Shown here: piece by piece, positions 1-64,000 of the stretch | Numbering within the stretch: the stretch's first letter is position 1 | How the letters are laid out: each line of letters begins with the position of its first letter | Assembly: GCA_903919455.1 (NCBI GenBank) | Contig: CAIXIJ010000018.1 | Span: 33,934 to 97,933 of the forward strand | Direction: 5' to 3' | Length of the DNA stretch: 64,000 nt | Origin: an uncultured Acidimicrobiaceae bacterium | Lineage (GTDB): Bacteria; Actinomycetota; Acidimicrobiia; Acidimicrobiales; Ilumatobacteraceae | Notes under the pieces: model-generated | Databases searched by the model: none | What the model saw: the letters and a program-made list of their open reading frames with translations, nothing else | Told to the model about the DNA's origin: nothing | Made by a program: the position numbers and the translations under genes

Positions 1-2
1 TG

Positions 3-1505
3 GTGGCGTGGTGTGCACAGCACGCCCCGAAGTGGAACCCGATGAACGTCTGCAGCTACCACCTGCAGGAGGCAGGCGCCACACCCGTGCAGGAGATCGC
101 CTACTCGTTGGCCACCGCCATCGATGTGCTCGATGCCGTGCAGGCAAGCGGCCAGGTGGCCCCCGACCAGTTCAGCCAAGTGTTCGGCGCCATCTCGTTC
201 TTCGTAAATGCCGGCATCCGTTTCGTGGAAGAGGTCTGCAAGCTGCGTGCCTTCACGGATCTCTGGGACCGCATCGGCCTCGAGCGGTACGGCGTCACCG
301 ATGCGAAAGCTCGACGCTTCCGCTACGGCGTTCAGGTGAACAGCCTCGGCCTCACCGAGGCGCAGCCGGAAAACAACGTGCAGCGAATCGTGCTCGAGAT
401 GCTGGCGGTCACGCTGTCCAAGCGCGCTCGTGCCCGCAGCGTGCAGTTGCCGGCCTGGAACGAAGCACTCGGCCTACCGCGGCCGTGGGACCAGCAGTGG
501 GCGCTGCGAATGCAGCAGGTACTCGCCTTTGAGACCGACCTGCTGGAGTACGGCGATCTGTTCGACGGCTCCACCGTCATCGAGGCGAAGACGACCGAAC
601 TGCGCGACGCCGCCTGGGCGGAGCTACAGGAAGTGCTGTCCCTGGGTGGCGCGTTTGGCGCCGTCGACGAACTGAAGGGCCGCCTGGTGCGCTCCATGGC
701 CGAGCGCACCCGCCGCATCGAAGCCGGCGATCAGACCGTGGTGGGCGTGAACGCATTCACCGAGACCGAAACATCGCCGCTCGACTCGCCCGGCAACATC
801 CTCACCGTCGACCCGGCGGTGGAACACGAACTCATCGACGAAGTGACGGAATGGCGCCGAGCTCGCGACCAGTCGGCCGTGGATGCTGCGCTCGCTGCGC
901 TCCACGACGCCGCCGTGGGCAACGGCAACATCATGGAGCCCTCCATCGCTCTGGCGAAGGCTGGCGGCACCACCGGCGAATGGAGCGAGTGCCTGCGCGA
1001 GGTGTTCGGCGAGTTCCGCGCCCCCACCGGGGTGAACGCAGCCGTCGGCCGTCGCGTGGGCGAGCTGGCCAGCGTGGCCGAGTTCGTGAAGACCATGGCT
1101 GGTGGCCCGCCGCGTTTCCTGGTTGCCAAGCCAGGCCTCGATGGGCACAGCAACGGCGCCGAGCAGATCGCCGTCGCCGCGCGCGATGCCGGCATGGAGG
1201 TCGTGTACAGCGGCATCCGCCTCACGCCGGAGCAGATCGTGGCATCGGCAGTGGATGAAGACCCCGATGTCATCGGGCTCTCCATTCTCAGCGGCTCACA
1301 CCTTGCGCTGGTGCCCGGCATCGTCGACATGCTCCGGGCGCAGGGTGTGGACGCACCGGTGGTCGTGGGAGGCATCATCCCCGAGGTCGACCGCGACCGC
1401 CTTGCGGCAGCGGGTGTCAGCGCCATCTACACGCCGAAGGACTTCGAGATGTCGCGCATCATGCGCGACGTGGCGAACCTCGCCGCGGCACACCGCCACA
1501 GCTGA
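3..1505 (+). CDS. ecm: Ethylmalonyl-CoA mutase-like (MeaA/Ecm) B12-dependent acyl-CoA mutase, 5' end truncated by window
   Basis: Mutase barrel segment (YHLQEAGATPVQEIAYSLATAIDVLD; NNVQRIVLEMLAVTLSK) followed by B12-binding domain KPGLDGHSNGAEQIA...GGIIPEVD...YTPKDFEMSRIM; the GGIIP/YTPKDFE signature favours Ecm over MCM. Confidence 0.85.
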   Translation: MAWCAQHAPKWNPMNVCSYHLQEAGATPVQEIAYSLATAIDVLDAVQASGQVAPDQFSQVFGAISFFVNAGIRFVEEVCKLRAFTDLWDRIGLERYGVTDAKARRFRYGVQVNSLGLTEAQPENNVQRIVLEMLAVTLSKRARARSVQLPAWNEALGLPRPWDQQWALRMQQVLAFETDLLEYGDLFDGSTVIEAKTTELRDAAWAELQEVLSLGGAFGAVDELKGRLVRSMAERTRRIEAGDQTVVGVNAFTETETSPLDSPGNILTVDPAVEHELIDEVTEWRRARDQSAVDAALAALHDAAVGNGNIMEPSIALAKAGGTTGEWSECLREVFGEFRAPTGVNAAVGRRVGELASVAEFVKTMAGGPPRFLVAKPGLDGHSNGAEQIAVAARDAGMEVVYSGIRLTPEQIVASAVDEDPDVIGLSILSGSHLALVPGIVDMLRAQGVDAPVVVGGIIPEVDRDRLAAAGVSAIYTPKDFEMSRIMRDVANLAAAHRHS

Positions 1506-1509
1506 CCGG

Positions 1510-3420
1510 TCAGGCGTAGAGGGCGGCGCGGAGGTCGAGGCCGAGCGATCTGCCGTCGAGGCAGAGATGCCGTGCGTTGAAACCGGTGGCGTGCACTGCG
1601 ATGGTGACATCGCTCGACGCCACGTCGCTGGGCGTGGCGAAGCCGAACAAGCCGTTCGCATCCGTGCGACCGCGAGCGAGTTCGCGGGGCGTGGTGCCGT
1701 CGCGATGGGCCATCACCGACACCACTGCGCCTTCCACCGGCCGGTGCTCGCCAGCGGCATCGGCATCGTGATCGGTCACCTCCACGCGGGCGGTGCGGGC
1801 ATCGGGCTTGCGCTCCACGGTGATCTCCATGTCGCGGAGCCAGATCATCGGCTCGGCGACCACTGCCTCGAAGCCAGCATCAAGCACGTGGCCGGCAACG
1901 TTGGCGTTCAGCGACACGTCCTGCGGTGCCATACCGTGGTCGGCGCTCACCACGAAGAGCGTGTCGTCGAAACGACCGAGCCGATCCAGTTCGGCGAGCA
2001 CATGGCCGATACGCACATCCGTCTCGGTGAGTGCGTCGGCGAGGCCATCGTCGTGCGGGCCGTACTCGTGGCCAGCGCCATCGGTGAGGGCGAGCTCGTG
2101 ATACACGAACACCGGCGCAGGCAGGTCGTCGCGACGCAGCAGTTCGATGATCTGCGCGAGGCCACGGGTGTCGAGTAGCGACTCGCTCGCCACGGCCGGA
2201 TGCTCCTGCGACCAACGAGGGTTCATCTGTTCGGCGAACTGCAGACTCAGTTCCTTCACCGCAGCGCGATCGCACAGGTTGCGGCCTTCCAGCACGGCGT
2301 GCTGGGCGGAGCGACCGAATGGTGCATGAATGGCCACCGTGAGTCCATCGGGGCGTTCGCGGTGGAACGCCTCGTGCAGGCTCTCCACCTGCTGTGATGC
2401 AAAGCGTTCGGTGCCGATCTGAATGCCCTGCGGCGACACCGTCTCAGCCTGCTCGCGCACGTAGTAGGTGGGGTTCACCACGTCGTGATGCCCACACCAC
2501 GTGCCGGTGACGATGGCGGTGTGACTGGGCCAGGTGATGGAGGGGAAGTTCACCATGGAACCACCGGCCAGCACCGCAGCCCGCTCGCGTAAGCGACGAA
2601 GGTTCGGCAACCCGTCGGGGTCGCGCGTCAGACGATCTTCCAACTCGGTCTGGTGCATACCGTCCATGAGGAACACGTAGAGCCCAGTCGGCTGCGCAGC
2701 ATCCTGCTGAAGGATCTCGTCGAGCACTCGCCCGTCCTGCCGCGCCAGGTACACATCGCTCGATGGATCGCCAGCAGCGTCGAGTCCCTCGATCGTGGGG
2801 AACCCCAGGGCCTTCAGCACCGTTGGTGCGATGTCGACGGCGCGGGCCGCCAGTTCGTGTCGACCGGTGCGCACACCGGGGCCGCTGAACCACAGCGGGG
2901 CTCGCGCCTGGCGCACGTGCAGGGCGCCGTGGGTGCCCGGTTGGCTGCCCGCGCACCAGTCCTTCGGCGACACGGCGAGGTCGGGGGCATTCGGCGAATC
3001 GAACAGTTGGGCAACGCGCTCGTAGCCGAACGGGTAGGTCTGATGTTCTGGCGCGATGAAACGTCGCGTCGGGTCGTCGGCTTCGAAACCCGACGCCGAG
3101 GCTGCCGCTCGCTCGAGGTCCATCGTGTTCAACGCCAACTGATCGTCGGCCGCGAGTGGGTTCTCGCCGATCACCTCGAGCACCACGAAGTGCAGGCGTC
3201 CGGCATCGTCGACCATGCGCTGAAACCGCACCATGCCGCGCGTCGACCACACCTCATACGACCCAGTGGTCGCATCGGCTCCGCGCCAGGTGAGCACCAG
3301 ATCGGCCTGCTCGCCCACCACCGGATCGGTGAGCAGCGCATGAATGGCTCGATCGCCGCTCTCGTCCTGTTGAGGATGAAGTCCCTGTCCCTGCAATCGC
3401 TCGGGCCCATGCACACGCAT
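1510..3420 (-). CDS. Alkaline phosphatase superfamily / type I phosphodiesterase-like protein with C-terminal carboxypeptidase-regulatory-like domain
   Basis: VFLMDGMH, NFPSITWPSHTAIVTG, LTDGAGHEYG, VVSADHGMAP motifs; start placed at MRVHGPERL rather than the upstream ORF start at 3567. Confidence 0.8.
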   Translation of the reverse strand: MRVHGPERLQGQGLHPQQDESGDRAIHALLTDPVVGEQADLVLTWRGADATTGSYEVWSTRGMVRFQRMVDDAGRLHFVVLEVIGENPLAADDQLALNTMDLERAAASASGFEADDPTRRFIAPEHQTYPFGYERVAQLFDSPNAPDLAVSPKDWCAGSQPGTHGALHVRQARAPLWFSGPGVRTGRHELAARAVDIAPTVLKALGFPTIEGLDAAGDPSSDVYLARQDGRVLDEILQQDAAQPTGLYVFLMDGMHQTELEDRLTRDPDGLPNLRRLRERAAVLAGGSMVNFPSITWPSHTAIVTGTWCGHHDVVNPTYYVREQAETVSPQGIQIGTERFASQQVESLHEAFHRERPDGLTVAIHAPFGRSAQHAVLEGRNLCDRAAVKELSLQFAEQMNPRWSQEHPAVASESLLDTRGLAQIIELLRRDDLPAPVFVYHELALTDGAGHEYGPHDDGLADALTETDVRIGHVLAELDRLGRFDDTLFVVSADHGMAPQDVSLNANVAGHVLDAGFEAVVAEPMIWLRDMEITVERKPDARTARVEVTDHDADAAGEHRPVEGAVVSVMAHRDGTTPRELARGRTDANGLFGFATPSDVASSDVTIAVHATGFNARHLCLDGRSLGLDLRAALYA

Positions 3421-3427
3421 CACGGCC

Positions 3428-5095
3428 TCACAGTAGGTGGATGGAGGCGTGCCAGGCAGCAAGGCGCACCGACCCTGCGCCCGGAATCGGCTCCGGAGCG
3501 TGTGCTTCGGCCAACCAGGTGTCGGCGATGGTGACGCCGGCAGGCAGGGAGTAATCGAGCGCATCACCGCACAGGTGCAAGAGCACCAGCACGCTCACGT
3601 CGTCGAGCGTGCGCGTGTAGGCGAACACGGTGGGGTGCTCGGGGTCGAGATCGCGATACGCACCGTGCACCAGTGCCGGATGCGCCCGACGCAACGCGAT
3701 GAGCCGGCGGTGATGGTGGAACACCGAGCCGTCGTCCATCATCTGCGCTGCTGCATTCACCTCGGTGTGGTTCGGGTTCACAGCGAGCCACGGCGTTCCG
3801 GCGGTGAACCCGCCTTCAGCCTCTGCGCTCCATTGCACCGGCGTGCGCGAATGGTCGCGACTGGTGTGCGCCAGATGTTCGAGCAGTTCCGCCGCAGGTA
3901 CCTTGTCCGTCTCCACCAGGCCGCGCCACAGACCCTTCACCTCCACATCGTCGTACTGCTCGATGTCGGTGAAGGGGTAGTTCGTCATGCCGATCTCGTC
4001 ACCCTGGTACACAAACGGCGTGGCGCGCTGAGTGAGGTTCCACGTGGCGAGCGCCTTCGCCGATCGCTCACGCCATGCCGGCGAGTCGTCGCCGAACTGG
4101 CTCACCATCCGAGGGTTGTCGTGGTTGGCAAGGAAGCTGGTGTTCCAGCCGGTGGTACCGGCCACCTCGTCCATGTCGGCCACGATGCGCTTGAACTGCG
4201 GCCACGTGAACGACCGTTGCCGCCAGTGCGGATGACCGAGGCGAACCAGATCGAACTGGAAGATCATCGACAGTTCTTCGCGTGCCGTGTCGGTGAACTT
4301 GGGAATCTCCGACACCTCCACGCCGAACGCTTCGCCGACCGACACCGCGTCGTAGGGGCCAAGCACCTCGGTGTGCATTTCGTGCAGGAACTCATGCACC
4401 CGAGGGCCACCGGCGTACACGTAATGCGGGCGCGCACGCTGCTCGCCTTCCAGGTTCGGCAAGCCCGGCTGTTTGGAGATGAACGGGATTACGTCCATTC
4501 GAAAACCGGCAACACCCTTGTCGAGCCAGAAACGCATCAGGTCGTAGACCTCACGCCGAACGGGTTCGTGCTCCCAATTGAGATCGGGCTGCTGTGGCGC
4601 GAAGTAGTGGAGGTACCACTGGTCGGTGGCGGCGTCGTACTCCCATGCCGAGCCACCGAAGAAGGCCGGGTAGTTGTTCGGTGGGCCGCCATCCACACCA
4701 TCGCGCCAGACGTAGTAGTCGCGATACGGGTTGTCGCGCGACGACCGACTCTGCACGAACCACTCATGCTGATCGCTGCTGTGATTCACCACGAGGTCGA
4801 TGATCAGGCGCATCCCTCGCTCGGTGATGGCGGCCAGCATTCGATCGAAGTCGTCCATCGTGCCGAACTCCGCCATCACCTTGCGGTAATCGCGAATGTC
4901 GTAACCGTTGTCGGCGTTCGGGCTGTCGAAATGCGGACTGAGCCAAATGGTGTCGATGCCGAGCACCTGCAGGTGGTCGAGACGAGACGTGATGCCGTTC
5001 AGATCGCCGATGCCGTCGCCGTTCGAATCCATGAACGAACGCGGATAAATCTGGTAGACGACCGCGTCCTTCCACCAGGGGGTGTGACCCACCAT
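3428..5095 (-). CDS. GH13 alpha-glucosidase / oligo-1,6-glucosidase
   Basis: WWKDAVVYQIYPRSFMDSNGDGIGDLNGI, DLVVNHSSDQHEWF, GFRMDVIPFISK, FLANHDNPRMVSQFGDD: canonical GH13 regions. Confidence 0.95.
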   Translation of the reverse strand: MVGHTPWWKDAVVYQIYPRSFMDSNGDGIGDLNGITSRLDHLQVLGIDTIWLSPHFDSPNADNGYDIRDYRKVMAEFGTMDDFDRMLAAITERGMRLIIDLVVNHSSDQHEWFVQSRSSRDNPYRDYYVWRDGVDGGPPNNYPAFFGGSAWEYDAATDQWYLHYFAPQQPDLNWEHEPVRREVYDLMRFWLDKGVAGFRMDVIPFISKQPGLPNLEGEQRARPHYVYAGGPRVHEFLHEMHTEVLGPYDAVSVGEAFGVEVSEIPKFTDTAREELSMIFQFDLVRLGHPHWRQRSFTWPQFKRIVADMDEVAGTTGWNTSFLANHDNPRMVSQFGDDSPAWRERSAKALATWNLTQRATPFVYQGDEIGMTNYPFTDIEQYDDVEVKGLWRGLVETDKVPAAELLEHLAHTSRDHSRTPVQWSAEAEGGFTAGTPWLAVNPNHTEVNAAAQMMDDGSVFHHHRRLIALRRAHPALVHGAYRDLDPEHPTVFAYTRTLDDVSVLVLLHLCGDALDYSLPAGVTIADTWLAEAHAPEPIPGAGSVRLAAWHASIHLL

Positions 5096-5098
5096 GCT

Positions 5099-6628
5099 CT
5101 ACTCCGAGAGAACAGAGATGCGCAGACGCGTGGGGTTGGGGTTCCGGGCGCCCACCTCACGTTCGCGCAATGCCACCCAGCGTTGCTCCACTCGTTCACG
5201 CTGCTGCTCGAGCGGCACGTCGGCAAGCAGCGTGTGCTGCGCCCGGCTGAGACCAGCCTCACGACGCTTGAGGTCGAGCAAGTCGTGCAGGCTGAGGTGC
5301 AGTTCGCGGTAGATCTCGGTGGGGTACGTGCCGTGGAACATCATTGCCAGGTCGCCGGAGGTTTCCCAGTTCGCCTGATCGTCGAGTTCCAGCTTCACCA
5401 TCTCGTGGAACCGCGTGCCCGGCAACGGGTAACTGACGCTGACCCCGATGTCGTCGGGCATGAGTTCAGAGACCAGCGCGATGGTCTTCTCGATGTCGTC
5501 CCAGGTCTCGCCCGGATAACCGAACTGGATGAAGAAACAGGCACGGATACCGTGCTCGAGAAGTCCGTGCCGAGCAACGCGGATCTGCTCGACCGTGATC
5601 TCCTTGTCCATCGCATCGAGGATCCGCTGGCTGCCGCTTTCGCAGCCGAGCCAGACCTCATGACAGCCCGAACGTGCCAACGCATCGAGCGCTTGGTCGT
5701 TCATCAGGTCGACACGACTCTGCATGGTGAACGGCACTCGCACATTCGCGGCCTCGACACGGTCGGCGAAGGCGGCCAGCCAATCGCTCCGAAGCCCAAA
5801 GATGTCGTCGGCGAACCACAGGTGGTCGGGCTGGTAGTCGTTCGCGATGTGGATCACTTCATCAGCCACCTCGGTGGCCGAGCGCATCGCGTAGCGCTGG
5901 CCCCAGATCGGCTTGGCACACCAGTTGCACGAATACGGGCACCCGCGGGTGGAGACCAGGTTCAGCGAGAACTTGCCATGCGCCGACACCCACGCCTCGC
6001 GGTAGGCCTCCATGTCGATGAGATCGCGAGCCGGGAGACCGAACACGTCGGGATGCCGTTCGATGGCCCGGCGCCCGTTCGATGACACCTCACCATCCAC
6101 CAGCACCGCAATACCGGGAATGTCGGCAAGTGACTGTTGCGGATCGTCACTGAGCCAGCGCGAGACCACCTCGCGCATGGTGTGCTCGCCCTCTCCCAGC
6201 AGGCATGCCTCGGCGCCCGCTTCGAGATACACCTCGGGGTGGTCGGTGACGTCGGCACCGCACACGGCTACACGACAGCCTGCCTCGCGGGCCATACCGA
6301 TCATCGTGAGTGCCGCCTCGCGCATGCGGGTGAGGCACATCTTCGACAGGAAGTTGAAGTTGTCTTCGAACAGCACGACGATCTTTGGACGGTGCTGTTG
6401 CAGGCTGGCGAGGAAATCGGATTCGTCGTTGGCGAGCATCGCATCGAACACGCCCACGCTGAGGCCCTCTTGGCGCAACACCGTGGCGGCATGCAGGGTG
6501 TTCAGCGGCGGGTACGGCTTCATCTTCGCGTGCTGCTTCGGGTCGAGCAGCAGGAAGTACGAGTGGCCGAGTAGCACAGTCGATTCAGTGATGGTGTCGT
6601 CCAACTGCTCAATCCCGTCTGCGCGCAA
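5099..6628 (-). CDS. B12-binding radical SAM protein
   Basis: N-terminal cobalamin-binding-like region and CPYSCNWC (CxxxCxxC) radical SAM motif. Confidence 0.9.
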   Translation of the reverse strand: MRADGIEQLDDTITESTVLLGHSYFLLLDPKQHAKMKPYPPLNTLHAATVLRQEGLSVGVFDAMLANDESDFLASLQQHRPKIVVLFEDNFNFLSKMCLTRMREAALTMIGMAREAGCRVAVCGADVTDHPEVYLEAGAEACLLGEGEHTMREVVSRWLSDDPQQSLADIPGIAVLVDGEVSSNGRRAIERHPDVFGLPARDLIDMEAYREAWVSAHGKFSLNLVSTRGCPYSCNWCAKPIWGQRYAMRSATEVADEVIHIANDYQPDHLWFADDIFGLRSDWLAAFADRVEAANVRVPFTMQSRVDLMNDQALDALARSGCHEVWLGCESGSQRILDAMDKEITVEQIRVARHGLLEHGIRACFFIQFGYPGETWDDIEKTIALVSELMPDDIGVSVSYPLPGTRFHEMVKLELDDQANWETSGDLAMMFHGTYPTEIYRELHLSLHDLLDLKRREAGLSRAQHTLLADVPLEQQRERVEQRWVALREREVGARNPNPTRLRISVLSE

Positions 6629-7676
6629 CAGTGTCGTAGGCCGCCACCAATTGGCCGGCTACATGTTCCCAGGACAGGACGATACGTGATCTTTCGAGGC
6701 TTGGTTCACCTGAGCGCCAACTTGCGTTCTCCAAGGCTTTAGCCGCAGCAGGTGCATCGGCCACGGGGAACTGCGCCCCCACATCGCCCGCGATCGCCCG
6801 ATGAGGCGGGATGGCACTCACCACAGGGACACAACCGCACGCCATGGCTTCGATGAGTGAATAGCCCGACCCTTCCCGATGGCTGGTGGAGAAGTAGATG
6901 TGGGCGCCCCGATACCAGGCGGCCATCCGCTGATGGGGCACGGCAGCGTGAAGATGTACTCGATCGCGCAGGCTGGCAGTCGCCGCAATTCGGGCTCGCA
7001 CTTCCGCCTCCATCGTGCGGTCGGTGGCCAGCATGTGCAACTGCGCATCCGGCAGCGCAGCGAGGGCAAACGCCTCGACAGCGTTGAGAGGGTCCTTGCC
7101 GGCAATCAGGCGTCCCACCCAGAGGACCGCTGGGGCGCCCGCCAGCGGTTCCGGAGCCTGCTCGGGATCCGGCAGCATCGACGCGGCCTCGAGCACCTCG
7201 AACAGCGGGGCGCCCGGTTCGATCACCCCCGCATCGATCCAGGGCTGCACCTGGCCCTCAGCGGCACCCGTGAACAGATAGCCGGCGACGCTACGTCGCA
7301 CCCAGCGATGGCCCACGCGAGCGCGACCGCTGAACACCGGTTCGCCATGGTGTTGCAGCAGCAACGGTGCCTGCACCTTGGCTAATCGGCGAAGCAACCG
7401 AGTCCAGCCAAGGCCATGCACGTGTACGACGTTCGGGCGATCAGCCGACACCGCCGCCGCCAACGCCGCGTCGGATGGGTGGAAGCGATACCTCACTCCA
7501 CCGCGCTCCAACGAACCTTCCGCCTCGCTGGTGCGCCCGTGCACCGTCACCTCGACACCTGCCCGGTGCAATCCCTCGACGGTGGAGGTGACGGTGGGCC
7601 AACCATCCACCACGTCGTCGAACCGGCCAGCAGTGATGGGCGGCATCACCATCGCCACGCGCAACGCGTCACTCAT
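6609..7676 (-). CDS. Glycosyltransferase family 4-like
   Basis: VLWVGRLIAGKDPLNAVEAFA and SHREGSGYSLIEAMACGCVPVVSAI motifs. Confidence 0.9.
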   Translation of the reverse strand: MSDALRVAMVMPPITAGRFDDVVDGWPTVTSTVEGLHRAGVEVTVHGRTSEAEGSLERGGVRYRFHPSDAALAAAVSADRPNVVHVHGLGWTRLLRRLAKVQAPLLLQHHGEPVFSGRARVGHRWVRRSVAGYLFTGAAEGQVQPWIDAGVIEPGAPLFEVLEAASMLPDPEQAPEPLAGAPAVLWVGRLIAGKDPLNAVEAFALAALPDAQLHMLATDRTMEAEVRARIAATASLRDRVHLHAAVPHQRMAAWYRGAHIYFSTSHREGSGYSLIEAMACGCVPVVSAIPPHRAIAGDVGAQFPVADAPAAAKALENASWRSGEPSLERSRIVLSWEHVAGQLVAAYDTVARRRD

Positions 7677-8695
7677 CGGAACCGCCCGACCGCCGAACGA
7701 CCCAGTTGGCGCGCCACGCTCGCCTGCTCGGCGGGTGACTGCGTAAATGCCGAGCGCCAGCGCGAGGTGGTGCGCTGCGTCGGGTCGCGCAGGACGGCAG
7801 CGGTGGGGGTGACCGCCAGCAACTCGGCATGTCGAAGGCGATCGAGCTCGGACCGAAGCAGTTCACTCGGCACCACGTGGGGCAGCACGCGGTCCGCTAG
7901 CCACAGACCAGGCCCGGTGAGCCGCGGGTCAACGGAGCGCATCACCTGCCCGATGGCAGTCCAGTCGAGGCCTCGCTGGTGCAGGAAATACACATCGAGC
8001 AGGTTCACCGCCCGAACCTCGGCGCGCACCACGGTGGAGGCCAGGTGACCCACCACGTGCACGGCGAAGGCCGGTTCAGCGAACCGCCACTGCCCATCGT
8101 CGGTTCGATGCGCCTCGACTTCAATGTCGAATCCTCGGGCCGTGTAGCCGTGGAGAAACTCCAGCCAGCCGGGGTGCACCTCAACACGTCCGTTGTGGTC
8201 GGCTGATTCGCCATCGGTGCGGCCCACGCTGCCGTCACCCCATGCGAGGAACGTATCTTCGTGGTCCTCGGTGGCGTACAACGACCAGCCGGCGCGGGCG
8301 AGAGCCGCGCCGGCCTGAGCCCGATAACGAGCCGGCACCAACACGTCGATGTCGCTCATCGGTCTCGTGCCGGGCGACGGCCACACCGCCTGGCCACCAG
8401 CGCTACCCCCCAGAACAGCTCCCTTCACGGGCACGGCGCACAGGTCGGCGGCAGCGAGGGCACCGAGCACCTTCGGGGTGAGCGCAGCGAATCGATCGGC
8501 TCGGGCCTGCACCTGCCCTTGCTGCTCCTGCGCGTACGCCACCACATCCGAGTCCGCCGTATCGAACAGCCCCAGCGAACCAGCGAGTGCCGTCAATCCG
8601 GTGGCCAACCCCACTTGCTGCACCGTCGCCAGTGGCCATTCGGGCAGCGCCGACTCACGACCCGTCAGGCGGGCGAGCACGGCATCGACCAGCAT
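7673..8695 (-). CDS. NTP_transf_5-type uncharacterised nucleotidyltransferase
   Basis: VPVKGAVLGG...RPMSDIDVLVPARY motif typical of PF14907-like proteins; overlaps downstream GT gene by 4 bp. Confidence 0.75.
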   Translation of the reverse strand: MLVDAVLARLTGRESALPEWPLATVQQVGLATGLTALAGSLGLFDTADSDVVAYAQEQQGQVQARADRFAALTPKVLGALAAADLCAVPVKGAVLGGSAGGQAVWPSPGTRPMSDIDVLVPARYRAQAGAALARAGWSLYATEDHEDTFLAWGDGSVGRTDGESADHNGRVEVHPGWLEFLHGYTARGFDIEVEAHRTDDGQWRFAEPAFAVHVVGHLASTVVRAEVRAVNLLDVYFLHQRGLDWTAIGQVMRSVDPRLTGPGLWLADRVLPHVVPSELLRSELDRLRHAELLAVTPTAAVLRDPTQRTTSRWRSAFTQSPAEQASVARQLGRSAVGRFR

Positions 8696-8780
8696 CAGTT
8701 GCTGGCCACGCCACGGGGTGACCGTAGGAACGACGATCGCAGGACACTAGCCACGGCACTCGATCCGCGAGACTGCGAGG

Positions 8781-9899
8781 ATGCGAATTGCGTACGTGGT
8801 GCCCGGTGGGGTGGACCCTCCCGGCGGCGAGCGGGTCATTCCGTTCGTGCATCACCTCGTGGGAGCAATGGCCGCACGCCACGAAGTGACCGTGATTGCA
8901 GTCGGCCACGACACAGTGCCGGGCGAGTGGACGCTGCACGGAGCGCGTGTCGTGAACGTGCCCGTCGGCCGGCACGGCAAGGCCGACATCGCTCGAGTGT
9001 TGGCCTCCGTGCCTTCCGCGATGGGTCGGGTCGACGTGGTGCATGGACTATGGGCGAACCTGCCGGGCTTGGCCGCAGTCGCCACAGCGATGCGGTATCG
9101 AGTGCCGTCGGTGGTGAGCGTGTGCGGCGGAGAACTCGCGTCGGTGCCGGCGATCGAGTACGGCGGCGGCCTACGAGACGGCACGCGCCGACTCGCTCTC
9201 GGGGCACTGCGCGGCGCCACCGCGGTCACCGTGGCCACCGAGTGGATGCATCGCCATGTGACGGCGTGTGGCGCGCCGGTGCACGAGATCGTGCCGTTGG
9301 GTGCCGACCTCACCAGGTTCTCGCCCGGCGGCGCGGCGCACCGACCGCATCACCTGGTGCATGTGGCAGGCCTCAATCGCGTCAAGGACCAAGATCTCCT
9401 GCTGCGCGCCGTGGCCCTGGCCTCCGCATCCGAACCCCGGCTCACGCTCGACGTGATGGGTGGCGACACCCTCGGTGGCCACCACGCCCGGCTGGCTGAG
9501 GAATTGGGCATCGCCGACCGGGTGACGTTCCGAGGCCACATCGCACATGAGGATCTGGCGGCAGCGATCGATGGCGCGGCGCTGCACGTGCTCACCTCGC
9601 ATCACGATGCAGGGCCGTTGGCCGTGCTCGAGGCCGCAGCGTGCGGGGTGCCCACGGTGGGCACCCGCGTGGGGCACGTCGCCGACTTCGCCTCACTCAC
9701 TCCCCCCGCGGCGTGGGCGGTGGCCGACCGAGAGCCCGCCACGCTCGCAGCAGCCATCCTCGACATGCTGCGCGACGACCGCCGCAACGCCTTCGGGCAG
9801 TCAGCGCTCGCGTGGGCGCGTACCCACGACGCCGACTTCACGGCGACGACGTTTGAACTGCTCTACCGCAGGCTCACAGCGAGGTCGCGCAACGCCTGA
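8781..9899 (+). CDS. Glycosyltransferase (GT4-like)
   Basis: VAGLNRVKDQDLLLRAVALA, VTFRGHIAHEDL, HDAGPLAVLEAAACGVPTVGTRVG. Confidence 0.9.
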   Translation: MRIAYVVPGGVDPPGGERVIPFVHHLVGAMAARHEVTVIAVGHDTVPGEWTLHGARVVNVPVGRHGKADIARVLASVPSAMGRVDVVHGLWANLPGLAAVATAMRYRVPSVVSVCGGELASVPAIEYGGGLRDGTRRLALGALRGATAVTVATEWMHRHVTACGAPVHEIVPLGADLTRFSPGGAAHRPHHLVHVAGLNRVKDQDLLLRAVALASASEPRLTLDVMGGDTLGGHHARLAEELGIADRVTFRGHIAHEDLAAAIDGAALHVLTSHHDAGPLAVLEAAACGVPTVGTRVGHVADFASLTPPAAWAVADREPATLAAAILDMLRDDRRNAFGQSALAWARTHDADFTATTFELLYRRLTARSRNA

Positions 9900-10789
9900 G
9901 CTGCAGCCTGCGGATCGGTGCCGCGGCGCAACACGTAGACGGGCCGGTCCAGCAACTCGGAGACCCATTCCTGGGCGAGGTGGGCACGCTCGGTGGGCAG
10001 TGCCGGCTCCCAGAAACGCTCGAGTGCTTCTTCGGCAGAGACCCGCCGAAGCGACAGCTCAGGTGATGGGTCCAGCAACACCACCGCTGCGGCGTTCATC
10101 GTGATGAGTTGCTGCGACTCGGGCGGCAACACGGGAACCTTGCGACCTTCTGCGGCCGGGTGCGGCACGGTGGCCAGGTCAGCCAGTTCGGGGAACCGCG
10201 AGGCTGCGTCTTCGGTCATCATCATCCGCCACGGATAGCCGGCAAACCGCTCCGCCGGACTCCCGGTGGCGGCGTAGAGCCAGTCGTCGCTACACACCGA
10301 CATGCCGAGGCGCATGCACGAGTAGGTGAGCGTGCTCTTGCCTGCGCCCGACGGCCCACGCAGCACCAAGCCCACACCATCGTGAGCCACGAGCGCGCTA
10401 TGCATTGCATGCAGTTGCCCGCGACGCACATGGAACGCCGTGAATGCGGCCTCCACGAACAACCGCAGTGCATCCTGCTCGGCCAGGATGGACTCAGGCA
10501 GTTGCAGCATGGCGACGGCGAACTCGTAGTGCAGGGTGGCGACCGCCGTGCCACAACGCACCACCAACGTCTCGTCGCCATCGTCAGCAGTCATAACGGG
10601 CCACGCCGGGTCGATGTCGGGGTCGTTGCCCACCACCACGCAGCGCACGTCGAGATCGCCCGTCACACCCATGTCGGCCGGGTAACGCGCCAGTCCGGCC
10701 GCCACTGCGGCGCGCAGTTCCTCCGGTGCGTCGTGCAGACGCACCGCGGCGCCCATGGGTTGATGTTCGACAGATGCGAGTGGCGACAC
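9863..10789 (-). CDS. HPr kinase-like (HprK-related) P-loop protein
   Basis: HSALVAHDGVGLVLRGPSGAGKSTLTYSCMRLGMSVCSDDWLYA: P-loop plus DD motif of HprK-like kinases. Confidence 0.75.
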   Translation of the reverse strand: MSPLASVEHQPMGAAVRLHDAPEELRAAVAAGLARYPADMGVTGDLDVRCVVVGNDPDIDPAWPVMTADDGDETLVVRCGTAVATLHYEFAVAMLQLPESILAEQDALRLFVEAAFTAFHVRRGQLHAMHSALVAHDGVGLVLRGPSGAGKSTLTYSCMRLGMSVCSDDWLYAATGSPAERFAGYPWRMMMTEDAASRFPELADLATVPHPAAEGRKVPVLPPESQQLITMNAAAVVLLDPSPELSLRRVSAEEALERFWEPALPTERAHLAQEWVSELLDRPVYVLRRGTDPQAAAQALRDLAVSLR

Positions 10790-10807
10790 GCCTGGAAGGC
10801 TAGGGCC

Positions 10808-11506
10808 TCAGACGAGCGCTGGAACCTGGGATTCAATCCAGCCCTGGAGGTGCGGAGTGCACTCCACGCTCGTGATCAGGCTGTAACGAGGCGTGGTGCT
10901 GTTGTGCACCACCACATGCCAGAGGCGCTGGGTGTCCACCACGAAGCGGGCGAACCTCGGCAGCGGTACCCGCCGCTCGGTGCTGGGGATGGGCAGATGG
11001 TCCTCGTCGAGATCCATCAGCAGCATGTAGCTGTCGGGGTCGTCGGTGAGTTCGATCCAGCTCCGCACCACCCAGCCGGTGCCGGCCGGGTTGAACCGGT
11101 TGTTGTCGTCGCGGTGGAAGCTCTTCAGCGCCTGCTCATGATCCTGGGGCTCGAGCTTGATGATGCGCACCCGGCCGAAGTTGGCGCCGATGCTGTCGAC
11201 GTACGCCTTCAGGGTGGGGGCCTTCTCTGCGTTGGGCGTCCAGAGAGCGTCCTTGTCGGTCTTGCCCTTGTCCCAGAAACCACGGCAGTCGAGCGTGCCG
11301 TCGGCCGACGCGAGCGGCGCGAAGTTGGTGTCGCCACCGCTCTTCCAGTCCATGTACTCCAGACCCTCCCACTCCTCGGTGGGAATCTCCCCCGGATAGG
11401 GAGTGAGGGCCACGAAGCCGGTCTCCTCGAGGGCGGGGCAGATGTAGTGCTCGGAACGGAGCGGAATGTCGACGCTCCAGTGCTCTTTGGTCGGCCAAAA
11501 GCTCAT
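10808..11506 (-). CDS. Uncharacterised protein, possible HxD...H (2OG-Fe(II)/aspartyl-hydroxylase-like) cupin fold
   Basis: Clean ORF with FHRDDNNR (HxD) and LWHVVVHNSTTPRYSLI (distal H, downstream R); family assignment tentative. Confidence 0.5.
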   Translation of the reverse strand: MSFWPTKEHWSVDIPLRSEHYICPALEETGFVALTPYPGEIPTEEWEGLEYMDWKSGGDTNFAPLASADGTLDCRGFWDKGKTDKDALWTPNAEKAPTLKAYVDSIGANFGRVRIIKLEPQDHEQALKSFHRDDNNRFNPAGTGWVVRSWIELTDDPDSYMLLMDLDEDHLPIPSTERRVPLPRFARFVVDTQRLWHVVVHNSTTPRYSLITSVECTPHLQGWIESQVPALV

Positions 11507-11542
11507 GCCCCGTAGCCTACCCCGACTCCTTTTTGACTGTCA

Positions 11543-11556
11543 GGGACTTCGGTCCC
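11543..11556. promoter_or_regulatory. DosR-like dyad GGGACTTCGGTCCC upstream of the 10808-11506 gene (alternatively a tetraloop hairpin)
   Basis: Perfect GGGAC-N4-GTCCC dyad centred about 43 bp upstream of the minus-strand start at 11506; 12/14 match to GGGACTWWAGTCCC. Confidence 0.4.
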
Positions 11557-11564
11557 ATGCATCG

Positions 11565-11951
11565 TCAGCGCACCGAGCGCCGTTCCATCTTCGGGATACC
11601 GGGCGTGGTGTCGTTGATGGCCCAACTGATGATGACGTGCGGAGTGATGCGGAAGCGGGGAGCGCCATCCGCCTCCTCGATCGCCGCAGAGCCGACGATC
11701 TTGATCCCGCGCGGCGACCACGGATCGGTGGTGGCGAGATCGTCGATCACCAGGGTGGCCTGCGGGTTGCTCTGGATGTTTCGGTATCGCACCGTGTGCG
11801 TGATGTCGAAACCTCCGCTGACGATGTCGTCACCGTCGACACCGAACACCACCGGCGCAACATCGGGTTTGCCCGTCGGCGACGCCGTGGCGAAGCGCAT
11901 CAGGGGCTGCGTGCGCAGGTACTCGAGTTCGGCCGTAGTGAATGCGCTCAT
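11565..11951 (-). CDS. PPOX class F420-dependent oxidoreductase (pyridoxamine 5'-phosphate oxidase fold)
   Basis: FTTAELEYLRTQPLMRFATASPTGKPDVAPVVFGVDGDDIV...PWSPRGIKIVGSA. Confidence 0.88.
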   Translation of the reverse strand: MSAFTTAELEYLRTQPLMRFATASPTGKPDVAPVVFGVDGDDIVSGGFDITHTVRYRNIQSNPQATLVIDDLATTDPWSPRGIKIVGSAAIEEADGAPRFRITPHVIISWAINDTTPGIPKMERRSVR

Positions 11952-12094
11952 GACGCACCACCGGGCACCGTCGGAGCGCCAAGCGGAACGACGTCGAGGT
12001 CCCACCACTTCGCCCGTTCTTCGCCAACGACGGCAACGACCTCGTCCATCACCGTGCCCTGCTTGAAGGTGCTGACCACCATGAATGCTGCCAT
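11948..12094 (-). CDS. 48-aa ORF, possible internally deleted muconolactone-isomerase/ABM-like small protein
   Basis: Own translation of minus strand: MAAFMVVSTFKQGTVMDEVVAVVGEERAKWWDLDVVPLGAPTVPGGAS*; overlaps the PPOX start by ATGA. Below the length cutoff of the supplied ORF track. Confidence 0.55.
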   Translation of the reverse strand: MAAFMVVSTFKQGTVMDEVVAVVGEERAKWWDLDVVPLGAPTVPGGAS

Positions 12095-12171
12095 GTGCTT
12101 CGGGTTCCCCTTGTTGTTCGACGTCGTCGCGATCTTCTGTCTCGACGATTCGTCCTCCCGGCACTCTCACA

Positions 12172-12189
12172 CCTCAACAAGAGTTGAGG
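12172..12189. promoter_or_regulatory. SoxR operator (soxbox)-like palindrome CCTCAACAAGAGTTGAGG
   Basis: CCTCAA-N6-TTGAGG, same 18-bp geometry as the canonical soxbox; 20 bp before the soxR start. Confidence 0.8.
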
Positions 12190-12209
12190 TCAAGCGGTAT
12201 CTTCGACTG

Positions 12210-12728
12210 ATGCCCCGAGGTCACACGTCATTTCACGAATGGTCGGTCGGTCAGGTGGCCCAGCGGAGCGGGATCTCCATCTCTGCGCTCCACTTCTACG
12301 AGCGCGAAGGCTTGATCCTGAGCGCCAGAAACAGCGGCAACCAGCGGCGTTACGGCCGCGACACCCTGCGTCGACTTGCCTTCATCCGCGCGTCGCAACG
12401 CGTGGGGATCCCGCTCGCCTCCATCAGGCAGGCGCTCGACGAACTGCCGCAGCAGCGAACCCCCCGCGAGGACGACTGGGCTGCGGTGGCAATCCGCTGG
12501 CGCGCGGTGCTCGACGATCAGCTCGAGCAGCTCGAACGGCTACGCGACGACCTCACCACCTGCATCGGCTGCGGATGTCTGTCGTTCCAGCGATGCCTGC
12601 TGGTGAACCCCGCCGATGCAATGTCGCACGAGGGACCAGGACCACGACGTCTCCTACCCGGAACACCTCGGCCGGAGCCGGTGGGCCCCATTTCAGCACT
12701 CGGAGACCTCAACCACGAGCGCCCCTAG
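12210..12728 (+). CDS. soxR: Redox-sensitive transcriptional activator SoxR (MerR family)
   Basis: MerR HTH (WSVGQVAQRSGISISALHFYEREGLI) and CIGCGCLSFQRC [2Fe-2S] motif characteristic of SoxR. Confidence 0.93.
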   Translation: MPRGHTSFHEWSVGQVAQRSGISISALHFYEREGLILSARNSGNQRRYGRDTLRRLAFIRASQRVGIPLASIRQALDELPQQRTPREDDWAAVAIRWRAVLDDQLEQLERLRDDLTTCIGCGCLSFQRCLLVNPADAMSHEGPGPRRLLPGTPRPEPVGPISALGDLNHERP

Positions 12729-12760
12729 CGGGCACACCACGCTCCGGCCGTCATCCGCCG

Positions 12761-12871
12761 GGAGGTTTCGCGCCCACGGGCGCGGGACCTCCCAAACCCG
12801 GGTCACTCCGCGCCCGTGGGAGCGAACGGTCCCACCAAGGGGACGAAACGCGCCCAACCCCACGGGCGCGC
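12761..12871. repeat. Intergenic GC-rich 40-bp unit repeat (about 2.5 degenerate units) with hairpins
   Basis: Units GGGCGCGGGACCTCCCAAACCCGGGTCACTCCGCGCCCGT (12778-12817) and GGGAGCGAACGGTCCCACCAAGGGGACGAAACGCGCCCAA (12818-12857), preceded by inverted GGAGGTTTCGCGCCCAC. Confidence 0.75.
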
Positions 12872-12930
12872 GGCTGGCGTTCTGCGCTACCTCAGGTTGC
12901 AATGGGACTCACGCCCAGCGACGAGTCGGG

Positions 12931-13299
12931 TCAGGGGGCAGCGGTGCTGGAGGTGGCGGGCGGCAGCGTGTCGACCACCTGTTTCGGCGGCGGAATCTTC
13001 AGTTCCTGCCCCAACTCCACATGGTCCGGGTCGGTGATGCCGTTCACGGCCATCAACTCGACCTGGTCCACATTGAACCGGACCGCGATCTTGCTGAGCG
13101 TGTCGCCCGACTGCACGCGGTAGAACGTGACGGTCGTGGTGGTGGTGGCGAGCACCGTGGTACTCGTGGTGGTGGTGATCATCGGTGGCAAAGTGCCGCC
13201 CGCGATGCCATCGTCGCCGCAGGCCACCGCCGCCAAGGGCATCGCCGTCGTCAGCATGGCCAAGGCTGCCATCCGAGCACCGTTCACGAGCCGGAGCAT
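12931..13299 (-). CDS. LysM domain secreted/lipoprotein-like protein
   Basis: YRVQSGDTLSKIAVRFNVDQVELMAVNGITDPDHVELGQELKIPP; N-terminal signal with AVACGDD lipobox-like. Confidence 0.88.
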   Translation of the reverse strand: MLRLVNGARMAALAMLTTAMPLAAVACGDDGIAGGTLPPMITTTTSTTVLATTTTTVTFYRVQSGDTLSKIAVRFNVDQVELMAVNGITDPDHVELGQELKIPPPKQVVDTLPPATSSTAAP

Positions 13300-13347
13300 A
13301 GAGGGTCGGTTCGGTGACGCGGCACCCCGGCGCGTAGGGTCGAGTGC

Positions 13348-14259
13348 ATGACGTCGGTGGCATTCCCCGGGGCGGAAGCGCCCGTCCGCAACTACGACGT
13401 GATCAGTTCCGGCGTGCGCATCGCAGTGCACGAATGGGGCAACGAGCGCCACGAGCCACTGTTTCTCGTCCATGGCGGCTCCGACTTCGGCCGCACCTAC
13501 GAAGAGTTTGCACCACGACTGGCAAGTGCCGGCTGGCGTTGCATCACCTGGGACCAGCGCGGCCACGGCGACAGCGAGCACGCTGCGCTGTACGGCTGGG
13601 ACGCCGACATTCGCGACGCCGTCGCCGTGATGAGCAGCATCACCTCCAAGCCTGCGCCGGTCGTCGGGCACAGCAAGGGCGGGGCGCTGATGATTCAGTT
13701 GGCCGATGCCCAGCCGTTCCGCTTCAGCCATCTCATCAACCTCGATGGCCTTCCTTCGAAGCGACCGATGAGCGACGTGAGCGAGCACGAACGCACCCGC
13801 ATGGTGGCCGGCGACTTGCAGGGCTGGCTGGATCACCGCCGCACCACCGCCACGGCCGAACGCAGGCCCGGCACGCTGGAAGACCTCGCTCGCCGCAGAG
13901 CAAAGATGAACCCGCGTCTGTCGCTCGAGTGGTTGTGCCACCTCGTCACCGTCGGCGCACGGCAGGACCCCGACGGCTGGCGATGGAAGCTCGATCCTTC
14001 CATGCGGTTCGGCGGATTCGGACCGTGGCGACCGGAATGGACGGCAACTCGCTTGCCGGGCCTCGGCATGCCCTTCCTCGGCCTTCTCGCCGACGAGCAG
14101 GAGCCCATGGGTTGGGGCACCCGCCCAAAGGACCTCGATGGGCTCATCCCCTCCACAGGTCGCCTCGAAGTGATGACCGGCATGGGCCACTTCGTGCACA
14201 TCGAGCAACCCGAGCTGGTGGCCGGCATGGTGCTCGACTTTCTCGGCGGCGCGCGATGA
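13348..14259 (+). CDS. Alpha/beta hydrolase
   Basis: LFLVHGGSDFGRTYEEFAP, GHSKGGALMIQ, GMGHFVHIEQPELVAGMVLDF. Confidence 0.9.
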   Translation: MTSVAFPGAEAPVRNYDVISSGVRIAVHEWGNERHEPLFLVHGGSDFGRTYEEFAPRLASAGWRCITWDQRGHGDSEHAALYGWDADIRDAVAVMSSITSKPAPVVGHSKGGALMIQLADAQPFRFSHLINLDGLPSKRPMSDVSEHERTRMVAGDLQGWLDHRRTTATAERRPGTLEDLARRRAKMNPRLSLEWLCHLVTVGARQDPDGWRWKLDPSMRFGGFGPWRPEWTATRLPGLGMPFLGLLADEQEPMGWGTRPKDLDGLIPSTGRLEVMTGMGHFVHIEQPELVAGMVLDFLGGAR

Positions 14260-14903
14260 CCATCCACCACCTCACCCACAACAAGATCCGCCTGGCCCTC
14301 CACGAGGTGCGCCCCGGATCCGGTCGCCCATTGCTGCTGCTGCACGGCCTCGGAGAACAGTCGCCGGCCAGCGTGCCCGACGTGGCCGCCGCCTGGCCGG
14401 GGCCCGTGATGGCACTGGATTTCACCGGCCACGGCGCCTCGACGGTGCCGGCAGGCGGTGGATACTCGGCCGAGATTCTGCTCGGCGACGCCGATGTGGC
14501 GCTGGCCCACCTGGGTGAAGCCACCGTGTTGGGGCGAGGCCTAGGCGGATATATCGCGCTGCTGCTGGCCGGTGCTCGCGCCACGCAGGTGCGCGGTGCG
14601 GTCATCTGCGACGGTCCCGGCCTGTGGGGCGGCCCCAGCGGGCCAACCTCCACCAGTTTCGTCACCCTGGAAGACGCTCGAACCTGCCCCGATCCGTACG
14701 CATTGCTGGAGTTGTCGCGAGACCTGCGGCCCCGCGACTACGCGGCGCTCTTCGCCCGACTGGCGGTGGAGAACTCCGGGATGGAGGAACCCATCACCGT
14801 TGCATCCGTGGTGCGGCCGCCGTGGCTGGAAGCCGTGCTCGATGAAATGGGCGTCACCGTGGGCGACGCAGCACAGGCGTTGGCTACGTACTGCGCTGGC
14901 TGA
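14256..14903 (+). CDS. Alpha/beta hydrolase
   Basis: LLLLHGLGEQSPASVPDVAAAWPGPVMALDFTGHGAS, VLGRGLGGYIALLLAG; ATGA overlap with previous gene. Confidence 0.85.
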   Translation: MTIHHLTHNKIRLALHEVRPGSGRPLLLLHGLGEQSPASVPDVAAAWPGPVMALDFTGHGASTVPAGGGYSAEILLGDADVALAHLGEATVLGRGLGGYIALLLAGARATQVRGAVICDGPGLWGGPSGPTSTSFVTLEDARTCPDPYALLELSRDLRPRDYAALFARLAVENSGMEEPITVASVVRPPWLEAVLDEMGVTVGDAAQALATYCAG

Positions 14904-15948
14904 CGTAGGCGGCCAGTGCCACCAGTTCCTGGCGCGCCTCGGCCGTGATCGGCGCGAGACGGATGGCGGCCACCGCTTCGTCGGTGAGACGGGTGATCGT
15001 GGTCTCCAGGTCGGCCAGCGCTCCGGTGTCGATGATCACCTGCTGCACTCGCGCTACATCGTGGTCGGACAGGTGCTGGGTGCCCACCAGGTCGAGTAAC
15101 TGCGCCTGCGCCGGGGTGGCGGCTTCCACCGCTCGGGCCATCAACGGGGTGGGCTTGCCCTCGCGCAGGTCGCCTCCCACGGGCTTGCCGGTGACGGCCG
15201 CATCGCCGAAGGCGCCCATCACGTCGTCGCGCATTTGAAAGGCATCTCCGAGCGGCAGGCCGTACGCGCTGAGGGCAGGCAGCAGGACGTCGGCACGGTC
15301 GGGCGCCGCCATCACGGCACCGAGGTGCAGCGGACGCTCGATGGTGTACTTGCCGCTCTTGTAGCGGCAGATGAGCTCGGCCTTGTGACGGCGACGCTCG
15401 TTGCGCACGCTGCCCACGATGTCGAGCACTTGGCCGATGTTCAGTTCGATGCGCAACTCGTTCCAGATTCGCCACGCCTGGGGCGATGCCTCGGCCATCA
15501 GTTGATCGGCGTACACGAATGCCAGGTCGCCCACCAGAATGGCCACGCCCTCACCGAATCGCCGGGCCTCGCCAGCCCATTCGGCGTCGCGGTGGTAGCC
15601 GGTGAACACGGTGTGGGTGGTGGGTTCACCTCGACGGCTTGCGGCGTCGTCCATCACGTCGTCGTGGAACAGGGCGAACGCGTGCATCAACTCGAATGCT
15701 GCGCCGGCGTTGGCCACCATCGGGTCGGCGGGGTCGCCGCCAGCACCCACGAAACCCCAGTGGCAGAAGGCCGGGCGGAGTCGCTTGCCGCCCACGAGGA
15801 CCAAGCGGCCGATCTCCTTCACCGGCTCGGCTAGGTCGTCGTCAAACGCCGACCAGCGGGCCTCTTCAGGCTGCAGGAACTCCCGGAGTCGCTGCTGCAC
15901 ACGCGTCGCGATGACGCCGAGCGAGGGCGGGGCTACCGGTTGGGTCAC
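14884..15948 (-). CDS. Polyprenyl synthetase (geranylgeranyl/farnesyl diphosphate synthase-like)
   Basis: LVGGKRLRP, FALFHDDVMDDAASRRGEPTTH (DDxxD), GDAFQMRDDVMGAFGD. Confidence 0.92.
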   Translation of the reverse strand: MTQPVAPPSLGVIATRVQQRLREFLQPEEARWSAFDDDLAEPVKEIGRLVLVGGKRLRPAFCHWGFVGAGGDPADPMVANAGAAFELMHAFALFHDDVMDDAASRRGEPTTHTVFTGYHRDAEWAGEARRFGEGVAILVGDLAFVYADQLMAEASPQAWRIWNELRIELNIGQVLDIVGSVRNERRRHKAELICRYKSGKYTIERPLHLGAVMAAPDRADVLLPALSAYGLPLGDAFQMRDDVMGAFGDAAVTGKPVGGDLREGKPTPLMARAVEAATPAQAQLLDLVGTQHLSDHDVARVQQVIIDTGALADLETTITRLTDEAVAAIRLAPITAEARQELVALAAYVSQRST

Positions 15949-15978
15949 GGTGGGCAGGCTAGGGGCATTCGGGCGTCG

Positions 15979-16194
15979 TCAGTCGTCGCCCAGAGCGGCG
16001 ACCGCTTCGTCGATCTGCAACCGGGCGTTGCCGATTCGATCTCGGCAGAACGCAATGAGTGCGGCAGCGCGCTGCACCTGCGCTGCCAACACATCGACAT
16101 CGACGTCGGTGCGTTCGAGGGCGCCGAGAATCTCCTCGAGTTCAGCGAGTGCGTCGGCGTAGCCGGCGGCCACAGGGCCGGGGGTGCTGGTCAT
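15979..16194 (-). CDS. xseB: Exodeoxyribonuclease VII small subunit
   Basis: Small acidic helical protein (GYADALAELEEILGALERTDVDVDVLAAQVQRAAALIAFCRDRI) overlapping xseA. Confidence 0.88.
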   Translation of the reverse strand: MTSTPGPVAAGYADALAELEEILGALERTDVDVDVLAAQVQRAAALIAFCRDRIGNARLQIDEAVAALGDD

Positions 16195-17519
16195 GGGTTG
16201 GTCTCCTCCACACGGCTCCGGGCCGTGCCAGATGCGAACGTGGTGATGATCTGGTCGCCCGACTGCAGTTCGTCGGCGGCTCGGATGGTGCGACCATCGA
16301 TGGTGCGGGTGATGCTCCAGCCCCGCGCCATCGTGGTGGCGGGGTCGAGAAGGCGCACGCGTTCGGCAACGTGCTGCAACTGTTGCTCGGGTAGGTCCAT
16401 CCGCTGCGGCGCCCTCCGAACCGAAGTGGCAGCGGCGGCAAGGCGACCATCGGCACGCTCGAGCACGCGCTGGGCACCGCGCTGCACCCGGCGGGCCCGT
16501 TCGTGCAGACGTTCGTCGCTGCGCGACACGGCGCTGCTCACCCGCAGGCGAATGCCCTCACCCAAGCCGGCCACATCGGTGACCGATGCCTGCAATGACA
16601 TCGCAGCAACGTGACAGATCTGCGTCCAGGCGCCTTCCACCGACTGTTGGAAGGCCTGCACGCGCTCGACCAACGCTGCAGCACACGCCGTGGGCGTCTT
16701 CAATGCGAGATGCGCCACCTCGTCGGCCACGCTTCGGTCGATCTCGTGGCCGATGCCGGTGAGCACCGGCAGTGGCGATCGAGCGATGGCCATGGCAATG
16801 GCTTCGTCGTCGAACGTGGCAAGTTCGCCGCGGCTGCCACCACCGCGGATGAGCACCACGGCATCGAGATCGGGGGCTGCCGACAACGTGCGCAGCGCAC
16901 CCGTGATCTCGCGGACCGCCGTCTCGCCCTGCACTCGCACATCCACCAGCCGTAACTGGAAGCCCATTCCGCTGCGCTCGATTTCATGCGCAAAGTCGGC
17001 CCAGGCGGCGCTGGCTCTGCTGGTGACCACGCCAACCCGCAACGGCGCAACAGCCAGTGGCACCTGCCGGTTTCGTTCGAGCCAGCCGGCTTCGCCCAGT
17101 CGACGCAGTACATCGTCGCGTTGCAGGGCGAGCTCGCCCAGGGTGAACCGCGGGTCGATGGCGCTCATCTTCAGGCCGAGCGAACCGTTGCCAGCGAAGT
17201 AATCGAGCTGCCCGAAGATCCGCACCTTCAAGCCGTCGCAGAGTTGCAGGCCGTTCTTCATCAGCAGCGAGCGAAGCTTGTTGCGTTGCGGGGCGAAGAA
17301 CTGCACGTTGAGTTGGGCCTTGCCGTTGTCGGTGACTTCGGCGAGCCGGAAGTAGGCGTGCGGACCGCGCTCGTTCCAACCCTGGATCTCGCCGCGCACC
17401 CAGACGCCTTGGTCGAACCCGCGCCGCAGCACCCCGTTGATGGCGTCGGCGAGCTCGGACACCGAGTAGGTGGGTTCGGCCCCATCATCGGGCTCGAACG
17501 ACATCTCGCGCTGGCTCAT
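16191..17519 (-). CDS. xseA: Exodeoxyribonuclease VII large subunit
   Basis: YSVSELADAINGVLRRGFDQGVWVRGEIQGW, VLIRGGGSRGELATFDDEAIAMAIARSPLPVLTGIGHEIDRSVADEVA. Confidence 0.97.
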   Translation of the reverse strand: MSQREMSFEPDDGAEPTYSVSELADAINGVLRRGFDQGVWVRGEIQGWNERGPHAYFRLAEVTDNGKAQLNVQFFAPQRNKLRSLLMKNGLQLCDGLKVRIFGQLDYFAGNGSLGLKMSAIDPRFTLGELALQRDDVLRRLGEAGWLERNRQVPLAVAPLRVGVVTSRASAAWADFAHEIERSGMGFQLRLVDVRVQGETAVREITGALRTLSAAPDLDAVVLIRGGGSRGELATFDDEAIAMAIARSPLPVLTGIGHEIDRSVADEVAHLALKTPTACAAALVERVQAFQQSVEGAWTQICHVAAMSLQASVTDVAGLGEGIRLRVSSAVSRSDERLHERARRVQRGAQRVLERADGRLAAAATSVRRAPQRMDLPEQQLQHVAERVRLLDPATTMARGWSITRTIDGRTIRAADELQSGDQIITTFASGTARSRVEETNP

Positions 17520-18130
17520 TCAGACCACCCGAGGCGCCATGCTGGCGGGCCATCGGGCTGCAAGGTGAACTCACCGAGCGACCGAAAGCCCATGGTGGCG
17601 TAGAAGGGAAGGTTGCGAGCGTTGGTGCTCTCCAGGTACGCGCCCTGCCCATCAGCAGCTGCACGCGCTTGGCCCGCGGACACCAGCAGCCGGCCCAGAC
17701 CGCGGCCTTGGTGGGCGGGATGCACGCCCAGGAAGTTGAGGTAGTGGAACGGTGGCTCGGGCTTGTTCGCTGCGAAGGCTGCGAGACCTGCCCCCACCTC
17801 CGCGGCGCGGGTGGAACCCAACAACGCCGTCATGATCCCGCCGATGCTGGGCAACTCCGGGTACGGCTGGCGCCGACCGTCGGTGCGCCACATCGCTGCT
17901 GCGACCACCTCACCCTCGTCGCCCAGGATCACATCGATGGTGCCGACCGCCGCGAAGGCATCCACGAACAGGCCGATCCACATTGCGATGGCGTGCTCCT
18001 GGGCCTCGACCCCACGGAAGATCCAGTGCTGCATCGGGTCGTCGGCAAAGGCTGCGCCGAACACAGCCCGCACCTGCGCCACGGCAAGTGGAGTGGGATC
18101 CAACGGCTGTACGGACGACGGATTCGACAT
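17516..18130 (-). CDS. GNAT-family N-acetyltransferase
   Basis: LGVHPAHQGRGLGRLLVSAGQARAAADGQGAYLESTNARNLPFYATMGF. Confidence 0.88.
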   Translation of the reverse strand: MSNPSSVQPLDPTPLAVAQVRAVFGAAFADDPMQHWIFRGVEAQEHAIAMWIGLFVDAFAAVGTIDVILGDEGEVVAAAMWRTDGRRQPYPELPSIGGIMTALLGSTRAAEVGAGLAAFAANKPEPPFHYLNFLGVHPAHQGRGLGRLLVSAGQARAAADGQGAYLESTNARNLPFYATMGFRSLGEFTLQPDGPPAWRLGWSE

Positions 18131-18146
18131 GAGGGCAGAGGCTACG

Positions 18147-19154
18147 TCAGACGCCGAGTTCAGGGATGGGGTTGGAGGTGTCGGGAGCAATCTCGATGTG
18201 GCGTTCGCGGCGCAAGGACTCCAACTCGCGTAAGGGCCGCTCGAGCATGCGACGACGGGTGCCGACCAGCTCGTCCATACTGCCCACCAGAGTGTCGAGC
18301 TGCTTCTTCACCTTCTCCACCTGCGACGCGTACTTGCCGAACTGCAGGTCGAACTGGCCGAGCAGGGCCAGCACCTCCTTGCTCGTCTGTTCCAGGCGGA
18401 AGTTCTCGAATGCCTGGCGAATGACACCGAGGAACGCGAACAGGGTGAGCGGAGAGCAGAGGATGACCCGCTCGCGCAGCGCATCGTCGACCAACGTGGG
18501 TGCGTGCTCGTGGATGAAACCCACGATGGTCTCGTTCGGCACGAACATCAGCACGTTGTCGATGGCGGGCCGGGTGTCGACCTTCGCGTAGTCGCGCCGA
18601 GCCAGTTCGCGTACGTGGCCGCGCACCGCCTTGATGAACGAGTCGCGAGCGGCCACGGCTTCGAGCTCACTGGTGGCCTGCTGAAAGGCGAGGTAACCGT
18701 CGATGGGGAACTTCACGTCCATGAACAGCACGTGCGCATCGGGCAGCAGGAACGTGAAGTCGGGGATGATGCGACCGTCGCCCACCACTGCGGTGCGCTT
18801 GGTGTAGTTCACCTCCGGCAGCAGACCGGCAAGACGCAGTACGTCTTCCGCCATGCGCTCGCCCCACTGGCCGCGGGTGTTGGTGTTGGCGAGCGCCTCG
18901 CGCAGATCGTTCGTGGCCGAGTACAGGTCGCGAGACACCGACGCCTGCTCGCGTAGCGACTGACCCACCTGGCCGAACTCTCGGGCGGAATGCTGCCCCA
19001 ACCGCTGCACCGCCTCGGTGAGTTGGCCCAACTGCGCCTGAACCGCAGGGTCGGTGGTGGCGACCGCCAACCCTGGAGCGCGGGTACGCGTTGCCAGCAG
19101 CCAGGTGAGTGCCGCCACGGCGACGACGAGTAACACGACCAGCACGATGTCCAT
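18147..19154 (-). CDS. rmuC: RmuC family DNA recombination protein
   Basis: GQWGERMAEDVLRLAGLLPEVNYTKRTAV...PDFTFLLPDAHVLFMDVKFPIDGYLAFQQA. Confidence 0.93.
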   Translation of the reverse strand: MDIVLVVLLVVAVAALTWLLATRTRAPGLAVATTDPAVQAQLGQLTEAVQRLGQHSAREFGQVGQSLREQASVSRDLYSATNDLREALANTNTRGQWGERMAEDVLRLAGLLPEVNYTKRTAVVGDGRIIPDFTFLLPDAHVLFMDVKFPIDGYLAFQQATSELEAVAARDSFIKAVRGHVRELARRDYAKVDTRPAIDNVLMFVPNETIVGFIHEHAPTLVDDALRERVILCSPLTLFAFLGVIRQAFENFRLEQTSKEVLALLGQFDLQFGKYASQVEKVKKQLDTLVGSMDELVGTRRRMLERPLRELESLRRERHIEIAPDTSNPIPELGV

Positions 19155-19225
19155 GGCGCCATCATGCCTAAGGGGTGCGCGGAAGTTCCCCAGGCCAGGC
19201 CCCGACACCACCGCGGGCACCGAAA

Positions 19226-19242
19226 TGGGCCGATACGGCCCA
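19226..19242 (-). terminator. Hairpin TGGGCCG-ATA-CGGCCCA, possible terminator after the ABC transporter gene
   Basis: Perfect 7-bp arms, 3-nt loop, just downstream of the minus-strand stop at 19265; A/T-rich flanks. Confidence 0.5.
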
Positions 19243-19264
19243 CTTTCAAGCCCGCGAGCCCGAA

Positions 19265-21127
19265 TCAGGCGAGGAACGCTGCCTCGCCGGCCCGCACCTG
19301 CGCTGCATAGACACCGTCGAGATGCATCAGCTCGTCGTGCGTGCCGTCTTCCACCACGTTGCCGTCGGCCAGCACCACGATGCGGTCGGCGTCGCGGATG
19401 GTGGACAGGCGGTGGGCGATGATGAGCGCCGTGCGACCCTCCAACGCGTTCTCGAGCGCCGCCTGCACCGCAGCTTCGTTCTCGTTGTCGAGGTGGCTGG
19501 TGGCCTCGTCGAGGATCATCACCGCCGGGTTCTTCAGCAACAACCGAGCGATGGCTAGGCGCTGCTTCTCGCCGCCGCTGAGGCGGTAGCCGCGCTCGCC
19601 CACCACCGTGTCGTAGCCGTCGGGCAACTCGGCGATGGTGTCCATGATGCGAGCACCGCGGCAGGCCGCATCGAGCTCTTCCAACGTGGCGTCGGGCTTG
19701 GCGTAGCGCAGGTTCTGGCCGATGCTCTCGTGGAACAGGTGCGGGTCTTGGCTCACCACGCCGATGGCCTCACGCAGGCTGTGCTGGGTGAGGTCGCGCA
19801 CATCGTGCCCGTCCACCAGCAGCGCCCCACCTGTCACGTCGTAAAGGCGCGGAATGAGACCCGAGAGGGTGGTCTTTCCCGACCCGGAGGCGCCCACGAG
19901 GGCCACCGTTTCACCGGGACGCACCACCAGCGACACCCCTTGCAGCACGTCGCGGTCGGGGTCGGCGCCCACCACCGCGCTCGGTGCCTCCAGCGAGCGC
20001 ACCGTCACGTCGGCGGCAGCCGGGTAGCGGAACCACACGTCGCGGAATTCCACGAGGCCGGTGGGGTTCACGAGGTCGATTGCACCGGGACGGTCGGTGA
20101 TGAACTCGGGAGCATCGAGCACTTCGAAGACACGCTCGAAGCTGACCATTGCGGTCATCAGATCGACGCGCGCGTTGGTGAGTCCGGTGAGCGGTTGATA
20201 CACGCGAGTGACCAGGGCTGCCAGCGCCACCAGGGTGCCGGAGCTGATGTCGTTGCTGACCACCAGATGCGCACCCACGCCGTAGATGGCGGCGGCACCG
20301 AGCGCACCCACGAGGCCAAGGGCCACGAAGAACACACGGCCGTACATCGCTGCGCGGATGCCGGTGTCGCGCACCATCGCCGCGCGCCCCGAGAACATGC
20401 CCACCTCGTCGCTCTGGCGGCCAAACAGCTTCACCAGCAGGGCACCGGCCACGTTGAACCGTTCGGCCATTTGGTTGTTCATCTCGGCGTTCGTGGTCAT
20501 GTTCTGGCGCTGGATGTCTTGCAGCCGCTTGCCCACGCGCTTCGCCGGGATGATGAACATCGGCAGCACCACCAGCGCCAGCAGCGTGAGCCGCCATTCC
20601 AGCGCAGCCATTGCGATGAGCGTGGTGGTGAGCACCACCACGTTGCTCACCACGCTGCCGAGCGTGCTGGTGACGGCGTTCTGCGCACCGACCACATCGT
20701 TGTTCAGGCGGCTGGTGAGGGCACCCGTCTGCGTGCGGGTGAAGAAGGCCACGGGCATGCGCTGCACTTTGCTGAACAGCGCCACCCGGAGGTCGTAGAT
20801 GAGGCCTTCGCCGATGGTGGAGCTGCACCAGCGCTGCACGATGGCAAGTCCGGCATCCACGAGTGCGGAGGCCACCACGAGCCCGGCGAGGATGTTGATG
20901 CCGCGCAGGTTGCCCGAGGGGATCGACACGTCGAGCATGCGGCGGAATGCGAACGGCGGCACGAGTTCGATGAGTGCCGCCACCACGATGGTGGCCAGGA
21001 ACAGGAAGATCATGCGTCGGTAGGGCCGAGCGAACTGCCAGGCGCGGCGCAGCGAGCTGCTGCTCAGGCGCTTGCCCTTCACCGCATTGGCATCGCCCGG
21101 CATCATCATGTGAGGACCCATACGCAT
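19265..21127 (-). CDS. ABC transporter, fused permease and ATP-binding domains
   Basis: TM region, LVGASGSGKTTLSGLI Walker A, YRLSGGEKQRLAIARLLLKNPAVMILDEATSHLD. Confidence 0.95.
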   Translation of the reverse strand: MRMGPHMMMPGDANAVKGKRLSSSSLRRAWQFARPYRRMIFLFLATIVVAALIELVPPFAFRRMLDVSIPSGNLRGINILAGLVVASALVDAGLAIVQRWCSSTIGEGLIYDLRVALFSKVQRMPVAFFTRTQTGALTSRLNNDVVGAQNAVTSTLGSVVSNVVVLTTTLIAMAALEWRLTLLALVVLPMFIIPAKRVGKRLQDIQRQNMTTNAEMNNQMAERFNVAGALLVKLFGRQSDEVGMFSGRAAMVRDTGIRAAMYGRVFFVALGLVGALGAAAIYGVGAHLVVSNDISSGTLVALAALVTRVYQPLTGLTNARVDLMTAMVSFERVFEVLDAPEFITDRPGAIDLVNPTGLVEFRDVWFRYPAAADVTVRSLEAPSAVVGADPDRDVLQGVSLVVRPGETVALVGASGSGKTTLSGLIPRLYDVTGGALLVDGHDVRDLTQHSLREAIGVVSQDPHLFHESIGQNLRYAKPDATLEELDAACRGARIMDTIAELPDGYDTVVGERGYRLSGGEKQRLAIARLLLKNPAVMILDEATSHLDNENEAAVQAALENALEGRTALIIAHRLSTIRDADRIVVLADGNVVEDGTHDELMHLDGVYAAQVRAGEAAFLA

Positions 21128-21164
21128 GACAAGGAGGATACGGGCGACCTCCTACGATGGATCG

Positions 21165-22736
21165 ATGCGTCGCCCGCCCTTTGCCGTCGTCGGCGTGCTG
21201 CTCGCTGGTTGCGCAGTGCTCGCCGGGTGCGGTGATGGCATCAACGAAGGTGCGAACGAAGGCCGTGGGCCTCGCGGCACCATTGACGGTGTAGTGCTCC
21301 AGGCACCCGCTAGCAGTGCACCTGTCACCGAACCGACCGGCGTGCCTGCCACCGACCCTTCTGCGCAGCTCGACCCGTTCGGCTGGCAGCAGGCTGAGGA
21401 CGGGATCGACGAGGGGTTCCTCGACGTGCCGCTCGACTGGACGCACCCCGACGGCGACACGGTGACGCTGTACCTCGCCCGGCACCGCGCCACCGACCCG
21501 GCCCACCGCATCGGTGCGTTGCTGGTGAACCCCGGAGGCCCGGGCTTCGGCGGCAGCGACCTAGCGTTCAACGCCGACAGCACCTACGGCCAAGATCTCC
21601 TGGATCGGTTCGACATCATCGGCTGGGACCCGCGCGGCACCGGTCTCAGTGAGCCGGCGGTGAATTGCATCGACGACTACGACCCCTACTTCGCCGTCGA
21701 CTCGTCGCCCGACACCGACGCGGAACGACAGACACTCATCGACCTCGGAAAGAAGTTCGGAGCGGCCTGCGAACGAACGAACGCATCGCTGCTGCCGTAC
21801 CTCAGCACCGCCGACACGGCCCGCGACATGGATGCCATTCGCAACGCCCTCGGCGAGACGACCATCAGTTACTTCGGCTTCAGCTACGGCAGCGAACTGG
21901 GGGCCACCTGGGCCACGCTGTTCCCCAGCACGGTGCGCGCCATGGTGATCGATGGCGCTGTCGACCCGACGGTGGGTTATCTCCAGCAGAACCTTCAGCA
22001 GGCGGCAGGTTTCGAGACCGCGTTCAACACGTTCCTCGCCGACTGCAGCGCACGCACCGCCTGTCCCTTCCACAACGGTGGCGATGCAGAGGGCGCGTTC
22101 GACGCACTGAACGCTGCCATCGACGCGACGCCGGTGTCGTCGGGACGAACGGGACGACCCAACGTGACACAGGGCGTGCTCACCAGCGGTATCGCGCAGG
22201 CGATGTACGACCGGAGCGGTTGGCCGCAACTTGCGCAAGCGTTGGCCGATCTCCAGGCCGGTGACGGCGCCGCCATGCTGGATCTCTACGACATGTACTA
22301 CGGCTATTACCAGGGTTCGTGGGACGACAGCCTGGAGGCCTACTTCGCGATCGGCTGCCTCGACGACTCGGGCAGCACCGGCCCCGCCAACCTGTTCGGC
22401 CACGAGGCCGAGTTCGCCAAGGTGGCTCCCCGTCTGGGCCGAAGTTGGCTGGCCGAGTTGACGTTCTGCTCCGTATGGCCCGAGCCAGCAGCACCAACGA
22501 TCACCATCACCGGCAACGGAGCCGGACCCATTCTGGTGGTCGGCACCACGGGCGACCCGGCCACACCGTTAGAGAGCACACGCCATATGGCACAGGCGTT
22601 GGAGGATGGCCACCTCGTGGTGGTGCAGGCCGAGCAGCACACCGGGTACGGCACCAACCGCTGCGTCGATGACGCAGTCGACACATATCTGCTGGACCCC
22701 TCCGCCGACCTGCCCACCGACATCGACTGCACCTGA
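21165..22736 (+). CDS. Secreted/lipoprotein alpha/beta hydrolase (tripeptidyl-aminopeptidase-like)
   Basis: Lipobox-like LLAGCAVLAGCGDG, LLVNPGGPGFGGSDL, SYFGFSYGSELGATWATLFP, GTTGDPATPLESTRHMA. Confidence 0.9.
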   Translation: MRRPPFAVVGVLLAGCAVLAGCGDGINEGANEGRGPRGTIDGVVLQAPASSAPVTEPTGVPATDPSAQLDPFGWQQAEDGIDEGFLDVPLDWTHPDGDTVTLYLARHRATDPAHRIGALLVNPGGPGFGGSDLAFNADSTYGQDLLDRFDIIGWDPRGTGLSEPAVNCIDDYDPYFAVDSSPDTDAERQTLIDLGKKFGAACERTNASLLPYLSTADTARDMDAIRNALGETTISYFGFSYGSELGATWATLFPSTVRAMVIDGAVDPTVGYLQQNLQQAAGFETAFNTFLADCSARTACPFHNGGDAEGAFDALNAAIDATPVSSGRTGRPNVTQGVLTSGIAQAMYDRSGWPQLAQALADLQAGDGAAMLDLYDMYYGYYQGSWDDSLEAYFAIGCLDDSGSTGPANLFGHEAEFAKVAPRLGRSWLAELTFCSVWPEPAAPTITITGNGAGPILVVGTTGDPATPLESTRHMAQALEDGHLVVVQAEQHTGYGTNRCVDDAVDTYLLDPSADLPTDIDCT

Positions 22737-22750
22737 CCTAACCTGCGCCC

Positions 22751-24244
22751 ATGCGCGGCCGGCTCTTGATCCTCGTCGCAGCCGTCGCATCGATCGCTGG
22801 CTGCTCCACAGCGGCGGGCGGCAGCACCATCACCGCGCCAGCCGAGACGGCGAGCAGCGCGGGCGACTCGGGTACCACCATCGAGTGGACCAAGTTCAGC
22901 GACGACGGCAAGGTGCAGACCGCCACGATCGAGGTGCCCGTCGACCATGCCGACCCCGCGAAGGGCAACTTCCAGCTGGCACTGGCTCGGCACGTGGCCG
23001 ACCCCAAGCAGCGAATCGGATCGCTACTGGTGAACCCCGGTGGCCCGGGCTTCGGCGGCACCGACTTCGCCAAGTTCGCCGACCAGATCTACAGCCCCGC
23101 TCTGCTGGCCCACTTCGACATCGTGGCCTGGGACCCGCGAGGCACCGGCGACAGCACGCCGGCGATCGACTGCATCGACGACTACGACCGCTACTACACC
23201 GGAGTCGACATCACCCCCGACACGCCCGCCGAACGACAGCTGCCCATCGACCTGGCCAAGGAGTTCACCGACGCCTGCCTGGAGAAGAACGCCGACATCT
23301 GGCCCTACATCGGCACCAACGCGTCGGCCCGCGACATGGACGACATCCGCCAGGCGCTCGGTGAAGCCAAGATCAGCTACTTCGGCTTCAGCTACGGCAG
23401 CGAACTCGGAGCCACCTGGGCCACGCTGTTCCCCTCCACCGTGCGCGCCGCCGTGCTCGACGGAGCGGTCGATCCCAACGCCGGCTACATCGATGCCGGC
23501 CTGCAGCAGGCGGCGGGGTTCGAGCAGGCCATCACCAACTTCCTCGCCAGCTGCAGCGCCACGCCCGCTTGCCCGTTCCACAACGACGGCGATGCCGAGG
23601 GTGCCTTCGATCGACTGATGCTCGCGATCGATGACAACCCGATTCCCACTGTCGCCGGTCGACCGGAGCTCACCCGATCCATGGCCCTCACCGCCGTCGC
23701 CGAGGCGATGTACAGCGAGTCACTGTGGGATCAGGCCGACCAGGCATTGGCCGATGCGCAACAGGGCGACGGTGCGGGCCTGCTCACGCTGTTCGACGAG
23801 TACTTCCGGCGTCGCGATGACGGCACGTGGGACAACTCGCTGGAGGCATTCCAGGTCATCTCGTGCGCCGACGAACCTGCGCGGTTGACCGTGGAGGAAG
23901 AAGACGCATCGGCCGCGAGGTTCGAGGCAGTAGCTCCGCGCTACTCGCCGGCCACCATCGGCTCATACTTCTGCACGTTCTTCCCGCAGAGCCCCGACCC
24001 CGAGGTGCAGGTGAACTCCAAAGGCGCCGGCCCCATTCTGGTGATGGGCACCGCCGGCGACCCAGCCACGCCACTGGCCAGCACTCGGCTGATGGCCGAG
24101 GCCCTGGATGACGGCCGACTGGTGATCGTGCACGCGGAGGGCCACACCGGCTACGCAAGCGGCGAGTGCAGCGGCAACGTGGTGGACAAGTACCTCATCG
24201 ACCCGGTGAAGGACGCGCCAGCCGACGGCACGGAGTGCAAGTGA
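22751..24244 (+). CDS. Secreted/lipoprotein alpha/beta hydrolase, paralogue of preceding gene
   Basis: SIAGCSTAAGG lipobox-like, LLVNPGGPGFGGTDF, SYFGFSYGSELGATWATLFP, GTAGDPATPLASTRLMA. Confidence 0.9.
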   Translation: MRGRLLILVAAVASIAGCSTAAGGSTITAPAETASSAGDSGTTIEWTKFSDDGKVQTATIEVPVDHADPAKGNFQLALARHVADPKQRIGSLLVNPGGPGFGGTDFAKFADQIYSPALLAHFDIVAWDPRGTGDSTPAIDCIDDYDRYYTGVDITPDTPAERQLPIDLAKEFTDACLEKNADIWPYIGTNASARDMDDIRQALGEAKISYFGFSYGSELGATWATLFPSTVRAAVLDGAVDPNAGYIDAGLQQAAGFEQAITNFLASCSATPACPFHNDGDAEGAFDRLMLAIDDNPIPTVAGRPELTRSMALTAVAEAMYSESLWDQADQALADAQQGDGAGLLTLFDEYFRRRDDGTWDNSLEAFQVISCADEPARLTVEEEDASAARFEAVAPRYSPATIGSYFCTFFPQSPDPEVQVNSKGAGPILVMGTAGDPATPLASTRLMAEALDDGRLVIVHAEGHTGYASGECSGNVVDKYLIDPVKDAPADGTECK

Positions 24245-24290
24245 TGGACACTGGCTCAAGGCGCCCCTGCGTCGGGCCGATCACCCTCAT

Positions 24291-25430
24291 GTGAGGCGCA
24301 CGTCCATTGGTTCGTTGCTCGCGGCCACGGCCGCGCTGGTGGGGTGCACCTTCATCGCCTCAACCGCGGCACCCACCGCTGCCGCCACATGCACCGGCAA
24401 CCTCTCGGCGGCTCAACTGAACACCGTGTTCGCCTCGCCCGGCGTGGGCCGCACCGCCACCACCACCGGCTATGGCGGTGGCGATTATCAGCACGTCTAC
24501 GACCTGGGCACCGGCCGCCGACTGTGGCTGTTCCAGGACGTGTTCTTCAGCAACGACAACGACCTGCGCGACAGCATGACGGACGCCGCGCACAATGCTG
24601 GCCTGCTGCAACGCGGCATCTGCTGGAGCACCGTCGGTGCAGGCCACATGCAGAACTTCGTCGGTTCAGCACAGACCACACCGCTGCGCCACTGGTTCTG
24701 GCCGATGGACGGCGAGCGCGGTGCCGACGGGAAGTTGTGGATCTTCATGGCCGAGATGGCCAACCCCAACGGCACGGGTGCCACCTGGGGCGCCGCACCG
24801 GTCGGCACATGGGTGGCGCGCATTGACCCACTCACGCTGAAGGTGCTGAGCTTCGCCAAGGCGCGCGTCGGTGGCATCCGGCTCTACGGATGGTCAGTGG
24901 TGAGCGACAACCAGTGGAGCTACCTCTACGGGCACTGCTACCGCCAGTACGTGCATCAGGTGAGCGGTGTGGGGCAGTTCGATGCTGGCTGCATGCCGTC
25001 CACCTACCTGGCCCGAGTGCCAAAGGGTCACTTCGATGCAGTGCCGTCGTTCTGGAACGGCAGTGGATGGTCGAACAGCGCGAAGTTCGCGAAGCCGGTG
25101 CTCACCCGCGGTAGCGCGAACCCGATGGACGTGCAGAGATTCGGCAGCGTGTACGTGAACGTCACCAAGATCGATGATTGGTGGGGTTCGTCGGTGTACG
25201 TGGACCGGGCTCCCGCGCCGCAGGGCCCCTGGACCCGCGCCCAGACCATCGATGTCGTGAATCGTCGTAAGTGCAGCCAGTGCGGCATCTATCACGCGGT
25301 GATCCTGCCCAACCTCGGCCCCGACGGGAAGATGATCGTGGCGTGGTCGAACGGAGGGCCGTTCAACCTGTGGCAGCGCAACGCCGCCCTCTACCGCCCG
25401 TCATTCGTGTCGGTGCCGGTACCCACCTGA
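24291..25430 (+). CDS. Secreted protein of unknown function, possibly DUF4185/DUF5005-like beta-propeller
   Basis: Signal sequence from GTG start; VYDLGTGRRLWLFQDVFFSNDND, IYHAVILPNLGPDGKMIVAWSNGGPFNLW. Confidence 0.6.
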   Translation: MRRTSIGSLLAATAALVGCTFIASTAAPTAAATCTGNLSAAQLNTVFASPGVGRTATTTGYGGGDYQHVYDLGTGRRLWLFQDVFFSNDNDLRDSMTDAAHNAGLLQRGICWSTVGAGHMQNFVGSAQTTPLRHWFWPMDGERGADGKLWIFMAEMANPNGTGATWGAAPVGTWVARIDPLTLKVLSFAKARVGGIRLYGWSVVSDNQWSYLYGHCYRQYVHQVSGVGQFDAGCMPSTYLARVPKGHFDAVPSFWNGSGWSNSAKFAKPVLTRGSANPMDVQRFGSVYVNVTKIDDWWGSSVYVDRAPAPQGPWTRAQTIDVVNRRKCSQCGIYHAVILPNLGPDGKMIVAWSNGGPFNLWQRNAALYRPSFVSVPVPT

Positions 25431-25434
25431 CGGC

Positions 25435-25923
25435 TCAGGCAGGCGGCAGCAACTCGGCGATTCGGTCTGCAGCCTTGGGGTACACCACTGCGATATCTGC
25501 TGGTGCCAGTTCGAACCCGTTCCAGTCGAACGGTGGCGCCATCGTGGTGCCCACGAGGCTCCAGGCACCCAGCGACGACGAGCCCTGCCACACGCCCTTG
25601 GGCACCCGTAGTTGCGGCATCTGGCCCGCCATCACGTCGGGGCCGAGCACGGGTTCTTCCACCCTGCCGTTCGGGTGCAGCAAGAGAAGCCGCATCGGTG
25701 AGCCGGCGTAGAAGTGGTAGATCTCGTCGCCCGTCAATCGGTGCAGCGCCGAATACATCGGGCTCAGCAGCATGAAGTGGATTGCGGAGGAGTGCTCGTC
25801 GCGATGGGTCTCTCGGAAAAGACCACCCTCGCCCGGCAGCGGGAGCAACCGAAGGTGTTCAGCCAACGCCTCACCCACCAACAGCTCGTCGGTGAGCGGG
25901 TCGTCGAACGGGTCGGCAGCCAT
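25435..25923 (-). CDS. Cupin family protein (DUF985/cupin_5)
   Basis: EGGLFRETHRDEHSSAIHFMLLSPMYSALHRLTGDEIYHFYAGSPMRLLLLHPNGR. Confidence 0.9.
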   Translation of the reverse strand: MAADPFDDPLTDELLVGEALAEHLRLLPLPGEGGLFRETHRDEHSSAIHFMLLSPMYSALHRLTGDEIYHFYAGSPMRLLLLHPNGRVEEPVLGPDVMAGQMPQLRVPKGVWQGSSSLGAWSLVGTTMAPPFDWNGFELAPADIAVVYPKAADRIAELLPPA

Positions 25924-25986
25924 GTGCGGAGTGTAGGAGACCAAAACGACGACACCGCCCTGCACGAGGCGGGCGGTGTCGAATGG

Positions 25987-26071
25987 CGGAAGGGGTGGGA
26001 TTTGAACCCACGGAGGCTTTCACCTCGCACGCTTTCGAGGCGTGTCCCTTTGGCCGCTCGGGCACCCTTCC
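25987..26071 (-). tRNA. tRNA-Ser(CGA)
   Basis: 7-bp acceptor stem GGAAGGG/CCCTTCC, anticodon arm CACGC-CTCGAAA-GCGTG, long variable arm, T arm GTGGGTTCAAATCCCAC, discriminator G followed by encoded CCA. Confidence 0.96.
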
Positions 26072-26156
26072 GTCGGAGGAGGCTAGCGGCTCGCGGCAAA
26101 CGCAACACCGGGTGTTGGCATTCCTCAAGTTCTGATCAGGCGGTGCCGAAACATCG

Positions 26157-26873
26157 GTGATGCAAGTTGACCTGTTCGACACCGGCGCCTCGCCCGACAC
26201 ACGCCCCGCGTGGCAGTTGGTCGAAGCCGCGCGCCGGCGGTATCTGACCGGCCGCCTGGAACTCGAGACCAATCCGCCCACGAACGTGTATCTCCGTGAC
26301 GGCCAGGTCTACTTCGCCGAACGCACCACCGACGGCGGACTCGGAGTGCGCCTGCTCGTGGAGGGTGTCGTCACCCGCGAGCAAATGCAGCGCTCGATCC
26401 TGCAGGTGAGCGGCGTAGAGCACCTGGGTCGGATGTTCGACCGCGACGGCTCCATCGACCGAGAAGCAGTGGAACTGTGCGTGGAGTTGATGACCGACGA
26501 CGTACTGATCCACGTTGCTGACGAGGAGGTGCAGAAGTGGCGCATGAAGATGTACCAGCGCCACCCCAGCGGCCTCGATCGGTGGCTGCCCACGCGAGTG
26601 GAAGTGATCACCCACCTCGTCGATTCGATCGCTGCGGCTGACCCCGACGCGGAGCCGACACCGGCGCCGGCCCCAAGGCATCGGCCCCAGTTGGCACCGC
26701 CTCCCGTGACCGGCGAAATGCGCATGCCGGCGCCGCCGCCCACGTTGACCGTCCCTGTGGTCGTTCCGGTGCCAGCCCCTGCGATGGTCGTCACGCCGAC
26801 CCTCACGTCCGGTTCACTCAAGGACGAAGTGGCCGAAGCCGTGCGACAGGCATTGGCCAGCATCGAAGTTTGA
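26157..26873 (+). CDS. DUF4388 (PATAN-like) domain protein
   Basis: YLTGRLELETNPPTNVYLRDGQVYFAERTTDGGLGVRLLVEGVVT; Pro-rich C-terminal half. Confidence 0.65.
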   Translation: MMQVDLFDTGASPDTRPAWQLVEAARRRYLTGRLELETNPPTNVYLRDGQVYFAERTTDGGLGVRLLVEGVVTREQMQRSILQVSGVEHLGRMFDRDGSIDREAVELCVELMTDDVLIHVADEEVQKWRMKMYQRHPSGLDRWLPTRVEVITHLVDSIAAADPDAEPTPAPAPRHRPQLAPPPVTGEMRMPAPPPTLTVPVVVPVPAPAMVVTPTLTSGSLKDEVAEAVRQALASIEV

Positions 26874-26888
26874 GTTCACCCGAACTCG

Positions 26889-27362
26889 TCAGCCACGACG
26901 TGCGGCGAAGAACGCCTTCAGCAGGGCGCCACATTCATCGGCCAGCACCCCTGCGGTGACCGGCGGGCGGTGGTTCAACCGGCTGTCGCTGCAGATCTCA
27001 TACAGGCTCGCCACCGCGCCAGCCTTCGGATCGGTCGCCCCGAACACCACCCGACCGACGCGCGAGTTCACCGTTGCCCCGGCACACATCACGCAGGGCT
27101 CGAGCGTGATATAGAGCGTGCAGTCGAGCAGGCGCCAGTGCCCCACCACCGCAGCCGCATCGCGCAGCGCCAGCACCTCGGCATGGGCCGTCGGGTCGCC
27201 CGTGAGCTCGCGCTCGTTGTGCCGCGCCGCTATGACCCGACCGTCGCGCACGACGACGGCACCAATGGGCACATCGCCGTGGGCCTCGGCAGCGACAGCT
27301 TCCGCCATCGCCAACCGCATGGCCGCCTCATCGGGCAGTGCAGCGGGCGGCTGATCGGACAT
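26889..27362 (-). CDS. tadA: tRNA adenosine(34) deaminase
   Basis: PTAHAEVLALRDAA (HAE) and TLEPCVMCAGATVNSRVGRVVFGA (PCxxC). Confidence 0.95.
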   Translation of the reverse strand: MSDQPPAALPDEAAMRLAMAEAVAAEAHGDVPIGAVVVRDGRVIAARHNERELTGDPTAHAEVLALRDAAAVVGHWRLLDCTLYITLEPCVMCAGATVNSRVGRVVFGATDPKAGAVASLYEICSDSRLNHRPPVTAGVLADECGALLKAFFAARRG

Positions 27363-27365
27363 GAG

Positions 27366-27450
27366 CGGAGGGGGTGGGATTCGAACCCACGGAAGGTTGC
27401 CCTTCACACGCTTTCCAAGCGTGCCGATTCGGCCGCTCTCGCACCCCTCC
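27366..27450 (-). tRNA. tRNA-Ser(GGA)
   Basis: Acceptor GGAGGGG/CCCCTCC, anticodon arm CACGC-TTGGAAA-GCGTG, long variable arm, T arm GTGGGTTCGAATCCCAC; CCA not encoded. Confidence 0.96.
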
Positions 27451-27529
27451 CGGGACGGTCGGAAAGGGTAGCGGCACAAGGCCGGATTGTCGCTAGCCTT
27501 CCGTCAGAACAACACCCGCCGGGTGAGGT

Positions 27530-27626
27530 GACGGTCGGGCCCTGTGCGACGGGCGTCCGGGAATCAGGTCAGGACCGGAAGGTAGCAGCCTTCAACGGTG
27601 CCGCTCGTGTGCCGCAGGCCACCTGG
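27530..27626 (+). ncRNA. ffs: Bacterial small signal recognition particle RNA (4.5S/ffs)
   Basis: Domain IV signature TCAGGTCAGGACCGGAAGGTAGCAGCC flanked by complementary arms GGGCCCTGTGCG / CCGCAGGCC; ends approximate. Confidence 0.92.
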
Positions 27627-27634
27627 CCGCCACC

Positions 27635-28522
27635 TCAGCCGGCGGGGTTGTTCGTTTTCCGGGCCAGACGCTCGGCCCGATCGGCCAACTGCGGAGCACC
27701 GATGCCCTCCGCCACTGCACGAAAAGCGGCCGTGGGGCCTTGCCAGCGCCACTGGTCGACCGTACCCACCGGCACATCGAGGGCCACCGTGGCCACCTGC
27801 TTGAACAGCAGAGCGAGGTCGTGTTGCTCGGCCAGCGTGCGGGCCAGCTTGTCGGCGCCGCGCAACCCCGGCACATCCCAGTCGGCGGCAGCAGTGGGCA
27901 CCGCCTCGATGGTGCCGTAGCGACGCAGCACGGCAGCGGCACTCTTGGCGCCCCACCCGGGCAACCCCGGGTACCCATCGGCGGCGTCGCCCACCAGCGC
28001 GAGATAGTCGGCGATGGAACTCGGTGGCACACCGAACTTCTCGGTCACGGCTGCTTCATCGACCACCTCGTCCTTGCGCCGGTCGTACTGCACCACGCGG
28101 GTACCCACCACGCACTGGCCGAGATCCTTATCGGGGGTGACGATGCGCACCTGTTCTACACGCGGGTCGGCCGCAGCCACCGCGGCGGCGGCGCCCAGCG
28201 CATCGTCGGCCTCCCACTGCACCATGCGCCACGTGGTGAACCCCGCGGCCTCCAGCAGGTCTTCCATCACCGGAATCTGGGCCAGCAGCACAGGGTCCAT
28301 GCCCTCACCGGTCTTGTAGCCCTCGTAGAGGTCGTTGCGAAAGCTCTCGATCGTGTGATCACTGGCCACGCCCACATGGGTGGCACCCTTCTGCACCAGT
28401 TGCAGGGTGCTGGCAACCACACCGATGGCGGCATCGTTGGGGCCGGGCGATCCGTGCTTGGCAACCATGCCGAAGTGCTGGCGAAACAGCTCGTAGGTGC
28501 CGTCGATGAGGTGAACGTTCAT
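27635..28522 (-). CDS. 5'-3' exonuclease (PolI N-terminal-like/FEN family)
   Basis: VHLIDGTYELFRQHF, WEADDALGAAAAVAA, VTPDKDLGQCV, YLALVGDAADGYPGLPGWGAKSAAAVL. Confidence 0.93.
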   Translation of the reverse strand: MNVHLIDGTYELFRQHFGMVAKHGSPGPNDAAIGVVASTLQLVQKGATHVGVASDHTIESFRNDLYEGYKTGEGMDPVLLAQIPVMEDLLEAAGFTTWRMVQWEADDALGAAAAVAAADPRVEQVRIVTPDKDLGQCVVGTRVVQYDRRKDEVVDEAAVTEKFGVPPSSIADYLALVGDAADGYPGLPGWGAKSAAAVLRRYGTIEAVPTAAADWDVPGLRGADKLARTLAEQHDLALLFKQVATVALDVPVGTVDQWRWQGPTAAFRAVAEGIGAPQLADRAERLARKTNNPAG

Positions 28523-28536
28523 TCCAGGGCCCTCAC

Positions 28537-29160
28537 TCACTTGGGGGCCCGGCGCATACCCCACACCGTGGGCGAGCCGGGAACGGCGATCGTGTGCAGC
28601 AGTTCGAACCCATGTCGGGCGTAGAAGGCCAGGTTCTCCTCCTTCTGCGTCTCCAGGTAGCAGGGCACACCCTGTGTGTCGGCCTCCGCAATGGCCGGCT
28701 GCAACAGGGCGCTGCCGGCTCCGCGACCCTGCACAACGGGGTCGGTACCCAACAGGGCCAGGTACCAGTGGGGCTCGGAGGGGTGCACCTTGTCCACCTC
28801 GTCGAGCAGTTTCAGACCCACGCGCCGGTTGGTGCCGGTGACCAGCAATCGACCGATCCGCACCTGCATCATTGCTTCGCGCCGCGAGCTGCGCGGCATG
28901 CCACCCGGCGGTACCCACACCGCAGCACCCACCACTCGGCCGCCGGAGGTAGCTCCCCACACCCGGTCGAAGGGTGCAGCATCGGCGAGGAAGGCGTGGA
29001 ACACCTTCGGCAGCATGCTGTGCTCCTTCAGCTTGTCGGGCTGGAAGAAGCCGAACAGCGGGTCGGGCCAGAAGGCACGCGCCAGCGCAGCCAGTGCGTC
29101 ATCGTGACGGTTGGCGGGCAGTCGTTCGATGGAGAAGTCGGCGAACCGGGAATCTGGCAC
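28537..29160 (-). CDS. GNAT-family N-acetyltransferase
   Basis: WYLALLGTDPVVQGRGAGSALLQPAIAEADTQGVPCYLETQKEENLAFYARHGFELL; GTG start inferred. Confidence 0.88.
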   Translation of the reverse strand: MPDSRFADFSIERLPANRHDDALAALARAFWPDPLFGFFQPDKLKEHSMLPKVFHAFLADAAPFDRVWGATSGGRVVGAAVWVPPGGMPRSSRREAMMQVRIGRLLVTGTNRRVGLKLLDEVDKVHPSEPHWYLALLGTDPVVQGRGAGSALLQPAIAEADTQGVPCYLETQKEENLAFYARHGFELLHTIAVPGSPTVWGMRRAPK

Positions 29161-29293
29161 GAGCCCCACCGTACGCGATTCGCGACTCGCGCGTATCTGT
29201 CTCTCAAGAGTGCGGCAAGACCGGCCGATGTAACTACGTGGCGCAGGAGCAGGACCCCCTCGAGGGGATGGCAACAACAGGGAAGGGCACGCA

Positions 29294-30580
29294 ATGAGCA
29301 CCCCCACCACGAACGCAACCGGGCTGTCGCAATCCGCGACCGAAGTGCTGGCTGCGACCATCGCGGCAGTTGTGGAGCGCCAGCTCCAGCAGTACATGGG
29401 TCTCATGTCGCAGCAAGTCGACAGCGCTCGCCAAGCAGCTGAGCAGGCCCAACAGGACCTTCGCTCCGAGTTCACCCAGCAGATCGCCGCAGTGGCACAG
29501 CGGGTGGAGACGGGGCAGCAGAACAGCGAGGCCTACCAGAAGGCCCTGCAGACCGCCCTCGAAGACCGGCTGGCCGACTTCGCCCAGCACCAGCATCGCC
29601 GCCTCGCCGAGGTGGAGAACCGGTTGCTCGAGATGCCGGTGAGCACCGATGGGGGCGTCGACCCCGTAGAGATCGCCAACCTGAAGGACCAGATCGACCA
29701 ATCGAGCGCCGCTGCGCACGCCCGGATCGACGATCTGAACAAGGCCACCCGCCGTTTCGACGAGCAGGCCTCGGCGCTCGTGCAGCACGTGAACGACACC
29801 ACCATTGCGCTCGCCCAGCGCATGGATGAGGGCAACCAGGCCCTCGCCAGTGCCGTGGAAGAGCGGCTGGCTTTCGTGAGGACCACGCTGGAATCCGTGG
29901 GTCCGGAAGTGCAGCGCCAGCTCACCGAGCACGCTTCCATGACGGCGCAGCGGATCGACTTCACCGAGCACAAGGTGACCGATCGCATGCTGGCCATGGA
30001 GGACCGCATCAATGAGTCCAACGGCACCAAGATCGCTCATCTCGAAGCAACGGTCGGCCGCATCGGCTCCGGATTCGACGATGCCATTGGTGCGCTGTCA
30101 CAGCGCATGCTCGAACTCGAGAATCACTTCATGGAGGTCAACGACCGCCTCGGCCTGCTGACCGAGCAGGTCGGCAAGGTCGACGAGAAGGCCATCCATG
30201 AGGTCCGTGAGCAGCTGTCCACCGCTGTCGGCGAAGCGATGCTCGTTCGCATCGAGATCGACCGCATGGCGGCAACCACCGACGAGAAGCTCGACAAGGC
30301 CACTCTTCGTATGGCGGAGATCGAAGCCCAACTGTCGGACGAGATGGACGTGAGCGCGGCAGTACAGCTGGAACGCCTCGAAGAGCTCGAGCGGGCGATC
30401 GTCGAGATCAACCCCGATCAATTCGTTCGCAAGGACGATGCCGGTTCACGGACGTCGTCACCCACCGTTCCCAACGGTTTCCCGAGCATGTCGCTCGACA
30501 CCGGTTCACACCCGGGCGTGCCCACCAGCAATGGCGGCGAAGCCCACAACACATCCGAGCACAGCCTGTCGTCGTTCTGA
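29294..30580 (+). CDS. Long coiled-coil protein of unknown function
   Basis: Continuous Q/E/A-rich heptad-like helix over about 370 aa, disordered Ser/Pro-rich tail; directly upstream of pilB. Confidence 0.8.
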   Translation: MSTPTTNATGLSQSATEVLAATIAAVVERQLQQYMGLMSQQVDSARQAAEQAQQDLRSEFTQQIAAVAQRVETGQQNSEAYQKALQTALEDRLADFAQHQHRRLAEVENRLLEMPVSTDGGVDPVEIANLKDQIDQSSAAAHARIDDLNKATRRFDEQASALVQHVNDTTIALAQRMDEGNQALASAVEERLAFVRTTLESVGPEVQRQLTEHASMTAQRIDFTEHKVTDRMLAMEDRINESNGTKIAHLEATVGRIGSGFDDAIGALSQRMLELENHFMEVNDRLGLLTEQVGKVDEKAIHEVREQLSTAVGEAMLVRIEIDRMAATTDEKLDKATLRMAEIEAQLSDEMDVSAAVQLERLEELERAIVEINPDQFVRKDDAGSRTSSPTVPNGFPSMSLDTGSHPGVPTSNGGEAHNTSEHSLSSF

Positions 30581-30618
30581 CGACTCGCACCAAGCCCTCC
30601 TAAGCGGAGACGGGCACC

Positions 30619-32355
30619 ATGGCACTTTTCAAGAGCAAAGATCAGAGTGTTTCCGCCCCCGAGGGTGAGAGCGCGGCCGAATGCATGAAGGCCGGCCAGG
30701 TCCTCGTGGAGGGTGGCCACCTCACCCCCGAAGGCCTCGCAGAAGCACTGGGCGCAGCCAACGGCGATCTCCTCTCCTTCGCCGACCATCTCATGACCAG
30801 CCACACGGTGGGCCGCACGGAGTTGGCGCTCGCCATCTCCGCTGCCACCGGCGTGCCCGCCGTCGACACCAAGAACATCGTGGTGACGGACGACATCAAG
30901 GGTGTGTTGAACGAGGCCGTGGTGCGCAAGCAGTGCGCCGTGGCACTTGCCGCAGAGGGCGACACGCTCATCGTGCTGCTCGTCGACCCGTCGCCGGCAC
31001 GTAAGGCAGCCATCGAAGCCGAGGCGAAGCGCCCGGTGAAGTACTTCGTCGCCGACCCGAGCACGGTGCGCACCTTCATCGACTCGATCTACCGAGCCGA
31101 CGCCGACATCGACCGCATCCTCTCCTCGCTCGACATGAACGACGAGCAAGCCAAGCTGGCCGCTATCGCGTCGGAAGTGAGCCTCGACGACCAGGCACCG
31201 GTCATCCAGTTGGTGAACCGGATCGTCAGCCAGGCAATGCGCGACCGTGCCAGCGACATCCACATCGAACCGCTCGACGACAAGCTCCGCATCCGCTTCC
31301 GCATCGACGGTCACCTCGTGGAAGCGTTCAGCCTGCCGCACGCCGTGCATGCTGCGCTCACCAGTCGCCTGAAGATCATGAGCGGCATGAACATCGTGGA
31401 GAAGCGTCGCCCGCAGGACGGCCAGTTCTCCACCGTCATCGACGGCAAGGAGGTCGACGTTCGCGTCGCCTCCGTAGCCACGGTGTTCGGCGAGAAGATC
31501 GTGATGCGAATCCTCGACAAGTCGCGGTCCATGATCGGCCTGTCGGAACTGGGCTTTCCCCGCGAGACCTACCTGCACTACTCGAAGATGATCCACTCGC
31601 CGTTCGGCATGGTCATCTGCGCCGGCCCCACGGGTGCCGGCAAGACCACCACCCTGTACGCCTCGCTGCTCGAGGTGAACTCGTCGGGCAAGAACATCAC
31701 CACCGTGGAAGACCCGGTGGAGTACGTGTTCCCCGGGATCAACCAGATCCAGACCAACGATCAGGCTGGCCTCACGTTCGCCACCGGCCTCAAGGCCATC
31801 CTTCGTCAGGACCCCGACGTCATCCTCGTGGGCGAGATCCGCGACGCCGACACCGCCCGCATCGCCGTGCAGTCGGCCCTCACGGGTCACCTCGTGCTGT
31901 CCTCGCTGCACGGCACCGACAGCGTGGCAGCACTGCACCGCTTCCTCGACATGGGCATCGAGGCCTTCCTCATTGCTTCATCGGTCGTGGGCGTCATCGG
32001 CCAGCGTCTGTTGCGCCGAGTGTGCGATTCCTGCAAAGAGCCCTACACCCCGGGCGCCGACGAACTGGCCGTGTTCCGGCAGCACAGCGGCGGCAGCGAG
32101 AAGAGCACCTTCTACCGCGGCGCCGGCTGCAACTTCTGCGCCGGCACCGGGTACCGCGACCGCATCGGCGTCTACGAACTCTTGCGCATCACGCCCGAAC
32201 TCCGCCGCCTCATCGTCGGCTGGGCCACCACTGAAGAACTGCGTCGCCTCGCCGTCGCCCAGGGCATGCGCACCATGTTGCGCGAAGCCATGGCGCTGGT
32301 GGAGAACGACGTGACCACCATCCCTGAAGTCGTCCGAACTCTGTTCGCCAGCTAG
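30619..32355 (+). CDS. pilB: Type IV pilus assembly / type II secretion ATPase (PilB/GspE)
   Basis: SDIHIEP, GPTGAGKTTTLYASLLEVN, TVEDPVEY, GEIRDADTARIAVQSALTGHLVLSSLHGTD, CDSC/CNFC zinc site. Confidence 0.95.
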   Translation: MALFKSKDQSVSAPEGESAAECMKAGQVLVEGGHLTPEGLAEALGAANGDLLSFADHLMTSHTVGRTELALAISAATGVPAVDTKNIVVTDDIKGVLNEAVVRKQCAVALAAEGDTLIVLLVDPSPARKAAIEAEAKRPVKYFVADPSTVRTFIDSIYRADADIDRILSSLDMNDEQAKLAAIASEVSLDDQAPVIQLVNRIVSQAMRDRASDIHIEPLDDKLRIRFRIDGHLVEAFSLPHAVHAALTSRLKIMSGMNIVEKRRPQDGQFSTVIDGKEVDVRVASVATVFGEKIVMRILDKSRSMIGLSELGFPRETYLHYSKMIHSPFGMVICAGPTGAGKTTTLYASLLEVNSSGKNITTVEDPVEYVFPGINQIQTNDQAGLTFATGLKAILRQDPDVILVGEIRDADTARIAVQSALTGHLVLSSLHGTDSVAALHRFLDMGIEAFLIASSVVGVIGQRLLRRVCDSCKEPYTPGADELAVFRQHSGGSEKSTFYRGAGCNFCAGTGYRDRIGVYELLRITPELRRLIVGWATTEELRRLAVAQGMRTMLREAMALVENDVTTIPEVVRTLFAS

Positions 32356-32364
32356 GAGCCACTC

Positions 32365-33576
32365 ATGCCCAGGTTCGCCTACGCCGCCATTGATGCCAAC
32401 GGCACGTCCGTGGAAGGCATCACCAAGGCCTCGACCGTTGGCGAGGCGCGCACGCACCTGCTCGACAAGAGCCTGTACCCCGTGAAGATCGAGGAGAAGC
32501 GCGGTTCGCTCTCCTTCGAACTCACCAAGGAGAAGGTGAAGAAGAAGGAGTTGATGCACTTCACGCGTCAGCTCGCAGTGTTCGTGAAGGCGGGTATTCC
32601 GCTGACCGAGGCGATGGAGATCATCGGCGACGAGACCACCGACGTGGCCCTGCAGCGCACCATCTCGCACATGGTCGAAGACCTCCGCAACGGTGGCACC
32701 CTCTCCGGGGCTGCCGGCAAGCATCCCGAGGCATTTCCGATGTACTACATCGGCATCCTCGGCTCGGCTGAACTCACGGGCAAGCTCGACGAAACGCTGG
32801 AGAACCTGGCCGGCTATCTCGAGCGCGAGCTCGAGACGCGGTCGAAGGTGGTGTCGGCGCTCTCCTATCCGGGCGTGGTGATGGTGCTTGCGGTCTTCAC
32901 GGTGGCGGTGCTGGCCGGCTACGTGCTGCCGCAGTTCAAGCCGCTGTTCGAAGAACTCCACGCCGATCTCCCGCTCGCCACGCGCTCCCTGCTGTTCGTG
33001 GCGACGCTGTTCACCACGCTCTGGTACATCCCCTTCACCGTGGCCGGACTGTTCATGGCCTGGATGGTCTGGATGTTCAAGTCGCCTGCGGGAAGAACCT
33101 TCAAGGACCGACTCGTCCTGAAGCTTCCGGTCATCCGCGGCATCATGGAGTACTCCATCCTCGAACGCTTCTGCCGCATCCTCGGTGCCATGGTTCGCGC
33201 CGGCGTGCCGCTGCCGGATGCCATGCGCACCACCACGGAGGCCACGTCCAACATCGTGTTCCGCGAGCGCCTCGAAGAGGCCCAGTTGGAAATGATGGAA
33301 GGCAGCGGCTTTGCCAAGCCGTTGGCTCGTACCGAACTGTTTCCCGGCGCCGCCCGTCAGATGTTCAAGGTGGGCGAAGAAACCGGCACGCTCGACGAAC
33401 AACTCGAGGTGGCCAGCATCTACTTCGACCGTGAGCTCGAAGGCCGTATCAAGAAGTTCACCACCATGTTCGAGCCGTTGATGATCGTGATGGTGGGCCT
33501 CATCGTGGGCTTCGTGGCCGTCGCACTCGTGCAGGCAATGTACGGCGTCATGAGTGGCATGAAGGAACAGGCCTAA
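32365..33576 (+). CDS. pilC: Type IV pilus inner membrane platform protein (PilC/GspF)
   Basis: FTRQLAVFVKAGIPLTEAMEII, tandem T2SF domains, MFKVGEETGTLDEQLEVASIYFDRELEGRIKKFTTMFEPLMIVMVG. Confidence 0.95.
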   Translation: MPRFAYAAIDANGTSVEGITKASTVGEARTHLLDKSLYPVKIEEKRGSLSFELTKEKVKKKELMHFTRQLAVFVKAGIPLTEAMEIIGDETTDVALQRTISHMVEDLRNGGTLSGAAGKHPEAFPMYYIGILGSAELTGKLDETLENLAGYLERELETRSKVVSALSYPGVVMVLAVFTVAVLAGYVLPQFKPLFEELHADLPLATRSLLFVATLFTTLWYIPFTVAGLFMAWMVWMFKSPAGRTFKDRLVLKLPVIRGIMEYSILERFCRILGAMVRAGVPLPDAMRTTTEATSNIVFRERLEEAQLEMMEGSGFAKPLARTELFPGAARQMFKVGEETGTLDEQLEVASIYFDRELEGRIKKFTTMFEPLMIVMVGLIVGFVAVALVQAMYGVMSGMKEQA

Positions 33577-33612
33577 GCAAAGGGCTTGCTCGGGGTGGCG
33601 TACGCTCCGACC

Positions 33613-35058
33613 ATGGTCGCAAAGGATCACGAGGCTCATCCGCTGGTGCCACTTCCCCGACACGTGGAATGGCACGACGGCATCTGCGCATTGCCATCCG
33701 ACGTGGCTGTGGTGGCCGACCAACCCGACGCTGCGGCGGTTGCCACGATGTTCGTGATGGACCTCGCCACGCAGTCCGGCATACGGCCGCACCTGGCCGC
33801 TGAGCCCAGAGGCATCGATGTCACGTTGCAGCTCCACGCCCACCGCGCCGATCTGGGAACCGAGGGCTATGAGTTGTTCGCCGCGGCGGATGGGCTGGGC
33901 TTGGTGGCAGCGACACCACATGGTTTGTGGAACGCCACGCGCACGGCGCTGCAACTCATCCACGTTGACGGCACCTTGCCGGCGGCGCACATCCTCGACA
34001 TGCCGCGCTTCGAATGGCGAGGCGCCATGCTCGATGTGGCCCGTCACCCCTTCACCGCCGGCGATGTCTGCCGTTTCGTCGACCTGATCGCTCGCCACAA
34101 ACTGAATCGGCTGCACCTCCACCTCACCGACGATCAGGGATGGCGGCTCGAGATTCCCGATTGGCCTGCGCTGTCGTTGGTGGGCGGCAGCACCGCCACC
34201 GGGGGCGATCCTGGCGGCTGGTTCACCCTGTCGGACTGGGCCCACATCGTGGCCTACGCGAGCGACCGCTTCGTGTCCATCGTGCCCGAGGTGGACATGC
34301 CGGGTCACACCAACGCCGCGCTCGCTTCGGTACCCAACCTGAACCCCGATGGCGTCGCTCCCCCGCTGTACACCGGCAAGGAGGTCGGTTTCAGTTCCTT
34401 ACGGCTCGACCTTCCCCTCACGCGCCGTTTCGTCAGCGACGTGGTGGCCACGCTGGCCGCGGTCACGCCGGGCGAGTACCTCCACATCGGCGGCGACGAG
34501 GCCCACTCCACCGATCCCGACGCGTACGTGGAGTTCATCACCTTCCTGCAAATGGAGGTGGAGCGCCACGGCAAGAGCATGGTGGGGTGGGAGGAAATCA
34601 CGGCCGCGCCATTGAATCGGCACAGCCTCGTACAGCATTGGCTCCGACCGGAGACCGCCGCCAAAGCGCCCCGAGCCTGCCGGATCATCATGTCGCCGGC
34701 ACGCCACACCTACCTCGACATGCAACACGCCGAGGGCGACCCCATCGGCCGCCGCTGGGCTGGCGCCATCGATCTGCCCACCATCCACGACTGGGACCCA
34801 GCTACGCAGATTCCCGATGTCGACGATCACCGCATCGCAGGCGTAGAGGCACCGCTGTGGACCGAGAAGGTGCGCACCTTCGAACAGGTGCAGACGTTGT
34901 GCTTTCCGCGCCTGCTGTGTCTCGCCGAGGTGGGCTGGACGCAACAAGCGCAGCGCTCATGGCCCTCGTTTGCGCCTCGACTTGCGGCGGCCACCGAGCG
35001 TCTGGCTGCCGACGGTGTTCCTGTCTACCGCTCTGCGTCGCTCGCCTCGGACGGCTGA
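33613..35058 (+). CDS. Beta-N-acetylhexosaminidase (GH20)
   Basis: FEWRGAMLDVARHPF, LHLHLTDDQGWRLEI, VPEVDMPGHTNAAL, YLHIGGDEAH, GVEAPLWTEKV. Confidence 0.93.
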   Translation: MVAKDHEAHPLVPLPRHVEWHDGICALPSDVAVVADQPDAAAVATMFVMDLATQSGIRPHLAAEPRGIDVTLQLHAHRADLGTEGYELFAAADGLGLVAATPHGLWNATRTALQLIHVDGTLPAAHILDMPRFEWRGAMLDVARHPFTAGDVCRFVDLIARHKLNRLHLHLTDDQGWRLEIPDWPALSLVGGSTATGGDPGGWFTLSDWAHIVAYASDRFVSIVPEVDMPGHTNAALASVPNLNPDGVAPPLYTGKEVGFSSLRLDLPLTRRFVSDVVATLAAVTPGEYLHIGGDEAHSTDPDAYVEFITFLQMEVERHGKSMVGWEEITAAPLNRHSLVQHWLRPETAAKAPRACRIIMSPARHTYLDMQHAEGDPIGRRWAGAIDLPTIHDWDPATQIPDVDDHRIAGVEAPLWTEKVRTFEQVQTLCFPRLLCLAEVGWTQQAQRSWPSFAPRLAAATERLAADGVPVYRSASLASDG

Positions 35059-35606
35059 TCATCCTCGAGGCTGGCCCGGTGTTCCTTCCATGCCGCGGGC
35101 AGTAGGAACAGCATCGACATCAATCCGAAGCTGAAGCCCACCACCAGCGGGCTGCTCGCGAGACCCACCAGTCGGCCGAAGTGCGGCAGCGTGAACCTCG
35201 GCGAACCCAGGATGTCGCGCTTCGCGATCTTGAACGGGTCCGGGTAGCGGCGGTTGTCGCCCTTGGTTTCGAACGTGCCATCGGGCCGAATGGCATGAAT
35301 GCGGTGAACCACCATCATGCCGGGTGCTGGCCCTCCCTTCGGGAGTTGAACCACGACGATGTCGCCGATCTTCGGGTGGTCGATCCGCTTCACGAGGAGG
35401 GCATCCCCGAGGTGATACACCGGTTCCATCGACGAGCCCTGCACGATGATGAAGCGGGTGTTGCCACCCAGGGCGGCCGGCCATGCAAACCACGCGGCAA
35501 GACCGACCAGCAACAACAGCAGCAGGTCCAGCAGGTTGCGACGCGCGCGCTGCGGAGTAGCAGCATCGCGGCCAACTCTGTGGAAGGTGATCGTCGAAGT
35601 GCTCAT
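35025..35606 (-). CDS. Signal peptidase I, archaeal/SipW-like (S26)
   Basis: GSSMEPVYHLGDALLVKR (Ser box) with VVHRIHAI and FETKGDNRRYPDP (D/N box); His in place of catalytic Lys region suggests ER/SipW type. Confidence 0.82.
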   Translation of the reverse strand: MSTSTITFHRVGRDAATPQRARRNLLDLLLLLLVGLAAWFAWPAALGGNTRFIIVQGSSMEPVYHLGDALLVKRIDHPKIGDIVVVQLPKGGPAPGMMVVHRIHAIRPDGTFETKGDNRRYPDPFKIAKRDILGSPRFTLPHFGRLVGLASSPLVVGFSFGLMSMLFLLPAAWKEHRASLEDDQPSEASDAER

Positions 35607-36355
35607 GGAAATGGGGTCGTGACGTAGATGCGGCTGAAGCGAAGCGTGGCGCTCGTGTTGGTGTACAGCCCGGCGCGAGTGCCGAGGGCCAACGAGGTCA
35701 CCTGCGCTGCTGTGAGGACGGCCGTAGCCGCCACCACGCCATCCACTCTCAGGGTGATGGCCGTGCCTTGGCGAGTGAGGCGCAGCACGGTGCTGGCGCC
35801 AATGGTGGCCGTGGCCGTGGCGAGCGTGGTGACGCTGTTGACATTGATGAAGCGGAGTTGCACTTGATTGAGGGCCGAGACCACACCCGCCACGTAGATG
35901 CGGGTCGTTCCGGTGTGCGACACCGCGACGCCACCCACACGGCCGGCCACGTTCGCGTTGAGCAAGGTGACCTCGGCCGACATGTCGGTACTCCTGACCG
36001 GGAACGAAGCATTTGCGTTGGCAACGCTGGTCGAGCCGGCCTGGCCGGTGGTGATCGACCACGTGCCGGTGTGTGAGGTCCAGGTTCCTGTGCCGCAGTT
36101 GGCCGGCAGTTGTACCGGTCGACTCGCCATCGCGGCACCGGTGGCCGCGGCCAGCGAGAAGTCGTCGCACGCCAGTCGGGTGCCCGCGAGCGCAGCGACC
36201 GCTTGGTCCTGCGCCCGCAGCGCCTGAGAACTCAACGCCCCAAGGGTTGCGGCACTCGACCCGTGGAGCGCGGCCACAAGCACCGTCGACACTGCGACGA
36301 CGACCGCGGCACGCACTCCACGCGCCAAGTTCCGTACCCCGAGGCGTCGCATCAT
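35603..36355 (-). CDS. Secreted protein with SipW-type signal; LamG/jelly-roll-like
   Basis: N-term signal plus SSAATLGALSSQAL motif; beta-rich body (VGGVAVSHTGTTRIYVAGVV...AGLYTNTSATLRFSRIYV). Confidence 0.65.
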   Translation of the reverse strand: MMRRLGVRNLARGVRAAVVVAVSTVLVAALHGSSAATLGALSSQALRAQDQAVAALAGTRLACDDFSLAAATGAAMASRPVQLPANCGTGTWTSHTGTWSITTGQAGSTSVANANASFPVRSTDMSAEVTLLNANVAGRVGGVAVSHTGTTRIYVAGVVSALNQVQLRFINVNSVTTLATATATIGASTVLRLTRQGTAITLRVDGVVAATAVLTAAQVTSLALGTRAGLYTNTSATLRFSRIYVTTPFP

Positions 36356-36759
36356 CAGCCCGAGATGATCAACGAGCTGCCGCTCACCGAGCCGGCGTCG
36401 ACGGCTGCCGACAGCGTCAGCGAGAACGTGTTCGTGCCGCTCACCGTGATGGCTGCCGACGTTGCCGAGCCCAGCAGTGTGGTGCCATTGCGCAGCGAGA
36501 CTGCAGCGGCCTTACCACTGCAGTTGGAGTTGACCCCTCCGAAGTTCACTGCGGTCACCTGATACTTCTGGGCCGTAGCCGAGTAGCTCGTCGTGTAGCT
36601 CACCGCAATGCCGTCGGTGTCGCATGACGCAACGGTCGCGTCATCGGAACCAACCGCACCGCTGGTGAGGCCGCCGAGCGTGGCAGCCGAGGCACCGGCC
36701 ATGCCGGCTACCGAGACGCTGGCCAGAACGGCGAGTGCAATTTTGCGAGGAATGTGCAT
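36355..36759 (-). CDS. Small secreted protein with SipW-type signal peptide
   Basis: MHIPRKIALAVLASVSVAGMAGASAATLGGLTSGAVGSDDATVASCDTDGIAVSY; one Cys pair. Confidence 0.65.
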   Translation of the reverse strand: MHIPRKIALAVLASVSVAGMAGASAATLGGLTSGAVGSDDATVASCDTDGIAVSYTTSYSATAQKYQVTAVNFGGVNSNCSGKAAAVSLRNGTTLLGSATSAAITVSGTNTFSLTLSAAVDAGSVSGSSLIISG

Positions 36760-36840
36760 TGGAGTGTCCCTTCATGTTCATCACCACCGATTTGGTGGCA
36801 GGTACATGATCGGCGGGTTCACTCAGTTCTTGAGCATAAG

Positions 36841-36869
36841 TTGATCTTCAGATCAAGATTTTCTTGATC
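36841..36869. promoter_or_regulatory. Overlapping palindromes in divergent promoter of clpB and secreted-protein operon
   Basis: TTGATCT-TC-AGATCAA (36841-36856) and GATCAAGA-TTT-TCTTGATC (36851-36869), AT-rich in a high-GC background. Confidence 0.55.
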
Positions 36870-36925
36870 TTCCAAATGTTGATACGACCCTTAGCAGGTT
36901 TTGTGAAGTCAGGTAGTCTCATCCC

Positions 36926-39418
36926 ATGGCGCTCGACCCCAAGAAGTGGACCCTGAAGACCAACGAGGCCTTCGCGGCCGCCATCGACCAGGCGAAATCC
37001 CTCAGCAACCCCGAGCTCACACCCGACCACCTGATGGCTGCGCTGATGCGCCAGGACGACACCATCGTCCCGGCAGTGCTCGCCAAGCTGGGCCTCGCCC
37101 CATTGATGGTGCGCAACAAGGCCGACGAAGCCGTCGCCAAGCTGCCGAAGGCATTCGGTGGCAGCGAACCGCGAATGAACCGCGAGCTCGACAACGTCGC
37201 CCAGAACGCTCAGCAGTATCAGAAGGACTTGAAGGACGACTTTCTATCGGTCGAGCACCTGCTGCTGGCGATGAACCAGCGGCTCGGCGTGGGCAGCGAG
37301 GAACTGCTCCAGGCGCTGAAGGAGGTGCGCGGTAGCCACCGCGTCACAAGCCAGAACCCCGAGGAACACTTCGCGGCGTTGGCGAAGTACGGCCAAGACC
37401 TCACCCAACGCGCCCGCGACGGCAAGATCGACCCCGTCATCGGGCGAGACGACGAGATTCGCCGCGTCATCCAAGTGCTCAGCCGTCGAACGAAGAACAA
37501 CCCCGTCCTCATCGGCGAGCCCGGCGTGGGCAAGACGGCCATCGTGGAGGGTTTGGCCCGACGCATCGCCGACGGCGATGTTCCCGAGGGCTTGAAGGAC
37601 AAGCGCCTCATCTCGCTCGACATCGGCAGCATGCTCGCCGGGGCGAAGTACCGCGGCGAGTTCGAGGAGCGCCTGAAGGCGGTCCTCAAGGAGATCACCG
37701 ACGCCGCAGGAGAGGTCATCACCTTCGTCGACGAGATCCACACCATCGTCGGCGCCGGCGGGGCCGAGGGTGCGATGGACGCCGGCAACATGATCAAGCC
37801 GATGCTCGCCCGCGGCGAGCTGCGCATGGTGGGAGCCACCACGCTCGACGAGTACCGGAAGTACGTCGAGAAAGACCCTGCGCTCGAGCGTCGGTTCCAA
37901 CAGGTCTACGTGGGCGAGCCGTCGGTGGACGACACCATCGGCATCCTGCGCGGCCTGAAGGAACGCTACGAAGTGCACCATGGCGTGCGCATCCAAGACA
38001 CGGCGCTGGTGGCCGCCGCTGTGCTGAGCAACCGCTATCTCACCAACCGCTTTCTGCCCGACAAGGCCATCGACCTCGTCGACGAGGCTGCCAGCAAGCT
38101 GCGCATCGAGATCGACAGCCTGCCCACCGAGATCGATGTGGTGCAGCGACGCATCTTCCAGCTCGAAATCGAGCAGGTTGCACTGGAGAAGGAAACCGAC
38201 GCCGCCTCGCACGAGCGGCTCGATGCATTGGTGGAGGAACTGGCCTTGCTGAACGTGCAGGTCCACACCATGAAGGCGCACTGGGAGAACGAGAAGCAGG
38301 CCATCGACGCCATCCGCTCGCTCAAGGAAGAACTCGAGCAGTTGCGCACCCAGGTGGAGCGCGAAACCGACCTGGCCATCGCTGCCGAGATCCGTTACGG
38401 CCGCATTCCAGAACTCGAGCGTCGCATCTCCGAAGCCACCGAACACCTCGACCATCTGCAGGCTGGAAACCGGATGCTGAAAGAAGAAGTCGACAGCGAC
38501 GACATCGCGGAAGTTGTCGCAAAGTGGACCGGGGTGCCCGTCAGTCGCCTGATCGAGAGCGAGATGTCGAAGCTCGTCCACCTCGAGCCCATGCTGCATC
38601 AACGTGTCATCGGCCAGGACGACGCTGTCACAGCCGTGGCCAACGCCATCCGACGATCGCGCGCCGGCCTCTCTGATCCGAATCGTCCGATCGGCTCGTT
38701 CATGTTCCTAGGGCCCACCGGCGTCGGCAAGACCGAACTCGCTCGGGCGGTGGCCGAGTACCTCTTCGACGATGAGAAGTCGATGGTTCGCATCGACATG
38801 GGCGAGTACATGGAGAAGTTCTCCGTTACCCGTCTCATCGGTGCGCCCCCGGGCTACGTGGGTTACGACGAGGGCGGTCAGCTCACCGAGGCTGTCCGTC
38901 GGCGCCCGTACAGCGTGGTGCTGCTCGACGAGATCGAGAAGGCCCACCCCGACGTCTACAACGTGCTGCTGCAGGTGCTCGACGACGGCCGCCTCACCGA
39001 TGGCCAGGGCCGCACCGTCGACTTCACGAACGTGGTGCTCATCATGACCAGCAATCTCGTCGGCGACCCTCTGTCGTTCTTCAAACCCGAGTTCATCAAC
39101 CGGGTCGACGACATCATCCGCTTCCGCAGCCTCACCGAGGCCGACCTCGAGCGCATTGTCACCATCCAGTTGGCGCATCTACGCGGCCGTATGGCAGACC
39201 GCCGCATCACGATGGACGTCACCGAACCCGCGATGGCGCACCTGGCACGCGAGGGCTACGACCCCGCCTACGGAGCGCGACCTCTGAAGCGTGTCATTCA
39301 GCGTGAGATCGCCGACCCAGCCGCATTGATGATTCTGGAGGGCAAGGTGGGCGACGGCGACACCGTCACTGTCGACGCCGCGGAGGGCCGTCTTCGTCTT
39401 GTCGTGAGCCGGGCCTGA
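36926..39418 (+). CDS. clpB: ATP-dependent disaggregase ClpB
   Basis: [15 protein letters not shown] and [18 protein letters not shown] Walker A motifs, ClpB middle domain coiled coil, [16 protein letters not shown]. Confidence 0.96.
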
Positions 39419-39477
39419 CACTATTTCAGATTTTCCAATGACAACCTCGGATACTTGGGCCATAATCAAGATCCGGT

Positions 39478-40257
39478 ATGGCAATGGACCTGGCGATCGT
39501 CGAGGGTCGCCCCCTTCGGGGGTGGCACGGCAGAGTGCACCTCGCCCGCGCCCGCATGGGCCACTCGCACCTCACCGATCAGTCGGCCTTGCGTCTGGCG
39601 CACCCCCTGCGCCAGGCGCTCGCTGATCATTGGCGGATGCAGGGCGAACTCGAACACTCATCGGTCGTCGCCTACCAAGACCTGGCTCGGCGTCTGGCAC
39701 TACTCGAAGCGCCTGACGAACTGGTCCGCAGATCCTGGGTTGCGTCGCAGCACCAGACCACGCATGTCATGCGCTGTTTTGAACTCGCCGGCCGATACCT
39801 CGGACAGAGCATGCACCCCGGACGCTTGCGTCGCCCACTGCGCCTCCCACGGTCGCGTTCGGTCGAACTGCAGTCACTGGCCGCCGAAACACTGCTGGAC
39901 GGCGTGCTGCTGGAGAGCTACGCCGGGCGCATGGCACGCGCCCGCGCCGAGCGAGCATTCGACGCTCGCGCGCAGGAGGTACTCCAGATGATCGCCGCCA
40001 ACCAGGCGTCCAACACACTGCTTGGCCGCGAGGTGCTGGACTGGTGCCTCGATGTAGGCGGCCGACCGGTGCGGAGCGCCGTGCATGTCACCGCTGCCCG
40101 CCTACCGATCATCGGCCCGGCCATTGGAGTACCCGACGGCGTGGATCACCAAGTGCTCGCGGATCACGGCCTGTTCGACGCAGATCCGGAGCACACGGTG
40201 TTCCGTGAATTGTCGAGCGCTACCCGCCAGGTCTACCTGGCGCGCACTCAGCTGTAG
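39478..40257 (+). CDS. Ferritin-like-fold protein, possibly degenerate metal site
   Basis: Helical GELEHSSVVAYQDLARRL / HQTTHVMRCFELAGRYLG / ETLLDGVLLESYAGRMA / ANQASNTLLGREVLDWCLDVGGRPVRSAV. Confidence 0.6.
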   Translation: MAMDLAIVEGRPLRGWHGRVHLARARMGHSHLTDQSALRLAHPLRQALADHWRMQGELEHSSVVAYQDLARRLALLEAPDELVRRSWVASQHQTTHVMRCFELAGRYLGQSMHPGRLRRPLRLPRSRSVELQSLAAETLLDGVLLESYAGRMARARAERAFDARAQEVLQMIAANQASNTLLGREVLDWCLDVGGRPVRSAVHVTAARLPIIGPAIGVPDGVDHQVLADHGLFDADPEHTVFRELSSATRQVYLARTQL

Positions 40258-41753
40258 CGCAAGCAGCCGTCTTCCAGGCTGGCGTTCGGCAACGCTTCCT
40301 TCTCGAACCAGTAGTCCTGGGTGTGCTGCCACTCCGGCTTGTCACCCTTCTGCGGGAGCAGGTGCATGCTGCGCATGAGGTAGCCGGGGTTGAAGTTGTC
40401 GGGGTCCATCCACGGCCCGATCTGCATGTCGGCATCCTCGGCTGCACGCACCTCCGGCACCACTCGCTGATAGCCGTGCTCGCCCATGTAGCCGAGCAGG
40501 CGACATACGAAATCGCTGATGAGGTCGGCGCGCAGGGTCCAGCTGGCACGGAAGTACCCGAACACCCACAGCATGTTGGGCACGCCGGTGAACATCATCC
40601 CGCGATACGTAACCGTGTCGGGCCAGTGCACGGCCTTGCCATCCACTTCGAACGGGATGTCGCCGAGGACGCTGAGGTTGAAGCCGGTTGCGGTGACGAT
40701 GATGTCGGCGTCGATCTGCACGCCACCCTTGGTGAGTACGCCGGTCTCGTTGAAGGTCGCGATCTCGTCGGTCACCATCGAGGCCTTGCCGGCGCGGATG
40801 CCGGCAAAGAGGTCGCCATCGGGCACGAACGCGAGGCGCTGCTGCCACGGGCGATACCGCGGGGTGAAGTGCTTCATGTCGTAGCCCTCGGGCAACTTCT
40901 CCTGCACGATGCGCAGCAGTTCATCGCGCACCAGATCGGGGGAGTCGAACGACAACTGGGTGATGGCTTGGGCGTCGGCCAGCTTCTTTCGCCGAACGAT
41001 CTCGTGGATCCAGGTCTCGTCGATGTCCAGGGAGCGCAGCATGTCGGCCGTTTCATCGACGTTCTCGCCAGTCCAGAAGTAGGTGGGCGAGCGCTGCAGC
41101 ACGGTGGTGTGCGCAGTGTCGCCGGCGATGGCGGGCACCAGCGTGGCGGTGGTGGCACCGGATCCGATGACCAACACCTTCTTGTCCTTGTACTCCAGGT
41201 CCTCAGGCCACGTCTGCGGGTGCACGATGGTGCCCTTGTAGGTGTCCATGCCCGGCCACTCGGGCGTGTAGCCCTCTTCGAACTTGTAGTAGCCCTGGCA
41301 CATCCAGAGGAAGTTGCACGTCACGGTCTTCACCTGGTCGGTGGCGAGGTCGCGCACATGCAGCGTCCACAGGTTCGTTCCGCTGTCGAAGCCGGCGTGT
41401 TCGATCTTGTGGCCGTAGCGGATGTGCTGTCCGAGATCGTTCTCCTCGATCACCTCGCCCATGTACTTCAGAATCTCGTCGGCGGTGGCGATGGGTGCGC
41501 CCGTCCAGGGCTTGAAGCGGTACCCGAAGGTGTACAGGTCGCTGTCGCTACGAATGCCGGGGTACTTGTGCCAGTGCCAGGTGCCACCGAAACTCTCGAA
41601 CTTGTCGAAGGCCACGAAGGTCTTCCCCGGGCACTGCGTTGCGAGGTGATAGAGGCCACCCACGCCACTAATTCCGGCGCCGACGACCACGACGTCGAAA
41701 TGTTCGGTGGCCTCGCTACCAGCGATGCCCGAGAGTGTTGCGGTCTGACTCAT
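40248..41753 (-). CDS. Flavin-containing monooxygenase / Baeyer-Villiger-like
   Basis: DVVVVGAGISGVGGLYHL, GGTWHWHKYPGIRSDSD, KVLVIGSGATTATLVPAIA, VTATGFNLSVLGD. Confidence 0.93.
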   Translation of the reverse strand: MSQTATLSGIAGSEATEHFDVVVVGAGISGVGGLYHLATQCPGKTFVAFDKFESFGGTWHWHKYPGIRSDSDLYTFGYRFKPWTGAPIATADEILKYMGEVIEENDLGQHIRYGHKIEHAGFDSGTNLWTLHVRDLATDQVKTVTCNFLWMCQGYYKFEEGYTPEWPGMDTYKGTIVHPQTWPEDLEYKDKKVLVIGSGATTATLVPAIAGDTAHTTVLQRSPTYFWTGENVDETADMLRSLDIDETWIHEIVRRKKLADAQAITQLSFDSPDLVRDELLRIVQEKLPEGYDMKHFTPRYRPWQQRLAFVPDGDLFAGIRAGKASMVTDEIATFNETGVLTKGGVQIDADIIVTATGFNLSVLGDIPFEVDGKAVHWPDTVTYRGMMFTGVPNMLWVFGYFRASWTLRADLISDFVCRLLGYMGEHGYQRVVPEVRAAEDADMQIGPWMDPDNFNPGYLMRSMHLLPQKGDKPEWQHTQDYWFEKEALPNASLEDGCLRYS

Positions 41754-41876
41754 GACGGCTCCTGATCCCATGGGTTCGATGTCGAGCATCGCACGGTGGC
41801 CTCCACCGCTCCTAGGCGAACGTACCGATGACGTACCGCGTCGAACTAGGTACGAAAGACCCAACGCTCCACCAGA

Positions 41877-43058
41877 TCAGGTAAGGCCACTGACCACACT
41901 GCTCACCCGAGCCCGACACGCCTGCAGTTGGACGCGCACCGCCGCCGACAGACCCGGGTCTCGAAGCGCCCGCACCCCCGGATACACCCGGCGATCCGGC
42001 AGCACGTTGCAGAGCAGCACAGGACTGGCCCGGACAGCCCACGTATGGTCGGCGCGTTCGCTGAAGCGCACATCGGCCAACAGACCGTCGAGCGTGCGCA
42101 GGTCCGCGTACTTACCGCGATCCGGCACACCCATCGCCGAGATGAAGTTGCCCAGGCTCCAGAACGTCACGACGCCGTGCACGGTCTCCATCGGCTGCGG
42201 CACATGCGGTCCGTGCATCACGATCAGGTCGGGCTTGGCAGCCGCGCTGGTGATGGCGTTCACCACCGCGCGGTCCTCAGCGATCGGACCGTTCTGCATC
42301 TCCATGTACACGTGAAGACTGACGATCACCACCTCGGCACCGAGACGGCGAGCAACGGCCACATCGCGGATCACCTGCGCAGGCTGCACCGCCCGGTTCA
42401 CTCGCCACAGGTCGGCGGGGAAACCGACGTTGCTGTTCCGGGCGTAGGCGAGATGCGCCACGCGGACACCCTTCACCGTGAAGTAGGCGACAGCGGCTTC
42501 GGTGGACGAACGGGCGGTGCCGCTGTGACCGAGGTGCGCGGCATCGAGTGCAGCCAACGTGGTGCGGATACCGTCCACGCCAAGGTCGTAGGCATGGTTC
42601 GACGCGGTGCTGCACCGATCGAACCCCACCTGCGCCAGGTCGAACGGCGCCTCGTGTGGCGCCGCCAGCAGATGCGTGCCGGTGTAACTGGTGCCCAGGT
42701 AACCCACATCGCCACCACGTGCCGTGATGGGTGTTTCCATGTGGCAGATGGCTAGATCGGCGTTGCGGATGAGTGCCGTGACCGGCCGAAGGAACGGTTC
42801 GAAGTCGTAGCGCACGCCCGGCCCAGCGAGGCCGGACGCCAGGGTGTTCAGGTGACCTTCCGCCAGAAAGTCGCCCACGGCGGCCACGGTGAAGCTGCGC
42901 AGCGGTGTGCCAGCGCGTACGGCTGGCGCGGTGGCAGTAGCGGCACCCGTCACCGTCGCCACCAGCACACGTGGCGCGCTGCTGGTGACCGAGGCCGAGG
43001 CCGCCAAGAGAGCTCCCGCCACCACGGCGGCTATCACCACTCCTCGACGCACACCCAC
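41877..43058 (-). CDS. CapA family (poly-gamma-glutamate synthesis-like) secreted protein
   Basis: FTVAAVGDFLAEG, ADLAICHMETPIT, DRCSTASNHAYDLGVDGIRTTLAALD, IVMHGPHVPQPMETVHGVVTFWSLGNFI. Confidence 0.88.
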   Translation of the reverse strand: MGVRRGVVIAAVVAGALLAASASVTSSAPRVLVATVTGAATATAPAVRAGTPLRSFTVAAVGDFLAEGHLNTLASGLAGPGVRYDFEPFLRPVTALIRNADLAICHMETPITARGGDVGYLGTSYTGTHLLAAPHEAPFDLAQVGFDRCSTASNHAYDLGVDGIRTTLAALDAAHLGHSGTARSSTEAAVAYFTVKGVRVAHLAYARNSNVGFPADLWRVNRAVQPAQVIRDVAVARRLGAEVVIVSLHVYMEMQNGPIAEDRAVVNAITSAAAKPDLIVMHGPHVPQPMETVHGVVTFWSLGNFISAMGVPDRGKYADLRTLDGLLADVRFSERADHTWAVRASPVLLCNVLPDRRVYPGVRALRDPGLSAAVRVQLQACRARVSSVVSGLT

Positions 43059-43069
43059 CCGCTGATGGT

Positions 43070-43191
43070 ACGCCCCTGCGCGGGTCAGCGGTTTCGCGGC
43101 GGGATGTTTCCCAAACCGGCTTCCCGGTGGTGGGGTTCCCGGTTTCCGGGAACCACACCACCGAGTTCGGCCACGCCCCTGCGCGGGTCAG
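43070..43191. repeat. 19-bp direct repeat (ACGCCCCTGCGCGGGTCAG) flanking a strong hairpin
   Basis: Identical copies at 43070-43088 and 43173-43191; hairpin GGTTCCCGG-TTT-CCGGGAACC at 43134-43154. Confidence 0.8.
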
Positions 43192-44003
43192 GCTTTGCGG
43201 TACTTCCGAATGGCGATGGGGGCCATCACGACCATGATGCCGAACGACCAGGCGAGGCTGCCCCACACATAGGCGCGAGGGTCGGTACCCAGCATCAGCG
43301 AACGCACCGCACGCACGGTGACGCTGACCGGCTGGCGCTCGGCCCACCAGCGCAGCCAACTCGGCATGGTGTCGACCGGCACGAAGGCGTTCGACGCAAA
43401 CACCAGCGGCGCAATGAACGGGAAGGCTGCAGCCTGCGCGGCCTCGGCGTTGGAGACGACCAGACCGACGATGGCGAAGATCCAGCACATCGACAGACCG
43501 AACAGCACCATCACGCCGATCGCCGCCACGTTCTCGAGGAATGAACCCGTCGGCCGGAAGTCGACGACGTACCCGACCGCGATCATCAGCGTGACGGTGA
43601 CGACGTTGCGCACGCTGTCGGCTGCCACTCGACCGCCCAGCACTGCGCTGCGCGCCATGGGCAGGCTCTTGAGCCGCTCGAGCAGACCTTTCTGGCGATC
43701 CTCAGCAAGACCCACCGCAGTGTTGATGGCGCCGAACACGACGGTCTGCACGAAGATGCCGGGCATCAGGTAGTTCACGTAGCTCACGCCACCGGGAGCC
43801 TGGATGGCCCCACCGAACACGTAGCGGAACATCAGCACGAAGATCAACGGCTGCACGAGGGCGAACACGAGTAACTCCGGCACGCGCCGGATGACCGTGA
43901 GGTTGCGCCACGTCATCGACAGGTTGTCGCGAAGGGCCCAGCCCACGCCGGCGCCCTTCTTGAGCGAGATCGGCGTGTGCGTGGGGGCGACCGTGGCGCT
44001 CAT
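43188..44003 (-). CDS. ABC-2 type transporter permease (DrrB-like)
   Basis: NLTVIRRVPELLVFALVQPLIFVLMFRYVFGGAI, AFPFIAPLVFASNAFVPVDTMPSWLRWWAERQPVSVTVRAVRSLMLG. Confidence 0.93.
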   Translation of the reverse strand: MSATVAPTHTPISLKKGAGVGWALRDNLSMTWRNLTVIRRVPELLVFALVQPLIFVLMFRYVFGGAIQAPGGVSYVNYLMPGIFVQTVVFGAINTAVGLAEDRQKGLLERLKSLPMARSAVLGGRVAADSVRNVVTVTLMIAVGYVVDFRPTGSFLENVAAIGVMVLFGLSMCWIFAIVGLVVSNAEAAQAAAFPFIAPLVFASNAFVPVDTMPSWLRWWAERQPVSVTVRAVRSLMLGTDPRAYVWGSLAWSFGIMVVMAPIAIRKYRKA

Positions 44004-44929
44004 TGCGCTGCTCCATTCGTGCCGGTGAGGGCGAGGAAGACATCGTCGAGAGTGGGTTCACGCAAGGCCACGTGCGCAGGCACGATGCCATGCTTGTCGA
44101 GGCGATTGAGGGCGTCGCGCAGGGTGGTAGGCCCATCGGCCATCACGGTGCGCACGATGGTGCTGGCAGTGGTGGTGGTGCCGAGCACCACTGCGGCTTC
44201 CTCCGCGGTAGCCGCCTTTGCGAACTCGAGCTCGATCACCGTGTCGCCGAGGCGGGCCTTCAGTTGTTTCGCTGTACCTTCGGCGGCAACCAAACCCTTG
44301 TCGATGACCACGATGTTGTCGGCAAGGCGATCGGCCTCTTCGAGGTACTGAGTGGTGAGCAGCACGGTGGTGCCGTCGGCCACGAGGGTTTCGATGACCT
44401 CCCACAGATCGAGGCGACTCGCAGGGTCGAGGCCAGTGGTGGGTTCGTCGAGGAACAACACCGGGGGTTGCGACACCAGGGCCGCACCAAGGTCCAGACG
44501 GCGGCGCATACCACCGGAGTAGGTGCGCACGGGACGGTCGCCGGCGTCGGAGAGACGGAACTGGTCGAGCAGAGCGGTTGCACGCGACCGGGCATCCGGC
44601 TTCGACATGTGGTTCAGGCGGCCGACGAGGTACAGGTTTTCGCGACCGGTGAGGTTCTCGTCGACCGCGGCGTACTGGCCTGCCAAGCCGATACTGCGGC
44701 GAACTGCCTGCGGATGTGCGTGCACGTCGAATCCGTTCACCACGCCACGACCCGACGTGGGAGGAGCGACGGTGGTGAGCATCCGCACCATGGTGGTCTT
44801 GCCAGCGCCATTGGCACCGAGCAGGCCCAGCACCGTGCCACGAGGCACGGCCAGCGAGATGTGGTCGACAGCCACCACCTCGTCGTATGTCTTGCGGAGT
44901 TCCTCGGCGAGGATCGCATTCTCTGTCAT
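44000..44929 (-). CDS. Daunorubicin-resistance-type ABC ATP-binding protein (DrrA-like)
   Basis: LGLLGANGAGKTTMVRMLTTVAPPTSGRGVVNGFDV, YSGGMRRRLDLGAALVSQPPVLFLDEPTTGLDPASR. Confidence 0.93.
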   Translation of the reverse strand: MTENAILAEELRKTYDEVVAVDHISLAVPRGTVLGLLGANGAGKTTMVRMLTTVAPPTSGRGVVNGFDVHAHPQAVRRSIGLAGQYAAVDENLTGRENLYLVGRLNHMSKPDARSRATALLDQFRLSDAGDRPVRTYSGGMRRRLDLGAALVSQPPVLFLDEPTTGLDPASRLDLWEVIETLVADGTTVLLTTQYLEEADRLADNIVVIDKGLVAAEGTAKQLKARLGDTVIELEFAKAATAEEAAVVLGTTTTASTIVRTVMADGPTTLRDALNRLDKHGIVPAHVALREPTLDDVFLALTGTNGAAQ

Positions 44930-44946
44930 GTTCTGGATCATACCCA

Positions 44947-44968
44947 ATAGTTGACTCTTATCAACTAT
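44947..44968. promoter_or_regulatory. MarR-type operator candidate between marR and drrAB
   Basis: Inverted repeat ATAGTTGA-CTCTTA-TCAACTAT plus further half-site GTCAAC at about 44977. Confidence 0.65.
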
Positions 44969-45004
44969 AGAGTGATGTCAACTTCTGGGCTACACTGTCC
45001 ACCA

Positions 45005-45463
45005 ATGGCCGACAGCGATCCGAAACTCGCCGACACTTGGGCGCGACTCTCGGGCCTGTTCTCGTCGCGACGCGACGCCCTGTTCGAGCAGCTCGCCGAA
45101 CTGGGGCTGAACCCGCCCCACGGTGTGGCGTTGATGTCGCTGCTGCACGCTGGCCCCACTCGCATGGGCGACATGGCCGAGACAATGGTGTGCGATGCCT
45201 CGTACATCACCGCTGTCGCTGATCGGCTGGAAGAGCTTGGGTTGGTCGAGCGGCGCAGCAGCCCCGACGACCGTCGGGCCAAGCAGCTGGCTCTCACTGC
45301 CAAAGGCGAGAAGGTGGCCCGCCGTCTCGACGCCGTGGTCACGGAGCCCCCGCCAGCAATGACAGCGCTGTCGAAGGCCGACCGCGACGCGTTGGCGCGC
45401 ATCGCCCGCAAGCTCGGCGAGCCCGACACCTCACGCTGGATGCCGCCCCGCTCCCTGCGCTGA
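45005..45463 (+). CDS. MarR family transcriptional regulator
   Basis: GDMAETMVCDASYITAVADRLEELGLVERRSSPDDRRAKQLALTAKGEKVA. Confidence 0.93.
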   Translation: MADSDPKLADTWARLSGLFSSRRDALFEQLAELGLNPPHGVALMSLLHAGPTRMGDMAETMVCDASYITAVADRLEELGLVERRSSPDDRRAKQLALTAKGEKVARRLDAVVTEPPPAMTALSKADRDALARIARKLGEPDTSRWMPPRSLR

Positions 45464-45467
45464 AGCA

Positions 45468-45481
45468 GGGACCAAGGTCCA
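45468..45481. promoter_or_regulatory. DosR-like dyad GGGACCAAGGTCCA upstream of the Nfn-rubrerythrin fusion
   Basis: GGGAC-N4-GTCC dyad centred about 46 bp upstream of the ATG at 45521. Confidence 0.4.
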
Positions 45482-45520
45482 TAGCCGCCAGGAGCAGGTC
45501 CGTCTTACGCTCCACATGAG

Positions 45521-48445
45521 ATGGCGTTCCGGATCGTTCGACGCAAGCACCTCACCCCGAACACATTCCTGTGGGAAGTGGATGCACCCGATGTCGCCGC
45601 GTCCGCGCGTCCCGGCCAATTCGTGATGATTCGCCTCCACGACGGCGCCGAACGCATTCCTCTCACCATCGCCGACTTCGATCCTTCCAACGGCACAGTG
45701 ACGGTTGTGGTGCAGTCACTTGGCAGATCCACCGCCGAGATGCGCGACAGGTATCGCACGGGCGACACCTTCGCCGACTTCGTGGGCCCGCTGGGCATGC
45801 CCACCGTGATCGAGGCGGCGCCCGTCGGCGCGGACAGCCATGTGGTGTTCGTGGGGGGAGGACTCGGAGTGGCTCCCGTGTTTCCCCAACTTCGAGCGTT
45901 CAAGCAGGCTGGGCACCGGACGACGGCCATCGTCGGGTTCCGGAGCGCCGACCTTCGGTTCTGGACCGAGCAGCTCAACGAATGGGCCGACACGCTGATC
46001 GTGTGCACCGACGATGGCAGCGCAGGTCGATCCGGGTTGGTGACCGAGGCGCTCGCCGACGTGGTGGCCACCGATCGACCAGATCTGGTGGTGGCCATCG
46101 GGCCGATGGTGATGATGCGGGCTTGCGGTGAGGTGACCCGCTCTGCGGGCGTGCGCACCATGGTGAGCCTGAACACGATCATGGTGGACGGCACTGGGAT
46201 GTGCGGTTCGTGTCGCGTCACCGTGGATGGCGTCACCCGCTTCGCCTGCGTGGACGGCCCCGACTTCGATGCCCACGCCGTGGACTTCGATGAACTGGTC
46301 GCTCGCCAGCGTCGTTTCGTACACGAAGAGCAAGCCGCCGCTGCCGACTACGAGCACCGTTGCCAGGTGGAGCAGACGCTGTTCGTGGACGGCAAGCGCA
46401 CGTACAAGAAGCTGCGCGAGATCGAGCCAACCAAGGTGCCAATGCCCGAGCGCGACCCGGAGGTGCGGTCGCACACGTTCGATGAAGTGTCGCTGGGCTA
46501 CAGCCTCAGCGAAGCCATGCGCGAGGCAGAGCGATGCCTGCAGTGCAGCAGGCCAACCTGCATCAGCGGTTGCCCCGTCAGCATCGACATCCCCCGGTTC
46601 ATTCGCCATCTTCTGGTGAAGGACGTCGATGGCGCGTTAGGCGTGATCCGCGAAGCCAGCATCCTTCCTTCGGTCTGCGGGCGAGTGTGCCCGCAGGAGA
46701 CCCAGTGCGAGAGCCAGTGCGTGATCGCTCGCAAGATGGAACCGGTTGCCATCGGCCGCCTCGAACGGTTCGTTGGCGATCACGGGAAGGTGGCCACACC
46801 GTCACTGTCACCGTCGCTGGGCAAACGAGTCGCCGTGGTGGGTTCGGGGCCTGCGGGCCTCGCCTGCGCCGCCGACCTCGCACGCGGTGGAGCGGATGTG
46901 ACGGTGCTCGAGGCGCTTCACGTGACCGGTGGCGTGTTGCGGTACGGCATCCCATCGTTCCGGCTGCCGCGCGAGATCATCGATCGCGAAGTGGCCGGCC
47001 TGCTGGATCTCGGCGTGACCATCGAGACCGACAAGGTGGTGGGCCGAACCTTCACCGTTGACGACCTGCTGCACTCGCGTGGCTACGACGCGGTGTTTCT
47101 CGGTGTCGGTGCCGGCGCACCATCATTCCTGGGCATCCCGGGAGAGAACGCCGGACGGGTCATCAGCGCCAACGAGTTCCTCACCCGTGTGAACCTGATG
47201 GGCGGCGACCGCTTCCCCGACATCGACACACCCGTCGGCATCGGCACGAACGTGGTGGTCGTCGGCGCCGGCAACACGGCGATGGACTGCCTGCGGGTTG
47301 CCCGACGCCTCGGCGCCGAAGTGCGCTGCGTGTATCGGCGCACCAAGGCCGAAGCGCCCGCGCGCATCGAGGAACTGCACCACGCGGAGCAAGAAGGCAT
47401 CGGCTTCCTCTGGCTGCACAGCCCGGTGAAGGTACTCACCGACGACCATGGCGATGTACGCGCCCTGCTGGTGGAACGAATGGAACTCGGCGAGCCAGAC
47501 GAACTCGGTCGCCGCAAGCCGGTTGGCACCGGCGAGCATGCGGAGGTGATCTGCGACACGGTGATCGTGGCGCTGGGGACCAACCCGAGCCCGATCGTGA
47601 CTCGCAACACCGCAGGACTGGAACTCGACTCCCGCGGTTACGTGGCCGCCGATGCGGACACGCAGGCAACCAGCATCCCCGGTGTATTCGCGGGCGGCGA
47701 CATCGTCACCGGTGGCGCCACGGTGATCCTCGCGATGGGTGCTGGCCGCCGCGCCGCTGCGTCGATCCTGGACTACCTGGGTGGCGGCACCATGCCCGCT
47801 GCCATCGACCATCTCGAACATCGGTGCCCCCGGTGCCATCGGCCGGTGGAAGCTGGCGACGACGACGGCATCTGCTGCGCGGATGCCGTGGTGGCATGGA
47901 AGTGCAACGACTGCGCCAAGCGCAGCGAGGGCTTTGCCTTCCCCTACGGGCGCTGCCCGGCATGCGCAGGAACGCTGTCGCTCGTCGACCCCGCCTCGGC
48001 CGTGCCCGACGAGGCGATGGAAGCGGTGCGCACGGCATTCGAGATCGAACTCGGTGGGCGCGACTTCTACGTGGCGGCAGCGAAGCACACCAGCGACGAA
48101 CAGTTGCACGACATGTTCCAGCGCCTTGCCGAGATGGAGCGGGAGCACATCGACACGTTGGTGCAGCGCTATCACCTCGCGCCACCCGACGACGCCAGTG
48201 GCGATCTGAACCCCGGCGCCTTGCAGGCCGGCGCTCAGCGCACCCCCAACGACCCGGCAGATCTGTTGGCGTTGGCCCTCACGTTGGAGCAGCGTGCCGA
48301 GGCCTTCTTCCGCACGCACACCGACGATGCATCGCCGGCGGCACGAGAGCTCTACCGGGAACTCGCGGCAGAGGAGGGCGAACATATCGCCCTCCTCACC
48401 ACCGAGTTGTCGGCCCTGCGCAGCAACCGACGCGGGCTGCTCTAG
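45521..48445 (+). CDS. Fusion: ferredoxin-NADP reductase (NfnA-like) + glutamate-synthase small-subunit-like (NfnB/GltD) + zinc ribbon + rubrerythrin-like ferritin domain
   Basis: DGTGMCGSCRVTV...FACVDGP ([2Fe-2S]); CLQCSRPTCISGCP and CGRVCPQETQCESQC ([4Fe-4S]); VVGSGPAGLACAADLA, VVVGAGNTAMDCLRVARRLGA; CPRC/CNDC/CPAC; EIELGGRDFY...EMEREH and LEQRAEAFF...EEGEH. Confidence 0.92.
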   Translation: MAFRIVRRKHLTPNTFLWEVDAPDVAASARPGQFVMIRLHDGAERIPLTIADFDPSNGTVTVVVQSLGRSTAEMRDRYRTGDTFADFVGPLGMPTVIEAAPVGADSHVVFVGGGLGVAPVFPQLRAFKQAGHRTTAIVGFRSADLRFWTEQLNEWADTLIVCTDDGSAGRSGLVTEALADVVATDRPDLVVAIGPMVMMRACGEVTRSAGVRTMVSLNTIMVDGTGMCGSCRVTVDGVTRFACVDGPDFDAHAVDFDELVARQRRFVHEEQAAAADYEHRCQVEQTLFVDGKRTYKKLREIEPTKVPMPERDPEVRSHTFDEVSLGYSLSEAMREAERCLQCSRPTCISGCPVSIDIPRFIRHLLVKDVDGALGVIREASILPSVCGRVCPQETQCESQCVIARKMEPVAIGRLERFVGDHGKVATPSLSPSLGKRVAVVGSGPAGLACAADLARGGADVTVLEALHVTGGVLRYGIPSFRLPREIIDREVAGLLDLGVTIETDKVVGRTFTVDDLLHSRGYDAVFLGVGAGAPSFLGIPGENAGRVISANEFLTRVNLMGGDRFPDIDTPVGIGTNVVVVGAGNTAMDCLRVARRLGAEVRCVYRRTKAEAPARIEELHHAEQEGIGFLWLHSPVKVLTDDHGDVRALLVERMELGEPDELGRRKPVGTGEHAEVICDTVIVALGTNPSPIVTRNTAGLELDSRGYVAADADTQATSIPGVFAGGDIVTGGATVILAMGAGRRAAASILDYLGGGTMPAAIDHLEHRCPRCHRPVEAGDDDGICCADAVVAWKCNDCAKRSEGFAFPYGRCPACAGTLSLVDPASAVPDEAMEAVRTAFEIELGGRDFYVAAAKHTSDEQLHDMFQRLAEMEREHIDTLVQRYHLAPPDDASGDLNPGALQAGAQRTPNDPADLLALALTLEQRAEAFFRTHTDDASPAARELYRELAAEEGEHIALLTTELSALRSNRRGLL

Positions 48446-48446
48446 A

Positions 48447-50774
48447 TCAGGGAGTGGTGGTGAACTGCTGCACCGCGGTGGCAGCGCCAAAGCCATCGGC
48501 GTTGTGTGCCCGCACCTTCACCTCATAGGTCTGAGCCGGTACGAGATCTGGAATCGTGGCGGCGAGGCATGGCCCGGCACAGGAGACATCCAGATGTGGC
48601 CAGAGGGATTCGATCTTGTCCTGGATCCAGGGAACAAAGGTGCTGACTCGGGCATAGATACCCGGGAAGGTCGCATCAGCGCAGCCATCGCCGAAGCTGG
48701 TAACGCCGGCGAGCTTCGGCACGCCGAGCACATCGACCACCAGTGGGCCACCGCTGTCGCCCTGGCAGGTGTCGGTGCCGCCACCCACCACGCCTGCGCA
48801 CAGCATGGTGGAGGGGATGAACCCGGCCCCGTAGCTGGCGCAGTTGCCGGTCGCACCAGGCTCGGCCAATACCTGCACCGTGGCCTTCTGCAGGACCGCC
48901 GGCACCGAACCTCCAGATGTCAAGGTGCCCCAGCCGCTGATGATGGCGTTCGTGGTGGCCACCGGCCCGGCTGGCTGGTCGTAAAGACCGACGACGGCGA
49001 CGTTCGAACTCAGCGTGACCGGTTTGGCCAAGTGCAACAGCGCAACATCATTCGACTTACTGGACGGGCTCCAGCCCGGGTGGGTGAACACCTTGTCGAC
49101 GGCGAAACCGTTCAGGGCGTTCATGTCGTTCTGATCGGAGATACCGACGTGCACGGTGAAACGGCCGGCGGTGTACTTCACATCATTCTCGTCGTAGGTG
49201 CAATGCGCAGCGGTGAGCACCCACTGGACGTCGATGAGCGAGCCACCGCACTCCAGGCTGCCATCGAGGCTGACCCGCGCCTGCCAAGGGGTCGCGCTAA
49301 TCGGCGAGTTCGCACCACCGACGATGCGCGGCTGCACTGTGATCGAGCGGGGTGTGATGGTGGGTCGATAGAACACTCGGTACGAATCGATGGGGCCGCT
49401 TGCATTGTCGCCAGCGGCGAGCCACGACAGATCCAGCGAGGTGCTGCCCGGAGTGCCGGCCAGCCCTGTCGGCGCCATCGGCGTGGTGAATGGGCGCAAT
49501 GGCAACGACGCCACCGACCACGGTCCCACGCCCGCAAACGACTTGGCTCGTACTCGCACCTTGATCACCGAGGCTGGGGTGAGACCCGTGACTACGGCGT
49601 TGCGCACGGCGGACACACCGTCGGCGAAGCGGGTGTAGCTGACGCCATTGTTCGTCGAGACGTCGAGCTCATAGTCCGTGATGGGCTTTGAGCCGGCCTT
49701 TGCGGGCAACGACCACTGAACCGTCACGCGCCGGTTGCCCGATGTGCCGGTGGGCCTTCCGGGAGCGGTTGGCAGCACACCTGCGGCCAGCGCGGTACGC
49801 GATGCCGAAGCCGACGTGTACAGGCCGGTTCCAAGCCTGTTCTTGGCGGCGACGCGAACGATGTACTTCTTGCCGGGCACCAACCCTGTGACGCGGGCCA
49901 TCCGCGCCGTCGACACGCCGTCGGCGAACGTCTTCCACGACACGGGCGAGGCCAGCGAGTACTGCACCACGTAGTCCGAGACCGGCCAGAGGGAGGCGCT
50001 CGGCGCGGCCCACGACAGGTCGATCGAGGCAGGGGCCGCGGTGGCCGTGGGCGCACCGGGCTTGTTCGGCCAGGCGCGGGTACTCGCGACCGTCACCCAA
50101 CCGGCGTTCGGAGCGACATCGGCCGCATAACTCGTGCCGACGGAGTACCGACTCATCGCGTACACCTTCACCGAACGCGGGTTGCCCAGACACGACAGCG
50201 GCGCATAGACCCCGTACGACTTCGCGAGGGAATCGAAGAGTGGGATCGCGTTGCACACATGCGCGCCGGACACGGCGTTGTACACATCGCCGTAGACGAT
50301 GCCCAGGTAGTTGGAAATCTCGAGAGCAAAGTCCTCGAAGCCATCCGCATTCGCGTCGACGAGCCAATCCACAAAGGTGGCGGGGGCCTGCAATGCAGGG
50401 GTCTGCCATGCGGAGTTCGTAGGACGGATCCAAGCGGCGACCGCGGCCGACACGAACAGCGAGGGCACACCCGGTTCGTTGCTCGTGGCCACCCTGACAC
50501 CCGTGATGTCGGCTTGGCCGTACTTCTTCGGAGCCGTATCGCCCGTGGGGTCGGTTGCCCCGAACGGACTCCAGGCGACCTTCGACAACGCTGCGCCGAT
50601 GCGAGCGTTGCGCAGCGCAATGGAGCGATCCGTGGCAGACCGTTGCGTACGACTGATCGAGAACGACCCGCGCTGCACGCCAGGCGCGCCAGCAGAGGCA
50701 CCGGAGGTTTGCACCACACCGCCAACTGTGACTGCCACAATTGTGGTGATTCCGATCAGTTTCCTGATCCGCAT
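48447..50774 (-). CDS. Secreted multi-FnIII protein with trypsin-like S1 protease domain
   Basis: RIVGG, LTAAHC, NDVALLHL, CQGDSGGPL; at least three FnIII-like domains; N-terminal signal. Confidence 0.93.
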   Translation of the reverse strand: MRIRKLIGITTIVAVTVGGVVQTSGASAGAPGVQRGSFSISRTQRSATDRSIALRNARIGAALSKVAWSPFGATDPTGDTAPKKYGQADITGVRVATSNEPGVPSLFVSAAVAAWIRPTNSAWQTPALQAPATFVDWLVDANADGFEDFALEISNYLGIVYGDVYNAVSGAHVCNAIPLFDSLAKSYGVYAPLSCLGNPRSVKVYAMSRYSVGTSYAADVAPNAGWVTVASTRAWPNKPGAPTATAAPASIDLSWAAPSASLWPVSDYVVQYSLASPVSWKTFADGVSTARMARVTGLVPGKKYIVRVAAKNRLGTGLYTSASASRTALAAGVLPTAPGRPTGTSGNRRVTVQWSLPAKAGSKPITDYELDVSTNNGVSYTRFADGVSAVRNAVVTGLTPASVIKVRVRAKSFAGVGPWSVASLPLRPFTTPMAPTGLAGTPGSTSLDLSWLAAGDNASGPIDSYRVFYRPTITPRSITVQPRIVGGANSPISATPWQARVSLDGSLECGGSLIDVQWVLTAAHCTYDENDVKYTAGRFTVHVGISDQNDMNALNGFAVDKVFTHPGWSPSSKSNDVALLHLAKPVTLSSNVAVVGLYDQPAGPVATTNAIISGWGTLTSGGSVPAVLQKATVQVLAEPGATGNCASYGAGFIPSTMLCAGVVGGGTDTCQGDSGGPLVVDVLGVPKLAGVTSFGDGCADATFPGIYARVSTFVPWIQDKIESLWPHLDVSCAGPCLAATIPDLVPAQTYEVKVRAHNADGFGAATAVQQFTTTP

Positions 50775-50869
50775 TCGTGCCTCATCTCGTTTCGCGACAA
50801 GGTCGTTTTACCAGCTAGGTGGTGTTAAAGCCAGGCGCCCCTCTGCCAGGGTTCGGCAAGATTTCAGAA

Positions 50870-52552
50870 CTAGCTGCGTGCGAACTCGCGAATTACTCGG
50901 CCCGGACGCGCACCCGAGTGCTTGCCCTGCTCGGTGACGATCTTGCCGTTCACCAAGGTGGCCGCATAACCACGCGCCTTCACCAGGAGGCGACCCTTGC
51001 CACCAGGGAAATCATTCGCGTAGGTGGGGTGCTCGCTGGCGAGCTGGTCGATGTCGAACACGTTGATGTCGGCGAACTGGCCGACCGCCAGCGTGCCCCG
51101 CTCCTTCAGGCCCAGCACTGCAGCCGGGAACGAGGTGAGCTTGCGGATGGCCTCGGCCAACGCCACCTTGTTGCGCGTGCGGTGCCAGTAGGTGAGGAAG
51201 TGCGTGCTGGCATCGGCGTCGCAGATCTGGCCGGCGTGCGCGCCGGTGTCGGCGAGGCCCGGGTAGACGTTCGGCAGCGAGAGCAGATCACCCATTGCGT
51301 CGGTCGCACGATTGAAGAACCAGGTGTTGAACAGTTCCTGGCCATCGCTCTCGATGAGTCGGTCGATCACGAAGTCCACAGGGTGCACACCCAACGCGGC
51401 GGCATGATCGGCCACCGACATGCCGCCCTCTTCGTGATAGTCGGGCGAGGCGCCCACGCCGAGCGGGTGGATGAAGTTCGGGTCGTACCACATGCCCTTG
51501 TCCTTGCCTTCCTCCACGAGGAGGGCACGGGTGGCGGGGTCTTTCAGCGCAGCCACGCGGTCGGCGATGGTGGGCAACTGCATCAGCTGGCGCCACTGCT
51601 TGCCCTTCACCGGAGCGATCTGAGCAAGACCGCACAGCGAACCGCTCGGACGAGTCATGGAAGCAAGTGTGATGTTGCCGTGCTTGCTGTTCTCGTTCTC
51701 GAGAAACCCGCCGAACACATCGAGGCCGCCGCGACCGCTGTTGCCGACGCCGCCGGAGAACAGCACGTCGCCGCAGGACTGCGCCATCTCCTTCAACAGC
51801 GTGAACTCCAACCCGCCGCGTGTGGCGAAGTCGTTGACCGCTTGGAACAGGCCGCCGCCGGCGGCGTTCATGCCATCGGCGACCGCAAGGTATTCGTCGA
51901 TCGGCGCCAACGTGCCGGGCACGTAGCGGCCATCGGGCACCACGTGCAGCAGGATGCGCGAGGTGCTGAACCCCACCGCACCGCCAGCGATGCTCTCTTC
52001 GGCGATGTCGCGCATCGCGTTCAGTTCTTCCGGGGTGGCGGGCTCGTCGCTGAGCGAGCGATCGCCCATCACGTGGTAGCGCACCGCGCAATGGCCCACC
52101 ATGCCCACGATGTTGAGGGCCGGCTCCATGCGCTCCACGGAGTCGAGATACTCGGGATAGGTCTCCCAGTCCCATGGCAATCCGTCGAGGATGGCATCGC
52201 GAGGAATGTCTTCCACGCTCTCCATCATCTCGGCGAGGAACTCACGGTTCTCCGGGCGGACCGGGGCGAAGGTGACACCACAGTTGCCCATGAGCACCGT
52301 GGTGACGCCGTGCCAGGAGCTGGAGGTCATGTACGGGTCCCAGCCCACCTGCGCATCGAGGTGGGTGTGGAGATCGATGAAGCCGGGCGACACGATCTGC
52401 CCTGTGGCGTCGATCTCGCGAGTTGCCACCTCGCCCACGAGGTTGCCGATGGCCGAGATGCGGTCGCCGTCGATGGCGATGTCGGCCACATACCCCTCAC
52501 GGCCGGTGCCGTCGACGATGGTGCCATTGCGAATGATCAGGTCGTGCGCCAC
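50870..52552 (-). CDS. N-acyl-D-amino-acid deacylase / D-aminoacylase-like amidohydrolase
   Basis: DLIIRNGTIVDGTGREGYVADIAIDGDRI, SPGFIDLHTHLDAQVGWDP, TTVLMGNCGVTFAP; GTG start inferred. Confidence 0.92.
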   Translation of the reverse strand: MAHDLIIRNGTIVDGTGREGYVADIAIDGDRISAIGNLVGEVATREIDATGQIVSPGFIDLHTHLDAQVGWDPYMTSSSWHGVTTVLMGNCGVTFAPVRPENREFLAEMMESVEDIPRDAILDGLPWDWETYPEYLDSVERMEPALNIVGMVGHCAVRYHVMGDRSLSDEPATPEELNAMRDIAEESIAGGAVGFSTSRILLHVVPDGRYVPGTLAPIDEYLAVADGMNAAGGGLFQAVNDFATRGGLEFTLLKEMAQSCGDVLFSGGVGNSGRGGLDVFGGFLENENSKHGNITLASMTRPSGSLCGLAQIAPVKGKQWRQLMQLPTIADRVAALKDPATRALLVEEGKDKGMWYDPNFIHPLGVGASPDYHEEGGMSVADHAAALGVHPVDFVIDRLIESDGQELFNTWFFNRATDAMGDLLSLPNVYPGLADTGAHAGQICDADASTHFLTYWHRTRNKVALAEAIRKLTSFPAAVLGLKERGTLAVGQFADINVFDIDQLASEHPTYANDFPGGKGRLLVKARGYAATLVNGKIVTEQGKHSGARPGRVIREFARS

Positions 52553-52788
52553 AAATCCCCCCGGGTTCGAAGCACGACCATACCGACCGGTCTCTACAGA
52601 AACCGCACCGGAAGCCGCTACCGACTGATCTGTAAATAAAGGTAACGTCAAGGTTGTCAGCTGGTGTTGACGGAGCGCGCGCCTGCGTCTTGACTGGCGA
52701 GATTCCGGCGAGTTGCGAGGCTCGCTGGTGGCGATGGCCCGGGAATCGGATGAAGCGGGAGTTCTCCGATCCCGGGGCCATCGCCTGT

Positions 52789-53430
52789 ATGCGCAAGGAT
52801 TGGGTCGTGGCGGGTTCAGGAAGTCCAAGGCAACGACACAGCGCGGAAGATCGCCGGCGCGAGATTCTCGACGCGGCGGTTCGACTGTTCTCCGAACGCG
52901 GTTATCGATCCACCGGCATCATCGCCTTGGCGGCAGAGGTGGGCATCACGCATTCCGGCCTGTTGCACCACTTCGGTACGAAGGAAGCGATCCTTCACGC
53001 CGTCGCCAACGAGCGCGTGGAGCGCGACACGGCGATCTACACCGAGGTGTTCAAAGATGGTGGCCGCCGAGCCATCGCACGCCTGCCCGAACTGGGCCGC
53101 CACTTCCTGTCGGACCCAATGCGCACCCGCATGTTCAGTGTGCTGGTGGCCGAGAGTCTCGGAGAGTCAGACCCGCTACACGACTACTTCGTGAACCGTT
53201 TTCAGATGGGCCGCACCCTGCTGCAGTTCATGCTCACGACGGGCATTCAGCGCGGCGAATTCCACGCCGACATCGACCCCGTGCTGATTGCCGGCGAGAT
53301 GCAGGCATTTGCATCCGGCCTGGAAACGCAGTGGTTCCTCGATCGCGACGACGACCGCTTCATGCGCACCTATGAGGCGTACTCCGCAGCGCTGGCAAGT
53401 CGCATCTGCATCCCGTTCGTCGAGGGCTGA
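52789..53430 (+). CDS. TetR/AcrR family transcriptional regulator
   Basis: RREILDAAVRLFSERGYRSTGIIALAAEVGITHSGLLHHFGTKEAIL. Confidence 0.92.
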   Translation: MRKDWVVAGSGSPRQRHSAEDRRREILDAAVRLFSERGYRSTGIIALAAEVGITHSGLLHHFGTKEAILHAVANERVERDTAIYTEVFKDGGRRAIARLPELGRHFLSDPMRTRMFSVLVAESLGESDPLHDYFVNRFQMGRTLLQFMLTTGIQRGEFHADIDPVLIAGEMQAFASGLETQWFLDRDDDRFMRTYEAYSAALASRICIPFVEG

Positions 53431-53433
53431 CCC

Positions 53434-54591
53434 TCACGAACGACGCGTACGCCGGTGGCCCTTGATGCGCCGCAACGTCACCGTGTGCATGGCACCCAGC
53501 ACGACCGTCATCACTGTCACCACGATGAGCGGCGGCAACCATCGGCCCAACACCGGCACCACCGCGCCGAGCGCCAGCACGATCCATCGTTCGGGCGCCA
53601 CGCGATGGATCGCTCGCCACTGGATGGCGGACAACCCACCGATGTAGGTCAGCACGGAGAGCGCCAACACCCAACGGTCCTGCAGATCGAACCGTTGCGT
53701 CGGATGTTCGACGATGTGCTTGGCCACCACCGCGTAGAGGATCAACCCGAACGCCACCGGAAAGTGGCCGAAGGTGAACATGTCGCGAGCGAGGCGCCCC
53801 CGTTCCTCCCCTTGCGCCGCCCGGAGGTGGCGTTCGCTCACCTCCGGAAGGTACGCGAAGTAGGTCCACCACAGCACGCAGGCCATCGCCACGGCCACCG
53901 TGAGACCGGCAACGTTCCGAGCAGTGAGACCAGCCCCGGCCAGGGTGGCACCAGCCGCCACCAGTACCTCACCGAGCGAGATGATGATGAACAGCGCATG
54001 CCGTTCGGCGAAATGCACCGGGTCGATCGTCCAACTTCCACCGGCCGCACGTAATGCACCGACGACGTTCAACAGGGCGGCAACCGTCCAGAGCACCACC
54101 CGCGCGTTGCCGGGCAACAGCGCACCCGCCATCACCACGATCGGCGACGCAACAGCGAACGTGGCGTACCGGATGTACGAACCACGAGTGGATTCGTGAC
54201 CCCACGCAACACTGCCCTGAATGGCGAGCACCAGCAGTTGCACACCCATGTACGCCGCACCGAACCACGGCCCTCCGTCGCCGAATGCCGACGGAATGCT
54301 GGCCGTCGCCACCAGTGCCACGGGGATGATGCTCAGCACCAGCACGCGCGTGGCCACCACGGCCTGCAGATCGATTGCGGAGCCCACCCACGTGAACTGC
54401 GACCACTGCCACCACATCAGCCAGGCCAGCAGCAACCCTCGGCCCAACCCTGCAGCGGTCTGATCGTGTGCGATGAACGCCGCGATCTGCGTGACGGCGA
54501 ACACGAAGACGAGGTCGAGAAAGAGTTCGAGATTGGTGGCGTGCCGTTCTCGTTGCTCGGCCGCCACTTCGGTGCCGGCGTGTTCGGTCAC
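53434..54591 (-). CDS. Low temperature requirement protein A (LtrA)-like membrane protein
   Basis: HATNLELFLDLVFVFAVTQIAAFI, WWQWSQFTWVGSAID, HALFIIISLGEVLVAAG; GTG start overlaps hisD stop. Confidence 0.9.
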   Translation of the reverse strand: MTEHAGTEVAAEQRERHATNLELFLDLVFVFAVTQIAAFIAHDQTAAGLGRGLLLAWLMWWQWSQFTWVGSAIDLQAVVATRVLVLSIIPVALVATASIPSAFGDGGPWFGAAYMGVQLLVLAIQGSVAWGHESTRGSYIRYATFAVASPIVVMAGALLPGNARVVLWTVAALLNVVGALRAAGGSWTIDPVHFAERHALFIIISLGEVLVAAGATLAGAGLTARNVAGLTVAVAMACVLWWTYFAYLPEVSERHLRAAQGEERGRLARDMFTFGHFPVAFGLILYAVVAKHIVEHPTQRFDLQDRWVLALSVLTYIGGLSAIQWRAIHRVAPERWIVLALGAVVPVLGRWLPPLIVVTVMTVVLGAMHTVTLRRIKGHRRTRRS

Positions 54592-55916
54592 GAACGTTCC
54601 TGGCGGATCGACGCGGCTCGTGAGTGCGCGGCGAAACCTTCGTGTCGGCTCATCGCCAGGATGGTGGGCGTCATGCGGGCAAGCGCCGTTGCGTCGGCCC
54701 GGGCCACGGCGGTGCGCTTCAGAAAGGTGTCGGCCGTGATGCCGCTGCTGACATGGGCGAACCCGCCCGTGGGCAGGCTGGCAGGACATCCGATCACGAA
54801 GTTGCCGCCGCTGAACAGCGTGTGCTGACCGATGAGGATTTCGCCAGCATTCACCAGCAGGTCGAGCAACTCGGCCTCGGCGTCGGGCGCCACGGCAACC
54901 TGAAGATGCTCGGGAGCCCAACGATTGGCAACCTCGGCGGCCTCGGCCAGATCGCGCACCAGCACGCAGCCACCGTTCGCTCCAAGCGCGGCGCGGGCAG
55001 CCTCGGCTCGCTGTGCAGGAAGATCCGCGAGCTGTAGTTCCAACTCGATGTCGATGCGATCTGCCAGCGAGGCCGACGGCGTGATGAGCAGCACAGCCGA
55101 GTCGGTGCCATGTTCGGCTTCGTTCAACAGGTCGGCCGCCGCCAGGCGCGGGTCGGCGGAGTCGTCGGCGATCACCACGCTCTCGGTGGGACCCAGGATC
55201 ATCATCGTCGCCACGCCATAGCGCTGCATTTCCACCTGCGCACACGCCACGGGCGGGCTGCCCGGGCCCACGATCTTGCGCACCTGCGGGATGGTGGCGG
55301 TGCCGAATCCGAGCGCTGCCACGCCGGCCGGACCATTTACGCGAAACACGTCGGTGATCCCAAGTTTGCGACACACCACCAGCACGGCCGGATCGATGCG
55401 GCCACTGCCGTCGGGCATGGGGGGCACGACCAGCGCCACCTTCGGCACGCCTGCCACCACGGCCGGCACGCCGAGTTGATACGCCACGCTGGGATAGCTG
55501 GCCTTGCCGCTGGGCACGAACAGACCGGCCGAGGTGATGGGTGTGATCTTCTCGCCGACGGTCAGGCCTGGCTCACTCTCGAAACTCCAGTCGGCAGCAC
55601 GGAGCATCAGTTGTTCGTTGAACGCCCGCAGGTGTGCGATGGCATCGTCGATGGCCGCGTCGACATCCGCATCCACCGCCGCGGCTTCCAGTTCCTCGGC
55701 CGTCGCCTTCAGTTGATGCGGCTCCAGCGACACGTTGTCCCAGTCGCGCATCGCCCGACACACGGCTTCGTCGCCGTGGGCGCGTACGTCGTCGATGATG
55801 CGCCCGATCGACTGCTTCAGATCCTCATCGAAGATGGCTTCCAGACCCCGCGAGCAGAGGGCAACACGATCGGCTTCAGCCATCGTTTCCCAGGTGTTCC
55901 GGCGCATCACGGGCAT
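54588..55916 (-). CDS. hisD: Histidinol dehydrogenase
   Basis: ITPITSAGLFVPSGKASYPS, VNGPAGVAALGFGTATIPQVRKIVGPG, NRWAPEHLQVAVAPD, GNFVIGCPASLPTGGFAHVSSGIT. Confidence 0.95.
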   Translation of the reverse strand: MPVMRRNTWETMAEADRVALCSRGLEAIFDEDLKQSIGRIIDDVRAHGDEAVCRAMRDWDNVSLEPHQLKATAEELEAAAVDADVDAAIDDAIAHLRAFNEQLMLRAADWSFESEPGLTVGEKITPITSAGLFVPSGKASYPSVAYQLGVPAVVAGVPKVALVVPPMPDGSGRIDPAVLVVCRKLGITDVFRVNGPAGVAALGFGTATIPQVRKIVGPGSPPVACAQVEMQRYGVATMMILGPTESVVIADDSADPRLAAADLLNEAEHGTDSAVLLITPSASLADRIDIELELQLADLPAQRAEAARAALGANGGCVLVRDLAEAAEVANRWAPEHLQVAVAPDAEAELLDLLVNAGEILIGQHTLFSGGNFVIGCPASLPTGGFAHVSSGITADTFLKRTAVARADATALARMTPTILAMSRHEGFAAHSRAASIRQERS

Positions 55917-55935
55917 GCCCCCGACGCTAGCGGCC

Positions 55936-57363
55936 TCACAACGCGGGCCGCCGGTGGAACCAGGGGTCGGCCTGTTCGAGTTGCGTCGCCAACTGAAGGA
56001 GAACGTGATCGTCGCCCGCGCGCCCCATCAACTGTGTACCCACCGGCAGGCCGGCGGCATTCCACCATAGCGGCAGGTTCATCGCGGGCTGTCCGGTGCC
56101 GTTCGCCAGTGCCGTGTACGGCGAGTAGGGCAACACATGGTCCACGCGATACTCGAGGAACGAGTTCCATCCATCGGGCCGACCTGTCGCAAAGCGGCCG
56201 ATGCGGGCTGGAGGTTCACCCAGCGTTGCGGTGAGCAGCATGTCGAACGGCTGTAGGAAGCGGGCCATGGCGCGGCCGAATGCATGCAGGGTCTGCACCG
56301 CCGACAGATACTGGGCGCCGGACAACGTTCGCCCATACGCCACTGCCAACTGGGTGACACGCTCGGTGCGTTCGAGCGCATCCGCACCAACGGACTCCAC
56401 CGTGAGTTGCGTGCCGCAGGCCACGATGTCGGTCCAGGCGCGAATGAAGGCCTCCATGTCCAGCACCGGGTCTTCCGGCACCACCTCGTGACCCAACGAT
56501 TCCAACAATTGCGCCGTGTGCTCCACGGCCTCCACGCAATCCGGGTGCACAGCGGCACCCGTGAAGCTGCGTGTCGAGACCGCAATGCGCAATCGACGCG
56601 GCGCCAACGCAACCGCCGCGGTGTAGGAACCAATATGCGGTGGCGCGTAGTACGGCGTCCCCACATCCGGGCCGACAGTGGCGTCGAGCATCACCGCGGT
56701 GTCGCGCACCGAGCGAGTGAAGAACCCGTCGATGGCCATGCCTGCCCAACCCTCGCCCGATGCCGGCCCGTCGGGCAGCAGGGCACGGGTGGGTTTCAGG
56801 CCGAACAACCCGCACGACGATGCGGGGATGCGCACCGAACCGCCACCGTCACTGCCGTGCGCCATCGGCACCACCCCCGCCGCCACTGCTGCAGCGCAAC
56901 CGCCGCTGGATCCGCCCGCCACATGATCCACGTTCCACGGATTGCGGGTGGGTCGGCCGTACACCGCGGCCTCGGTGGTGACACCCACGCCGAACTCCGG
57001 GCTAGTGCCGCGCGCGAACGTGACCGCACCCGTGGATTGCATCCGAAGGAAGATCTCGCTGTCGTAGGTGTAGCGGTAGCCGTCGAAGAGCCGCGAGCCC
57101 ATGGAGGTGGGGAAGTCGGCGGCTTCGCAGCCGAGGTCCTTGATCATGAACGGCACACCGGTGAACGGACCGTCGGGCAGGCCACGTTCGATGGCTTCCC
57201 GGGCCACTGCCTCCTGCACGTGCACCACCGCGGCAATGGCGTCGTCGGTTGCCGCTGCACGCTCCAACGCCAGCGTGAGCAGTTCGCCGGAGGTGACATC
57301 GCCCGCTCGCACCAGCGCCGCCAGGCCAACGGCATCGAACTCCACGTACTCGTCGAATCGCAT
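55936..57363 (-). CDS. Amidase (amidase signature family)
   Basis: [67 protein letters not shown]. Confidence 0.96.
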
Positions 57364-57435
57364 GGGACCATCGTGTCACGACCCGAGCCAGTAGGCTTCC
57401 GTCACGTTCCGGTCACCTCCGAGGAGCGTTCAGCC

Positions 57436-58659
57436 ATGCCCGTCACAGTTGTCGTAGGCGCCCAGTGGGGCGACGAGGGCAAGGCCAAGGTCATCGACCT
57501 GCTCGCAGCCGAGCACAGCCATGTCGTCCGCTATCAGGGCGGTCACAACGCCGGCCACACCGTCGTGGTGGGAACCGAGCGGTATGCGCTCCAACTCATC
57601 CCCAGCGGTGTGCTGTACCCGCACATCGTGCCGGTCATCGGCAACGGCGTGGTGGTGGATCTGCCCACCCTGTTCAGAGAGATCGACACGCTCGAGGGAC
57701 GCGGCATCAGCTGCGCCAAGTTGAAGGTGAGCAGCCAGGCCCACCTGATCTTCCCGTGGCACCAGTCGCTCGACGCCCTGTACGAGGCCAAGCGCGGCGA
57801 CGAGAAGATCGGCACCACGCTGAAAGGCATCGGCCCGGCATACTCCGACAAGGCCCGACGTATCGGCCTTCGTGCCGGCGACGTGCTCGACTCCGCCGCA
57901 TTCGCTGACGCCGTGCGGGCGAACTGCACGTATCACAACCGCGAGATCGAAGGCCTCGGTGGCGAGGCCATCGATGCCGACGCTGTGGCCGCACAATTCG
58001 CTGAGCTCGGCGCACGTCTGGCCCCCTATGTCGCCGACACCGTGGAGATGCTGCACGAGGCGCTCGACCGCGACGACGCACTCCTGCTGGAGGGCGCCCA
58101 GGCCACCTTCCTCGACCTCGACCACGGCACCTACCCGTTCGTCACCTCCAGCAACCCCACCGCGGGTGGGGCGTGTGTCGGCACGGGCATCGGCCCCCGC
58201 TATCTCACCCGCATCGTGGGCATCACCAAGGCCTATGCCACCCGCGTCGGATCCGGTCCGTTCGCCACCGAGCTCACCGACGAACTGGGCGACAAGCTGG
58301 TCGACATCGGCCGCGAGTTCGGCACCGTCACCGGCCGTCGGCGTCGTTGCGGTTGGCTCGACCTGGTGATGCTGCGCAAGGCCGTGCGCATCAACAGCCT
58401 CACCGAACTGGCACTCACGAAACTCGACGTGCTCGACACGTTCGAGGAGGTGAAGATCTGCACCGAGTACGACGCCGAAGGCTCGCCCGTCTACGCCGTG
58501 CTGCCCGGCTGGCTCACCGACATCAGGGCAGTCAACGACATCGATGCCCTGCCCGCCAAGGCTCGCGACTTCGTGTCGCTGGTCGAGCGAGAAGTGGGCA
58601 TCCCCGTGAAGATCGTCGGCACCGGCGCCGAGCGAGAGAGCTACGTGATCTGGTCATGA
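57436..58659 (+). CDS. purA: Adenylosuccinate synthase
   Basis: VVVGAQWGDEGKAKVIDLLA, GGHNAGHTVV, GTTLKGIGPAYSDKARRIG, EGAQATFLDLDHGTYPFVTSSNP. Confidence 0.97.
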   Translation: MPVTVVVGAQWGDEGKAKVIDLLAAEHSHVVRYQGGHNAGHTVVVGTERYALQLIPSGVLYPHIVPVIGNGVVVDLPTLFREIDTLEGRGISCAKLKVSSQAHLIFPWHQSLDALYEAKRGDEKIGTTLKGIGPAYSDKARRIGLRAGDVLDSAAFADAVRANCTYHNREIEGLGGEAIDADAVAAQFAELGARLAPYVADTVEMLHEALDRDDALLLEGAQATFLDLDHGTYPFVTSSNPTAGGACVGTGIGPRYLTRIVGITKAYATRVGSGPFATELTDELGDKLVDIGREFGTVTGRRRRCGWLDLVMLRKAVRINSLTELALTKLDVLDTFEEVKICTEYDAEGSPVYAVLPGWLTDIRAVNDIDALPAKARDFVSLVEREVGIPVKIVGTGAERESYVIWS

Positions 58660-59960
58660 TCCCCCGGTACACCATGCCCGAGATGGCTGCCGTGTTCTCC
58701 GACACGGCCCGTTTCGGGCGTTACCTCGAGATCGAACTGCTGGCCACCGAGGCGCATGTGGCCCTGGGCGTAGTGCCAGCCGCCGACGCCGCCACCTGCC
58801 GCGACCGCGCCCCGCAGGTGGACGATGCCTTCGTCACTGCCGTGGAGGATCGAGAGAAGATCACCGACCACGACGTGGCCGCATTCGTCGACGTCGTGCA
58901 GAACGCCATCGGCACCCCCGCGGGTGCCTGGATCCACTACGGCCTCACCTCCAGCGACGTGGTCGACACCGCGTGGTGCTGGATGCTGCGCGACGCGTGC
59001 GATCTGCTGCTCGAAGCCGCCGACGGCCTGGTGGCCGCTCTCGTGCGCATGGCCCGCGAACACCGTCACACGGTGATGATCGGCCGCACCCACGGCATCC
59101 ACGCCGAGCCCACCACCTTCGGGGCCAAGGTGGCCTTGTGGGCGCTGCAGGTGGACCGCGATCGCACCCGCTTGCGCGCCGCGCGCGACACCGTCGCGGT
59201 GTGCAAGCTCAGCGGTGCGGTAGGCACCTACAGCAACATCGACCCGAGCATCGAGGCGCATGTCGCAGCGGCCCTCCGCCTGAAGGCCGTGCCCGCTACA
59301 CAGGTCATCGCCCGCGACCGCCACGCCGAGTTCCTCTACGCGTGCGCTTCGGTAGGCGCCACCATGGAACTCATCGCGGTGGAGCTGCGGCATCTGCAGC
59401 GCACCGAGGTGCGCGAGGTACAGGAAGGGTTCAAGGCCGGCCAGAAGGGCTCCAGTGCGATGCCGCACAAGCGCAACCCCATCAGCGCCGAGACCATCAG
59501 CGGCCTCAGCCGCGTGCTGCGCGGCAATCTGCAGGCCGGTATGCAGGACGTGGCGCTGTGGCACGAGCGCGACATCTCCCACAGTTCCGTCGAACGCGTG
59601 GTGCTGCCCGACAGCGCATTGTTGGCCTACTACGTCATGCGCCGCATGACTCGTTTGCTCGACGGCCTCCAGGTGTTTCCCGACCGCATGGTGGCAAACC
59701 TGTGGGCCAGCCACGGACTGGTGTTCAGCCAGCCAGTGCTGCTGGGTCTGGTGCAGGCCGGCCTCACCCGCGACGAGGCGTACCGCATCGTGCAGGAGAA
59801 CGCCGGACGTGCGTGGGACGAAGGTCGTTCGTTTCGCGAACTACTGGACGCCGATGAACGGGTCACCGTGCCGGCCGAGGTGCTGGATGCAGCGTTCGAT
59901 CTCGAGCGCAGTGTTCGCCACGCTGGGCGTGGTGTCGATGCGCTCGATGCGCTGGGCTGA
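58656..59960 (+). CDS. purB: Adenylosuccinate lyase
   Basis: HYGLTSSDVVDTAW, GRTHGIHAEPTTFG, KGSSAMPHKRNPISAETISGLSRVLRG; ATGA overlap with purA. Confidence 0.97.
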   Translation: MIPRYTMPEMAAVFSDTARFGRYLEIELLATEAHVALGVVPAADAATCRDRAPQVDDAFVTAVEDREKITDHDVAAFVDVVQNAIGTPAGAWIHYGLTSSDVVDTAWCWMLRDACDLLLEAADGLVAALVRMAREHRHTVMIGRTHGIHAEPTTFGAKVALWALQVDRDRTRLRAARDTVAVCKLSGAVGTYSNIDPSIEAHVAAALRLKAVPATQVIARDRHAEFLYACASVGATMELIAVELRHLQRTEVREVQEGFKAGQKGSSAMPHKRNPISAETISGLSRVLRGNLQAGMQDVALWHERDISHSSVERVVLPDSALLAYYVMRRMTRLLDGLQVFPDRMVANLWASHGLVFSQPVLLGLVQAGLTRDEAYRIVQENAGRAWDEGRSFRELLDADERVTVPAEVLDAAFDLERSVRHAGRGVDALDALG

Positions 59961-59963
59961 GCC

Positions 59964-60377
59964 CTACTTGGCGCGGCTCACGCCGGCGGCCTTCAGTACC
60001 GCCGCTTCCACGCCAACGGCGCGCCATGCCGCATACGACACGCCGGTGCGGTCGCTGTACCCCTTCGCCACCTCGATGAAGGAGTGCTCCAGCGCCTCCA
60101 TGTCGAACTTCATCGCAAACGCGTTCAGTTCGTCCTGCAGGTCCATGCGTTCCTGGACGAGCTTGAGCTCCTGCAGCGGATCCGCCTCGAGCAATTCCTT
60201 GTCGACGGCAGCCAGCCGGCGCGCCACGGACTCGGGCGTACGCTTTCGGCCCGGGCCAGACTTTGTGCCGCGGAGCGCTTCGAGATACTCGCGCACCACA
60301 CGACCCTCTACACGACCAAGAGCGAGTGCCGCTTTGTGCTCGTCGGTCAACGGACCTTTGGGACCACGTTTTGCCAT
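59964..60377 (-). CDS. Small basic protein of unknown function with AT-hook-like N-terminus
   Basis: MAKRGPKGPLTDEHKAALALGRVEGRVV...GPGRKRTPES, coiled-coil centre, C-term SYAAWRAVGVEAAVLKAAGVSR. Confidence 0.75.
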   Translation of the reverse strand: MAKRGPKGPLTDEHKAALALGRVEGRVVREYLEALRGTKSGPGRKRTPESVARRLAAVDKELLEADPLQELKLVQERMDLQDELNAFAMKFDMEALEHSFIEVAKGYSDRTGVSYAAWRAVGVEAAVLKAAGVSRAK

Positions 60378-60422
60378 GATTCACAGCATAGTTTCTTCCA
60401 GCCCGATTTACCAGGGAAAAGG

Positions 60423-61244
60423 TTGATCACATTGGAGCTACGAACCTTGTTCGACCTCGAACCACACGGCCCCGATACTTTTGTGGGTATCGGCCCTCGG
60501 TATCCGTGGGGTGGACTGTTTGGTGGACAAATCGTCGCACAGTCACTGCGTGCGGCTGCCGCCACCGTGGCCCCTGAGCAGCAGGTTCACTCGCTTCGCG
60601 CCTACTTCATTCGCCGAGGCGACCACACAGAGCCCATACGATTCGAGGTGGATCGCATTCGAAATGGCCGGAGTTTCTCCACGCGTCGTGTCGTCGCACG
60701 GCAGGCGATCGGTGCCATTCTCAATCTTGAGGCATCGTTTCAAACGCTGGAAGATACTGCCGACATTCAGACGGTTCCGATGCCAGCCGAGGTTATTGGC
60801 CCCGACGAACTACCCAGTGATGCATGGAGTGACAGCTTCGATCGACGAGATGTTCCCGATGGCGCATTGCCCGATGACGAACGCACCGGCCTGGGACGCA
60901 ACGCAGCATGGATGCGAGTGACCGCCGAACTCGGCGACGACCAACTGTTGCACCGTTGCTGGTTGGCCTACATGAGCGACGATATGCCGGCCGACGCCGT
61001 ACGCCGCTCCCACCCCGAGTTCCACGGAGTCGAGGGCATCACCTACGTAGCCAGTCTCGATCACACCATCTGGTTCCACCGGCCGTTGCGTGCCGACCAG
61101 TGGCATCTCTACGACGTCACCTGTCACACGTTCGTCGGTGCTCGCGGGCTCTCCATCGGCCACGTCTTCGCCCTCGATGGCACCCACGTGGCCACCATGG
61201 CGCAAGAAGTGTTGGTCCGCGATGCCCGCCAGAAGCAAGACTGA
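60423..61244 (+). CDS. Acyl-CoA thioesterase II (TesB-like)
   Basis: RYPWGGLFGGQIVAQSLRAAAATV, VHSLRAYFIRRGDHTEPIRFEVDRIRNGRSFSTRRVVARQ; TTG start uncertain. Confidence 0.92.
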   Translation: MITLELRTLFDLEPHGPDTFVGIGPRYPWGGLFGGQIVAQSLRAAAATVAPEQQVHSLRAYFIRRGDHTEPIRFEVDRIRNGRSFSTRRVVARQAIGAILNLEASFQTLEDTADIQTVPMPAEVIGPDELPSDAWSDSFDRRDVPDGALPDDERTGLGRNAAWMRVTAELGDDQLLHRCWLAYMSDDMPADAVRRSHPEFHGVEGITYVASLDHTIWFHRPLRADQWHLYDVTCHTFVGARGLSIGHVFALDGTHVATMAQEVLVRDARQKQD

Positions 61245-61248
61245 CCCA

Positions 61249-61785
61249 ATGAGTCTCGACGCACTGGCCGACAAGGTCAACACCATCGCCCGCCTCACGG
61301 GCACGTTCACCCTTCGTTCCGGTCAGATCGCCACGGAGTACTTCGACAAGTACCGCTTCGAGGCCGAGCCGGCGTTGCTGGCTGAGATCGCAGCCGCCAT
61401 GGCGCCGATGATTCCTGAGGGCACCGAGGTGCTGGCCGGCTTGGAAATGGGCGGCATCCCCATCGCCACCGCACTCTCGTTGCACACCGGCATTCCGGCA
61501 GCGTTCGTGCGCAAGGAAGCCAAGACCTATGGCACGGCACTGCTCGCCGAAGGTTCGCCCATCGTGGGCAAGCGCGTCACTGTCGTGGAAGACGTCATCA
61601 CCACCGGCGGCCAGGTGGTGATCAGCACCAACGACCTGCGCGCGCTCGGTGCCAACGTGGAGCACGTGCTGTGCGTCATCGACCGCAGCCCCAACCACGC
61701 CGCCGCACTCACCGCCGAGGGCCTGCAGATGCACGCCCTGCTCACCCGCGCCCAACTCGACGCCGCCGAAGCCCGCCGCGCCTGA
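61249..61785 (+). CDS. pyrE: Orotate phosphoribosyltransferase
   Basis: FTLRSGQIATEYFDKYRFE, AGLEMGGIPIATALSL, RKEAKTYGT, GKRVTVVEDVITTGGQVV. Confidence 0.95.
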   Translation: MSLDALADKVNTIARLTGTFTLRSGQIATEYFDKYRFEAEPALLAEIAAAMAPMIPEGTEVLAGLEMGGIPIATALSLHTGIPAAFVRKEAKTYGTALLAEGSPIVGKRVTVVEDVITTGGQVVISTNDLRALGANVEHVLCVIDRSPNHAAALTAEGLQMHALLTRAQLDAAEARRA

Positions 61786-61801
61786 CCCCCGCCACTCTGT
61801 C

Positions 61802-61910
61802 GGGCGCGAAACCTCCCATATTCGAGTCACTTCGCGCCCGCGGGCGCGAAACCTCCCACCGTTGGGTGAAAGCGCGCCCGTGGGCGCGAGATTCCCCGTG
61901 CTGGGCGCGG
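61802..61910. repeat. Intergenic 40-bp tandem repeat (2 full units plus partial), same family as 12761-12871
   Basis: GGGCGCGAAACCTCCCATATTCGAGTCACTTCGCGCCCGC / GGGCGCGAAACCTCCCACCGTTGGGTGAAAGCGCGCCCGT / GGGCGCGAGATTCCCC; perfect 20-bp palindrome TTCGCGCCCGCGGGCGCGAA at 61831-61850. Confidence 0.8.
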
Positions 61911-61912
61911 CG

Positions 61913-63262
61913 TCACTCGGGGAAGAGGACGCCGGGGTTGAAGATGCCCTGGGGGTCGAGGGCGTGTTTCACCGCGCGCAGGGCGGCCACTGTGGGGTCG
62001 CCCTTCAGGCGACCGAGCCAGTGGGCCTTGGCGATGCCGATGCCGTGCTCGGCGCTGATGGTGCCGCCCAACGCGATGGCGGTGGACAGCACGAACTCGG
62101 TCACCTCGGCTGCGCAGTCGATGGCCCCGAGCACGTTCACATGCACGTTGCCCTCGGCGAGATGACCGAACACGATGAGCTCGCCGCCATCGATGCCAGC
62201 GATGAGATCGTGCACCTCATCCAGCAGTTCGGCGAGGCGTTGCACCGGCACCGCAACATCGAGCTTCACGGGAGTGCCCTTGGCGCCGATGGCGATGGTG
62301 ATGTGGTCGCGGATTCGGTACAGCTGGTCGCGTTGCGGGCCGATGGCCATCACCCCGCGTCGATCGCCGATGAGCCGGGCGAGATCCTGTGATGGATCGT
62401 CGTTGGCGGCGCAGTCGACCATCACGAAAGCCCCTGCGAAGTCGACGGGCAGCGGCGTACCGATACCGAGGTGATCGCACGCCACCTTCACGGCCTCGGG
62501 CATCAGCAACTCCACCGCATCCAGCGACGACAACGAACGCAATGTGGGCAGCATCGCCACGGCATCGGCTACCGACTCGCAGGCCACCAACGCTGCCGCA
62601 GTGTGGCGATACCACGGCACCACCTTCAGACGCACTGCAGTGACCACTCCCAGGGTGCCCTCGCTGCCGACGAACATCGCCGGCAAGTACGGGCCGGCGG
62701 TCTCCTTCGGCAGACCGTGCATCTGCTCGACGATGGAACCATCTGCCAGCACCGCCTGCACCCCCACCACCTGAGCCCGCATGGTGCCGAAGCGCACCAC
62801 CCGCGAGCCGCCGGCATTCGTGCTGACTGCGCCGCCCACGGTGGCCGTGGCGCGTGCGCCCCAATCGACGGCGAAGTCGACACCCGCCGCGCGGGCGTGT
62901 CGCTGCAGCGCTTCGATGGTGACACCAGCGCCCACCGTGACTTGCATCGCCGACAGGTCCACAGGGTCGAGCCGCGTCAGTCGCTTGGTGCTGAGCACCA
63001 CCTCGCCGCCACGCGGCACGCTGCCGCCCACCAGCCCGGTGTTGCCGCCCTGCGGCACGATGGCTGCACCGGCATCGGCGCATGCGCGCACCACGGCAGC
63101 TGTTTCCTCCACCGTGCCGGGCCGCACAACACAACGCGCTGTGCCGTGGTACTTGTTCAGCCAGTCGTTCTCATAGGTGACCAGCACGTCGGCATCGGTG
63201 AGCACCTGCGCGTCGCCCACCACGGCGCGCAGTGCAGCTACCAGCGAGTCGGTCACTGTCAC
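61913..63262 (-). CDS. FAD-binding oxidoreductase (GlcD/D-lactate dehydrogenase-like)
   Basis: VVPQGGNTGLVGGSVPRGGEVVLSTKRLTRLDPVD, GAVSTNAGGSRVVRFGTMRAQVVG, GTISAEHGIGIAKAHWLGR. Confidence 0.95.
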   Translation of the reverse strand: MTVTDSLVAALRAVVGDAQVLTDADVLVTYENDWLNKYHGTARCVVRPGTVEETAAVVRACADAGAAIVPQGGNTGLVGGSVPRGGEVVLSTKRLTRLDPVDLSAMQVTVGAGVTIEALQRHARAAGVDFAVDWGARATATVGGAVSTNAGGSRVVRFGTMRAQVVGVQAVLADGSIVEQMHGLPKETAGPYLPAMFVGSEGTLGVVTAVRLKVVPWYRHTAAALVACESVADAVAMLPTLRSLSSLDAVELLMPEAVKVACDHLGIGTPLPVDFAGAFVMVDCAANDDPSQDLARLIGDRRGVMAIGPQRDQLYRIRDHITIAIGAKGTPVKLDVAVPVQRLAELLDEVHDLIAGIDGGELIVFGHLAEGNVHVNVLGAIDCAAEVTEFVLSTAIALGGTISAEHGIGIAKAHWLGRLKGDPTVAALRAVKHALDPQGIFNPGVLFPE

Positions 63263-63981
63263 TCCGCGATGGATGCGCCGGCAGGTAGTTCACTGAGCAG
63301 CACGTCGCTCACCCAACAACGAGTAAGGTGCAGCGTGCTCTCGATGCGCACCACCCGCTTGGGTTGGTCGAACGCCCGCCCGCACATGCTGAGTGCGGCC
63401 TTGATGCAGTCGTCCTCGCTGGGCAACACCATCGGCATACGAGCGCGGCGAACACCGGCGATGCCGGCGGTGAAGCAGTTGATGTAGGTCTTCTTCCAGT
63501 CGATCTGCAGGGCCAGCGACGACGGTACGAAGTCGGCGAAGCCAACGCCCAGCACGTTGCCGCCCGACACCGGCGTGATGGACAGCAGCACGATGGTGCT
63601 CACGTCGGGTTCGGCCATGTCGTCGAGCCCGTGTACCCAGAAGCGGCCGGTGACGTTGGGGTCCATGGTGGTGCCGCTGATGTCCTTGCCACCCTTCTCC
63701 ACGATGAGCACATCGATCTGGGGGAAGGGCAGGGCGGGCACCAACGCTCGCGCATACTCGGTGAGTTCGCGTTCGGCCTCGCCGCCTACATCGTCGGCAG
63801 TAAGGGCCTGGACCTTCACCACCTCACCGCTCGCGGACTCCAGCGAGGCCACACCGCCGAGCAGTCGGCCGGTGGCACGCAGCGCTTCGATGCCGTCGAG
63901 GATGCGGTTGCGCATTTCCTCCGGCCCGCACGCATGGATCTGCGCGGCGCCCGGCTGCTTGCCGAAACCGACGACGGCCAT
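63259..63981 (-). CDS. Nickel-dependent lactate racemase (LarA)/DUF2088-like protein, truncated by right window edge
   Basis: SGCTKMAVVGFGKQPGAAQIHACGPEEM; reading frame stays open upstream of the ATG to base 64000; ATGA overlap with FAD dehydrogenase. Confidence 0.6.
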   Translation of the reverse strand: MAVVGFGKQPGAAQIHACGPEEMRNRILDGIEALRATGRLLGGVASLESASGEVVKVQALTADDVGGEAERELTEYARALVPALPFPQIDVLIVEKGGKDISGTTMDPNVTGRFWVHGLDDMAEPDVSTIVLLSITPVSGGNVLGVGFADFVPSSLALQIDWKKTYINCFTAGIAGVRRARMPMVLPSEDDCIKAALSMCGRAFDQPKRVVRIESTLHLTRCWVSDVLLSELPAGASIAE

Positions 63982-64000
63982 CTTCGTGCAGCCGCTCTCG

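Follow-up and report, generated by a model that had tools for sequence, protein, structure and literature searches.

A probable circularly permuted hydrolase of the alkaline phosphatase superfamily in Acidimicrobiia

Results

The window analysed here, the whole stretch of 64,000 nucleotides from an uncultured Acidimicrobiaceae bacterium, carries a gene of the alkaline phosphatase (AP) superfamily at positions 1510 to 3420 of its minus strand. The gene runs from an ATG at 3420 to a stop at 1510 and encodes a protein of 636 aa. The original prediction had taken it as a 685-aa open reading frame, the start of which is a GTG at 3567; that codon lies inside the upstream GH13 amylase gene (3428 to 5095), and the ATG at 3420, which comes seven bases after the stop codon of the amylase, is the likelier start. 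Homologues also start close to this position. With the 636-aa start, the residue numbers given earlier drop by 49, so that the former H213 becomes H164. No signal peptide was evident on inspection of the N-terminus of the 636-aa protein.

From the N- to the C-terminus, the motifs of the protein are G-T-H164-G165, V195DIAPT200, MD253G, PSIT296WPSH, D447GAGH451 and AD494H495GM. As originally noticed, the HG/VDIAPT block stands ahead of the DG, nucleophile Thr, DxxxH and ADHG motifs, and the same order is found in all 88 non-redundant single-domain homologues that make up our conservation alignment. The features described below are all encoded on the minus strand. The HG half (residues 1 to 241; positions 2698 to 3420) consists of a helix (residues 16 to 31), a beta subdomain (residues 38 to 85), the HG ligand, the VDIAPT helix and the joining segment. 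H164, the His of the HG motif and the predicted last metal ligand, is encoded at 2929 to 2931, and VDIAPT (residues 195 to 200) at 2821 to 2838, with D196 conserved in 85 of the 88 homologues. The former C- and N-termini are linked by a segment between the two halves (residues 206 to 242; positions 2695 to 2805), which contains a conserved LxRQDG. The DG half (residues 243 to 530; positions 1831 to 2694) carries the predicted metal ligand D253 of MDG (2662 to 2664), the predicted nucleophile T296 (2533 to 2535), the predicted ligands D447 and H451 of DxxxH (2068 to 2082) and those of ADHG, D494 and H495 (1936 to 1941).

No second HG block follows A493DHGM, in agreement with the original prediction; there is only a short strand region and a tail. 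The tail (residues 531 to 636; positions 1513 to 1830) is modelled as a beta-sandwich with seven strands at high pLDDT. It had been called a carboxypeptidase-regulatory-like domain, and it is indeed beta-rich and similar to CarboxypepD_reg, but its score against PF13620 (18.8 bits) falls below the cut-off of 32.3. The related tail of a much longer protein, L131 (see below), passes at 33.2 bits.

In all, 406 relatives were counted among the genome contigs scanned; judging by record titles, the 80 that we inspected come mostly from metagenome-assembled genomes of Acidimicrobiia and other Actinomycetota. In the best matches from related genomes, a single open frame spans the two halves, which keep this order. 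In the alignment of single-domain homologues, the seven predicted metal-site residues (H164, D253, T296, D447, H451, D494 and H495) are invariant in 88/88, as are G165, Q171, R173, P199 and T200. The conserved residues comprise the three Asp and three His ligands and the nucleophile (Thr, Ser or Cys) expected of the AP superfamily. Because H164 is identical in every homologue alongside the other predicted ligands, this residue of the N-terminal block is as constrained as the other residues of the predicted site, and the co-invariance is strong, though indirect, support for its position at the metal. One permuted homologue (L139; G150:C81) is split over two frames, and some of the end of its HG half seems to be missing; a gene that is broken, or a mistake in the assembly, may be the cause.

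The permuted order was examined by HMM-HMM alignment, as had been proposed, with a canonical family of 27 proteins (527 columns) as the reference for hhalign. The N-terminal half aligned over 137 columns to the canonical C-terminus (columns 378-517 of 527, E 2.5E-14), and the C-terminal, DG half aligned to the canonical N-terminus (columns 35-316, E 9.4E-25). A control in which gap-rich columns were shuffled gave two spurious hhalign scores above 130 and was replaced by shuffles of dense columns; with dense columns only, the N-terminal half scored 106.7 (E 1.5E-14), whereas 100 shuffles scored at most 31.9. In the reciprocal direction, an HMM of the canonical C-terminal half matched the N-terminal region of all 88 members, 77 of them with E<0.01, as compared with E 0.68 for the best shuffled or reversed decoy. 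When the profile of the N-terminal half was searched against 177,635 PDB sequences, the 18 matches obtained (E up to 5) were all AP-superfamily proteins, among them lipoteichoic acid synthases, sulfatases, phosphoglycerate mutases, ENPP4 and PafA, and all lay in the C-terminal part of their chains. One by one these matches are weak (best E 0.0017), and their weight lies in their consistency. Both parts of the protein are thus homologous to a canonical relative, with their order exchanged, and the original reading of a circular permutation is borne out by the two-half alignment, the shuffles, the reciprocal HMM and the PDB search. Neither of the two findings that had been named as grounds for rejecting that reading was obtained.

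The Pfam model gives a partial view of the same arrangement. PF01663, the profile of the type I phosphodiesterases/NPPs, a family characterised by cleavage of phosphodiesters or pyrophosphates, matches the 636-aa protein with 101.1 bits (cut-off 23; E 1.2e-28), but covers only residues 249-553 (profile 3-278 of 342). A full-length match in the canonical order would have HG last, and here HG is N-terminal. Rotating the sequence raised or lowered the score by no more than about two bits, probably because the region from ADHG to HG is divergent.

The full-length AlphaFold2 model, computed for a single chain, has a pLDDT of 85.7 and a pTM of 0.86. On superposition, residues 236-529 take the AP fold, matching PhoK, PafA, NPPs, PhnA and sulfatases with Z of about 14-17 (up to 17.1). 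The alpha/beta core fold is accordingly modelled for these residues, and the other half of the core is assigned solely by sequence profile, since fold aligners follow the chain order and cannot place the N-terminal half. The match to 2gsn ends at residue 290, before the end of that enzyme, and the nucleophile loop (residues 289-296) has a pLDDT mostly below 50 in this model. Folded alone, the N-terminal half retains its helix and beta subdomain and loses strands 176-179 and 186-192 of the full-length model. Such a loss is expected if the strands belong to a shared sheet, although it can be taken as suggestive only, the two models having used different alignments. No AP-superfamily structure matched the isolated half with these order-dependent aligners (no Foldseek hit at E ≤ 0.001; best VIA Z 3.3); as the partner strands are missing from this model, we give the result no weight for or against a permutation.

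Upstream of the gene is a tightly spaced row on the minus strand (3428 to 8695) of NTP_transf_5, glycosyltransferase, B12-binding radical SAM and GH13 amylase genes, with which the permuted gene possibly forms an operon. The gene order upstream is the same in G007, G009 and G002 and is absent around the gene in G005, G006, G031 and G049. A longer minus-strand row (3428 to 11506), which includes an HPr-kinase-like gene, is largely kept in three relatives. At many loci in Acidimicrobiia (L031-L110), the single-domain gene adjoins rplM-rpsI on the opposite strand, near truA, glmM and glmS. Neither the rplM/truA/glmM loci nor the amylase in the window names a substrate. EboF of the ebo cluster was considered as a candidate and dropped, as none of the genes seen around the window was of the ebo type.

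Four proteins of 1181-1389 aa (L131, L132, L133 and L134, from G100, G177, G374 and G109) have the order HG-half, DG-half, HG-half, DG-half, tail. The outer halves of these double proteins belong to the permuted family, and the inner two form a nested canonical domain, which in G100 matches PF01663 over 2-340 of 342. By inspection of their sequences the double proteins look secreted, and two have LPxTG-like ends. In a tree of DG halves, one group (96/83) unites the single-domain permuted members with the last DG half of the double proteins; its sister is a canonical group to which the stand-alone L159 and the double proteins' first DG half belong (joint 95/83). The subfamily of the window is sister to the outer permuted part of the double proteins (99/92), with which it shares the tail. 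That the double proteins arose by a recent tandem duplication was rejected (p-AU 1e-5).

A second, large PF01663 family (L165, L167, L201-L230), apparently secreted or membrane-anchored, also has, ahead of its DG half, a block with a His (SH178, 30/30) and an APT motif. It is found mainly in two actinobacterial families, as multiple copies per genome, and on inspection its cut point differs by one helix from that of the window family. A single permutation shared by both families was not rejected (p-AU 0.167), and therefore one or two permutation events are both possible.

Discussion

We propose, with a probability of about 0.9, that the product of the gene is an AP-superfamily hydrolase in circularly permuted form, the two halves of which close into one domain. 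As judged from profile comparison, the canonical C-terminal half with HG and the VDIAPT helix lies at the N-terminus and is followed by the joining segment and the canonical N-terminal half. The new chain ends lie in the loop that leads from the strand following ADHG to the helix behind it. By the chemistry of the superfamily, the chain would close into one alpha/beta domain in which D447, H451 and H164 bind one metal and D253, D494 and H495 the other. T296 would attack the phosphorus held between the two metals, and the resulting phospho-threonine would be freed by water. N316 in the HHDVVN stretch would hold the phosphate, as in NPPs. The protein probably acts in the cytosol as a phosphodiesterase or phosphatase, its site being like that of NPP, PhnA or PafA.

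One could envision that the N-terminal block is instead the decayed remnant of a second, upstream AP domain, left outside the active site after a tandem was cut at its N-terminus. The multi-domain arrangements of relatives do make truncation of a tandem a likely route of origin. A remnant would be expected to decay, yet H164, G165, Q171, R173, P199 and T200 show no substitution in the 88 homologues; moreover, the DG half would be left without its last ligand, though its own site residues are all invariant. Because of the invariance of the N-terminal block, we consider this explanation very improbable. An inactive AP-fold protein retained for binding only seems just as improbable. Some members of enzyme superfamilies lose activity, so the idea has precedent, but the nucleophile and every predicted ligand are preserved in 88/88.

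Alternatively, the HG half of one chain might complete the DG half of another in a domain-swapped dimer. The sequence is compatible with such a swap, and our model covered a single chain; its pTM of 0.86 and the short joining segment, however, make a swap hardly likely, and a swapped dimer would in any case remain a permutation in chain order. The source assembly is a draft of 150 contigs, which raises the question of an assembly or frameshift artefact or an erroneous fusion of two genes. Dozens of independent assemblies, among them the single-contig genome G062, show this order within a single open frame, which rules out such an explanation for practical purposes.

A permutation within a single closed domain thus remains our preferred reading. 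Its probable origin is a tandem duplication or an insertion, after which the chain was truncated. A bolder proposal, that the superfamily was permuted at least twice in Actinomycetota (in the window family and in the secreted family) and that the nested doubles preserve a step of the route, is tentative, and we hold it to be somewhat less probable than its negation. Our literature search, which covered open papers and left subscription papers mostly outside, found no permuted enzyme of the AP superfamily.

Work on catalytic promiscuity and enzyme evolution uses the AP superfamily as a standard model, and the order of the motifs serves to recognise its members. A permutation that is natural and widely inherited and leaves the predicted site intact would mean that the fold tolerates new ends within the catalytic domain, and would explain why domain models annotate only half of such proteins. 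The natural singles, nested doubles and canonical sisters offer material for studying how permutations arise.

Among known systems, the Xac NPP (2gsn) and ENPP1-7 share with the window protein the DG, Thr nucleophile, HHxxxxN-like, DxxxH and ADHG motifs and the fold of residues 236-529. Unlike these enzymes, in which the HG ligand and VDIAPT helix are C-terminal, the window protein has them at the N-terminus, together with an extra beta subdomain and a tail domain. Phosphonoacetate hydrolase PhnA (3szy), which is also an annotated match on plasmids, and the alkaline phosphatases PafA and PhoK (5too, 3q3q) rank with the best matches to the fold of the DG half, but all three have the canonical order. 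The canonical relatives L158, L160 and L171 (about 500 aa; family f57 and others) have a beta subdomain and an SDHGSL block that align to the permuted N-terminal half; in these proteins the block is C-terminal, after the first SDHG, whereas in the window protein it is N-terminal. The double proteins L131-L134 resemble the window protein in their permuted outer halves and the same kind of tail, and differ from it in the canonical domain nested between those halves and in their secreted appearance.

Follow-up and report, generated by a model that had tools for sequence, protein, structure and literature searches.

We analysed a stretch of 64,000 nucleotides (the window) from an uncultured, freshwater-type Acidimicrobiaceae bacterium and found in it a compact cassette encoding two secreted proteins and a signal peptidase. 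By analogy with known fibre systems, we somewhat favour the reading that the cassette encodes a small surface fibre of the donor-strand type, which would have a sugar-binding subunit at its end and a peptidase dedicated to it. The result would probably be a sticky fibre on the cell surface that resembles the Bacillus TasA biofilm fibre but is built from a protein family undescribed in Pfam and NCBIfam. The cassette most likely works like TapA-SipW-TasA, although profile searches gave no TasA/camelysin membership. The three-gene cassette is a conserved unit and not an accident.

Cassette layout and signal peptidase

All three open reading frames were located on the minus strand. Gene 1 (P0003, 36355..36759) encodes a 134-aa secreted protein, the proposed major fibre subunit. 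It is followed by gene 2 (P0002, 35603..36355), encoding a 250-aa secreted protein that is proposed to be an initiating or tip/anchor subunit. Gene 3 (P0001, 35025..35606, with its ATG at 35606) encodes a 193-aa Ser-His signal peptidase I of the SipW/archaeal/ER type. Gene 1 was joined to gene 2 by a TGATG stop-start overlap (36353..36357, minus strand) and gene 2 to gene 3 by an ATGA start-stop overlap (35603..35606, minus strand). The gene order, the strand and both joins given in the original prediction were confirmed from the sequence. A promoter and terminator scan gave no signal above chance. Upstream of the cassette was a divergent ClpB gene (36926 onward), and downstream was a convergent GH20-like hexosaminidase gene (33586-35058, plus strand); both names came from reading of the translations. 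The 3' ends of the hexosaminidase-like gene and the peptidase gene overlapped by 34 bases. PilB (30619-32355) and PilC (32365-33576) were encoded on the strand opposite to the cassette.

The predicted archaeal/ER/SipW-like character of the peptidase was borne out by curated profiles. P0001 scored 60.9 bits with the archaeal model TIGR02228 (sigpep_I_arch, cut-off 51.85), whereas the bacterial model TIGR02227 gave just 27.9 bits, below its cut-off of 47. Unlike the Bacillus enzyme, it did not reach the SipW equivalog model NF046067 (30.3 bits, cut-off 190). The motifs SSMEP (58-62), VVHRI (99-103) and KGDN (115-118) were found, and Ser59, His101 and Asp117 were assigned from them. The best PDB matches were human SEC11A and SEC11C (E 3e-9). 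Among 60 related peptidases, 57 were readable by pattern, and all 57 had His and not Lys at the general-base position. Since the genome also has two ordinary Ser-Lys signal peptidases (C19, C110), general export is independent of P0001. Judged from the sequence and the gene linkage, the co-encoded Ser-His peptidase would cut both secreted proteins after an AxA site. A tandem pair of SipW-type signal peptidases per cassette was observed at two loci, L070 (1571-2545, 2542-3132) and L075 (1529-2503, 2473-3072). In addition, a second SipW-type peptidase locus in the same family (L129:1938-2336, L133:1049-1447) adjoined a different 132-aa protein starting MNITKRNKIIIGAVALAGAAAVTGSAFTA, which is perhaps another substrate class.

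The two secreted proteins and their shared tail

The mature gene 1 product was modelled by AF2 with a mean pLDDT of 87.9, a pTM of 0.77 and seven strands, and we confidently assign it a predicted Ig-like beta-sandwich fold. Two Cys residues, C46 and C80, were near-invariant in the family. Profile searches showed that the family is absent from Pfam and NCBIfam, and an NCBIfam search with ten relatives matched no family. The gene 1 (P3) profile gave no match to the PDB by sequence. Foldseek gave no PDB match at E <= 0.001, returning generic beta-sandwiches only, and no confident match to any donor-strand pilin; the best VIA Z was 6.1. TasA and archaeal pili were absent from the structural matches listed. 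In relatives, at L060:6931-8790, four small-protein paralogues stood in a row upstream of a single peptidase gene, and at L059:10151-11107 a small-protein-like domain was fused to Gly/Asp-rich repeats resembling RTX calcium-binding repeats.

The mature gene 2 product (AF2 pLDDT 85.7, pTM 0.83) was modelled as a ConA-like sandwich. The model matched 4b1m, the CBM66 of a Bacillus levanase, with a Foldseek E of 9.7e-9 and, for chain 4b1m_C, a VIA Z of 19.5 (rmsd 2.2, 156 aligned); the sequence profile matched the same entry (E 0.0039). These results indicated that gene 2 encodes a predicted ConA/CBM66-like lectin fold behind the shared tail. The model was also like mycobacteriophage receptor-binding domains (VIA Z 18-20). 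Sugar binding by the gene 2 product is suggested by the modelled fold, and a shared fold by itself shows no function. In some relatives the middle gene was exchanged. At L074, the gene between the small protein and the peptidase encoded a CBM96 protein (PF24517, 59 bits) behind ASLNITSASL. At L102, a protein that begins with ATLGGLSAASL had a CBM2 domain at its end, scoring 25.2 bits against a cut-off of 24. At L101:5129-5845, in a Microbacteriaceae MAG, a collagen-like repeat protein (PF01391, 36.6 bits) adjoined the peptidase. From these exchanges it follows that the sugar-binding part varies, and that tail, small sandwich and peptidase are what the cassettes have in common.

The N-terminal motif, predicted to be common to both secreted proteins, was found as ASAATLGGLTS and SSAATLGALSS. 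The profiles of the two families aligned over their first 23 columns only (hhalign E 1.6e-4, 48% identity). In a scan of 12-column windows, the two N-termini were mutual best matches with a score of 21.4; the next best was 2.2 or 7.9, and windows overall had a mean of about -12 to -13. The sharing of the motif between the gene 1 and gene 2 families is more than chance. We also compared the gene 2 (P2) tail with the gene 1 tail of its own locus, and the match was no better than with the gene 1 tails of others (p 0.16). A degenerate DNA pattern for AATLGxL gave four matches genome-wide. The signal-peptide context was found only in the two cassette genes, and the other two matches were inside a branched-chain permease and QueA, as named from reading of the sequences. 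The genome-wide motif search therefore recovered both cassette proteins and no further secreted protein. The candidate role of AATLGxL as an export motif of many proteins in the genome was rejected, as only both cassette proteins carry it.

Small residues at positions -1 and -3 are the classic AxA rule of signal peptide cleavage. Residue -1 was Ala in 53 of 55 aligned precursors, and residue -3 was Ala, Ser, Gly or Val, also in 53 of 55. From these residues of the relatives, the signal peptide of gene 1 was predicted to comprise residues 1-25 (36685..36759, minus strand), with the cut between GASA and the following A. The motif sits after this predicted site, so the mature protein would begin with it. 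The proposed donor strand of gene 1 is ATLGGLTSGAVG (36649..36684, minus strand), and that of gene 2, in the same register, is ATLGALSSQALR (36215..36250, minus strand). Among the small proteins the mature tail has the form A-[TS]-L-G-G-[LIV]-[TS]-x-x-x-[LV]-G. The lectin family has A-[ST]-L-G-G-[LIV]-x-x-x-x-L, with an invariant Leu11. In the alignments of both families, tail conservation reached mature +11/+12; for the small proteins (alignment A3) it was partly selected, as the loci were partly found via a pattern containing the motif. Neither the lectin set nor the search of 150 family genomes was selected by this pattern. Mature residues 1-13 of gene 1 had a pLDDT below 50 and yet were conserved above average, and the first 20 mature residues of gene 2 mostly had low pLDDT. 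The tail was thus conserved yet disordered in the AlphaFold monomers, and it was the sole part common to both proteins; in this it is like the donor strands of TasA and TapA. The motif had been read as an export motif. Because it follows the AxA site and is conserved to mature +12, a donor strand fits better. The AATLG motif is probably a tail of the mature protein and not an export signal, as far as the sequences indicate.

Distribution and relation to known fibre systems

The cassette was searched for in 150 genomes of the organism's own family. P0003 was found in 19 genomes and P0001 in 21; 16 genomes had both, three had P0003 only and five had P0001 only. The co-occurrence gave a Fisher p of 1.3e-14, a value inflated by shared ancestry. 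Of the P0003-only genomes, two (G042, G088) were broken by a contig edge, and in the third (G016) the match was weak and contained stop codons. The order of small protein, lectin-like protein and peptidase was preserved in most family members. Scanning named genomes yielded 41 loci, and a SipW-type peptidase adjoined the small protein in nearly all of them. These loci were mostly from Actinomycetota, namely Ilumatobacteraceae, other Acidimicrobiia, Cellulomonas, Nocardioides, Aeromicrobium, Microbacteriaceae, Tessaracoccus and Arachnia, with two Chloroflexi among them. Across the phylum the cassette was rare (9 of 396 sampled genomes), and none was found in the viral contigs searched.

TasA-type fibres are known from Bacillota and archaea. 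The TapA-SipW-TasA-like logic of the original prediction held, in that two proteins with a common N-terminal stretch and a dedicated peptidase were kept as a cassette. Membership in the known families did not hold. The TasA/camelysin family PF12389 had no match in P0002, P0003 or 44 relatives, and its best match in the genome (12.2 bits, cut-off 22.5) was outside the cassette. The SipW-cognate signal TIGR04088 did not match the cassette, even with an E threshold as loose as 10. As in Bacillus subtilis tapA-sipW-tasA, a SipW-type peptidase is co-encoded with two substrates sharing a mature N-terminal stretch, and a small beta-sandwich candidate major subunit is accompanied by a candidate minor subunit that is a complete fold in itself. 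However, the candidate minor subunit here is a predicted ConA/CBM66-like lectin, whereas TapA has an Ig fold. In TasA, the donor strand comprises residues 28-38 at the mature N-terminus, with hydrophobic contacts at Phe29, Ile32 and Phe39, and the N-terminus of TapA resembles this strand (PMC9674648). The Ig fold of TapA is complete, and the filament starts when TapA donates its N-terminus (PMC10151520).

Other systems were similar in part. In Clostridium perfringens, sipW-bsaA is likewise an operon that encodes a secreted protein polymer together with the SipW peptidase on which it depends (PMC7395162), but the BsaA family and the neighbours differ. In the Sulfolobus thread, SPase I-processed Ig-like subunits (Saci_0406) are joined by N-terminal donor strands, and a second protein, the putative cap Saci_0405, has a donor tail and no acceptor site (PMC9715654). 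That system is archaeal, however, with no dedicated peptidase in the described cassette and a cap that is not a lectin. Type 1 pili of the chaperone-usher kind, with FimH as their lectin tip, share the donor-strand idea and a sugar-binding end subunit. In contrast to these pili, the cassette has no chaperone or usher, and the lectin would bear the donor tail and not an acceptor domain.

Proposed mechanism and alternative readings

We propose that both secreted proteins are exported through the Sec pathway and that the co-encoded Ser-His peptidase would cut each of them behind its AxA site. Cleavage would leave 12 residues free at the N-terminus, the tail A-[TS]-L-G-G-[LIV]-[TS]-x-x-x-L-G. On the gene 1 product, the proposed Ig-like major subunit, this tail may then insert into the next subunit, so that the protein could both give and accept a strand and a filament would result. 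The gene 2 product would be able to give a strand only, because its tail precedes a complete ConA/CBM66-like domain without need to accept one. It may start or end the filament, as is thought for TapA and Saci_0405, and the lectin end would provide adhesion or a grip on the cell's own glycans. Strand exchange, filament formation and the place of the lectin at a filament end are all suggested by analogy.

The AATLGxL motif might instead be a recognition sequence for the dedicated peptidase, with two unrelated secreted products and no fibre required. We consider this rather unlikely. The motif does lie at the cleavage site, the peptidase and the motif proteins are tightly linked, and residues just past the cut can matter: Phe at P2' makes the TasA cleavage site unsuited to LepB (PMC10269814). 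However, P2' is Thr or Ser here and not aromatic as in TasA, the AxA site looks ordinary, and conservation to +11/+12, with the invariant Leu11 of the lectin family, exceeds the expected reach of peptidase subsites. The two purposes of the motif, peptidase recognition and donor strand, are not exclusive. An unlikely reading, given still less weight, is that the two products form a surface coat that is not fibrous, or else an adhesin complex whose tails anchor to a common partner such as a cell-wall protein or the membrane. A shared tail could dock on any third partner, no fibre was seen, and in some relatives gene 1 has several paralogues and there are further passengers of collagen-like or RTX-like type. 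Against this, most loci showed no additional conserved gene next to the three, and a polymer subunit would be expected to have just such a domain as that of gene 1, which is small and single and was never missing.

It also appears improbable that gene 1 encodes a true TasA/camelysin homologue diverged beyond sequence detection. The operon logic, the N-terminal tail, the beta-sandwich and the SipW-type peptidase are all alike, but PF12389 matched no part of the cassette. TasA was also absent from the structural matches listed, an absence compatible with either view. Least probable by far is that the cassette belongs to the nearby type IV pilus system. The original prediction had taken the closeness of PilB and PilC as a hint of a matrix or surface-fibre system, a hint that found no support. 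The arrangement of PilB, PilC, hexosaminidase, cassette and ClpB recurred with PilB/PilC in one relative genome (G120, the source of L044/L069). Yet the cassette is on the opposite strand, and no type IV prepilin-type peptidase site was found in its proteins; the AxA site follows the hydrophobic stretch instead of preceding it. At the other fetched loci, within contig limits, the cassette stood in other contexts without PilB/PilC. The proximity looks incidental and a matter of local synteny only.

The donor-strand fibre remains our preferred reading. Extending it, we put forward as a tentative possibility a so far undescribed actinobacterial class of donor-strand fibres unrelated to TasA by sequence, with a swappable CBM end (CBM66-like, CBM96 or CBM2) behind the donor tail and its own ER/archaeal-type peptidase. 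A literature search, in which subscription papers were thinly covered, gave no description of a TasA-type fibre or such a system for Actinomycetota. If the proposal is true, environmental actinobacteria, including the little-cultured Ilumatobacteraceae, would gain a three-gene route to sugar-binding adhesive fibres. It would give the SipW-type peptidases of these lineages a named job, and it would describe a modular scaffold whose sugar-binding part evolution has exchanged. Culturable relatives such as Cellulomonas carry the cassette, which makes the proposal directly testable.

Follow-up and report, generated by a model that had tools for sequence, protein, structure and literature searches.

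A conserved single-chain fusion of Nfn, an eight-cysteine ribbon and a ferritin-like diiron domain: a candidate NAD(P)H:peroxide or O2 oxidoreductase

The window analysed here, a 64,000-nucleotide stretch of DNA from an uncultured Acidimicrobiaceae bacterium, encodes a 974-residue protein in which an NfnA-like module, an NfnB/GltD-like module, an eight-Cys ribbon and a ferritin-like diiron domain follow one another on one chain. This protein is a real, conserved fusion and a divergent member of a catalogued family; comparison with homologous sequences supports its four-part architecture, its Nfn identity and its intact diiron motif. By analogy with characterized systems, we propose, as the best reading though one about as likely as not, that it may on its own oxidize NAD(P)H at the expense of peroxide and/or O2, with a complete Nfn unit coupled to a reverse-rubrerythrin-like terminal module. 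The relevant features of the window are as follows.

44951-45463, + strand: MarR-family regulator upstream of the fusion (Pfam MarR 1.6e-14; tblastn synteny)
45521-48445, + strand: the whole ORF of the Nfn-ribbon-ferritin fusion, 974 aa (ORF translation; homologues)
45521-46360, + strand: NfnA-like FNR module, residues 1-280, with FAD, NAD(H) and [2Fe-2S] (PRK06222; 5jca_S)
46187-46249, + strand: [2Fe-2S] motif DGTGMCGSCR-x10-CV, ligands D223, C228, C231 and C243 (invariant in 54/54 Nfn rows; motif in PMC6405883)
46418-47791, + strand: NfnB/GltD-like module, residues 300-757, with two [4Fe-4S], FAD and NADP(H) (Fer4_20, Pyr_redox_2; 4ylf_B)
46535-46765, + strand: [4Fe-4S] ligand region, C339, C342, C347, C351, C390, C396, C400 and E415 (alignment; PMC9503767)
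46961-46963, + strand: R481, matching R187 of T. maritima NfnB (alignment)
47825-47965, + strand: eight-Cys ribbon, residues 769-815 (Cys invariance; weak RUBY_RBDX match)
48002-48421, + strand: ferritin-like four-helix diiron domain, residues 828-967 (Pfam Rubrerythrin, AlphaFold2, Foldseek, ligand invariance)

A sequence-only reading had placed an NfnA-like part with a [2Fe-2S] motif at residues 1-280 and a GltD/NfnB part at residues 300-757, and both assignments are borne out. Residues 3-284 match the NfnA-type family NCBIfam PRK06222 with 362.9 bits against a cutoff of 220, Pfam assigns DHODB_Fe-S to residues 218-255, and in the PDB the module matches the NfnI subunit beta 5jca_S (E=1e-81); the Asp and three Cys of the NfnA signature (DGTGMCGxCR-x10-CV) are all retained. 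In the second module, Fer4_20 (residues 317-422), Pyr_redox_2 (436-741) and TIGR01316 (gltA; residues 313-753) match together with NfnB 4ylf_B from the PDB (E=1.7e-150), and the cluster cysteines are kept. Its two [4Fe-4S] motifs, RCLQCSRPTCISGCPV and GRVCPQETQC...GRLER, include Glu as the non-Cys ligand: E415 corresponds in the alignment to E126 of P. furiosus NfnL, a Glu that ligates the proximal cluster (PMC9503767). R187 of T. maritima NfnB, the counterpart of R481, is hydrogen-bonded to N5 of the bifurcating FAD (PMC6405883). The Asp and three Cys, the [4Fe-4S] cysteines, E415 and R481 are invariant in the 28 NfnABs linked to a ribbon-ferritin module, with one row gapped at C386-C400. As a separate observation, a fused homologue at L206:4400-7609 (-) lacks the stretch with the second [4Fe-4S] motif and has a truncated Fer4_20 match, reflecting decay or an assembly error.

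Because TIGR01316 is matched above its cutoff (537.5 versus 471.75 bits), the protein might be taken, for instance by automatic annotation as NADPH-dependent glutamate synthase, for an ordinary relative of GltD, the small subunit of that enzyme, whose C-terminal ribbon would hold zinc for structural reasons and take no part in electron transfer. We regard this as extremely improbable, given that an NfnA half with an Asp-ligated [2Fe-2S] motif is fused to it, that a separate GltD-like ORF (36% identity) lies elsewhere in the genome, and that no GltB was recognized among the neighbours examined.

Characterized Nfn enzymes are usually NADPH-forming transhydrogenases. A rather unlikely alternative to the peroxide/O2 reductase is a normal bifurcating transhydrogenase working with NADPH, NADH and ferredoxin. 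In O2-exposed bacteria, its ribbon-ferritin part would sense or scavenge O2 or peroxide locally and so shield the O2-sensitive Fe-S/flavin chemistry, being fed by leakage and not serving as the main outlet for electrons. The hallmarks of bifurcation are indeed kept, among them the unusual Asp and Glu ligands of the clusters and the N5 Arg, and relatives of ferredoxin-dependent 2-oxoacid oxidoreductases (POR_N) occur in 12/12 carrier genomes. Since heme-copper oxidases are likewise encoded in carriers, the genome of the window included, the carriers probably both meet O2 and make reduced ferredoxin. However, the same ligands are found in Nfn homologues of unassigned activity, so that they are not decisive, and sequence alone does not tell the function of an Nfn homologue (PMC6405883). 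Moreover, the other Nfns of the genus (in G001 and G004) do without a ribbon-ferritin module.

The four Cys pairs ascribed to the ribbon were located at the claimed positions (Cys 769, 772, 785, 786, 795, 798, 812 and 815), and among 52 distinct ribbon-ferritin sequences none of the eight residues varies at any site covered (50-51 sequences). The first half has the invariant pattern CX2C-X12-CC, of the desulforedoxin spacing type, and shows no significant profile match to desulforedoxin. The second half of what had been labelled a 'zinc ribbon', W-K/R-C-X2-C ... C-P-X-C (WKCX2C-X13-CPXC), resembles the short-spaced rubredoxin domain of rubrerythrins. RUBY_RBDX matches the ribbon at 3.8e-5 and 2.9e-4 in two relatives and at 0.26 in the window protein, all below the gathering score, and a profile search of the ribbon against the PDB gave no significant match. 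We infer that the ribbon binds Fe and serves as a relay; it could bind Zn.

In the C-terminal domain, the motifs FEIEL (840), MEREH (872), LEQRAE (922) and EEGEH (951) are in place as predicted, and the six diiron ligands E843, E873, H876, E923, E952 and H955 are likewise invariant at every site covered (49-51 distinct ribbon-ferritin sequences). Pfam assigns Rubrerythrin to residues 835-882 (2.9e-11, above the gathering score), which is also the best family in 14/14 members scanned, and the four-helix bundle, the two ExxH motifs and the Glu of helices A and C agree with rubrerythrins. An AlphaFold2 model of residues 755-974 displays four long helices (mean pLDDT 72.8, the helices mostly at 80-92 and the ribbon weaker), for which Foldseek retrieves ferritin, bacterioferritin and COG1633 folds, whereas the pTM of 0.36 of the full-length model is too low for reading cofactor distances. 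A decayed or chance ferritin domain is ruled out, as the same domain order recurs in many genomes and the ligands do not vary.

In D. vulgaris rubrerythrin, E97, the Glu three residues past the helix C Glu, is the extra seventh ligand. The equivalent position of the fusion, placed at 926 by aligning the helix C motif by hand, is Ala in 41/49 and Thr in 8/49 sequences and never Glu. The ligand set is therefore of the 4Glu/2His kind, as in bacterioferritin, and not that of a seven-ligand rubrerythrin. Outright identity of the ferritin part with rubrerythrin was dropped for this reason; what stands of the original 'rubrerythrin' assignment is a four-helix diiron domain of that Pfam family lacking the extra Glu.

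The absence of E97 and the bacterioferritin-like 4Glu/2His set would suit a ferroxidase or iron-handling centre of the bacterioferritin/EncB type. The Nfn half would then serve iron homeostasis, either by re-reducing Fe(III) to Fe(II) or by holding the site in its reduced state. The EncB and MbfA families are weakly similar, the Foldseek matches are best with ferritin and bacterioferritin folds, and relatives fused to Fur point in the same direction. We nevertheless judge this explanation clearly unlikely: no cage, encapsulin or iron-transport genes were seen beside the fusion gene, a ferritin subunit of 974 residues would be unusual, and an invariant eight-Cys ribbon fits an electron relay. 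It is in these Fur-fused proteins, from the Acidobacteriota sample, that the ferritin domain has its nearest further relatives, at weaker similarity. They (L170-L178, for example L170:1447-2484 (-) and L175:1129-2067 (+)) join a Fur/PerR-like regulator to a rubrerythrin-like diiron domain; two were scanned by Pfam, and the others (313-409 aa) share the ferritin match. They may be metal- or peroxide-sensing repressors with a diiron site of their own.

Diiron oxygenases typically come with a reductase of their own, either fused to them or encoded by the next gene. This pattern is shared by the fusion and its split relatives, and two relatives show weak similarity to COQ7, so that the diiron site might activate O2 for a specific oxidation (oxygenase- or desaturase-like), with Nfn and ribbon as its reductase. 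We hold this to be decidedly improbable, since conserved neighbours from a substrate pathway are lacking and Rubrerythrin is the best family in every member scanned.

That the fusion might be an assembly artefact is excluded by full-length homologues in many genomes: it is carried by same-genus genomes, by Alphaproteobacteria and Acidobacteriota MAGs and by an Anaeromyxobacter-like clade that includes closed genomes. Among 14 other genomes of its own genus, 9 encode the full-length chain on one ORF; in G011 it is interrupted by contig ends and in G013 it is in pieces. A member of another genus of the same family (G031) carries it too. Two genomes of the genus, G001 (L147) and G004 (L146), have no fusion and instead encode a distant two-ORF NfnAB; two distant Nfn lineages thus exist within this genus. 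In wider samples, the ribbon-ferritin module was found in 2/299 genomes in the own-order sample (one genus only), 2/387 in the Alphaproteobacteria (the class of L008) and 29/197 in the Myxococcales sample (the phylum of L013), where 27/29 lie in long open frames of 771-1524 aa. In the Acidobacteriota (the phylum of L014), 10 to 11 strong matches, fused or split, were found among 247.

Linkage was counted by homology scans of fetched loci, with strong matches defined as those over 100 bits and the fragment L156 left out. Every strong ribbon-ferritin match with readable flanks is either fused to NfnAB or located on the same strand directly 3' of a fused nfnAB gene. In the split loci (L011, L012, L014, L200 and L207-L213), the two genes are 2 to 59 nt apart where measurable; they may overlap slightly in L011 and are further apart in L209. 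This constant association argues that the ribbon-ferritin part works with the Nfn reductase. NfnABs of the same clade also occur without it: none is adjacent in L132/L219, and the Accumulibacter genome of L027 has none.

A maximum-likelihood tree built from 54 NfnAB rows places the linked NfnABs in a single group (support 100/99), together with the unlinked L027 and L132. Within this group, one subgroup unites 17 fused and 3 split rows (100/99), and the remaining split rows form another (100/98); the own-genus rows cluster with the Anaeromyxobacter-like rows (100/99). As judged from this tree, the Nfn half of the window protein and those of its PRK12775 relatives appear to share common descent. 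The fused rows of the Acidobacteriota sample fall in the fused clade, apart from the split rows of the same sample, and horizontal transfer of the fusion is therefore likely. The tree requires the fused state to have changed three times or more, and the single branch formed by the own-family rows is consistent with one acquisition.

The four-part architecture is already catalogued, not CHARACTERISED. The model NCBIfam NF009413/PRK12775 has the architecture, domain order and length class of the window protein (1006 positions). It bears the name 'putative trifunctional 2-polyprenylphenol hydroxylase/glutamate synthase subunit beta/ferritin domain-containing protein', which conveys no tested function and mentions neither Nfn nor the ribbon. 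The window protein scores 1485.5 bits, below the cutoff of 1895, as do L008 (1810) and L205 from the Acidobacteriota sample (1629); two Anaeromyxobacter-like relatives (2190.8 and 2100.1) and L009 from a proteobacterial MAG (1983.5) exceed it. By NCBI cutoffs the fusion thus passes TIGR01316 but not PRK12775, so that automatic annotation would probably label it 'glutamate synthase' and hide its architecture. The initial reader knew of no characterized enzyme with this layout; none was found by us, although annotated homologues do exist in PRK12775. Literature searches on Nfn combined with rubrerythrin, on the trifunctional family name and on Fur-rubrerythrin fusions returned no paper on the architecture. 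A survey of Nfn homologues distinguishes four patterns, A-D (PMC6405883); in its text, rubrerythrin and ferritin have zero occurrences, and the fusion is not among these patterns.

The best solved Nfn relatives of the window protein are 4ylf, 5jca and 5vj7. It shares the order NfnA-NfnB and every cofactor ligand with the fused 'pattern B' Nfn, whereas the ribbon and diiron module are additional. In reverse rubrerythrins, the rubredoxin-type domain lies N-terminal to the four-helix diiron domain, matching the order of ribbon and diiron bundle in the fusion. Compared with C. difficile revRbr1/2, the fusion has its reductase on the same chain or in the next gene, possesses an eight-Cys ribbon and has no counterpart of the extra rubrerythrin Glu. 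In a layout that the ribbon of the fusion may resemble, desulforubrerythrin from Campylobacter jejuni combines desulforedoxin-like and rubredoxin-like centres with a diiron bundle; the fusion differs in having its two Cys4 motifs ahead of the bundle, and desulforubrerythrin has no Nfn half. Redox data on desulforubrerythrin are cited in PMC7482061, which describes NADH-dependent reduction of H2O2 and O2 by revRbr1/2 by way of a rubredoxin reductase. An analogue in mode of action is the class F flavodiiron protein, a single-chain NADH:O2 reductase (C. difficile FDP_F) that unites an NADH reductase, a short-spaced rubredoxin and an O2-reducing diiron core (PMC6033852), although its diiron fold (metallo-beta-lactamase) and its reductase (NROR) are unrelated to those of the fusion.

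The proposed peroxide/O2 reductase builds on four modules observed on one chain, on the conservation of their ligands and on the gene linkage of the two halves. NADPH at the NfnB site and/or NADH at the NfnA site would be oxidized at the FADs. From the Fe-S clusters of Nfn, electrons would enter the ribbon, with its one or two putative Fe(Cys)4 centres, and would then reach the diiron site, where H2O2 (or O2) would be reduced to water. Fe in the ribbon, electron transfer between the halves, its direction, the substrate and the choice of nucleotide are the parts of this model that go beyond the observations. The retained Nfn ligands, eight Cys and six diiron ligands argue for this reading together with the constant linkage and the single supported clade of the linked NfnABs, as do the revRbr and FDP_F precedents, the Fur-fused relatives, the probable encounter with O2 and the physiology of A. 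dehalogenans 2CP-C, which reportedly has four rubrerythrin homologues and is without catalase, superoxide reductase and cytochrome c peroxidase (PMC2330069). It is weakened by the absence of E97, by a ribbon that possibly holds Zn, by the lack of oxidative-stress neighbours and by the usual role of Nfns in forming NADPH.

With respect to these neighbours, the loci compared revealed no conserved functional partner and no oxidative-stress genes beside the fusion gene; they were read by homology scans, as simple longest-ORF calling is unreliable in GC-rich DNA. Upstream, positions 43188-45463 of the window hold a divergent DrrAB-like ABC-2 transporter pair and the MarR gene. Synteny of the ABC pair extends across the genus; the MarR gene, which probably belongs with it, is present in the window and in L140, L141, L142 and L143; tblastn did not find it in L137, L138, L139 and L145. 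Elsewhere in the window, positions 48447-50774 (-) encode a 775-aa chain with a trypsin domain and fibronectin type III repeats, and positions 39478-40257 (+) hold a 259-aa ORF that has helical stretches bearing Glu and His and matches nothing in Pfam at E 0.01.

A further variant, which we consider very improbable, is bifurcation in which the built-in diiron site hands the high-potential electrons to peroxide or O2 as acceptor, such that NADPH oxidation drives ferredoxin reduction on one chain. If true, this would amount to electron bifurcation powered by peroxide or O2, by which an aerobe or facultative anaerobe makes low-potential ferredoxin. For a family so far known by its database name only, the tie of a complete Nfn reductase to a conserved ribbon/diiron module, through fusion or gene adjacency, replaces a misleading label ('polyprenylphenol hydroxylase / glutamate synthase') with a testable hypothesis of an NAD(P)H peroxidase/O2 reductase. 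The fusion occurs in apparently cultured, sequenced strains of Anaeromyxobacter, a genus whose representative 2CP-C is reported to lack catalase, and it offers a natural test case for the coexistence of bifurcating-type flavoenzymes with oxygen.
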